Source of the DNA: Gammaproteobacteria bacterium
GTDB lineage: Bacteria > Pseudomonadota > Gammaproteobacteria > Steroidobacterales > Woeseiaceae
Direction of reading: 5' to 3'
Length of the DNA stretch: 43,791 nucleotides
NCBI GenBank assembly: GCA_029881055.1
Contig: JAOUNH010000003.1
Span: forward strand, 1 to 43,791
In this document: one piece after another, positions 1 through 43,791 of the stretch
How the letters are laid out: every line of letters begins with the position of its first letter
How positions within the stretch are numbered: the first letter of the stretch is position 1
Made by a program: the position numbers and the translations under genes
The notes under the pieces: generated by a model
Seen by the model: the letters and a program-made list of their open reading frames with translations, nothing else
What the model was told of the DNA's origin: nothing
Databases searched by the model: none

Positions 1-29
1 TATTGAACGAACGCCTTATCGTTCGCCAT
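1..29 (-). CDS. N-terminus of a truncated minus-strand gene (reads MANDKAFVQ...), product unknown
   Basis: ATG on the minus strand at 29..27 preceded by a strong SD (AGGAGGTGTTATG on the reverse complement); open to the window edge. Confidence 0.6.
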
Positions 30-89
30 AACACCTCCTGTTCTACCACGGGCCAACGCCGGGTTTGAGAATGATACACTCCCGCGCCT

Positions 90-1196
90 ATGACGACGGC
101 GCTCGAAAAACAGGTTTCCGGCAAGCGAGTGATCCTGGGTCTATCCGGGGGTGTCGATTCGGCCGTGGCGGCGATCTTGCTGCAACGAGCGGGTGCGGAC
201 GTTCACGCACTCCACATGACCAACTGGGAGGACGACGACGGCTACTGTACGGCGGCCGACGATCTTCAGGACGCCCGCCACGCCTGCGAGCAGCTAGGCA
301 TACCCTTGCACCACGTGAATTTTTCGAAACAGTACCGGGACCAGGTGTTCGCGTACTTTCTGGACGAATACCGCGTCGGTCGCACACCGAACCCCGATGT
401 CCTTTGCAATCGCGAAATCAAGTTCGGCGTGTTTCGCGACTATGCGAAGCGACTCGGCGGCGATTTACTGGCAACGGGCCATTACGCGAGGTCCGCCATT
501 ATCGACGGCCACGGTGCGCTGCTAAAGGGCTCTGACCCCTTTAAGGATCAGAGCTACTTTTTGCATGCCGTGAGTGCCGAAGCTCTGGCCGAGACCGTGT
601 TTCCGTTGGGGGATATCCTGAAAGGCGACGTGCGACAGATCGCACGCGACGCCGGGCTCACCGTGCACGACAAAAAGGACAGTACGGGCATCTGCTTTAT
701 CGGCGAACGGCCGTTTCGCGAATTCCTCGCGACCTATTTACCCGCCAATCCGGGCCCGATGCAGACGCCCGGTGGCGAGGTCGTTGGCGAGCACCAGGGA
801 CTGATGTACTACACGCTGGGCCAACGCCAGGGACTCGGCATCGGCGGACGAAATGACCGTAGTGAAGAACCCTGGTACGTGGTCGGCAAGGACCTGGCCG
901 CCAATGTGCTGATCGTCGCCCAGGGCGAAGACGAGTTGCTGTTCAGCACCTCGCTCATTGCGACGGACGCGACATGGATCGGCGCTGCGCCCGCTGGCCT
1001 CGACACGGGATTGCGTTGCCGGGCCAAGGTTCGCTATCGGCAAGCCGACCAGGACTGCGTGGTCCGGGCACTCGATGGCGACAAGGTCGAGGTGCGTTTT
1101 GAGGTTCGGCAGAAAGCCGTCGCACCGGGACAGTTTGTCGTATTTTACGAGGCAGACCGTTGCCTCGGTGGCGCTGTTATCGACGAAATAGCCTGA
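90..1196 (+). CDS. mnmA: tRNA-specific 2-thiouridylase MnmA
   Basis: 368 aa ORF with PP-loop motif GLSGGVDSAVAA, NREIKFG, TGHYAR, STGICFIGER and YTLGQRQGLGIGG motifs. Confidence 0.97.
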   Translation: MTTALEKQVSGKRVILGLSGGVDSAVAAILLQRAGADVHALHMTNWEDDDGYCTAADDLQDARHACEQLGIPLHHVNFSKQYRDQVFAYFLDEYRVGRTPNPDVLCNREIKFGVFRDYAKRLGGDLLATGHYARSAIIDGHGALLKGSDPFKDQSYFLHAVSAEALAETVFPLGDILKGDVRQIARDAGLTVHDKKDSTGICFIGERPFREFLATYLPANPGPMQTPGGEVVGEHQGLMYYTLGQRQGLGIGGRNDRSEEPWYVVGKDLAANVLIVAQGEDELLFSTSLIATDATWIGAAPAGLDTGLRCRAKVRYRQADQDCVVRALDGDKVEVRFEVRQKAVAPGQFVVFYEADRCLGGAVIDEIA

Positions 1197-1279
1197 GCAG
1201 CCCCCCGGCCATTTCGCTATAATGCGCCCCCCTGTGGCCGTCTGGCCGCTACTGTACAACCCGATTCCGGAGAGAAAAC

Positions 1280-3943
1280 ATGACGGACAGCTTTGGCGCA
1301 CGCGGCGCGCTTGAGATCGATGGCAATCAATTTGAAATCTACCGCCTGAATGCGGTGAAAGAAGGCCACGTCGAGCGCCTGCCCTACTCGCTTAAAGTTC
1401 TGCTCGAAAACCTTTTGCGGCACGAGGACGGACGCGACGTCACCCGCGACGATATTCTCGCGCTGGCCAACTGGGACCCCAAAGCGGACCCCGATACGGA
1501 AATTTCGTTTACACCGGCGCGCGTCATCCTGCAGGACTTCACCGGCGTACCGGCTGTCGTCGACCTCGCCGCCATGCGCGATGCTGTCGTCAAGCTCGGC
1601 GGTTCCGCGGCCGACATCAATCCTTTGTCACCGGCCGAACTCGTCATCGACCACTCGGTCCAGGTTGACAATTACGGTGCTGCAAACGCGCTGGATCTGA
1701 ACAACAAAATTGAATTTCAGCGCAACAAGGAACGCTATTCGTTTCTGCGCTGGGGCCAGTCCGCATTCGAGAATTTTCGCGTCGTGCCGCCGAACACGGG
1801 CATCGTGCACCAGGTGAATCTTGAATACCTGAGCCGTGTCGTTTTCGATACCGAGAAGAATGGCACGCGCTCCGCATACCCGGACACAGTCGTCGGTACC
1901 GATTCACACACAACCATGATTAACGGCCTCGGCATCCTTGGCTGGGGTGTCGGCGGCATCGAAGCGGAAGCCGCCATGCTCGGCCAGCCGATTACGATGC
2001 TCATTCCCAACGTCATCGGATTTAAACTCACCGGCAAGCTTAAAGAAGGTACGACGGCAACCGATCTCGTCCTGACTGTTACCGAAATGCTGCGCAAAAA
2101 AGGCGTCGTCGGGAAGTTTGTCGAGTTCTTTGGCGACGGACTCGCGCATATGCCCCTGGCGGACCGCGCAACGCTTGGCAACATGGCGCCGGAATTCGGT
2201 TCGACCTGCGGCATCTTCCCTATCGACGGCGAAACCATTCGCTACCTCGAACTGTCGGGCCGCAGCAAGGAACATTGTGCGCTGATTGAGGCCTACGCCA
2301 AGGAACAGGGCATGTGGCGCTACGACGGTGCACCCGACGCGCTCTACAGCGACACGCTGGCGCTGGATCTGAGCGACGTTGAGCCCAGCATCGCCGGGCC
2401 GAAACGTCCGCAGGACCGTATCGCCCTGAGTGCTGCGGCAAAAACCTATGCGGCGGCCCTCAAAGCAACGGTTGCCGATCGCAAGAAAGGCGGCAAAGGC
2501 ATCGCCAAAATCGACGGCAATGACGTAGAAATTCGCGATGGAGCAATTCTTATTGCCGCCATAACGAGTTGCACCAACACCTCCAACCCGGCTGTCATGC
2601 TGGCCGCTGGCCTTGTGGCCAAAAAGGCTGCTGCGAAAGGCCTGAAAGCGAAACCCTGGGTGAAGACCAGCCTCGCGCCGGGCTCGCGCGTGGTGACCGA
2701 CTATCTCGAAAAAGCCGGCCTGCTCGACGACCTCGGTGCAGTCGGCTTCTTCAACGTGGGTTATGGCTGCACAACCTGCATCGGCAATTCCGGCCCGCTG
2801 AAACCGGAGATTGCTGCTGCCGTACAGGACAACGATATCGTCGGCACCAGCGTGCTGTCCGGCAACCGAAACTTTGAAGGCCGAATTCACGCGCTTGTGC
2901 AGCATAATTTCCTCGCCTCGCCACCGCTCGTCGTCGCCTACGCCATCGCCGGCAACATGGAGTTCGATTTGTACAAGGACGCCCTGGGCAATGACCAGAA
3001 CGGCAAGCCCGTGTACATGAAGGACATCTGGCCGACGCAGGCCGAAGTTCAGGACGCCATCAGCAAGAACATTGACTCCAACATGTTCCTGGCGAGCTAC
3101 AGCAGTGTCTTTGCCGGCGATGCGAACTGGAAAAACATCGACTCACCGGTAGGCGAGATCTACACCTGGGATGAAAATTCAACCTATGTGAAGAACCCGC
3201 CTTATTTCGAAGGCATGTCGAAGCAACCCAGTCCCGTTACTGATATCAAAGGCGCTCGCGCTCTCGCATTGCTGGGCGACTCAGTGACCACCGACCACAT
3301 TTCACCCGCTGGCAATATCGCAGCTGACAGCCCGGCCGCGAAGTACCTCGAGGCCCAAGGCGTCAAGCGCAGCGATTTTAATTCCTACGGTTCCAGGCGC
3401 GGTAATCACGAAGTCATGATGCGTGGCACCTTCGCCAACATCCGGCTGCGCAATCAGCTGGCGCCCGGCACCGAAGGCGGCTGGACCTGCCATCAGCCGA
3501 GCGGCGAGCAAATGACGATTTTCGATGCGTCACTCAAATACCGCGACGAAGGCACGCCGCTGGTGATACTTGCGGGCAGTGAATACGGCACAGGCTCGTC
3601 GCGCGACTGGGCCGCCAAGGGCACCATTCTGCTGGGCGTCAAAGCTGTCATCGCCAAGAGCTTCGAGCGTATCCACCGCTCCAACCTGATCGGCATGGGC
3701 GTGCTGCCTTTGCAGTTCCTCGAAGGTCAGGACGCGGCAACACTGGGACTGACGGGCAGGGAAACTTTCGATATCAGCGGCCAGACTGATGCCAAAGCAA
3801 AAACTGTCAAGGTAACCGCAACAGCCGAAAACGGTGACGTCATCACGTTTGACGCACAGGTCCGCATCGACACGCCAAAAGAACGCGATTACTACGAGAA
3901 CGGCGGTATCCTGCATTACGTGCTGAGGCAACTCGCCGCCTAG
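1280..3943 (+). CDS. acnA: aconitate hydratase AcnA
   Basis: 887 aa; [56 protein letters not shown] and [10 protein letters not shown] motifs of the aconitase A/IRP family. Confidence 0.98.
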
Positions 3944-3960
3944 AGCGACCGGAGCAAGCT

Positions 3961-4959
3961 GTGAAAGAGCGATCGGCTAAAAGTATCCTGGCGACACGCA
4001 AGTGGACCAAACTGCTTGGCTGGGCTGTGGGCGGCGTATTGCTCGTGTTCATCGTAATCGGCATCTTCATATCCCGCGAGCCGGATATTTTCTGGGTGAG
4101 CCGATCGGCCGACTCCGACGCCGTTATTGTCGGCGTATCCACCACCGATACCCTGATTCGCGTCGCGGAAACGCTGCTCGACAAACGCGGCGGATACCTG
4201 ACAAACGACAAGATACCGCCCAGCGTTTTTTTGGACAATATCCCGAGCTGGGAGCTGGGCGTACTGACCCAGGTGCGCGATCTCGGCCGCGTCATGCGCG
4301 ATGACTACACGCGCAGCCAGTCGCAATCGAAGGAAGATGAAGACGTTGCTGACGGCGCGCCGCAATTTTTCTTCGACAACGACTCCTGGATATTTCCCGC
4401 CACTGAATCCGAGTATCGAAATGGCATCGAGTCATTCAGCAACTATCGGCAGCGCTTGATCGATGGCGACCCGGACACGCAGTTTTATGCGCGCGCCGAT
4501 AATCTTCGCGAGTGGCTGTCGCAGGTAGAAAAACGTCTCGGCAGCCTGACGCGCAGACTCGGCAACAGCGTCGTTTCGAACCGGATCAACGACGACCTCG
4601 CTGGTGACTCGTCCGCTGAAGCGGCCGGTGCACAGCCGGACACATTCAACGTGCGTACGAGCTATTTCCAGGTCGACAACATTTTCTTCGAGGCTCGTGG
4701 AACTGCCTGGGCGCTCGTGCATTTTTTTCGTGCGGCCGAATTTGACTTCGCGAAGGTACTGGGCGACAAGAATGCCGAAGCCAGCGTTCGGCAAATTATC
4801 CGCGAACTGGAAGCCAGCCTGGAACCCTTGCGCTCCCCGTTGATCCTTAACGGCGGCGGTTACGGCCTGTTCGCCAACCACTCACTGGTCATGGCGAACT
4901 ATCTCGCACGCGCGAACGCCGCTGTCATTAATCTCCGGGAGCTGCTCGATCAGGGCTGA
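3961..4959 (+). CDS. DUF2333 family protein (inner-membrane anchored)
   Basis: 332 aa, GTG start, single N-terminal TM segment (LLGWAVGGVLLVFIVIGIFI); WELGVLTQVRDLGRVMRDDYTRSQSQSKED resembles the DUF2333 family. Confidence 0.75.
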   Translation: MKERSAKSILATRKWTKLLGWAVGGVLLVFIVIGIFISREPDIFWVSRSADSDAVIVGVSTTDTLIRVAETLLDKRGGYLTNDKIPPSVFLDNIPSWELGVLTQVRDLGRVMRDDYTRSQSQSKEDEDVADGAPQFFFDNDSWIFPATESEYRNGIESFSNYRQRLIDGDPDTQFYARADNLREWLSQVEKRLGSLTRRLGNSVVSNRINDDLAGDSSAEAAGAQPDTFNVRTSYFQVDNIFFEARGTAWALVHFFRAAEFDFAKVLGDKNAEASVRQIIRELEASLEPLRSPLILNGGGYGLFANHSLVMANYLARANAAVINLRELLDQG

Positions 4960-5729
4960 TCGACGGGACGCTTGTCCGAAATTAGGAGTCCGGCCAGAAT
5001 GGCGACCGCCGCCATGCTCCAGACAATTACGGCACCCGTCGGCAGGTCGAGTCGGAACGACAACAGGATGCCGACCAGGTAAGACACCGCACCAACGCTG
5101 TACCCCGCCACAAGTCGATTGCCACGCCGAAGTCCGGTGGTTGCGAGGGCCGGAATGATGAGGCTTGCGAAAACCAGGTAAATCCCGACGATCTGAACCG
5201 ACGCTGTGACAACGACGGCGAACGCGAGATAAAACGTCAGGCCGCTGAAACGCGATCGCAGCAGAAACCAGGCGGTCAGAACCAGGGCATAGAGGATCGC
5301 AACCGGCCAGATGGAAGACCAGGTTGTCCAGAGAATCTGGCCGACCAGCAATTCTTTCAGATGCTCGCTGCCGTGCGGATTGCCGGCGAGTAACAGGATG
5401 CCGCCGGTCGCTGCGAGTATGAAAAGGACGCCGATAATTGGTTCCTGAATCTGCGGCCAGCGTTTCTCGGTCCAGTGCAGGCCAATCGCTGCAAGCAGCG
5501 CAGCGCTGACGGCGGCAAGCTCAACTTCCAAGCCGTTTGGATCCCAATCCATCGCGTGTGCGGCGATAACGCCCAGGCCTGCCACCTGGGCAATGGCGAG
5601 GTCGATGAAAATGATGCCGCGCCTCAAAACTTCCTGTCCGAGCGGTACGTGGGTGCTCAGCACGACGAGCCCCGCGAGAAAGGCCGGGCCGACGATCGTC
5701 CAGTCGATACTCCAGTTAATTGCATCCAT
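4950..5729 (-). CDS. znuB: ABC-3 family metal (Zn/Mn) transporter permease, ZnuB-like
   Basis: 259 aa polytopic protein; VPLGQEVLRRGIIFIDLAIAQVAGLG and LVFASLIIPALAT motifs typical of metal ABC-3 permeases; abuts the SBP gene. Confidence 0.88.
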   Translation of the reverse strand: MDAINWSIDWTIVGPAFLAGLVVLSTHVPLGQEVLRRGIIFIDLAIAQVAGLGVIAAHAMDWDPNGLEVELAAVSAALLAAIGLHWTEKRWPQIQEPIIGVLFILAATGGILLLAGNPHGSEHLKELLVGQILWTTWSSIWPVAILYALVLTAWFLLRSRFSGLTFYLAFAVVVTASVQIVGIYLVFASLIIPALATTGLRRGNRLVAGYSVGAVSYLVGILLSFRLDLPTGAVIVWSMAAVAILAGLLISDKRPVDQP

Positions 5730-6634
5730 CAGCCAATGGCTCCCAGCAATCGTTCAATGATGTCATCGTAAAGCCCGAAAAGATCCGTCGCCTGGTCGGT
5801 GCCGCCCACTGTCAACGGCAATACCACGGCGGGGATACCCGTGCGCTCCGAAAGCCACTGCGATGGCCTCGAGTCCTGGTAAGGAGACCGGATGATAAAG
5901 TCCGCACCGTGATCCGCAAACTCTGTGGTCAGCTTGCTGAGATGCGTAGCCGTCGGCGGAAGCCCGGGTACGGCTTCCAGGTTCCCGGCCTCCACTATTC
6001 CCAGCCAACTTTCGAGATAAACCCAGGACTTGTGGTGCGTGATCGCGCGCTTGCCGCGAAGTGGCGCGGCCTTGTCTTCCCACACCCGAATCGCATCCTC
6101 CCAGCGTTTCGAAAAATCAGCGTACCGGGACTCGTAGGTCTCTGCCTGCGCAGCGTCCAGCTCACGCATCGTTTTCTTAAGCGCTGCGGCGACGGCTGCC
6201 ACATTGTGCGGATTGGTCTGTATGTGCGGGTTGCCCTGCGGGTGAATGTCGCCTTGCGACCGGTCGACGTTCGCGGTCGCGCCGAGTCGCAGTACGTAGC
6301 TGCTGGCTTCGAAGTATCCCGGGGCTCCGGGCCGGACTTTTGGATTATTGGCTTTCTGCAGCAAAGCCGGCAACCAGCCGATTTCCAGCTGTGCACCGCT
6401 GCAAATCACGAGGTCGGCATTTCGCACTTTGGCGATCAAGCTCGGGCGTGCCTGGATGTAGTGCGGATCCTGCAACGCTGTCGTGGCGCTGTAAGCGGTG
6501 ACGTGTTCGCCGCCAATTTCCGTCGCCAACGCAGCCCACTCGGGCTCGCAGGCGAATACATTAAGGTCCGCATGAACGCTGAAGGGCAGCAGAGCCAATA
6601 CGCTGGCGCAAAAAAGATGTCTCATGATCGCCAC
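5729..6634 (-). CDS. znuA: zinc/metal ABC transporter substrate-binding protein, ZnuA-like
   Basis: 301 aa with signal peptide; FACEPEWAALATEIGG, DPHYIQARPS, NPHIQTNPHN, THHKSWVY and TDQATDLFGLYDDII match the cluster A-I metal SBP layout. Confidence 0.9.
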   Translation of the reverse strand: MAIMRHLFCASVLALLPFSVHADLNVFACEPEWAALATEIGGEHVTAYSATTALQDPHYIQARPSLIAKVRNADLVICSGAQLEIGWLPALLQKANNPKVRPGAPGYFEASSYVLRLGATANVDRSQGDIHPQGNPHIQTNPHNVAAVAAALKKTMRELDAAQAETYESRYADFSKRWEDAIRVWEDKAAPLRGKRAITHHKSWVYLESWLGIVEAGNLEAVPGLPPTATHLSKLTTEFADHGADFIIRSPYQDSRPSQWLSERTGIPAVVLPLTVGGTDQATDLFGLYDDIIERLLGAIG

Positions 6635-7966
6635 CTAGAACGCGTGCGCGCCGTGCGCGCCTATTGCGTGAATGTATTGCAGACCCCACTGATTGTCGCC
6701 CAGCAAGCCAGCGTCATCCCGAGTGTATTGCAGTCGCAATCGGCTGAATTCGCTGTTCGCCCAATCCGCCATGATGCTGTAGCGAGTGGGATCGTTGTCC
6801 GGGGCCGCCAGCAGGCTGCCGTCGAAAACCGGTCCGGGATTGTCCGTGGACAGTGCATCGATCCGACCGCCTACGCGCCATCGCGGGAGCGGTTGATAGA
6901 CGGCCTGGGCATACCAGCCGTATTGATCCACGTCGTACCGCTCCGGCGCGAAGCCGAAGCCCTCGTACTGACCATCTTCGCTGCGCCGCATGATCTCTGC
7001 CTGCACAACAAGGTTACGATCGCGCCAGTTGCCATCGGGCGCCCATTTCCAGACGAACTGGGCCGTTAACAGCCGCGAATCGCCGGTAAACAGCCAGGGA
7101 TTGTCTTCGTCGCCGGAGGGGCGCTCCGTCGCGGTCGCGTCCAGTATCGAGACTCCCGCGAGCCAGCTGCTGCTCGTGCCCACATCGCCGCCGAGATTGG
7201 CAAACAGGCTGTAGCTGCCGACGCCGCTGTTGCCCCTGCCCGAGGCAGGATAGTTCGTGCCGCTCAGTGCCTCTCCACCCAGCTCAAGGTAGAGGTCAGT
7301 TGGCGCCAGCCAGCGTAGCTGCAAGCCGTCGTCAACAAGCTGACCCGCAAGAAAGGCCTGGTAGGGCAAGGGTTGGTCGGCGAAGTCCCAGGTATGCGCA
7401 TGCTTGCCGTTCAAATAGCCGATTTTGGAGAAAAAACGGCCGAATCTCGCACCGAATCCCGCCGGTAATGCCGTGGCTTCGACCCAGGCCTCCTCCAGCT
7501 CGACCGCGGCCTCGCCATCTTCGACAGCAATAGCCGCTGTCAGCCACGCCGTGAACTTGTCGTCGACGTTCGCGTTCATGATGATTTCTGTCTCACCGAG
7601 ACTCAGGCCTTCGCTGATGGGTCCGGCCTCGCCACCGTACGGAAAGCCCTGCACCGCATAGCCATCCGGATCGCGCGCATAGTTCCATACATTGCCCGTG
7701 AAGATCACTCCAATCGCAGGGTTGAAAGCCGTATTGCTGCCAGCCGAGGCAGCCGGAGCCGGCTGTGCCGCATAGTTCGCCTGCATGGCGTTTTGCTCGG
7801 CTATCGCGAGACGTCGCTCGAGATCCGCGATGCGGGCCTCATAATCGCTGCGTAACTCCAGGAGCTCCGAACGAAGTGTTTGGATGTCGGCATCTTCGGC
7901 GAACAGATCACCCGAGAAACCGATGCACAGCGCCAGAATGGCGCCCTTGAAAAAGTCGACACGCAT
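6635..7966 (-). CDS. porin-like outer-membrane beta-barrel protein with N-terminal coiled coil
   Basis: 443 aa; signal peptide, heptad-like region LRSELLELRSDYEARIADLERRLAIAEQ, alternating aromatic beta-strands, C-terminal Phe; starts at a clear SD (TTAGGAGGCGACGCAATG). Confidence 0.78.
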   Translation of the reverse strand: MRVDFFKGAILALCIGFSGDLFAEDADIQTLRSELLELRSDYEARIADLERRLAIAEQNAMQANYAAQPAPAASAGSNTAFNPAIGVIFTGNVWNYARDPDGYAVQGFPYGGEAGPISEGLSLGETEIIMNANVDDKFTAWLTAAIAVEDGEAAVELEEAWVEATALPAGFGARFGRFFSKIGYLNGKHAHTWDFADQPLPYQAFLAGQLVDDGLQLRWLAPTDLYLELGGEALSGTNYPASGRGNSGVGSYSLFANLGGDVGTSSSWLAGVSILDATATERPSGDEDNPWLFTGDSRLLTAQFVWKWAPDGNWRDRNLVVQAEIMRRSEDGQYEGFGFAPERYDVDQYGWYAQAVYQPLPRWRVGGRIDALSTDNPGPVFDGSLLAAPDNDPTRYSIMADWANSEFSRLRLQYTRDDAGLLGDNQWGLQYIHAIGAHGAHAF

Positions 7967-7986
7967 TGCGTCGCCTCCTAACTCAA

Positions 7987-8023
7987 CAAAAAAACAGTGC
8001 GCTGGTAACCCGGTTGCCAGCGC
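7987..8023 (-). terminator. intrinsic terminator/attenuator-like hairpin between the small Cys/His ORF and the porin-like gene
   Basis: Minus strand: GCGCTGGCAACCGGGTTACCAGCGC (7-bp perfect outer stem 7999-8005/8017-8023, extendable inward) followed by ACTGTTTTTTT (U7 at 7994-7988), about 20 nt before the porin-like ATG. Confidence 0.8.
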
Positions 8024-8036
8024 GTCTCCGGTCTAT

Positions 8037-8315
8037 CTAGCTGAGTTGAGGCGGACCACGGGAATTAAAGGACCAAAACGTGTCGCAGGGGGCAATTGTC
8101 TCCGAGTACTCGCATGCGAACTCCGTCGCGGGTGTGAGCTGAAACTCAAACGGGCTGGTCGAAACGGCTACCGGCGCGTTCGCGTGATTCGAACACGAGA
8201 CGCAATCGATGGCGTCGCCCGAGGCGTGTGTCGTCGCGTGCAGGCCGAATGCCACGTGACTGAGCACGAACACGAGCAGCAGGGCTTGGACACATTGGCG
8301 GGAGGCGAAAGACAT
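8037..8315 (-). CDS. small secreted Cys/His-containing protein of unknown function, putative metal-binding
   Basis: 92 aa; N-terminal hydrophobic signal (ALLLVFVLSHVAFGLHA) followed by HATTHASGDAIDCVSCSNHANAP and two further Cys. Confidence 0.6.
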   Translation of the reverse strand: MSFASRQCVQALLLVFVLSHVAFGLHATTHASGDAIDCVSCSNHANAPVAVSTSPFEFQLTPATEFACEYSETIAPCDTFWSFNSRGPPQLS

Positions 8316-8393
8316 AGGCGCGCAGTATTGATGAAAGTCCCGATTTTGACAATGCTAGCCCGTGTTGGTTCGTCGGACGGCGCAACATAAATG

Positions 8394-8431
8394 ACATTAG
8401 ATAATGTTAGTTATTTATTGTTTTTACTCAA
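8394..8431 (-). promoter_or_regulatory. candidate promoter with overlapping operator palindrome upstream of the small ORF/porin/znuAB cluster
   Basis: Perfect inverted repeat ACATTA-GA-TAATGT (8394-8407); on the minus strand TTGAGT (8431-8426), 16-nt spacer, TAACAT (8409-8404) overlap it. Confidence 0.4.
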
Positions 8432-9192
8432 TAAATGCCGACCCAGGTGGGTATCTTCTTCCAGCTGCTATTGAGATCCTTATCGAGCCGCTGGTAATCC
8501 GGCTCGAACTCGGAAACCAGCCGCCAGAAGCGCCGGGAATGATTCATGTGCTTCGCGTGGCATAGCTCGTGAATCATCACGTAACGAAGATGGGCCGGGT
8601 CCAGGAACATGAGGCAGTAATTAAGGCTGACCGTCCCGGAGCTCGAGTGACTCCCCCAGCAGGTGCGCTGGCCACGGACATGCATGTTTTTGAACGAGCA
8701 ACGCGTTACTGCCGACAGCGACCTCAGGATCGGCAGATATTCTGCCTTCGCCTGGCTGATCAGCCAGCGCTTCAATGCGCCGACACAAAGCTTTTCGTCG
8801 CTAGTCCGGCCCGACAACACCAGTCTGTTGCCGGTGCAGCGGTAGCGCACTGTGCGCGCCGCTCGCTCCGGCTCATAGGCTACCGAGTATTGTTTTTCGA
8901 CACCCGGAAGAACCACGGATCGCGGCAAGGCGAAGGGCTCGGCCGGGTGTTCCGCGGCAAAATTGTCGCGGGCGTTCTGTATCCAGCTCCGGTGAGCCTC
9001 GACGAACTCGCGCACGTCCTTAGGCCGCGTTCGTTTCGGCACAACCACCTCAACCCGCCCCCGGGGGTACACCTTGATCGAAAGTCGCTTGGCCCTGCCA
9101 CTCTCGCGCACAGAAAAGCCCGACATCGTGTCGGGCTCATCGTCATCTGAAAACAGGGCTAGTTGTCTGGCTGCGCTGAACACAGCCGTCAT
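8428..9192 (-). CDS. SprT/YgjP-like M48-type zinc metallopeptidase domain protein
   Basis: 254 aa; HELCHAKHMNHSRRFW (HExxH plus downstream H), RTCWGSHSSSGTVSLNYCLMFLDP. Confidence 0.88.
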   Translation of the reverse strand: MTAVFSAARQLALFSDDDEPDTMSGFSVRESGRAKRLSIKVYPRGRVEVVVPKRTRPKDVREFVEAHRSWIQNARDNFAAEHPAEPFALPRSVVLPGVEKQYSVAYEPERAARTVRYRCTGNRLVLSGRTSDEKLCVGALKRWLISQAKAEYLPILRSLSAVTRCSFKNMHVRGQRTCWGSHSSSGTVSLNYCLMFLDPAHLRYVMIHELCHAKHMNHSRRFWRLVSEFEPDYQRLDKDLNSSWKKIPTWVGIY

Positions 9193-9203
9193 TCTACGTA
9201 CTT

Positions 9204-9944
9204 TTACGGGCGATCGCCGCTAAAGCGAACGGCATCGGCCATCGTCATCTTGCCCTCAACGCCGCCGACCTCGGCCGTCTCGCTGATGAACAACTCGACT
9301 TCCTGCTCGAGCCTGATAACGCCTTTGACGCTGGATCCCGGTCCAATGACGATACGTGGCTTGCGCTGGTTGCTTTTACCCCAGCCCCAACCGCCGCGTT
9401 CTTCAACGATCAGGTTACCTTTAATGACCGCGCCTTCAACGACATCGACATCACCGGTAACGGTCGTTACATCAGCGCCGATTTCGGCGCCGATGAGTTC
9501 GATGTGCCCATTGACGTTGGAGACACCGTCGGAAACGCTGGAGCCTTTGCGCACATTGATGCTGCCATTGACGGCCTCAATTTCGCCGTCGACGGTGGCG
9601 GATTCGCCAACCTTCACCGCGCCGTTGACGGTAGACAGGTCATTTGCCTTCACGTTATCCGCGAGGCGCACGCCCCCGTTAACGGTAGATGCGTCCTCTA
9701 TGGTCGCGCCGGAATCCACGCGAATGCTGCCGTTGACGGTATTCACGCTTCCCGTAACCACGGCATTCTCGCCAACCGATATGCTGCCGTTCACGGATGT
9801 CGCGCCGCTGGACTCTTCGCCCGCACCGACCTTGATGCTCTTGTTAATCGAGGCGCCGAAAGCCGGCACCGTCAGCAACATCACGAGCAAACCAATGGTA
9901 AACGTCGTTTTTGTCAGAAATTTCATCTCTTTGGACCCCTGCAA
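9204..9944 (-). CDS. secreted repeat protein, predicted right-handed beta-helix (polymer-forming cytoskeletal/bactofilin-like repeats)
   Basis: 246 aa; signal peptide (FTIGLLVMLLTVPAFGA) and about seven tandem segments of 17-20 aa with a recurring TVNG/NVNG/AVNG turn. Confidence 0.65.
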   Translation of the reverse strand: MQGSKEMKFLTKTTFTIGLLVMLLTVPAFGASINKSIKVGAGEESSGATSVNGSISVGENAVVTGSVNTVNGSIRVDSGATIEDASTVNGGVRLADNVKANDLSTVNGAVKVGESATVDGEIEAVNGSINVRKGSSVSDGVSNVNGHIELIGAEIGADVTTVTGDVDVVEGAVIKGNLIVEERGGWGWGKSNQRKPRIVIGPGSSVKGVIRLEQEVELFISETAEVGGVEGKMTMADAVRFSGDRP

Positions 9945-10009
9945 CCTGTTTCCTGATTCTTAGATACCGCTCGAAACGAAATGGTTGCAAACCGAGGTAC
10001 ACTCGCCGG

Positions 10010-10894
10010 ATGACCGTAGCGCTCGAAGCCCGCAATATCCGAAAACAGTACCCCGGCGTGACGGCCGTCGACGGTGCCAGTTTTTCGGTCTGCGAAGGGA
10101 TCTGTTTCGGTCTGCTGGGACCCAACGGCGCTGGCAAGACCACGACCGTCGAAATCATCGAAGGCGTTACGCCCGCGACCTCGGGCGAAGTCCTCTATTA
10201 CGGTGAGCCAGCGGGCGCGCGATTCAGGCAGGAAGCCGGCATCCAGTTCCAGAATACCGCCTTGCAGGACTTCATCACGGTCCGGGAAACCATTGAAATG
10301 TTTCGTGCGCTTTATACGCGCAAGGCGGATTTCGACGACATCGTCCAGCAATGCTCTCTCGGCGACCTGCTTGACCGGGACAACCGGAAGCTGTCGGGCG
10401 GACAACGACAGCGACTCCTGCTGGCGGTCGCTCTCGTAAACAAGCCTCGCCTGATTTTTCTTGACGAACCGACAACGGGGCTGGACCCGCAGGCGCGACG
10501 CAATTTCTGGGATCTTGTCCAGAACATAAGAGCAGGTGGCGCCACCATACTGTTGACGACGCACTACATGGACGAGGCGCAGGTTTTGTGTGATGAGATC
10601 GCGATCATGGACGCAGGAAAGATCATCACGCAGGGATCGCCCGAACAATTACTGCGCGCGAGGTACGAGGGACTGATCATCGAATTACCGATTTCCGACC
10701 TCACCAACGGCCTGTCCGGCATCGAGCATACGGTATACGAGAAGCTGGGCATTATTGAGGTTGTTACGACTGACGTCAGCCAGTCTTTGCAGCAACTCAG
10801 GCCGCACGTCAGCAATCTGAACCAAATCAAGATTCGGCAGCCGAACCTCGAAGACCTCTTCCTGGATCTGACCGGTCACTCGTTGCGAGCGTAG
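10010..10894 (+). CDS. ABC transporter ATP-binding protein (ABC-2 exporter type)
   Basis: Walker A GPNGAGKTTT, signature LSGGQRQRLLLA, Walker B LIFLDEPTTGLDPQ; ATG at 10010 gives the family-like N-terminus MTVALEARNIRKQYPG. Confidence 0.93.
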   Translation: MTVALEARNIRKQYPGVTAVDGASFSVCEGICFGLLGPNGAGKTTTVEIIEGVTPATSGEVLYYGEPAGARFRQEAGIQFQNTALQDFITVRETIEMFRALYTRKADFDDIVQQCSLGDLLDRDNRKLSGGQRQRLLLAVALVNKPRLIFLDEPTTGLDPQARRNFWDLVQNIRAGGATILLTTHYMDEAQVLCDEIAIMDAGKIITQGSPEQLLRARYEGLIIELPISDLTNGLSGIEHTVYEKLGIIEVVTTDVSQSLQQLRPHVSNLNQIKIRQPNLEDLFLDLTGHSLRA

Positions 10895-10899
10895 CCGAG

Positions 10900-11922
10900 A
10901 TGCTGAGACGAATTTACGCCATCTTTCAGGCCCGCAATCGTGAATTTCTGCGCGACCGTGCCGCCCTGTCGTGGAACCTGATTTTGCCCATCGCGCTGAT
11001 GTTCGGTCTGTCGTTTGCTTTCGGTAACGATCGGGATGCGTACACGGTCGGCGTATTGCAGCAGGGTACCGAAATCAACCAGGACGTACATCCCTTCCTC
11101 AAGACAAAGTTCATACACTTCGTCGCCTACCAGGACTTCGACCTCGCAACGCTTAAGGTCTCCCGGCACCAAATTGATTTGCTCGTCGAGTTCGCGGAAA
11201 CGCCCCGATACTGGATCAATCCTGAGTCGCCCAAGGGCTACTTCGCGGAACTAGCGTTGCTGCAATCGACCTCCAGCGGCGAGACCAACATTGCCAAGCA
11301 GGAAGCCACCGGTGATGCCGTTGGCTATGCCGACTGGTTGCTGCCGGGCATTCTGGGCATGAATATGATGTTCAGCAGTCTGTTCGGCGTGGGCTATGTG
11401 GTCGTCCGCTACCGCAAGAACGGATTCCTGAAGCGCTTGCGTGCAACACCGCTGACGTCATTTGAATTTATCGCGGCACAGGTCCTCTCGCGGCTGGTCC
11501 TGATACTGCTTATTACGACCTTCATCTACACGGGCACCCACCTGATTTTGGGCACGCGCATGGAGGGCAGTTACTTCACACTCTTCCTGGTCGCGCTCGT
11601 CGGTGCCGCATCGCTGGTGTCTTTGGGCCTGGTGGTATCGGCGCGCGTCACGAGTGAGGAACTCGCTGGCGGACTCCTCAACCTGATTAATTGGCCAATG
11701 ATGATGCTGTCCGGCGTCTGGTTTTCACTCGAAGGCGCGCCGGACGTTGTCAGGTCGATCGCGAATATCTTTCCGCTGACGCACGTCCTCAATGCGGCGC
11801 GCGCCGTAATGCTCGACGGCGCCACGCTGATCGACGTCGGGCCGAGCCTGCTTGCGCTGACTGCGATGAGTGCCGTGTTCTTCGCCGTTGGCGCGAAAGT
11901 CTTTCGCTGGGGGCAGTACTAG
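10900..11922 (+). CDS. ABC-2 type transporter permease
   Basis: 340 aa; N-terminal TM, large periplasmic segment, then TM cluster with YADWLLPGILGMNMMFSSLFGVGYVVVRYRKNGFLKRLRATPL motif. Confidence 0.92.
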   Translation: MLRRIYAIFQARNREFLRDRAALSWNLILPIALMFGLSFAFGNDRDAYTVGVLQQGTEINQDVHPFLKTKFIHFVAYQDFDLATLKVSRHQIDLLVEFAETPRYWINPESPKGYFAELALLQSTSSGETNIAKQEATGDAVGYADWLLPGILGMNMMFSSLFGVGYVVVRYRKNGFLKRLRATPLTSFEFIAAQVLSRLVLILLITTFIYTGTHLILGTRMEGSYFTLFLVALVGAASLVSLGLVVSARVTSEELAGGLLNLINWPMMMLSGVWFSLEGAPDVVRSIANIFPLTHVLNAARAVMLDGATLIDVGPSLLALTAMSAVFFAVGAKVFRWGQY

Positions 11923-12746
11923 TGTGCCCCGCCGCTAAGCTTGCGAAGCTGGTCGATATTGGTGCGAACATTGCGCACAGCAGTTTCGACGACGATCGCG
12001 AGGCCATGATGCGGCGCGCCACCGATGCTGGCGTCACCCGGATCATCGTCACAGGCAGCAGCGACGAAAGCAATGTCAGAGCAGCGGAGCTCGCCGAGCA
12101 GTCACCGGGCGTTCTGTATTCGACGGCCGGTGTGCATCCGCATCATGCGTCGGACTATTCGGACGACAGTGATGCGCTCATACGCGCACTGGTACAAAAA
12201 GAGGTGGTTGTCGCTGTGGGGGAATGCGGGCTGGACTACTTCCGCAATTTCTCGCCGCGTGAAGCGCAGCTGAGCGCTTTTCGCAGGCAGCTTGATATCG
12301 CGAAGGAGACCGGCCTGCCCGTCTTTCTGCACCAGCGAGACGCTCATGACGATTTCGTCGAAGTGCTCGAACCGGCTTTGCCCGACCTGTCGAACGCGGT
12401 CGCCCACTGCTTCACCGGGGAAGGCGAGTCGTTGCGAGAGTACATCGCGATGGGCCTCTATATCGGAATCACCGGCTGGATTTGCGACGAGCGACGCGGC
12501 AAACATCTTTACGATATCGTCTCGGCGATCCCGGACGATAAGCTCATGATCGAAACCGACGCGCCGTATCTGTTGCCGAGAACCCTGCCTGAGAAACCGA
12601 GCAGCCGCCGCAATGAGCCCATGTATTTGACGGAAGTCCTGCGCGTCGTCGCCGCAGCACGCGGCCAGACGGAAGCGCATGTCGCCGCCATCAGCAGCGC
12701 AAACGCAGAGCGATTTTTCCGGCTACCCGAATCAGGGCTGCATTAA
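11922..12746 (+). CDS. tatD: TatD family metal-dependent hydrolase
   Basis: Within ORF 11691..12746; GTG at 11922 overlaps the permease stop by 1 nt; [58 protein letters not shown]. Confidence 0.9.
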
Positions 12747-13241
12747 GACTGCGCGGTAATGCGCCAGGTCTCCCGGCGAGAAACAACAGAACAGAACTTC
12801 ACCGATCACCTGTGTCCCTTCAACAGCCGCGGATACAGTCGAAATCGCAATCTCGGTCGCCTCCCGCATCGGGTAGTTATAGACGCCAGTGCTGATCGCG
12901 GGGAATGCTATCGAAGCCACATTGTTGCTTTCCGCGAGCGCAATACATTCCCGGTAGCAGGAGCGCAGTATTTCGGCCTCGCCGCTTGATCCGCCCTGCC
13001 AGATTGGCCCAACGGTATGAATGATATGTTTAGCAGCCAAATCGAAACCGGGCGTCAATTTTGCCTGCCCGGGCGTGCAACCACCCAGGTGGCGGCAAGC
13101 TTCCAGCAACCTTGGGCCCGCAACACGATGAATTGCCCCATCCACACCACCTCCGCCCAGGAGCGATGCATTGGCCGCGTTCACGATTGCGTCGACGTGC
13201 AAGGTCGTAATGTCAGCACGGATAGCGCGAAGCGTCGGCAT
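12732..13241 (-). CDS. macro domain protein (O-acetyl-ADP-ribose deacetylase-like)
   Basis: 169 aa; [41 protein letters not shown] macro-domain motifs. Confidence 0.93.
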
Positions 13242-13247
13242 CGTCGC

Positions 13248-13814
13248 CTAGCTTAGCGCCGCTTTACGAATCAATTCCCAGTGTGGCTTGAAAGCCTCGA
13301 TCTTGAATTTGGCAGCCTTCTTGTCTGTCTCGCCAAATTCACGGACCAGCTGGTCGAGGTTGGTAACGAGTGACGGAGTACCCTTCGTAAAATCGGCACC
13401 GTCAAGAAACAGAATGCGCCCGGCAACTGGCACGTCGCGCACGATCTGCCGGACTGACGCAATCCGGTCGTACAACGCGGGCTGCGGATTGGAGAACGTG
13501 TACCGTCGTTCCTCGTTGATAACCGTCCAGTCCTGCAGCTTGTCGCCGCCGAACACCGCGCCCTTGACGTCTTTTACTTCGAGAATCAGTAATCCCTGCG
13601 ATGTCAGCAAAAGATAGTCGATCAGAATTTCGCCTTCGTCAGCGCTAGGAATCACGAGACCGTCGATGCGATCGAAGCTAATCTCCTCGATCGCCTGCCG
13701 CAATCCGCCTTTCCTGCCGCGCACGACACGCAGAAGCAGCCAGCCCAGCAACAGAAGGACAGCCAGCGCGGGCAATAACAGGGGGTAGGCGTTCGCCTGG
13801 AGAATATCGCTCAT
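13248..13814 (-). CDS. NERD domain-containing membrane-anchored protein
   Basis: 188 aa; N-terminal TM helix then EILIDYLLLTSQGLLILEVKDVKGAVFGGDKLQDWTVI typical of the NERD domain. Confidence 0.85.
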   Translation of the reverse strand: MSDILQANAYPLLLPALAVLLLLGWLLLRVVRGRKGGLRQAIEEISFDRIDGLVIPSADEGEILIDYLLLTSQGLLILEVKDVKGAVFGGDKLQDWTVINEERRYTFSNPQPALYDRIASVRQIVRDVPVAGRILFLDGADFTKGTPSLVTNLDQLVREFGETDKKAAKFKIEAFKPHWELIRKAALS

Positions 13815-13823
13815 GGGCGGGGA

Positions 13824-15128
13824 TTATCCTATGCCCGGCAAGGCAGCGGCAAGCGAGTCCAGGCTGGGGTCGATCGACACGGATCGTGTCGGACGGGAAA
13901 GAATATCGGCGAGCTCCGGCGGCAAAGGCACACGCTCACCGATCAGGGGTTCGACGACGGTTTCGAATTTCGCGGGATGCGCTGTCGCTACCAGTATCCA
14001 GTCATTCTTTTCAGCCAGAGCCGGATCCAGTTGCCGCCAGGCATGCGTCGCGGTTGCCGTGTGAGGACACGTTGCGAATCCGAACTCACGAAAATCCTGG
14101 CACATCGCCGCTTTGATCTCGTCATCGCTGACTGATACCACACCGAGCTGATCCCGCAAGACGTCCGCGTCTCCGATTAACTTCCGCAGCCGCTCCATAT
14201 TACTGGGATCGCCGACGTCCATTGCAGACGCCAGGGTCTGGAGGCTGGCACGCGGCAACCATCTCTGCGTCTGCAAATAATCTGCGATCGTCCGGTTCGC
14301 ATTGGTTGCGAGGATGATTGGTCCTATCGGCAATCCCATTTCGCGAGCCATGATGCAGGCAAAAGCATTGCCCAGGTTGCCCGTAGGAATGATGAACCCG
14401 GGCTTTACTCCTGTGCGTCGGAAATGCCGCAAGCTGGCGTCCGCGTAGTAGGTGCTTTGCGGTAACAGGCGCCCGATATTGATACTGTTTGCTGAGCTGA
14501 AGCGATAGTCCCCGGCAAGTTTCGCGTCGGCCAGGGCCGCCTTGACCATCGCCTGGCAATCATCGAAGCTGCCCTTCACTTTCAGCGACAGGACATTGTC
14601 GCTCCAGCAGCACAGTTGATGTTCCTGCCGGGCCGACACGCGGCCTTCCGGAAAAAGCACAACGACTCGCATCCCTGGTCTTCGATCAAACGCAGCCGCC
14701 ACGGCACCGCCGGTGTCCCCGGACGTTGCCACCAGCACGGTCAGAGGTAGTGCCGCGTTTTTTTCAAGTCGCGACAGGCAAGCCGCCAGGAATCCCGCGC
14801 CGACGTCTTTGAATGCAGCGGTCGGCCCGTGGTAAAGCTCCAGCAAAGAAACTCTGCGGTCGCCCGCCTCTATCGCGGTAACAGGAATCGGAAAACTGAA
14901 GGTCTCCGCGAGAATTCCTTCGATCTCGTCCTCAAGCACGGACGCCTCGAAATACGGAGACAACAAAACATTCGCAACCTCGGGGATGGACTCAGCCGCG
15001 TCGAAGTCGGCTAGCCGAAACGTCGGCAGCTGCTCCGGCAGGTACAATCCGCCGTCGCTGGCGATACCGCACCGCAGCGCCTCATCGAGACTTACCGGTC
15101 CAGCGCCGCGTGTACTGAAGTAGCGCAC
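13824..15128 (-). CDS. thrC: threonine synthase
   Basis: 434 aa; MRYFSTRG start, GPTAAFKDVGAGFLA PLP motif, VATSGDTGGAVA, PTGNLGNAFA. Confidence 0.96.
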   Translation of the reverse strand: MRYFSTRGAGPVSLDEALRCGIASDGGLYLPEQLPTFRLADFDAAESIPEVANVLLSPYFEASVLEDEIEGILAETFSFPIPVTAIEAGDRRVSLLELYHGPTAAFKDVGAGFLAACLSRLEKNAALPLTVLVATSGDTGGAVAAAFDRRPGMRVVVLFPEGRVSARQEHQLCCWSDNVLSLKVKGSFDDCQAMVKAALADAKLAGDYRFSSANSINIGRLLPQSTYYADASLRHFRRTGVKPGFIIPTGNLGNAFACIMAREMGLPIGPIILATNANRTIADYLQTQRWLPRASLQTLASAMDVGDPSNMERLRKLIGDADVLRDQLGVVSVSDDEIKAAMCQDFREFGFATCPHTATATHAWRQLDPALAEKNDWILVATAHPAKFETVVEPLIGERVPLPPELADILSRPTRSVSIDPSLDSLAAALPGIG

Positions 15129-15129
15129 C

Positions 15130-16071
15130 TCAGCTCTCGATGCTTGCGCCGGGCGCGTTCATCGAGCTCACCCAGGACTGGCAGCTAATGCCAACTCCGC
15201 GGCAGGCCTGCTCCATTGCACTCGCAACATTGCGCGCATCGTTGTCCTTGCACAACGCGAAAATGCTGGGACCACTGCCCGACAATGTTGAGCCTAAAGC
15301 GCCCGCTTTCAGAGCCGCTGCAACCACCTCGTCAAAGCAGACGACATTACCTTTGCGATGCGGCTCGACGACAACATCACGCAATGACTGCCTGATCAAA
15401 TCAATATCATCGGTCGCGCACGCGTGTATGAACGCGGCCAGCAAACCCTGTTGCTCAAGCCACAGCTTCATCGGAACGGATTTCGGCAGCTGAAGTCGTG
15501 CCTGCGCCGTGTTGACCTGCAAATCCGGGTGCAGCAAAGCAACGCTCACACCTTTTGGCGCCGGTAAGCGCATAATTTTGGGCAGCAAGACCACTGGACT
15601 TAAGATCAGGCCCCCGAACAAGCTGGGAGCAACGTTGTCGGCATGTATGCCGCCACTGGCATATTTTTCACCTTCAAGGGCGAACGGCAGGAGTTTTTCG
15701 ACTGCAAGCGGCGAGTCCAGTAACGCGTTGACCGCGACGACAGCGGCAACCGCCGATGCGGCGGAGCTACCCATGCCGGACTGCAGCGCCACACCCTTAA
15801 ACACCTTTAGCTCGACGCTGCCTGCCCCGCCATGTGCATCCCAAAGCGCCTGTGCCGCGATCGACGCCGTGTTTTCCCTGGCGTTCGTTGACAGGTAAGG
15901 ATGGATTTCGCCATCGAGCCCGCGCACTTCGGCGACAGTGACTTCGTCATTATCGGTACGGCGCGCGGCAACGCGGTCGCCCACTCCAGCCACAGCGACC
16001 CCCAGCATATCGAAACCGACGCCGAGATTGGCGACCGAGGCAGGTGCAAACGCAGTTACAAAATCAGACAT
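15130..16071 (-). CDS. thrB: homoserine kinase (GHMP family)
   Basis: MSDFVTAFAPASVANLGVGFDMLG; LQSGMGSSAASAVAAVVAVNAL; GSTLSGSGPSIFALC; internal start chosen within ORF 15130..16119. Confidence 0.94.
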   Translation of the reverse strand: MSDFVTAFAPASVANLGVGFDMLGVAVAGVGDRVAARRTDNDEVTVAEVRGLDGEIHPYLSTNARENTASIAAQALWDAHGGAGSVELKVFKGVALQSGMGSSAASAVAAVVAVNALLDSPLAVEKLLPFALEGEKYASGGIHADNVAPSLFGGLILSPVVLLPKIMRLPAPKGVSVALLHPDLQVNTAQARLQLPKSVPMKLWLEQQGLLAAFIHACATDDIDLIRQSLRDVVVEPHRKGNVVCFDEVVAAALKAGALGSTLSGSGPSIFALCKDNDARNVASAMEQACRGVGISCQSWVSSMNAPGASIES

Positions 16072-18583
16072 AGCCTTCACCGGTATTGAGGAAGTTTGCG
16101 AGTCGAAGCAGGTCGGCAAATACGCCCGCGGCCGTTACTTCCGGACCTGCACCCGGGCCCTGAATGACCAGCGGATTCGCTGAGTATCGTTCCGTTTCAA
16201 ACTGCACGATGTTATCGGTCAGGTTGATGTTGCAGAACGGGTGCGATTTTTTCACAGCCTCGAGCCCTACGGATGCATTTCCGGCAGCGTCGAGGCTGGC
16301 GATGTAGCGCAACTGCTTGTTGTGCCCGGCGGCTTCGCGATACAAAGTTTCGATCTCTGCGTCGTATTCGGGCAGTTTCGCGAGGAACTCATCCACGGAG
16401 CAATCGCGTAGCGCCTCGGGCACCAGGTTGGTCACAGGAAAATCACCGATTTCCAGAGGCTGACCGAGTTCGCGGGCAAGTATGATGAGCTTGCGTGCGA
16501 CATCCATGCCGGACAGGTCATCGCGCGGATCCGGTTCCGTGTAGCCATTTTCTTTCGCGACGCGGACGATCTCCGAAAACGGCGTCGAGCCATCATAAAC
16601 GTTAAAGAGATAAGCCAGCGTTCCCGAAAATATGCCGCGTATGGATCGAACTTCGTCGCCCGTATAGATGAGGTCGCACAACGTGGTGATGACCGGCAGT
16701 GCCGCACCCACTGTCGTTTCGTAAAAATAGTGTGAGCTGCCTTTGTCGGCGGCATCCTGCAACGCGGTGTAGCCGGCATAAGGTCCGCTGAACGCCCGCT
16801 TGTTGGGCGTAATCACGTGTATGCCGCGCGCCAGCCAGTCCGCGTAGCGAGACGAAATCTGTTCGCTCGCTGTGCAATCGATGATCAGGGCATGCGGCAG
16901 GTGGTCCGGATTCAGGTGCCGCTCGAAAGCATCGAGGTCCGCGGGCACTGCCGATGACTCGAAATCCTCCTGCCATGTCTTGAGGTTGATCCTGCGATCG
17001 GCCAACAGCATCTTTTTCGATCGTGAGATCGCCCTGATGCGCAGATCGATATTGAAATTTTTCTTTAGCTTTTCGCTTTGCTTGTCGATCTGCCGCAATA
17101 AGGCGGTGCCCACGGATCCCGGGCCGATAATGCCTATGGACAGAGTTTTTGCCGAAAGATAAAAACCCGAATGCACCGCCCGCAATGCCTTGACAGCATC
17201 TGAAGTAGCTACGACAGCCGAAATGTTTCGCTCCGATGAACCCTGCGCGATCGCCCGAATATTGATTCCGGCGCGACCCAGTGTGCCAAAGAATCGTGCT
17301 GCGATGCCAGGCGTACCGGCCATGCCATCGCCCACAACGGCGAGTATGCTCTGCTCGTCACTGACTTCGACGCTTTGAATTTGCCCGCTCTCTAACTCGT
17401 CCGCAAATGCTTCAGTGATGACCACGCGTGCACGTTCGGCGACATCCTGCGGAACAGCGATACAAATCGAGTGCTCAGAGCTCGCCTGTGAAATCAGCGT
17501 GACCGAGACACCTGCGCGTTTCAGGGACGCAAATAATCGATCGGCCGTGCCTGGAACGCCGATCATGCCGGATCCTTCGAGATTAACGAGCGCCATGCCG
17601 CCGATCGCCGTAATACCTTTGATATTGGCGGACACCACGGAGTCAGCCTCAATTCGACTTCCACTATGTTCGATGTTGTGGCTGTTGCGAATGATGACCG
17701 GAATGGCGTGTTTAATCGCGGGACCCAGGGTTTGCGGATGAATGACCCTGGCACCGAAATAGGCAAGCTCCATCGCCTCGTTGTAGGTCAGGCGGTCTAT
17801 GACCTGGGCTTCCGGCACACGATTCGGATCAGCGCTCATGACACCGTCAACGTCGGTCCAGATACTGAGTTCAACAGCACGAGTCAACGCAGCGAATATT
17901 GATGCCGAATGGTCGCTGCCGTTACGGCCCAAGGTCGTCTGCAGGCCATTTTCGTCGCTGGCAATGAATCCTGTGAAGACGACTATGCCGGAAAAATCCG
18001 CCGGCAAGGCTTTGTCCATATTCTGCTGGGAGTCTTTCCACAGCACCGTAGGGCCCAATTCCGTCTCGCGCACCCTGATTACAGCACGTGCGTCCACCCA
18101 GGCTCCACCGCGCTTCGGTGCGAGTTGGCCGAGGTAGGCTGCCAGCAAACGCGCCGACCAGATTTCTCCGTAGCCGGAAACTACATCACGGCTGCGTTTC
18201 GGCGCCGATTTCGCGAGTGCGGCGGCCTGCAGTATGTCAGCGATACCGTCGGCGTCCTTGCTCCAGCCATCCAGTACGTCGACAAGATGATCATCTTTGA
18301 GCAGCGCATTCGCCGTCGTTGAATATCGCTTGCCAATCTCGTCCAAACCGGTTTTGTAGCCGGGGTCGCCCTGCTCGGCCCGCAGCGCCAGGTTGATCAG
18401 GGCATCCGTCATGCCACCCATCGCGGAGACAACGACACCGAGTCGAACCTCTTCATAGTTCAATACGATGTCGGCAACACGGCGAAAACAGGCCGCATCG
18501 GCGAGGCTACTGCCGCCAAACTTGTGAATTTTCCAGCGTTTATCCGCCACTTTTGCAGAAGCCCTGTGCACAAAACGGTGCAT
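16064..18583 (-). CDS. thrA: bifunctional aspartokinase / homoserine dehydrogenase I
   Basis: 839 aa; KFGGSSLADA kinase motif, ACT-domain region, C-terminal homoserine dehydrogenase IRGIFSGTLAYLFNVYD. Confidence 0.97.
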   Translation of the reverse strand: MHRFVHRASAKVADKRWKIHKFGGSSLADAACFRRVADIVLNYEEVRLGVVVSAMGGMTDALINLALRAEQGDPGYKTGLDEIGKRYSTTANALLKDDHLVDVLDGWSKDADGIADILQAAALAKSAPKRSRDVVSGYGEIWSARLLAAYLGQLAPKRGGAWVDARAVIRVRETELGPTVLWKDSQQNMDKALPADFSGIVVFTGFIASDENGLQTTLGRNGSDHSASIFAALTRAVELSIWTDVDGVMSADPNRVPEAQVIDRLTYNEAMELAYFGARVIHPQTLGPAIKHAIPVIIRNSHNIEHSGSRIEADSVVSANIKGITAIGGMALVNLEGSGMIGVPGTADRLFASLKRAGVSVTLISQASSEHSICIAVPQDVAERARVVITEAFADELESGQIQSVEVSDEQSILAVVGDGMAGTPGIAARFFGTLGRAGINIRAIAQGSSERNISAVVATSDAVKALRAVHSGFYLSAKTLSIGIIGPGSVGTALLRQIDKQSEKLKKNFNIDLRIRAISRSKKMLLADRRINLKTWQEDFESSAVPADLDAFERHLNPDHLPHALIIDCTASEQISSRYADWLARGIHVITPNKRAFSGPYAGYTALQDAADKGSSHYFYETTVGAALPVITTLCDLIYTGDEVRSIRGIFSGTLAYLFNVYDGSTPFSEIVRVAKENGYTEPDPRDDLSGMDVARKLIILARELGQPLEIGDFPVTNLVPEALRDCSVDEFLAKLPEYDAEIETLYREAAGHNKQLRYIASLDAAGNASVGLEAVKKSHPFCNINLTDNIVQFETERYSANPLVIQGPGAGPEVTAAGVFADLLRLANFLNTGEGYV

Positions 18584-18664
18584 GATAGCGACACCGGACG
18601 ATGCCGTCGCCTGTTTTATCAGAAACCAACTAAGGCAGACAGGTGGTGGGGCGATGGGCGCCTG

Positions 18665-19006
18665 TCAGTAGCAGATGGCGGTGGTCGATCCCTGCAAACA
18701 CAAACCTGGGTACGGAAAATGCACATCCCGGCGCTTCTTGATCATGTCGATCAATACCAGCTTGGCAAGATTGAGCGCCGCTTTTCCCCGTTCGTTATTC
18801 AGAACCGCCATGTCCACCGATGTCTCCTGGTAACCGTAGGCGGTTACCACGAGCTTGTCGCGACGAAAGTAGTAGGCACCTCGATACCGCTCACCGTTAA
18901 CGTGAACAGTTACGATTCCATCAGGCAAATTGATCATAGAGACAGACCCGCGGCTTGTTGCATCGCAGTTTGCGAAATAGCCGCGAACCAATCCACTGTC
19001 GCTCAA
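18665..19006 (-). CDS. hypothetical protein
   Basis: 113 aa ORF in the gap between thrA and tRNA-Lys; plausible composition (IVTVHVNGERYRGAYYFRRDKLVVTAYGYQ), no recognised family; the true start may be an internal Met. Confidence 0.45.
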   Translation of the reverse strand: MSDSGLVRGYFANCDATSRGSVSMINLPDGIVTVHVNGERYRGAYYFRRDKLVVTAYGYQETSVDMAVLNNERGKAALNLAKLVLIDMIKKRRDVHFPYPGLCLQGSTTAICY

Positions 19007-19136
19007 TGCCGACTCGCAACACCCGATTGCACGGTCACGGCTGCGGACTCGCGCCTCAGCAGCCCCGATTATGGAAAAAAGCGTGCGCAGGGCGCGACAT
19101 CACTACGAAACTGAAGCCATTTTGAACGAGGAAAAA

Positions 19137-19211
19137 TGGTGGGGCGTGAAGGATTTGAACCTTCGACCAGTCGGTTAAAAGCCGAATGCTCTACCACTGA
19201 GCTAACGCCCC
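19137..19211 (-). tRNA. tRNA-Lys (anticodon UUU), CCA encoded
   Basis: Reverse complement GGGGCGTTAGCTCAGTGGTAGAGCATTCGGCTTTTAACCGACTGGTCGAAGGTTCAAATCCTTCACGCCCCACCA; perfect acceptor and T stems, CTTTTAA anticodon loop. Confidence 0.96.
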
Positions 19212-19313
19212 ATCTGGGTGCAGGTGGCGAGAATGCCAACCGAATGCCGGCGGCATGATACCCGATCACCGCTAAATTACAAAACGCCTTTTTCCGGTGC
19301 TTAATGAGGACCC

Positions 19314-20096
19314 TTAAACGCCCTCTTCCTGCATACGCTCCAGGCGTTGGCCTGCAAGACGGGCTGCCGTTGTTTCCGGGTATTCGGTTTGCACACGTGT
19401 CAAAGACGCGCGAGCAGAATCCCACTGCTTCAATTCGTAGTAGCAATAGCCCATCTTCAGAAGCGCATCGGGCACCTTCCGGGAATCGGCGTATTTGCTG
19501 ATAACGGCTTCGAATTCTTTGAGCGCAGTCTGGAACTGCGTCGTCACATAGTGCGTCTCGGCCAGCCAGTATTGGGCATTGTCAGCGCGTTCGCTCTCCG
19601 GAAAAGCGACCAGGAACTGCTGAAACGCAGCAGCGGCCGGCTCGTAACGTTCCGCTTTCAGCAGTTCCAGCGCTGCCTGGTAGTTATCGCGATCAGAACC
19701 GTTCGGTACCGGCAGCTGGCCGGCGGGCAAAGCGCCACCGTCCATCACGTTGACGACTTTTCTTTGCTCTTTGATTGCCGTTTCCAGCTGTTGGATGCGG
19801 GTATCGAGATCGAGATACAACTGTCGCTGCCGCTCTGCTGTCGTTTCAGCGCCGTGCTCCAGCTCCTCAAGACGACCCTGCAACTCGTCACTGTCACGTT
19901 CGATCGCGGTGACCTGCTGCGTGAGATTGACGAGACTTTGATTCTGTACCACCCGTTCAATGGTCTGCAGCCGATCTTCGAGCTCAGTCAGCCTGATCAG
20001 CACCGGGTCTTCTTCGGGCGGCACGGGCATCAGGGCACAGCCGCCGAAGACCAGCGTGGCCACCAGGGGCCACGCTGTCTGTTTCATCTTCGCCAT
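19314..20096 (-). CDS. cpoB: Tol-Pal system TPR protein CpoB/YbgF
   Basis: Coiled-coil N-terminus, TPR C-terminus (DNYQAALELLKAERYEPAAAAFQQFLVAFPESERADNAQYWLAETHY); downstream of pal. Confidence 0.93.
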   Translation of the reverse strand: MAKMKQTAWPLVATLVFGGCALMPVPPEEDPVLIRLTELEDRLQTIERVVQNQSLVNLTQQVTAIERDSDELQGRLEELEHGAETTAERQRQLYLDLDTRIQQLETAIKEQRKVVNVMDGGALPAGQLPVPNGSDRDNYQAALELLKAERYEPAAAAFQQFLVAFPESERADNAQYWLAETHYVTTQFQTALKEFEAVISKYADSRKVPDALLKMGYCYYELKQWDSARASLTRVQTEYPETTAARLAGQRLERMQEEGV

Positions 20097-20106
20097 CGAA
20101 AACCTG

Positions 20107-20625
20107 TTAATTGGTGTACGTGATTTCGACACGACGGTTTTGCGCGTAGTCACTTTCGGAATTGCCGAAAGCTACAGGACGCTCTTCACCAAAGCTCACG
20201 GTCTGGATCTGTGACGCGCTCACGCCCTGAATCATCAATAACTGGCGTACCGCCTGCGAACGACGCTCGGCGAGGCCAATGTTGTATTCACGGGAGCCGC
20301 GCTCGTCTGCATGGCCTTCCAGGCGAACGTTCTTGAACGTATCCTGATTGAGCGCGATCGCATGTGCGGCAACGAGCTCCTGGTCCTGCATACGGACTTC
20401 AGACGAATCGAACTCGAAATAGATTACGGTGCCAAGTGTCTCGTCCATCGAGTTGTCGGGGATTTCCTCGCCACCGCCCCGCCCATAGATGCCACCGCCG
20501 GAGGTGTCAGCGCCACTGCCACCGTAAGTCGTGTCGACCGGTTCCGGGTTTTCTACCGGGGTTTGCTTGCAGCCGGCCAGGAAAAGACCAAGCACGGCGA
20601 TAGCGAAAAGTTTTGTGTAGGACAT
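20107..20625 (-). CDS. pal: peptidoglycan-associated lipoprotein Pal
   Basis: Lipobox LFLAGC; OmpA-like IYFEFDSSEV...LEGHADERGSREYNIGLAERRSQAV. Confidence 0.96.
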   Translation of the reverse strand: MSYTKLFAIAVLGLFLAGCKQTPVENPEPVDTTYGGSGADTSGGGIYGRGGGEEIPDNSMDETLGTVIYFEFDSSEVRMQDQELVAAHAIALNQDTFKNVRLEGHADERGSREYNIGLAERRSQAVRQLLMIQGVSASQIQTVSFGEERPVAFGNSESDYAQNRRVEITYTN

Positions 20626-20674
20626 AATTGAACCTTTAAGAAAAAAATAATTAAAAATCAATAAGTAATGAATG

Positions 20675-20687
20675 ATACTTCAAGTAT
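20675..20687. repeat. perfect inverted repeat ATACTT-C-AAGTAT in the AT-rich tolB-pal spacer
   Basis: Direct reading; 6-bp arms, 1-nt centre. Confidence 0.6.
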
Positions 20688-20695
20688 ATTCACCA

Positions 20696-22003
20696 CTAAA
20701 ACCTTGGGAACGGCGACCAGACCGGCTCGCGTACATCTCCCTTACCTGACGCCAATTTCTGCCGTATCAGGCCGTCGGCCGACACGGTCTCCAATACGCC
20801 ATCACCACCTTGTCGAGTCGCGTAAATCAGGCTGTCGCTATTCGGCGCGAAGCTGGGACTTTCGTCCTGGCGGCCCGTCGATAGCACCAGCAGATCCTTG
20901 CGTTCGATATTCATTACCGCAATGCGGAAATTTCCCCGGTCATTGTGCACCACCGCCAGTCGGGTGCCGTCCGGTGACAATCGCGGCCGCGCATTATAAC
21001 TCCCTTCGAACGTAATTCGCTCAGGAGTTCCACCATTAGCTGAAATTCTGTACACCTGCGGCCCGCCGCTGCGATCCGACGTGAAATAGATGAATTTGCC
21101 GTCCGGCGACCAGCTTCCTTCCGTATCAATGGCGCGATGCGTCGTCAACCGTGTCGACTGGCGCGAATTGATGTCGAGCACGTAAATATCCGGATTGCCG
21201 TCCACACCGCCCAGGGTGATCACGAGCTTGCGACCGTCGGGTGAAAATGAGGGTGCGCCATTGATTCCGGGCTTGTTCGATACCTGGAAGCGGCTTCCCG
21301 TACGCAGGGTTTGTACGAAAATCGACGATCTTGCGCCCTCGAACGAGACGTAAGCCAGCTGCCGGCCGTCGGGCGACCAGGCCGGCGACATGATCGGATC
21401 CTTGCTTTCCATGATCTTGAATTCATTCTCGCCATCCTGATCGGCGACGATCAGCGAATAGAGTCGGTCCTTGCCCTGCTGCTCGGCGACGACATAGGCG
21501 ACCTGGGTTCCAAATACGCCCTTAATGCCGGTCAGCTTCTCGTAGATCATGTCGGCCGCGCGGTGGGCCGAGCTGCGCATGGTGCCGCGGCTCGCCGGCA
21601 TTCGAAAGCCCACGAGCTGCCGGCGGGTGAACGGATCAAACAGCTGGAATTGCAGGGTATAGGCGTTCTCGCCGGACTGAATGACCTTGCCCACGACCAC
21701 GGCCTCGACACCGAGGATAGTCCAGTCATCAAAATCGACATCGGCGCCGTCGGTCGGTTTCTGCAGCATGTCGTTCTCATTCGTCGGCGCAAATCGCCCG
21801 CTGCGCCGCAAATCGTTCTTGATGACCGTCGCGACATCGAGCGGTGCAGCCGGCGTACTGCCTTGCCAGCCAAACGGGACGACCGCCACGGGTGTTGGTT
21901 GGGCCACACCCTGCACATCGATGACCAGTTTCTGCGCGGCTGCACTGTCAGCCAATACAATAGTCAGCGCGAATACAAACAAAGTTCTTTTAAACACGTT
22001 CAC
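20696..22003 (-). CDS. tolB: Tol-Pal system beta-propeller protein TolB
   Basis: 435 aa; signal peptide; repeated SPDG(R/K) propeller motifs. Confidence 0.96.
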   Translation of the reverse strand: MNVFKRTLFVFALTIVLADSAAAQKLVIDVQGVAQPTPVAVVPFGWQGSTPAAPLDVATVIKNDLRRSGRFAPTNENDMLQKPTDGADVDFDDWTILGVEAVVVGKVIQSGENAYTLQFQLFDPFTRRQLVGFRMPASRGTMRSSAHRAADMIYEKLTGIKGVFGTQVAYVVAEQQGKDRLYSLIVADQDGENEFKIMESKDPIMSPAWSPDGRQLAYVSFEGARSSIFVQTLRTGSRFQVSNKPGINGAPSFSPDGRKLVITLGGVDGNPDIYVLDINSRQSTRLTTHRAIDTEGSWSPDGKFIYFTSDRSGGPQVYRISANGGTPERITFEGSYNARPRLSPDGTRLAVVHNDRGNFRIAVMNIERKDLLVLSTGRQDESPSFAPNSDSLIYATRQGGDGVLETVSADGLIRQKLASGKGDVREPVWSPFPRF

Positions 22004-22012
22004 CTCAATGGG

Positions 22013-22840
22013 TCAGTTTTGCTGTTCTGGCGTCAAGTTTAGCTCCAATAGCGGTCTAAACAGTTCCGGACTTGATGGCTCCGGCAATGGCGACGAACGT
22101 CGTATGGCCGCCTCAACGGACCTTTTCACGGCTTCGTCGCCGTTACAACTCAAAATGTTCACGCCGACAATCTCACCACCGGGAATCTGCCTGACACTGA
22201 CGACACAGCGCGTGTCCGAACCAGCGCTCGCCGGGACCGACCAGTTTCTGCGGATTCTTTGCGCAATGGCAAACTGGTAAGCCGCCATCGCGGGCGACGA
22301 ATTAGCCGCCAGCCGCTGCTGCTCATCCGTAATTTCCTGCTGCCGCTGCTCAGCTTCCAGTTCCTTGCGTATGCGCTCGTTTTCCTCGCGCTGGCGCTGT
22401 TCATCTTCCTTACGCTTGCGTTCCGCTTCCTCGCGCTCGCGTTCCTTCTTCGCTTCTTCGTCCTTCTTGCGCTGTGCTTCCTCGCGCTCTTTCTTGAGCC
22501 GCTCCGCTTCTTTCTGTTGCCGCAGCTTTTCCAGGCGCTCTTTCTCGATCAGAGCATCCTGGACACGCTTTTGCTCCTCGGCTTCAAACCGTAACTGCTC
22601 GCTGTTGTCAGGCTCAGGCTCGGGTTCCTGCACAACAGGTTCGGGCTCGGGTTCCGGCTCCTTCCTGACTACCGGCGGGGCGACTTTCGGAATCTCGGTG
22701 ACCAGCGTCGCCTGGATGGCCATCGGCGTAATCGGCACGTGCCGGGTGAAATTGACGGCAATGAGCATCGACGAAAACAGGGCGACGTGCAGTAGCACCG
22801 CCATGCTGATCGGAACGATAGTGTTGTCGCGCTGAACCAC
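22013..22840 (-). CDS. tolA: cell envelope integrity protein TolA
   Basis: 275 aa; N-terminal TM, long charged Lys/Glu/Arg helix, C-terminal TolA domain. Confidence 0.93.
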   Translation of the reverse strand: MVQRDNTIVPISMAVLLHVALFSSMLIAVNFTRHVPITPMAIQATLVTEIPKVAPPVVRKEPEPEPEPVVQEPEPEPDNSEQLRFEAEEQKRVQDALIEKERLEKLRQQKEAERLKKEREEAQRKKDEEAKKEREREEAERKRKEDEQRQREENERIRKELEAEQRQQEITDEQQRLAANSSPAMAAYQFAIAQRIRRNWSVPASAGSDTRCVVSVRQIPGGEIVGVNILSCNGDEAVKRSVEAAIRRSSPLPEPSSPELFRPLLELNLTPEQQN

Positions 22841-22848
22841 GTTTGGCC

Positions 22849-23292
22849 TTACTCGGGTATCGGGTAACTATCCAGGGGATCGGTTACGAAGCCTATGCTC
22901 TGGGCTCCACCCTGCTGCAGCAGCACCATGGCGCCGACCACATGTCCGTAGGGCACCGCACGATCCGCCTTGACCAAAATCGGAGTGTCAGGACGATTTC
23001 TGAGCACGGCGCCCACTCTCGCAACCACATCCTTGCCGGTCGTCGGTTCGTCTTCGTTGTCGCCAACGTTGATATACAGGTTACCCGTCGCATCGACGCT
23101 CAATACCAGTGGCTGGTGATTGGGCACCTCTTTGATGGGTTCGGAATTCGCCTTGGGTAAATCAACCTCAATGCCTTGCGTTAACAAGGGTGCTGTCACC
23201 ATGAAGATGACAAGCAAGACCAGCATCACGTCGATATAGGGCACGACGTTGATGTCGCCCATCAACTTTCGTTTTTGCAGTGGAGTGGCCAT
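22849..23292 (-). CDS. tolR: TolR (ExbD family)
   Basis: MATPLQKRKLMGDINVVPYIDVMLVLLVIFMVTAPL; internal start chosen within ORF 22849..23394. Confidence 0.95.
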   Translation of the reverse strand: MATPLQKRKLMGDINVVPYIDVMLVLLVIFMVTAPLLTQGIEVDLPKANSEPIKEVPNHQPLVLSVDATGNLYINVGDNEDEPTTGKDVVARVGAVLRNRPDTPILVKADRAVPYGHVVGAMVLLQQGGAQSIGFVTDPLDSYPIPE

Positions 23293-23293
23293 T

Positions 23294-23980
23294 TCAGCTC
23301 CCCAGTTTGGCACGCGCGTGGCGTTGCAGAATGCTCGAAAACTCCTCGCTGAAACCGTCGTAGCGGTATTCGAGCCGAACGACCTTATCGGCATAGCGGT
23401 TATAGCCGATGACCGCCGGTATGGCGGCGAACAAGCCCATCGCGGTCGCGATCAGCGCTTCAGCGATAGGCGGTGCCACCACGGCCAGCGTCGCCGATTG
23501 CACGTTGGCGAGACCCATGAAGGCACCCATGATCCCCCACACAGTGCCGAACAATCCGACGTACGGACTGGTCGATCCGATCGTCGCCAGCGTCGCCAGG
23601 CTTTGTTCGACCCGATCAACTTCGCGCATTTGGGCGACCCGCATCGCGCGACGGCATTCCTCGACGATTTTGTCGGCACTGCCGCCGCCTGCCTGCAGTG
23701 CGCGATTGAACTCGCGAAAACCGGCTTCGAAGATGCTGGCCATGCCAATGCTGCCGCCGGATGCGCGCGTTGCGCTTCGGTACAGCGTGTTGAGATCGCC
23801 GCCGGACCAGAACGCGGCTTCAAATTCATCCGATGCCTCGGTGGTGCGCCGCAGCAGGCGTCGCTTGGTAAATATGATGCTCCACGACACCACTGAAGCG
23901 GCCACGAGCAGCAACATGACGAGTTGCACGGGTATGCTGGCTTGAAAGAGCAAGCTGATGATTGACATATCGGCTGTCAT
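23294..23980 (-). CDS. tolQ: TolQ (ExbB/MotA family)
   Basis: 228 aa; LATIGSTSPYVGLFGTVWGIMGAF motif. Confidence 0.96.
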   Translation of the reverse strand: MTADMSIISLLFQASIPVQLVMLLLVAASVVSWSIIFTKRRLLRRTTEASDEFEAAFWSGGDLNTLYRSATRASGGSIGMASIFEAGFREFNRALQAGGGSADKIVEECRRAMRVAQMREVDRVEQSLATLATIGSTSPYVGLFGTVWGIMGAFMGLANVQSATLAVVAPPIAEALIATAMGLFAAIPAVIGYNRYADKVVRLEYRYDGFSEEFSSILQRHARAKLGS

Positions 23981-24393
23981 GAGGGGATTTCCTTAAGAAA
24001 GTCTTGCGGTATACGCTTCGGTCTCATTGTGTCAGCAGCCAGGTACGCGGCAGTTACGCCGCCCTGGATCAACAGCTCTCCGTCGCTGCTGCCACGATAA
24101 ATATTCTGTTCGATCTCAAATGTCGCCCGACTCAATTGGCTGAGTCCGGCGGTCACCACCAGGGTGTCGCCTAATCGGGCCGGGATGATAAATTTTGCAT
24201 GCGCTTCTGTCACGACTAGTATGCGATTGTCTTCTTTCATCATCGTGACGTGATCGACGCCCATGGCTTCCAGCCATTCGGTCCTGGCTCGTTCCATGAA
24301 GCGAAAATAGTTCGCGTAATAGACCACACCCTGCGCGTCGGTATCTTCATAGTAAACGCGCACTTGCAGTTCGAAGGGTTTAAGACTCATCAC
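23977..24393 (-). CDS. ybgC: Tol-Pal-associated acyl-CoA thioesterase YbgC
   Basis: 138 aa hotdog protein; RVYYEDTDAQGVVYYANYFRFMERARTEWLE. Confidence 0.95.
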   Translation of the reverse strand: MMSLKPFELQVRVYYEDTDAQGVVYYANYFRFMERARTEWLEAMGVDHVTMMKEDNRILVVTEAHAKFIIPARLGDTLVVTAGLSQLSRATFEIEQNIYRGSSDGELLIQGGVTAAYLAADTMRPKRIPQDFLKEIPS

Positions 24394-24396
24394 AAA

Positions 24397-25449
24397 TCAC
24401 AACGGTTCATTGTCGAAAGGCAATTCTTCGGTCGCCGACGATGTCGGCGGTTTCAGACCGAAATGCAGATAGGCGTTGCGGGTCGCGACCCGCCCACGAG
24501 CCGTACGCATCATGAATCCCTGCTGGATCAAATACGGCTCCAGCACATCCTCGATCGTGCCGCGTTCCTCGCCGATGGCCGCCGCGATGCTCTCGATGCC
24601 GACGGGACCCCCGTCGAATTTTTCAATGATAGTCTGGAGCAGGCGCCGATCGAGTGCATCGAAGCCGTTGGGATCTACCCGCAATATGTCCATCGCATCC
24701 TTCGCTACGGCTCCCGTCACCACGCCATCGCCCTTTACTTCTGCAAAGTCCCGAACCCTGCGCAACAGTCGGTTCGCAATACGCGGCGTACCGCGCGACC
24801 GGGTCGCGATTGCCCGCGCTCCCTCGTCATCTATAGGTAGATTCAGGATTCCGGCGGATCGTCGCGTAATTCCCTCAAGATCTTCCGATGAGTAAAATTC
24901 GAGTCGCTGCACGATGCCGAAACGGTCGCGCAACGGCGAGGTCAAGAGACCGGCGCGCGTGGTCGCGCCGACCAGCGTGAACGGTGGCAAATCCAGTTTG
25001 ATCGAACGCGCGGCAGGTCCTTCGCCGATCATGATGTCGAGTTGAAAATCCTCCAGCGCCGGATACAGCACTTCCTCGACAATCGGACTTAGGCGATGTA
25101 TTTCGTCCACGAACAGCACGTCATTGGGTTCGAGGTTCGTCAATATCGCCGCCAGGTCACCCGGGCGCTCGAGCACAGGGCCGGAGGTCTGGCGCAAGCC
25201 AACGCCCATTTCATTGGCGACGATATGCGCCAGCGTCGTTTTGCCGAGTCCGGGTGGCCCAAATATCAGGACGTGATCCAGCGCTTCGCCACGCCGGCGC
25301 GCCGCCTCGATGAAGACACTCATCTGCTGGTTTACGCTGGGCTGGCCGTGATAGTCCTTAAGTGTTTTCGGACGAATGGCCCGATCAAAGGCTTTGTCCT
25401 CACTCACCGCGACTGCGCTGGTCAGGCGATCGTGTTCTACGTTACTCAC
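24397..25449 (-). CDS. ruvB: Holliday junction branch migration helicase RuvB
   Basis: 350 aa; [61 protein letters not shown]. Confidence 0.98.
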
Positions 25450-26039
25450 TAAGTCGCCGCCTGTCGCAACGCCAGCCGGATGATGTCTTCAGCCGACTTG
25501 TCTTCAATATCGAGTTTCGCGATCAGGTTGTTCACTTCTTTCGGCTTGTAGCCCAGCGATACCAGGGCGTCGACAGCCTCGTTTCGTGCATTGGCCTCCA
25601 GCGTCAGCGGCGCCGCCCGGCCGCCCCCGGGAGCCGCGGCATCAATGCGATCGCGCATTTCGATGATCAGGCGCTCCGCCGTCTTCTTACCAACTCCGGG
25701 AATCTTGGACAGCGTCGTTGCGTCTTCGAATTCGACACAGCGCCGAAAATCGTTGGTCGTCATCGCTGACAGGATGCCCAGTGCGAGCTTCGCGCCCACG
25801 CGGTTTACTTTCAGTAAAGTACGAAACATCAGCCGTTCGTCCTCACTCGAGAAACCGTACAGGATCTGCGCATCCTCGCGCACGAGGAGATGCGTGTAGA
25901 GAAACAAATCCGCGCCTGGCGCTGGCAAGTCAAGGAAGGTGGAAAGCGGCGTTTCCAGCTCATATCCGACACCACCGCACTCAATCACAACCTGTGGCGC
26001 CTGCTTGGCGATGATGCGGCCACGCAATGAACCTATCAT
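25449..26039 (-). CDS. ruvA: Holliday junction branch migration protein RuvA
   Basis: [43 protein letters not shown]; internal start chosen within ORF 25449..26105. Confidence 0.97.
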
Positions 26040-26566
26040 CGGGAACTCGCAATGGCCTTGCCGTTGCCGAGCTGAACCTGGATGCGCCACTGGTGGCCGT
26101 GGCAAAGAGCCGCCGCCAGGGCGTCGGCAGCATCCGGCGCCGGCACGCCATCGAGCTTCAGGATCGAAACCACCATGTGTTGGACCTGCTCCTTCGTGGC
26201 CGCGCCGGTACCGACGATCGCCTGCTTGATTTCACGTGGCGCGTATTCGTGGATCTCGATGCCATGCGCGAAGGTTGCGCAGATCGCCGCCGAGCGGGCG
26301 TGGCCGAGTTTCAGCGCGCTGCTGGCGTTCTTGTGCATGAACACGCTTTCGACAGCAACCAGGTCCGGGTGAAACTGATCAACGATGCCGCCGACAGACA
26401 GGAATATCTGCCGCAATCGGTCGGCGAAAGCACCTTCGATGCTTTTAACGGTACCGCTGGCGACATACACCGCCTGGTCCCCGTCAAAATCAACTACGCC
26501 AAAACCCGTCAGGCGGGAGCCTGGATCGATTCCGAGGATACGTCGTTTACTGGTCAACTGGTGCAC
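26036..26566 (-). CDS. ruvC: Holliday junction resolvase RuvC
   Basis: 176 aa; ILGIDPGSRLTGFGVVD, AVESVFMHKNASSALKLGHARSAA, DAADALAAALCH. Confidence 0.97.
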   Translation of the reverse strand: MHQLTSKRRILGIDPGSRLTGFGVVDFDGDQAVYVASGTVKSIEGAFADRLRQIFLSVGGIVDQFHPDLVAVESVFMHKNASSALKLGHARSAAICATFAHGIEIHEYAPREIKQAIVGTGAATKEQVQHMVVSILKLDGVPAPDAADALAAALCHGHQWRIQVQLGNGKAIASSR

Positions 26567-27315
26567 TAGGCCTCGAGTTCTGCCAGAACCGTTTCGCTGA
26601 TATCAGCGTTACTGTAAACCTCCTGGACGTCGTCCAGGTCCTCAAGCACTTCGAGCATTTTGATCATAGATCCGGCTTCGTTCACACCCAGCTCCGCACT
26701 GGTCGATGCGCGCATCGTTATCTCGGCGCTATCGGCGGCCAGACCTGCCGCAATCATCCTGTCGCGGACGCGCTCGAATTCGCCTGGTGAGGTCAGAACT
26801 TCAATTGAACCGTCCTTGTCCGTAATGACATCTTCAGCGCCGGCCTCGAGCGCAGCCTCCAGAATGGCGTTTTCGTCGCTGCTCGCCGGGAACAGCAATT
26901 GCCCAACCTGGTTGAACAAATAGTTCACCGAGCCGTCAGCTCCGAGGTTGCCGCCGTACTTGCTGAATGCGTGGCGAACTTCCGCCACGGTTCGATTGCG
27001 GTTATCCGTCAGGCAATCGACCATGACAGCGGTACCGCCGGGCCCGTAGCCTTCGTAGCGGATTTCCTGGTAGTCAGCGCCATCGATCTCGCCGGCACCA
27101 CGCTTGACGGCCCTTTCGATATTGTCCTTCGGCATACTCTGGGCCTTGGCCTTATCGACCGCCAAACGGAGCCTCGGGTTCGACAATAGATCGCTGCCGC
27201 CCATTTTGGCGGCCACGGTGATCTCGCGAATGAGCTTGGTGAAGATCTTGCCGCGCTTTTTGTCCTGGGCGCCCTTGCGGTGCTGGATATTCGCCCATTT
27301 ACTGTGTCCTGCCAT
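26566..27315 (-). CDS. yebC: YebC/PmpR family transcriptional/translational regulator
   Basis: 249 aa; [32 protein letters not shown]. Confidence 0.96.
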
Positions 27316-27425
27316 GATGTCCTGTTTTTGCTATGCCCAAGTACGACTCCGACCAGACAGGCTGGTCGAAACTGCGCGTATGATAACGGGTATTGAGCGA
27401 ACAGGCACACACGAGAATTTCGACG

Positions 27426-29555
27426 ATGTCGGCGAGTGACGGGGAAAATCAGCACGATTCAAGCGCGGTGGACAACAGCATCGCCGAGGTTCGAACGTAT
27501 CTCGCTGCTTTGCCTCTATCGGAGGGTCTTGCGGCCGCAATTTCGGAAGGCGAGAAGATAGCCGCCATCATTGAGCCACTGGGCCTGCCGCCCGGAATCG
27601 TCGCTGCCGTGCACGCATACCCGTTGTTTCGCGAAAAATATATTGTCGAAAAAGACTTACAAAACAATCCTTTTAGTGATATTTCTCGATTTGTTCTAGG
27701 TCTGGAACAGCTTAACCAGTTCTCACTGCCCGAGAACTGGCAACCGGGGGAAGCGCTCGCACAGCAGCAATCCGAGGCGCTGCGCAAAATGTTGCTGGCA
27801 GTCGTCTCCGATGTGCGCCTCGTGCTCGTCCGGCTTGCTGAACAGTTGTACCGACTGCGGGCTGCCAAGGACGCACCGTCCAAGGTCAAGACTTCCCTGG
27901 CGCTCGAAACGCGCGAAATCTACGCAGCCCTCGCCAACCGCCTCGGTGTCTGGCAACTGAAATGGGAACTTGAGGATCTCGCTTTTCGCTACGACGATCC
28001 GGACACTTACCTGGCGATCGCGAAAGCGCTCAACGAGAAGCGCAACGAGCGGGAAGGGTTTATCGCGAATGTGGTCGAGGAGCTTCGCGGCGAGATGCAG
28101 AAAAACGGTATCGACGCCGACATCTCCGGCCGTCCCAAGCACATCTACAGCATTTATCGAAAAATGCAGCGCAAGGATCGTGGCCTGGAGTCACTGCATG
28201 ACATCCGGGCAGTGCGCATCCTCGTTTCGAACGTCAATGAATGCTACGAGGCACTGGGCATTGTCCACAGCCTCTGGCCCTACATACCCGGGGAGTTCGA
28301 TGACTACATCGCGAATCCCAAGGAAAACGACTACCGCTCCCTGCATACGGCCGTGATCGGCCCACAGGGCAAAACCGTTGAGATCCAGATTCGCACTCAC
28401 GAGATGCACAATCATGCGGAACTCGGTGTCGCGGCGCACTGGCGCTATAAGGAAGGCGGAGCGGCGCCCGCTGCGTTCGACCAGAAAATCCGTTTCCTGC
28501 GACAACTGCTCGAACCCACGGAGGACGGCGTCGACCTGCTCGACCAGATCCGTGACGATTTCTTTGAAGACCGGGTTTATGCCATCAGTCCCAAAGGAGA
28601 TGTGGTCGAGCTTCCGGCGGGTGCAACGCCGCTCGACTTTGCCTATTACGTGCACACGCAGGTCGGGCATCGCTGCCGTGGCGCAAAGATCAACGGGCGT
28701 ATCGTGCCCCTCACCTACCACCTGCAGAACGGTGACCAGGTCGAAATCATTACAGGCAAGCAGGCACACCCGAGCCGGGACTGGCTGAGCCCGAAACTCG
28801 GCTATCTCGCCGGGTCCCGCTCACGCGCGAAAGTTCGCAACTGGTTTCGCGCCCAGGATCGCGACCAGCACTTGCGCCAGGGACGCGAAATACTTGATCG
28901 GGAATTGGTCAGGCTATCGATTAAAGATGTCTCGACGGACGACATCGCAAAGCGGCTCAAGCACAAGGACACCGAGGGACTTTGCGTCGCTCTCGGTGCG
29001 GGCGATCTGACCTCGGCGTCGATTGCTACAGCAGTGCAATATCTGCGCGGGACTGACCCGCAGTCCCTGAAGTCACGAACTCCGACGAAACGTCCGGAGT
29101 CCAAACCGAACTCGGTCGGCGTCGCCGGCATAGGTGACCTGCTGTGCAATTTCGCGCGTTGTTGCCGTCCGGTACCGCCGGAGCGCATCGTTGGCTATAT
29201 CACCCAGGGCCGCGGCGTCAGCATTCATCGGCAGGACTGCGGCAATTTTCTCGGGCTAAAAGCACGCAGTCCCGAACGCGTACTTGAGACTGACTGGGGC
29301 GAATCCGACCAGGGCTCCTACCCGGTGGATCTCACTCTGCATGCTTTCGATCGCAATGGACTCATTCGGGACATCACGAGCGTGCTCGCCGATGAAGGCG
29401 CGAACGTCCTCAGCCTCAATACGCATACAGACAAAAAATCCCTGCAGGTGATGATGTCACTCAGCCTGGAGATCAAGGACCTGCCGACCTTAAGCACCGC
29501 GATCAATCGCCTCGAGCAAGTACCCAACGTCGTGTCGGTCAGGCGCAAGGCCTGA
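27426..29555 (+). CDS. relA: RelA-type (p)ppGpp synthetase with degenerate hydrolase domain
   Basis: GRPKHIYSIYRKMQRKD, NPKENDYRSLHTAVIGPQGKTVEIQIRT, TGS and ACT domains; the HD region reads LVRLAEQLYRLR instead of KLADRLHN; start chosen within ORF 27393..29555. Confidence 0.93.
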   Translation: MSASDGENQHDSSAVDNSIAEVRTYLAALPLSEGLAAAISEGEKIAAIIEPLGLPPGIVAAVHAYPLFREKYIVEKDLQNNPFSDISRFVLGLEQLNQFSLPENWQPGEALAQQQSEALRKMLLAVVSDVRLVLVRLAEQLYRLRAAKDAPSKVKTSLALETREIYAALANRLGVWQLKWELEDLAFRYDDPDTYLAIAKALNEKRNEREGFIANVVEELRGEMQKNGIDADISGRPKHIYSIYRKMQRKDRGLESLHDIRAVRILVSNVNECYEALGIVHSLWPYIPGEFDDYIANPKENDYRSLHTAVIGPQGKTVEIQIRTHEMHNHAELGVAAHWRYKEGGAAPAAFDQKIRFLRQLLEPTEDGVDLLDQIRDDFFEDRVYAISPKGDVVELPAGATPLDFAYYVHTQVGHRCRGAKINGRIVPLTYHLQNGDQVEIITGKQAHPSRDWLSPKLGYLAGSRSRAKVRNWFRAQDRDQHLRQGREILDRELVRLSIKDVSTDDIAKRLKHKDTEGLCVALGAGDLTSASIATAVQYLRGTDPQSLKSRTPTKRPESKPNSVGVAGIGDLLCNFARCCRPVPPERIVGYITQGRGVSIHRQDCGNFLGLKARSPERVLETDWGESDQGSYPVDLTLHAFDRNGLIRDITSVLADEGANVLSLNTHTDKKSLQVMMSLSLEIKDLPTLSTAINRLEQVPNVVSVRRKA

Positions 29556-29568
29556 CCGACGAACGACC

Positions 29569-30495
29569 TTATTCCGTGGCTGCCGGTTTGCGTTTGGCGA
29601 TGTCTGTCGCCAGAGCCATCATCGAGGTGAGATCCGCGAGATTCGACGGCACGACAAACGTGTTGCCTGCTTTGGCCAGGTTGCCGAATTGCTGGATGTA
29701 CTGTTCCGCGATGCGCAGTTGCATCGCGTCCGGTCCACCCTTGTCGATGACCGCCGCGGCAACTTCCCGCAACCCCTGCGCCGTCGCAGTTGCTACAGCC
29801 AGAATAGCTTCAGCCTCGCCCTGCGCTTCGTTGATTTGCTGAGTCTTGACGGCTTCGGACTGCTTGATCACGCGTTGCTTGTCGCCTTCCGCCTGGTTGA
29901 TCTTGGCGTCGCGCTCACCTTCCGAGGTCAGGATGACCGCGCGCTTCTCTCGCTCGGCGCGCATCTGCTTTTCCATCGCACTCAGCACGTCGTGCGGCGG
30001 GTTGATGTTCTTGATCTCGTAACGCAGTACCTTGACGCCCCAGGGTTCACTGGCCTTGTCGAGCTCGGCGACGACATTCTGGTTGATCGTGCCGCGCTCC
30101 TCAAAGGTACGGTCCAGGTCGATCTTGCCGATTTCGCTACGCAACGTCGTCTGCGCGAGCTGAGAGATCGCAAACATGTAGTTGCCGATACCGTAGGATG
30201 CGCGGCTGGGGTCCAGAACCTGCATGTACAACACCCCGTCAACGCCGACTTGCACGTTGTCTTTGGTAATGCAGACCTGCTCAGCGATGTCTGTTGCCTG
30301 TTCTTTCAGCGAGTGCTTGTAGGCGACTGAATCCAGAAATGGAAACAGAATGTGGAAACCTGCATTCAGGGTTTTGTGATATTTACCCAATCGCTGTACG
30401 ACGTAAGCATTCTGTTGCGGAACGACCACCGCCGTCTTGACCAGAATAATGATCGCAACAAAAACTACTCCTAATGACACATATAGTGATTCCAC
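29569..30495 (-). CDS. SPFH/band 7 (stomatin/QmcA-like) membrane protein
   Basis: 308 aa; VVPQQNAYVVQRLGKYHKTLNAGFHILFPFLD, NINPPHDVLSAMEKQMRAEREKRA. Confidence 0.94.
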   Translation of the reverse strand: MESLYVSLGVVFVAIIILVKTAVVVPQQNAYVVQRLGKYHKTLNAGFHILFPFLDSVAYKHSLKEQATDIAEQVCITKDNVQVGVDGVLYMQVLDPSRASYGIGNYMFAISQLAQTTLRSEIGKIDLDRTFEERGTINQNVVAELDKASEPWGVKVLRYEIKNINPPHDVLSAMEKQMRAEREKRAVILTSEGERDAKINQAEGDKQRVIKQSEAVKTQQINEAQGEAEAILAVATATAQGLREVAAAVIDKGGPDAMQLRIAEQYIQQFGNLAKAGNTFVVPSNLADLTSMMALATDIAKRKPAATE

Positions 30496-30515
30496 GACTT
30501 ACTCCTTTTCAGCCA

Positions 30516-30948
30516 TCATTCTGCTTCGACATGCAGGGTCAGGCCGTCGACTTTGACAACCCGTGCTCGGGCACCGGCCGGTATGACGGCTGCTCCAGTG
30601 TTACGGACCGTCCATTTGGTGCCACGAAATTCGGTGCGTGACTCGCTGCCAGCCGCCAGGTCCTCTTGAATGTTGACGGTCTCACCTGCGATGGTCTCGC
30701 GATAAGCTGTTGATCCCCCGCCGCGAATCTTCTCGTAAAGCGTCTTGCGGAATGTAAAAAACGAAATCAGCGACAATGTCGCGAAGGCAGTCCACTGCCC
30801 CCATTCCGGAAGCGCGAGACCGAAAAGTTCGGCGAGTCCGACGACGGCAGCCGAAATACCGAGGAACACAAGATAGAACTGCGCGTCGATCGCAAAGAGT
30901 TCTGCGCCGAGTATGACTGCCCCAAGAATCATCCAATGCCACCACAAC
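30516..30948 (-). CDS. NfeD family membrane protein
   Basis: MLWWHWMILGAVILGAELFAIDAQFYLVFLGISAAVVGL and C-terminal OB-fold; partner of the SPFH gene; internal start chosen within ORF 30516..31034. Confidence 0.9.
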
Positions 30949-31085
30949 ATAGTCCTGCTCCGCTGTTGAATCGCCGCCACTATATCGCGAATCGGGACTT
31001 TACGGCAGATTGAAAGCGCCGCGTTGCACCCCAATATGCGGTAACATTCCGGGCGCTGCTAACAAACAAGAACAAGGGGCTCGGC

Positions 31086-32552
31086 ATGCAGGATATCGTC
31101 GCAACGATAAACCAATACGTCTGGAGCGAAGCTCTGATCTACCTGTGCCTTGGCGCAGGGCTGTTTTTCTCAATCCTGACCCGGTTTGCACAAGTGCGTC
31201 ATTTCAAGGAAATGCTGCGCCTGTTGTTCTCAAACAAGGAATCGGACAGAGGTATTTCATCGTTCCAGGCGCTGTCGGTCTCGCTGTCGGGGCGCGTCGG
31301 TACCGGCAATATAGCGGGCGTTGCAGCAGCCATCGGCTTTGGCGGGCCCAGCGCCGTATTCTGGATGTGGGTGGTTGCCTTCCTCGGCGCCTCGACGGCC
31401 TACGTCGAGTCGACGCTCGGGCAGATTTATAAGGAAGAAGACGAAGGCCAGTTTCGTGGCGGCCCGGCGTATTACATCGAAAAAGCCATGGGGCAGAAGT
31501 GGTACGCGTGGATATTTGCCATCGCGACAATCATTGCGGTGGGCGCACTGTTACCCGGCGTGCAATCCAACAGCATCGGCAATGCAGCAGAACTCGCTTT
31601 CGGCGGCGATTCCACCGTGAACTTCTTCGGTGACAGCATCTCGTTGACAAAAATGGTGACCGCCGTCGTGGTTGTCGGCATTCTCGGCTTCATTATTTTT
31701 GGTGGCGTAAAACGTATCGCGCATTTCACGCAGGTTATCGTTCCCTTCATGGCGCTGGGATACATCCTCATGGCGCTTGGTGTTGTCATCTATCACATCG
31801 CCGATTTGCCACACATCTTTGGCCTCATCATGAAAGACATCTTCACACCCATGGCGGGTTTCGGCGCCGCGATCGGCTGGGGCGTGAAACGGGGCGTTTA
31901 TTCCAACGAGGCCGGTCAGGGCACCGGCCCCCACGCCGCCGCTGCAGCAGAGGTCGATCATCCCGCGCAGCAAGGACTCGTGCAGGCATTTTCTGTGTAC
32001 GTGGATACGCTGTTCGTTTGCTCGGCAACCGCTTTCATGATTCTGATCACACAGCAGTATTACGTTACGGGTGTCGCTGCCGACATCAGCGGCGGCATGG
32101 CGGCCGTTGATGTGTCTGCGAACAGCCCGGCGTTCACGCAAATGGCACTGCAGACGGTCGTCGGTGCGTCCGGAGAAATCTTCGTCGCCATCGCACTGTT
32201 CTTCTTCGCATTTACTACACTGCTGGCTTACTACTACATCGCGGAAACCAATGTTGCGTACATTCGTCGTAGCATTCGTTTCCCCGGCGAACTCACCATA
32301 CTCAAGATCGTACTGATGACATCCGTGTTCTACGGCACGGTGCGTTCGGCCGATCTTGCCTGGGCGTTGGGCGATATTGGCGTGGGCTTAATGGCCTGGC
32401 TGAACATCATCGGCATTCTTATTTTGTTTTTCATGGGTAGCCCGGCGATAAAAGCGCTTAAGGACTACGAGCAGCAGAAAGACGCGGGCGTTGAGAAATA
32501 CACTTTCGATCCGGAAGCGCTTGGCATCAGGAACGCGGATTTCTGGAAGTGA
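31086..32552 (+). CDS. alanine/glycine:cation symporter family protein (AGCS)
   Basis: 488 aa; SSFQALSVSLSGRVGTGNIAGVAAAIGFGGPSAVFWMW, SNEAGQGTGPHAAAAAEVDHPAQQGLVQAFSVYVDT. Confidence 0.95.
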   Translation: MQDIVATINQYVWSEALIYLCLGAGLFFSILTRFAQVRHFKEMLRLLFSNKESDRGISSFQALSVSLSGRVGTGNIAGVAAAIGFGGPSAVFWMWVVAFLGASTAYVESTLGQIYKEEDEGQFRGGPAYYIEKAMGQKWYAWIFAIATIIAVGALLPGVQSNSIGNAAELAFGGDSTVNFFGDSISLTKMVTAVVVVGILGFIIFGGVKRIAHFTQVIVPFMALGYILMALGVVIYHIADLPHIFGLIMKDIFTPMAGFGAAIGWGVKRGVYSNEAGQGTGPHAAAAAEVDHPAQQGLVQAFSVYVDTLFVCSATAFMILITQQYYVTGVAADISGGMAAVDVSANSPAFTQMALQTVVGASGEIFVAIALFFFAFTTLLAYYYIAETNVAYIRRSIRFPGELTILKIVLMTSVFYGTVRSADLAWALGDIGVGLMAWLNIIGILILFFMGSPAIKALKDYEQQKDAGVEKYTFDPEALGIRNADFWK

Positions 32553-33232
32553 TTATCACGAAGACATCGCAAGTGAGTACGCAGCGACGTGCAATTGTCG
32601 CCGGTGCGCTTGCTGCATCAGCGCAGCTTATGTTGCCGCAATCAGTAATTGCGGGTGCAACGCAGGCCACGGCGACCAGGAGTAAGCAAATGGACATCGA
32701 TCGTTTTGTCGAAGATTGTGTAAGCGCCAACCGGGAGACTGATGCGCAAGCGGCGGTCAACGAGGTGCTTGCCAGAGCTGTTGCAACGCCGTCAGCCGTG
32801 TTGGCGGCCCTGGGTGAGCCGGCCAGGGCCGGTCTCAATGTACTTCTCAAGTCGCCGTCGCTGACGATCTTCGCTGCAACCTGGACGCCGCAGATGAATC
32901 TCATGCCGCATGACCATCTGATGTGGGCCAATATCGGCATCTACACGGGACGCGAGGACAACATATTCTGGAAAAGGACATCCGACGGATTAAGCGCTTT
33001 TGGAGCAGACGCCCTCTTTGAAAGAGACACGGCGATGCTGCCTGAAGATGCTCTGCATTCGGTGACCAATCCGTTATTGCGTTTCACCGGGGGAATTCAT
33101 ATCTACGGTGGTGACTTCTTCAATACGAAGCGCCATCAATGGGACCCCGAATCCCTCGAAGAACAACCGTCGGACGGCGCTGTCATACGCAGCATGTTTG
33201 AGCGCGAAAACAAAAGACTGGGTCTTGACTAG
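32549..33232 (+). CDS. double-stranded beta-helix (cysteine dioxygenase-like cupin) protein with Tat-like signal
   Basis: 227 aa, GTG start overlapping the symporter stop; TQRRAIVAGALAASAQLMLP; LMPHDHLMWANIGIYTGREDNIFWKR and NPLLRFTGGIHIYGGDFF resemble a cupin His triad. Confidence 0.65.
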   Translation: MIITKTSQVSTQRRAIVAGALAASAQLMLPQSVIAGATQATATRSKQMDIDRFVEDCVSANRETDAQAAVNEVLARAVATPSAVLAALGEPARAGLNVLLKSPSLTIFAATWTPQMNLMPHDHLMWANIGIYTGREDNIFWKRTSDGLSAFGADALFERDTAMLPEDALHSVTNPLLRFTGGIHIYGGDFFNTKRHQWDPESLEEQPSDGAVIRSMFERENKRLGLD

Positions 33233-33262
33233 AAATCCGGACGAACAGAAGGCGATTGCCTG

Positions 33263-34660
33263 ATGCCAGGCGCCGCACCCAGCAGGGGTCTCGTTCGCGC
33301 GTTGACGCTGGTACCCGCCACGTCGGTGCTCCTGGCCAACATCATTGGTACCGGCGTATTCGTCAAGGCGCGCGTGATGACCTGCAATGTCGGCAGTCCG
33401 GAGATGGTTCTTACCGTCTGGCTGGTCGCAGGATTGCTGACGCTCGCAGGCGCCCTCGTCTATGCCGAACTTGGCGCCATGTTGCCGCGGTCCGGCGGGG
33501 AGCTGCATTTCATCGGCGCTGCGTTTGGGCGTCGCTGGGCCTTTCTTTACGGCTGGTCGAAGACGGTGGGGTTGGGGGCTTCGGTAGCAGCCGCGGCTAT
33601 CATTATGGTCGTCTTCCTGAACGACCTGACGGGCGGCAAGCTACCAACGCTGCTACTCCAAACATTGCCGCTTCTTATCATCGGCTCGGCAACAGCCATC
33701 AATTTCGCGAGCGTGCGATCCGGCGGAATTACGGCGACCGTCTTAACCGCTGTGAAAATTGCGCTCGTGCTGCTGGTCGGACTGGGCGCATTCCTGTTGG
33801 CCGACGGATCGTGGGACAACTTTGGGATGCATGGCGCGGCAGGCAGCTGCGAAGGCGTCCCCGATAGCGCGCGACTCGGCATTCAGGGCTTCGGCGCCGC
33901 CATGCTCGGCGCCCTCTGGGGCTACAACGGCTGGGCCGTCATCGCAGCGTTGGGTGCTGAAGTTCGCGATCCCGGACGGACGCTACCGCGGGCACTGATC
34001 GGCGGCACTTTGCTCGTGATTATCTTGTACTTGCTCATCAACGCGGCGTATTTCTACGTGCTCACTCCCCTTGAAGTCGCCAGCGTTGCCGAATCGTCCT
34101 CCGTTGCAGCTGAAGCCGCCTCTCGTTTCTTTGGCCCCGGGGTTGCCGCACTGATGTCTGCAGGCCTGATGCTCTCCGCCTTCGGCACGCTGCACACGAC
34201 GCTGCTGACAGGAACGCGCGTTCCTTTCGCGCTTGCCCGCGGCGGTCTCCTCCCCTCTGGTCTTGCCTGGCTTTCCGGCAGCGGCGTACCGACCGTCGCC
34301 GTTCTCGTTACCGGCATCTGGTCGGTAGTACTCGCGGCGAGCGGCACTTTCGATATCCTGACTGATATGTATATCTTTGTACTCTCGGTATTCTTCGCGA
34401 TGAGCACCGCTGCACTCTTTGTGTTGCGGCGACGAATGCCAAATGCCACGCGACCCTATCGCGTCTGGGGTTATCCGTTCGTGCCTGCGCTGTTCCTGCT
34501 CGTGACGATCTATTTGCTGGTCAATACGGTCTTCGCAACCCCATTGCGGGCATTCGCCGGTATCGGTTTGATTGCCATTGGCCTGCCGCTGTACGAGTAC
34601 TTCGCACGCTATGGTCGCGTTCTAGAAGCTATGGAATGGACGGAGCTAAGCGATGGCTAA
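33263..34660 (+). CDS. APC family amino acid permease
   Basis: 465 aa, about 12 TM; LANIIGTGVFVKARVM, YAELGAMLPRSGGELHFI, GFGAAMLGALWGYNGWAVIAALGAEVRDPGRTLPRA. Confidence 0.93.
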   Translation: MPGAAPSRGLVRALTLVPATSVLLANIIGTGVFVKARVMTCNVGSPEMVLTVWLVAGLLTLAGALVYAELGAMLPRSGGELHFIGAAFGRRWAFLYGWSKTVGLGASVAAAAIIMVVFLNDLTGGKLPTLLLQTLPLLIIGSATAINFASVRSGGITATVLTAVKIALVLLVGLGAFLLADGSWDNFGMHGAAGSCEGVPDSARLGIQGFGAAMLGALWGYNGWAVIAALGAEVRDPGRTLPRALIGGTLLVIILYLLINAAYFYVLTPLEVASVAESSSVAAEAASRFFGPGVAALMSAGLMLSAFGTLHTTLLTGTRVPFALARGGLLPSGLAWLSGSGVPTVAVLVTGIWSVVLAASGTFDILTDMYIFVLSVFFAMSTAALFVLRRRMPNATRPYRVWGYPFVPALFLLVTIYLLVNTVFATPLRAFAGIGLIAIGLPLYEYFARYGRVLEAMEWTELSDG

Positions 34661-34738
34661 CACTTGTCGGCTTCGCATCCCGGAATCAGCCTGGTCATTC
34701 TGTTCAGCGAGCATCGCTTCCGAGGTAATCCAAGGCGT

Positions 34739-34752
34739 GTGCTTTAAAGCAC
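34739..34752. repeat. perfect 14-bp palindrome GTGCTTTAAAGCAC between convergent permease and lpd genes
   Basis: Direct reading of the intergenic sequence 34661-34766. Confidence 0.6.
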
Positions 34753-34766
34753 TGATTGAGCGACGA

Positions 34767-36218
<1,452 letters not shown>

Positions 36219-36240
36219 TCAGTCAGTTACTGGATGCGGG

Positions 36241-37455
36241 TTAAATCTGCAGCAGCAGGCGCGCCGGATCCTCAAGTTGTTCTTTGATGGATACGAGGAA
36301 CTGAACCGCCTCCTTGCCATCGATGATTCGATGATCATACGTCAGCGCGAGATACATCATTGGCCGCGCAACTATGTTGCCGTCAACAACCATCGGGCGT
36401 TGCTGAATTGAGTGCATGCCGAGTATGGCGCTCTGCGGCTGATTCAATATCGGCGTCGACATCATCGAGCCGAAAATGCCACCGTTGGTAATGGTGAACG
36501 TTCCGCCCGTCAGGTCTTCCATGCTGATGGTCCCTGCCTGCGCTCTCCCTGCGACTTCGTTCAGCGCTTTTTCAAATTCGGCGAAGCTCATTTGATCCAC
36601 ATCGCGAAGTACGGGCACCATCAGACCACGATCACTGGAAACCGCGATGCCGATGTCAAAGTAGTTGTGATAGATAATATCCGTACCTTCCACCGAAGCG
36701 TTCACAACCGGGAATTTCTTCAGCGCCTCAACCGAGGCTTTTGCGAAGAACGACATGAAGCCCAGTCGAACGCCGTGTTTCTTCTCGAATGCTTCCTTGT
36801 AACGCTTGCGAAGCTCCATCACCTCGGTCAAATCGACTTCGTTGAAGGTCGTCAGCATCGCTGCTGTACGTTGTGCGTCGAGTAGGCGTTCCGCGATGCG
36901 GGCACGAAGGCGGGTCATCGCGACACGATTTTCTGTGCGCACAAATCCACTCGCCATTGCCTCCGGTTTCTCGGGTTTCTGATCACCCGCCGTAACATTC
37001 GCGCTGTCGTCAGACTTCAGGAATGCCATTACGTCCGATTTGGTAATGCGGCCATCTTTCCCGGTACCGCTTACCATGGTTGCATCCAGATCGTATTCAT
37101 CGAGCAAACGCCGCACGGCAGGGCTGGTCTTGATCGGCCCATCCGTTTCGTCTTCTGCACTTGCCGGCGTCGCCGCTGGCGCGGATTCCTCCTTTTGCAC
37201 TGGCGCAGCATCGACCTCACCCTCTTCGAGTATCGCCAGCACATCCCCGGACACCACCGTTGCACCGTTCTCGGCGACAATTTTCACAATCGTGCCCGCC
37301 GCAGGTGCGGGAACCTCGAGCACCACCTTATCGGTTTCCAGGTCGACCAGATTCTCATCTCGTGAAACCGACTCGCCCGCGGACTTGTGCCAAGCAACCA
37401 GAGTGGCATCGCTGACTGATTCGGGCAGTTGTGGAACCTTGATCTCTATGCTCAT
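36241..37455 (-). CDS. sucB: 2-oxoglutarate dehydrogenase E2, dihydrolipoyl succinyltransferase
   Basis: 404 aa; lipoyl motif [14 protein letters not shown], catalytic [17 protein letters not shown]. Confidence 0.97.
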
Positions 37456-40331
37456 TTGGACTTCCGTTTTGTCTTAACAGGCTTCACGACCTTGCTCGCT
37501 TCGGACTTGATATCCAGAGCGGCGTCAACCAGCGCCTGCTGTTGTTGCAGATGAATCTTGAATATACCCGAGGCCGGGGCCGCCGCACTGGGGCGCCCGG
37601 CGTAATACAGTTCCTGGTGACTCTGCAGTCCCTCCTGCAGGCGATGCTTGATCTGGTACCACGCGCCCTGGTTCAGCGGCTCTTCCTGGCACCAGATGAT
37701 TTCCTTGACATGTCCGTACTCAGTAACGAGAGCCGCATATTCATCGACCGGGAAGGGATACAGTTGCTCAATTCGAATCAGTGCAATGTCGTTGATGCCG
37801 TGCGTCTCACGCGCTTCAAGCAAATCGAAATACACCTTGCCGCTGCAAAACACGAGACGTCTCGTTTTCTCGATCTCGATGGCCTCGATTTCGGGAATGA
37901 TGCACTCGAAGCGGCCACCGGAGAGTTCATCAATGGCAGAAACCGACATCTTGTGACGTAGCAGGCTCTTTGGCGTCATGACGATCAGCGGTTTTCGGTA
38001 GGGGCGTACCTGCTGACGTCGAATCATGTGGAACATTTGTGCCGGAGTCGACGGAATACAGACCTGGATATTGTGCTCTGCGCAGAGTTGCAGGAATCGC
38101 TCCAGGCGTGCCGACGAATGCTCCGGGCCCTGCCCTTCGTAACCGTGCGGCAGGAACATGGTAAGGCCGCACAACCTGCCCCACTTCGCTTCACCGGAAC
38201 TGATGAACTGGTCAATTACGACTTGCGCGCCATTGGCAAAATCACCGAACTGGCCTTCCCAGATCACCAGCGTATTGGGGTCGGTACTCGCAAAGCCGTA
38301 TTCGAATCCAAGCACAGCCTCTTCCGAAAGAAACGAATCAATCACGCGAAATGCGTCAGGCCGATCGACGACGTGATTCAGAGGCGTGTATTCACGATTG
38401 TTCAACTGGTTGTGGATTACAGCGTGCCGGTGGAAAAAAGTTCCACGACCACTGTCCTGGCCAACCAACCGCACATTGTGCCCGTCAGCGAGCAAAGACG
38501 CATAGGCCATGGTCTCTGCGAAGCCCCAGTCCATCTCAGTCTTGCCGGCCAGCATCTTGGCGCGCTGGTCCATAATGCGTTGCACACGGCCATGCGGCTT
38601 GATGTCGGGGGGAATGGTTGTCAACGCAACGCCAAGACTTGCAACCGTCTTCGGGCTGATCGTCGTATCAACGGCATCATCCCACTCGGTATTCAGGTAT
38701 GGCGTCCAATCTGCCGTGAACTTGTTGCCGATCATTCCGAGGGAGGCTTTTTGCACGTGCTCGCCACGATCGAGGCGGTCACGGTAATCGTCCTGCAGCT
38801 TGACTATATCGGCGCTGCCGATCACTCCGGCCGCGACGAGATGGTTGGCGTACAACTCACGCGTCGTCTTCTGGTCCTTAATGCGACCGTACATGATCGG
38901 CTGCGTTGCCGACGGTTCATCAGCCTCGTTGTGGCCATGCCGTCGATAACAGACCAGGTCAATGACCACATCCTTCTTGAACTTCTGTCGATACTTCAAA
39001 GCCAGCCGCGTAACGAATATCACCGCCTCGGGATCGTCGCCGTTGACGTGAAAGACGGGCGCTTCGATCATCTTGGCAACATCGCTGCAGTAATCCGTTG
39101 AACGCGCATCCGACGGCCTGCTGGTCGTGAATCCCACCTGGTTGTTCACGACGAGGTGTATTGTGCCGCCGGTCCGGAATCCATTCACCTGCGACATCTG
39201 GAATGTTTCCGTTACGACGCCCTGCCCCGAAAATGCGGCGTCGCCGTGTATCAATACGGGCAGCACTTCCTGCCGTTCGTGGTCACCACGACGCTGCTGT
39301 CGTGCCCGAACCGATCCCTCGACCACCGGGTTGACGATTTCGAGATGCGAGGGATTAAACGCCAGTGCGAGGTGAACATTTCCGCCTGGCGTTTTCAGAT
39401 CAGCCGAGAAGCCTTTGTGATATTTCACATCACCGGAGCCTTTCAATTCCTCGACGTCGTAATTGCCTTCAAATTCCTCGAACAGCTCTTCCGGCGACTT
39501 GCCCAGGATGTTGACCAGTACGTTGATACGGCCGCGGTGCGCCATGCCAATGACGATTTCTTCGATGCCGGACTTTCCACCCTGCTGAATGATGTCATCC
39601 AGCGCCGGAATCAGGCTCTCGCCGCCTTCGAGCGAAAATCGCTTCTGTCCGACATAGCGGGTATGCAGGTAACGTTCTATGCCTTCGGCGCTGGTCAGTC
39701 GCTCCAGGATATACAGGCGTTCTTCGTCGCTGAGCGTATTAGCCGATGCGCCCACTTCGAAACGCTTGCGCAGCCAGAGGCGCTCGCGCGCCCGGGAGAT
39801 GTGCGCAAATTCGACGCCGATCTTGCCGCAATAGATAGACCGTAACAAAGCGAGAATATCGCGCAGCTTCATCCGCTCGTTACCGGAGCCCGCCAGGCCT
39901 CCCGTGAAAAATTCGGAGTCCATGTCCGACTCTTCGAGATCGAGGTAGTCCAGTTTCAGGACGCCCGGTACGCGCCGCTCCATCAATCCCAATGGATCGA
40001 TGTCCGCAATCTGGTGACCGCGCAAGCTGTACACCTGGATAAGCCGGGAAACAGCCGCCTGCTTCTCGCCAGTGGACGCTTCCTTGCTCGCGGCTTTCCC
40101 GGGCAAAAGGCCGATCTTGCGGCCCTGAAGAGACTCCTGCAGCAGCTGATCGCGTATGGGCGCGTGCGGAATCTCGGACGCAGCGTCGCCCAGGCTCTCA
40201 AAATAGTTGCGCCACGCACCTGACACAGATCCCGGCCGCTCGAGGAACTGCTCGTACAGCGACTCAACGGCAGCCGCATTGGCACCGAACAGCGGCGTTG
40301 ACGCCAATTGTTCTTTGTGAGAATTACTCAT
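37452..40331 (-). CDS. sucA: 2-oxoglutarate dehydrogenase E1
   Basis: 959 aa; [48 protein letters not shown]. Confidence 0.98.
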
Positions 40332-40453
40332 CTTTTCAGGGACTTACACGGCCAGAGCATGCTTGAGACCGGCAATCCCTGCCCGGGCTCAAAAAGGGGC
40401 GCTAGTTTAGCGTAAGCGGCCACCTTAGGGAATGCGCCGCCAAGACATTTGCG

Positions 40454-40930
40454 TCACAGCAAAGCGAACAGGCTCACAAACTCGTAGCAGACGAGGCAGG
40501 CGTATAAAACGAAAAATACGGTCAATAGTGCGCCCGTACGATAACGATTGAGAAAACGGGATTTGGCCAAAAAGACGAGGACCAGGACTCCAACTGCCGT
40601 CATCGCGAGTTTGGTGCTGGTAAAAAGCATTGTGCTGTGTCCCATGACCGCATTCATGACCGGATTGATCTCCAGCATGCCGAGGTCTATCAGCTGCAAG
40701 GTCAGGAACGCGTCCACACAAGACATCAGCATGATCCCGGTGGCGAGGAAAAACAGCCACGGGTGATGCCAGTCGAGGAACACCACGTCATCGTCAATGA
40801 ATCGACGATGCTCGCGGCGACGCGACCGTGTAAATCCAAAAAAGACCGTTCGCCACGAGAACAAGCGGCGTTCATCTTCGTTGCGTTTGTCCCCTGCTAC
40901 CCGACCCAATTCCATAGAATCTCGCATCAT
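40454..40930 (-). CDS. DUF5658-like membrane protein
   Basis: Three to four TM segments with SCVDAFLTLQLIDLGMLEINPVMNAVM, typical of small DUF5658-type proteins; start chosen within ORF 40454..40975. Confidence 0.7.
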   Translation of the reverse strand: MMRDSMELGRVAGDKRNEDERRLFSWRTVFFGFTRSRRREHRRFIDDDVVFLDWHHPWLFFLATGIMLMSCVDAFLTLQLIDLGMLEINPVMNAVMGHSTMLFTSTKLAMTAVGVLVLVFLAKSRFLNRYRTGALLTVFFVLYACLVCYEFVSLFALL

Positions 40931-40937
40931 TATTGTT

Positions 40938-41438
40938 TTAGTGGTTGCCGGAAGTAACGACCAGCAGGTAAGCAATCAAGTCGTCCCTGTCTGCCTGACT
41001 GAATACACCACCGAAAGCCATTCTGTTGCCTGGCAGAAACTTGCCGGGTTGAGCCAACCACGCGTCCAGCGCTCTCGGCGTCCAAACGAACGTCGCATTA
41101 CGCATCACCGGCGAGTAATCGAAACCGGCGTGCTCTCCGACGCCCCTGCCAAACATACCGTACAACGCCGGTCCGATCATATTGGGACCGCCCGATTCGA
41201 GGCTGTGACACGCTTTGCATATCTGCGCCTGACGCATGCCGTTTCCCTGATCAGCGTTGGCGAATTGTTCTTTTGCCAGGTAATCGGCGACCGGTAATAC
41301 CGTTTGCTCGCCCAGAGTTCCCGCCGTCAAAAGCGCTGTTTTCTCGCCTGATGACCCGGACCCTTCCTGCTCGCCACCGCAAGCTGCAATCAAGAACAGA
41401 AAAAACAACGTGGCCGATCGCCGCATGTGTAAGCTCAA
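40938..41438 (-). CDS. c-type cytochrome lipoprotein
   Basis: 166 aa; signal with lipobox-like FLIAAC, heme motif CKACHS, distal Met region GNRMAFGGV. Confidence 0.9.
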   Translation of the reverse strand: MSLHMRRSATLFFLFLIAACGGEQEGSGSSGEKTALLTAGTLGEQTVLPVADYLAKEQFANADQGNGMRQAQICKACHSLESGGPNMIGPALYGMFGRGVGEHAGFDYSPVMRNATFVWTPRALDAWLAQPGKFLPGNRMAFGGVFSQADRDDLIAYLLVVTSGNH

Positions 41439-41556
41439 AACTTTTCCTCAAACCGGGTAGCTGTCTGAAGAATAGAGCAATTATCACGCCAGTGCCTCAT
41501 CGTATTGATATAACGTGTCATTCTTCGCATCACTGCATCCTGTACTCGATGTTTTG

Positions 41557-41576
41557 TATAATTTACCGACAGTAAA
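41557..41576 (+). promoter_or_regulatory. candidate alkB promoter -10 element with overlapping inverted repeat
   Basis: TATAAT at 41557-41562 and TTTAC-CGACA-GTAAA at 41562-41576, about 17 nt before the alkB ATG; no good -35 hexamer seen. Confidence 0.4.
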
Positions 41577-41593
41577 ATGGTGGATAGTTCGCA

Positions 41594-42811
41594 ATGAAGG
41601 CATATGTGGGTACAACAGCGGACGGTGTGGCCGTCTCCTACGTCGACAAGAAGCGCTGGTTCTGGTTGCTGTCGGTATTGTTCCCGTTGCAACCGTTCAT
41701 CGCGATCACACTGCACTACAAGACCGGAGTGGAAGCGTGGTTCCTGCTGCCTTTTCTGATCAATTACGTCCTGCATCCTATTATTGACTGGCTGATCGGT
41801 GAAGACACAAATAACCCACCGGAAGAAGTTGTCATGCAACTGGATCAGGATCTCTACTACCGGCGACTCACTTACGCCATTGTCCCATTGCACTTTGTCA
41901 GCTTGATAGGAAGCGCCTGGTACGCGACAACGGCGGCGCTGAGCTGGTGGGCATTCCTGCTGTTGTCTGCCTTCGCCGGTTTTGCCGCGGGGCTTGCGAT
42001 AAATACCGCGCATGAGCTTGGCCATAAGAACTCGAAAATCGAAAAGCTGCTCGCGAAGATAGCATTGGCAATCCCCGCCTATGGCCATTTCACAATTGAA
42101 CACAATCGCGGTCATCACAAGTATGTGTCCACGTTCGAGGATCCTGCGAGCGCACGCATGGGGGAAAGTATTTACAAGTTTGCGTTACGCGAAATTCCGG
42201 GCGCCTTCAGGGGAGCCTGGGCTATCGAGAAGGAACGGCTGCAGAGTCGTGGTAAATCCGTTTGGCATCCGAGCAATTCAATACTGCAATCGTATGCGTT
42301 GACGGTGCTGATGACCGTGGCCTCTGCATTGTTCTTCGGCTGGCTGGCCCTGCCCTTCTTGCTCATTCATAACCTCTGCGCCTATTGGCAACTGACCAGC
42401 GCAAACTACATCGAGCACTATGGTTTGCTTCGCCTTGATGATGAAACAGGCAAACTCGAACGCTGCAAGCCACATCACTCATGGAACAGCAATCACACGT
42501 TCAGCAATCTCGCCCTGTTCCATCTTGAACGACATTCCGATCACCACGCGCATCCTTTGCGCCGCTACCAGTCTTTGCGTCACTTCGACAATTTGCCACG
42601 GCTGCCCAACGGCTACTTCGGCATGTATGTGCTTGCCTACATTCCGTGGCTCTGGTTCAAGGTGATGGACAAACGTCTCATGGCCTTGCCGCATGTGGCC
42701 GGCGACATTGAAAAGGTCAATATCGATCCGGCGGCCCAGCCGTCGATATTCCTGCGCTGGGGCCGGGACAAGATGGAGGAACCGACCTACACGAACCTGC
42801 CGGGCCTTTGA
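41594..42811 (+). CDS. alkB: alkane 1-monooxygenase, AlkB-type
   Basis: 405 aa; His boxes HELGHK, EHNRGHHK, LERHSDHHAHP plus NYIEHYG motif; multiple TM. Confidence 0.95.
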   Translation: MKAYVGTTADGVAVSYVDKKRWFWLLSVLFPLQPFIAITLHYKTGVEAWFLLPFLINYVLHPIIDWLIGEDTNNPPEEVVMQLDQDLYYRRLTYAIVPLHFVSLIGSAWYATTAALSWWAFLLLSAFAGFAAGLAINTAHELGHKNSKIEKLLAKIALAIPAYGHFTIEHNRGHHKYVSTFEDPASARMGESIYKFALREIPGAFRGAWAIEKERLQSRGKSVWHPSNSILQSYALTVLMTVASALFFGWLALPFLLIHNLCAYWQLTSANYIEHYGLLRLDDETGKLERCKPHHSWNSNHTFSNLALFHLERHSDHHAHPLRRYQSLRHFDNLPRLPNGYFGMYVLAYIPWLWFKVMDKRLMALPHVAGDIEKVNIDPAAQPSIFLRWGRDKMEEPTYTNLPGL

Positions 42812-42888
42812 CCGCAAAGCACAAATCTGCAGAAATCGGGCCGTAATTAAAGGCGTACCGGCGACATGGATCCCATAGGATCTGCCGC

Positions 42889-43725
42889 ATGCCCCAACAT
42901 CGGATTTCGCGTACCACGATCATAGCCGTGCTAACGGCGACCGTCGCGGCACTGATCGCAAGAGCCTGGCTGCAACTTCGACTGATCGACGACGGCATGC
43001 AACAGGCACTGGCTGCCGACCTGTCTTACCTGGTCGTACCACCAATACTGCTGATCCTGCTGTTTCCGCTGTGGCGCAGCGAAAAGGTGTTTCTGACGTC
43101 GCTGTTTCGGCGGGAGTCACTCAGCTGGCGAATCGTACTGACGGCGATCGCTATTGGCATATTGCTGCGGCTTTCATGGTGGAGCCAGCTAATCGCCGGC
43201 GTATCGTTTGGGTTCTACCGTTCCGGTAATCTCGACGCCGCAATGGGGCCATCATTTTCGTTTGGCTGTCCGCCGCCCGCTGTGCTTGCAGTCGGTATTT
43301 TGATAACCGCTGTTCTCGTGCCGCTGATTGAGGAGATCACGCATCGCGGATACTTGCAGACTTTCCTGGAGCGCCGGGATGTCATCGTTGCCATTTTGCT
43401 GTCGGCCGCGATATTCGCGGTTTTTCACGGGTTATCGTCATGGCCCTTTGCATTCGTCGCCGGTATCGTGCTCGGTGTGCAGTATTGGGCGACTCGGTCG
43501 CTGTGGTCATCGGTGATCGCCCACGCGACGATGAACGGTCTCATCCTGTTGGACTGGCGTTGCCAGTCAACGAGCTGGAACCCGCGCACCGGCGATCTTC
43601 CGCTCTGGTTCCCAGGCATAGTCGCAACGCTGGTTTTCGTAATTTGCCTGATCGGATTGATTCTGCTCCTACAAAAAATGACTACCGGGGCGCGAGCGAT
43701 ACGCCCCGGTAGTCCAGCACTATAG
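42889..43725 (+). CDS. CPBP family intramembrane glutamic protease
   Basis: 278 aa polytopic; LIEEITHRGYLQTFL (EExxxR) ... FAVFHG ... SVIAHATMNGLIL. Confidence 0.88.
   Translation: MPQHRISRTTIIAVLTATVAALIARAWLQLRLIDDGMQQALAADLSYLVVPPILLILLFPLWRSEKVFLTSLFRRESLSWRIVLTAIAIGILLRLSWWSQLIAGVSFGFYRSGNLDAAMGPSFSFGCPPPAVLAVGILITAVLVPLIEEITHRGYLQTFLERRDVIVAILLSAAIFAVFHGLSSWPFAFVAGIVLGVQYWATRSLWSSVIAHATMNGLILLDWRCQSTSWNPRTGDLPLWFPGIVATLVFVICLIGLILLLQKMTTGARAIRPGSPAL
43674..43713 (-). terminator. intrinsic terminator for the minus-strand gene at the window edge, embedded in CPBP codons
   Basis: Perfect 12-bp inverted repeat ACTACCGGGGCG (43681-43692) / CGCCCCGGTAGT (43702-43713), 9-nt loop; on the minus strand followed by CATTTTTTGTAG. 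Confidence 0.85.
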
Positions 43726-43791
43726 TGCTTTCGCGACCCGCTCGATAACGTGGGATGTCGCCGCGACCAGTCCCTCGTAAATAGCGATCAG
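43720..43791 (-). CDS. C-terminus of a truncated minus-strand gene (...LIAIYEGLVAATSHVIERVAKAL*)
   Basis: Open frame from the window edge to TAG at 43722..43720, immediately followed by an intrinsic terminator on the same strand. Confidence 0.6.
   Translation of the reverse strand: MIAIYEGLVAATSHVIERVAKAL

Follow-up and report, generated by a model that had tools for sequence, protein, structure and literature searches.

An arrest-motif ORF and a predicted Shine-Dalgarno-sequestering leader as a putative zinc-responsive switch upstream of a proteobacterial porin-znuAB operon

The window, i.e., the whole stretch of DNA analyzed here, comprises 43,791 nucleotides of a contig from a bacterium of the Woeseiaceae (Gammaproteobacteria). 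On its minus strand, a 92-amino-acid ORF is followed by the genes for an outer-membrane porin, with its ATG at 7966, a ZnuA-like protein (PF01297) and an ABC-3 permease (PF00950), and the operon is preceded by a YgjP-like gene (Table 1). Structure prediction gave, with moderate confidence (mean pLDDT 68.5), a porin β-barrel resembling OprP/OprO and OmpC-type porins. For the ZnuA-like protein, the nearest solved structures by sequence were zinc-binding ZnuA proteins. In the alignment to the best structure match, its HHKSW lay opposite FHDAYGY, and by this alignment the third metal ligand appears to be a His, which, given the known ligand sets, would fit zinc over manganese. No gene for an ABC ATPase (ZnuC) was present after the permease within 3961-5729; the neighboring gene (DUF2333) runs convergently, with an overlap of approximately 10 nt. 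An Rfam scan of the window returned a single match, a tRNA elsewhere, and nothing at the leader.

Table 1. Positions of the leader elements and operon genes in the window
Feature	Position	Strand	Basis
Promoter of the upstream ORF: TTGTCA 8352-8347, 17 nt, AATACT 8329-8324	8324-8352	-	Consensus match
Upstream ORF of 92 aa, a putative arrest peptide for zinc sensing	8037-8315	-	ORF listing and family alignment
Putative metal site: His26 8240-8238, His30 8228-8226, Cys38 8204-8202, Cys41 8195-8193	8193-8240	-	Alignment
Arg-Gly-Pro-Pro codons, putative arrest motif	8049-8060	-	Motif in family and CruR toeprint (PMC12992588)
Outer stem, 5' strand; anti-Shine-Dalgarno 8052-8048 (Pro-Pro-Gln codons)	8031-8052	-	Minimum-energy fold
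Inner hairpin GCGCTGGCAACCGGGTTACCAGCGC, "terminator" stem-loop	7999-8023	-	Fold, shuffles, 16-leader alignment
U7 tract, in the rod-like fold paired for the most part with 8038-8032	7988-7994	-	Sequence and fold
Outer stem, 3' strand, including the porin Shine-Dalgarno AGGAGG (7979-7974)	7973-7995	-	Fold
Small hairpin around the porin start codon, GACGC/GUGUC, 6 bp in alignment	7958-7972	-	16-leader alignment
Outer-membrane porin, 443 aa, N-terminal coiled coil	6635-7966	-	ORF listing and structure prediction
ZnuA-like zinc-binding protein	5729-6634	-	PF01297, E=1.4e-39
ZnuB-like ABC-3 permease	4950-5729	-	PF00950, E=1.2e-20

For the 92-aa ORF, there is no dedicated Pfam or NCBIfam family. 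It begins with a hydrophobic N terminus, carries H26, H30, C38 and C41, and reaches R86-G-P-P89 three residues before its end. Porin orthologues were taken from related genomes and from the named genome contigs, and the ORFs preceding them were inspected. An R[AGD]PP ORF lay ahead of 72 of the 79 orthologous porins in the named set, in both gamma- and betaproteobacteria, and znuA and ABC-3 permease genes came after nearly all of the ORF-bearing porins. Cultivated bacteria that carry the ORF include Sulfurivirga caldicuralii and Uliginosibacterium. Among 427 control genes at the same loci, 2 were preceded by an RxPP ORF and 0 by one with a correctly spaced Cys. The family pattern is His-x3-His-x7-Cys-x2-Cys, then R[A/G/D]PP with a few more residues up to the stop codon; the hydrophobic N terminus of the family was judged by eye from the alignment. 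In 22 divergent aligned members, H26, C38, R86, P88 and P89 were invariant, while H30 and C41 were kept in at least 90%. At least two His residues occurred within the 24 residues before the Cys in 82 of 83 distinct members, and the arrest-type motif read RAPP in 52 of them, RGPP in 28 and RDPP in 3, at 1 to 9 residues (mostly 3 to 4) from the C-terminal end. The distance to the Arg, counted from the first Cys of CxxC or from the lone Cys (mostly with three His), was 48 aa in 59 of these members, 49 in 19, 50 in 4, and 47 in 1, although the sequence of the linker was divergent. A nascent-chain ruler would predict just such a linker, fixed in length but free in sequence; with the Pro codons at the peptidyl-transferase center, the metal site would be placed just outside the exit tunnel. 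In one variant (L103, L104, L105, L120, and L126), which has three or four His, a lone Cys stands in place of CxxC at the same distance to RxPP. The ORF is missing in the relatives L061, L063, L064, and L066 and in the genomes G009, G023, G037, and G104, which constitute natural deletion controls; in L061, L063, and L064 the porin gene is directly downstream of the YgjP-like gene.

Experiments on CruR and ApdA/ApdP have established R[AG]PP as a ribosome-arrest motif (PMC12992588, PMC10951233). RAPP and RGPP arrest ribosomes across many contexts, with RGPP being the strongest, and toeprinting of CruR placed the third and fourth residues of the motif, both Pro, in the P and A sites, respectively (PMC12992588). 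By analogy, we infer that the ribosome may arrest at RGPP of the 92-aa ORF, with CCG (8054-8052) as the predicted P-site codon and CCT (8051-8049) as the predicted A-site codon. ApdA and ApdP (PMC10951233, PMC12992588) are small exported proteins encoded upstream of a regulated gene and have R[AG]PP near the C terminus, and the window family likewise combines R[AG]PP near the C terminus with a downstream gene on the same strand. In SecM, also a small exported protein, the motif near the C terminus is RAGP. However, ApdA, ApdP, and SecM monitor protein export, whereas the genes downstream in the window serve zinc uptake. SecM acts by exposing a masked Shine-Dalgarno sequence (SD).

A further resemblance is to CruR (bp2923) of Bordetella pertussis, a DUF2946 protein in which RAPP is needed for downstream expression and CxxC for copper control (PMC9426467). 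In CruR, spacing also matters, with C90 and R139 lying 49 residues apart (PMC9426467), compared to 47 to 50 in the window family, and its C-terminal RAPP is also three residues from the end. Like the window ORF, CruR is the first gene of a metal-uptake operon, has CxxC, and is followed by an outer-membrane transporter (PMC9426467); its export signal may correspond to the hydrophobic N terminus of the window family, in which CxxC and a C-terminal RAPP-like motif with conserved spacing were both found. On the other hand, CruR responds to copper, precedes a TonB-dependent receptor and uses Rho-dependent termination in a 162-bp intergenic region (PMC9426467), whereas the window has a zinc operon, a short structured leader, predicted SD sequestration, and conserved His residues before the Cys. 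The DUF2946 Pfam model had no match in the window protein and matched 5 of the 22 divergent members weakly (best E=1.7e-4), and the ORF heads porin, ZnuA, and ABC-3 permease genes rather than a copper-homeostasis operon. An assignment of the window protein as CruR was therefore rejected, by the DUF2946 model and the copper context, though it would work like one.

The initial annotation had described, on the minus strand, a hairpin followed by ACTG and a run of seven U residues ending shortly before the porin SD and start codon, with the 92-aa ORF just upstream. The sequence and an ORF check agreed on all of these elements, in the order GCGCTGGCAACCGGGTTACCAGCGC (8023-7999), ACTG (7998-7995), T7 (7994-7988), and AGGAGG (7979-7974). 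The hairpin was also beyond what chance would give: the 91-nt stretch 8040-7950 folded at -30.6 kcal/mol (z = -2.07 versus dinucleotide shuffles), and the inner stem outscored 100 of 100 dinucleotide shuffles of its spacer. Of 51 leaders of 78 to 102 nt, 42 had a stem of 5 or more bp, with a mean score of 15.3 versus 5.9 in shuffles, although leaders without the inner hairpin also occur. In an alignment of 16 leaders, both strands had changed at 6 of the 7 pairs of the inner stem, and pairing fell from 80.8% to 21-49% (both helices together) when the partner strand was shifted. In 20 of the 42 (16% expected), the base of the inner stem lay +28 to +34 from the first Pro codon; in the window, it is at +31 from the predicted P-site codon. 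Since the hairpin base in G002 is still at +32, with a stop codon four codons farther on, the hairpin seems to be positioned by the arrest motif and not by the stop codon.

The annotation had read this hairpin as an intrinsic terminator that could act by partial termination or by regulated, metal- or translation-responsive readthrough. Some transcripts would then stop before the porin, constitutively or under the control of the ribosome on the small ORF, and partial termination may give a peptide-rich, transporter-poor stoichiometry. The strong stem and the U7 tract are indeed present in the window, and a U-rich tail followed the stem in 9 of the 51 leaders of the same layout, against an expectation of 1.3, and several of these 9 belong to the window's own group. 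It follows that the hairpin is conserved but the terminator is not, because the stem is found in 42 of 51 leaders and the U-rich tail in just 9. In addition, ACTG leaves a gap of 4 nt between stem and U tract, for which reason a simple terminator scan allowing 0 to 2 nt omitted the hairpin, the U's of the window are mostly paired within the rod-like fold, and the two predicted folds contained no antiterminator. Regulated attenuation is probably the wrong mechanism, because the hairpin base lies approximately 15 nt past the predicted edge of an arrested ribosome, leaving no evident means of control, and because transcription passes the U tract before it reaches the SD. We therefore regard intrinsic-terminator attenuation as unlikely; the U7 tract is either part of the rod or, alternatively, the tail of a weak intrinsic terminator, and a lineage-specific contribution of termination is possible.

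A different role for the structure was suggested by the fold of the whole leader. In the window, 8052-8048 (within CCG CCT CAA) was predicted to pair with 7973-7977, with the bases of the SD paired at a probability of 0.90-0.93; the outer stem runs on through the stop codon, and the inner hairpin forms the tip of the rod. Leaders were folded from just upstream of the arrest codons, and the arrested state was represented by covering the 5' part up to +15. The two predicted states of the window leader differ at the SD, and the hairpin is present in both. Opening the SD of the window required 6.4 kcal/mol in the full leader compared to 4.2 with an arrested ribosome, and for 61 leaders of at most 102 nt the medians were 7.3 and 3.4 kcal/mol, respectively, compared to 3.9 for other genes. 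A comparable truncation changed the median by 0.0 in other genes and by 4.3 in ORF-bearing leaders (p = 2e-17), while the mean SD opening energy fell from 7.3 to 5.5 when ORF ends were swapped among leaders (p = 2e-7) and from 7.3 to 5.2 upon synonymous recoding of the ORF ends (p = 3e-9), all of these p values being optimistic because related leaders were treated as independent. The window leader was an average case, beating 24 of 25 synonymous recodings and only 20 of 25 swaps, and many single leaders had no clear margin over their own controls. Leaders longer than 102 nt were heterogeneous. Porins without the ORF had SD opening energies of 1.9-5.7, mostly near the baseline, with one exception of 10.8. 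RNAalifold on a MAFFT alignment found the small hairpin around the porin start codon as the sole structure (94.8% of cells paired in 16 leaders, double changes in 2 pairs, in partly coding sequence); it misses the other stems because their register shifts, and swaps and synonymous recoding were for this reason used as controls. According to these models, the conserved feature is that the arrest codons and their neighbors are predicted to sequester the SD, i.e., control would be mainly translational.

Synonymous sensitivity also bears on whether the 92-aa protein is itself the working product, as a periplasmic zinc chaperone or sensor, with the RNA fold being incidental. Its hydrophobic N terminus and conserved His/Cys ligands, and the position of the ORF in a zinc-uptake operon at nearly all loci, would be consistent with such a function. 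Conservation is, however, limited to the metal motif, RxPP, and their spacing, with no conservation of the linker, and RxPP near the extreme C terminus together with an SD pairing sensitive to synonymous changes points to a leader acting in cis. We consider a chaperone very improbable.

The promoter scan of the window found no promoter-like site on the minus strand between the hairpin and the porin; the promoter lies just upstream of the small ORF. Its -10 box stops 8 nt short of the ATG of the 92-aa ORF, the relatives G002, G047, and G049 have an equivalent layout, and of 19 leaders with a good promoter match, 16 have a -10 box whose end is 5-9 nt from the start codon. Given this short distance, shared by several relatives, the mRNA of the ORF is probably leaderless.

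We also looked for signs of control by Zur. The palindrome TAACATTAtcTAATGTCA (8409-8392) was rejected as a Zur box; it is AT-rich, far upstream of the promoter, and not widely present. Scored with the enterobacterial consensus, all ORF-bearing leaders resembled shuffled sequence, with no enrichment of Zur boxes. The transport genes are like those of Zur-controlled znu operons, from which the window-type leaders differ in this lack of enrichment. The orthologous porin-znuA-permease operon of Vibrio campbellii, by contrast, lacks the ORF and has a 14/16 match to the same consensus. Zur-box-like palindromes lie around 2860-2960 of this locus (L140). The absence of enrichment with the ORF, set against the match in the ORF-less operon, suggests that, at the porin-znuAB operon, Zur can be replaced by the ORF. 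In the incomplete genome of the window, one Fur-family protein was found, and its sequence does not mark it as Zur.

From the computed family, its motifs, spacing and operon, and the two predicted folds with their specificity, we infer a sequence of events for arrest, zinc binding, polarity, and regulation. The small ORF would be transcribed first, from the promoter at its own start codon. A zinc-free nascent chain would arrest the ribosome on its Arg-Gly-Pro-Pro codons, Pro3 occupying the P site and Pro4 the A site, so that the ribosome covers the anti-SD codons, leaves the porin SD free and allows translation of porin, znuA, and znuB. Zinc would bind the His2Cys2 site, which at a distance of approximately 50 residues from the P site would just have emerged from the exit tunnel, and relieve the arrest; the ribosome would then finish and depart, and the leader would fold into the rod, in which the outer stem hides the SD and the inner part is the observed hairpin. 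The genes of the operon and the His/Cys set point to zinc, rather than another metal, as the presumed ligand. We find it probable that the locus has such a zinc-responsive translational leader, in which an arrest peptide relieved by zinc is combined with SD sequestration to control porin-znuAB. A wider reading, which we favor only slightly, is that this is a gamma- and betaproteobacterial nascent-chain zinc sensor, serving at this operon in place of a recognizable Zur box, in which the arrest codons are the anti-SD and the arrested ribosome both reads zinc and unmasks the SD. In line with the initial proposal, the leader very probably controls porin-znuAB in response to metal and translation, with the ORF as part of the switch and with intrinsic termination, the mechanism originally envisaged, auxiliary at most. 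Three features go beyond that proposal: RGPP at the C terminus, two His accompanying CxxC, and base pairing between the porin SD and the RGPP codons.

The output part of this model has its closest counterpart in CutF of Rhodobacter capsulatus, a small exported protein carrying metal and proline-rich C-terminal motifs, where an intergenic stem-loop shields the SD of the next gene (PMC9973294); an intergenic structure sequestering the next SD was likewise predicted for the window leader and its relatives. CutF has CxxxC, and copper promotes an arrest-like delay that turns on a copper oxidase (PMC9973294). CxxxC was absent from the window family, which has CxxC or a lone Cys instead, and the anti-SD of CutF is a CTTC inside the stem-loop, whereas that of the window family is formed by the arrest codons or by codons immediately preceding the stop codon. 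The proposed polarity, with metal relieving arrest, would be opposite to that of CutF, as expected for an uptake operon. By analogy, the sensor part would thus resemble CruR and the output part CutF, both of which are copper systems.

The resemblance to CruR raises another mechanism, in which the arrested ribosome shields the transcript or polymerase from Rho and zinc frees the ribosome, so that Rho terminates transcription before the porin. Rho was shown to act in CruR, with which the sensor layout is shared (PMC9426467), the ORF transcript shows a mild excess of C over G, and some leaders have no inner hairpin. However, the intergenic region of CruR is 162 bp, compared to mostly 42-73 nt, and structured, in the relatives of the window, and Rho leaves the cognate codon-level pairing with the SD unexplained. 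Rho as the mechanism is doubtful, if somewhat less so than an intrinsic terminator, and it could act in addition to SD sequestration.

Roy et al. noted that no riboswitch had been described for copper or zinc and that CruR was the first characterized transition-metal uORF (PMC9426467). Our literature search found no zinc uORF, zinc arrest peptide, or zinc chaperone of this type, while the supplementary gene lists of PMC12992588 may include the class. A widespread zinc counterpart, if true, would suggest that metal sensing by the nascent chain is a general solution, and would give a function to small unannotated ORFs in zinc operons. The proposed double role of the Pro-Pro codons as anti-SD offers a testable route from arrest to output, and the locus is a warning that a hairpin followed by U's ahead of a gene is not necessarily a terminator. 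The genome of the window also contains, at L139 1872-1495, another ORF of DUF2946 appearance, which is 125 aa long and His-rich, ends in SRAPPA and is likely a CruR-type relative.
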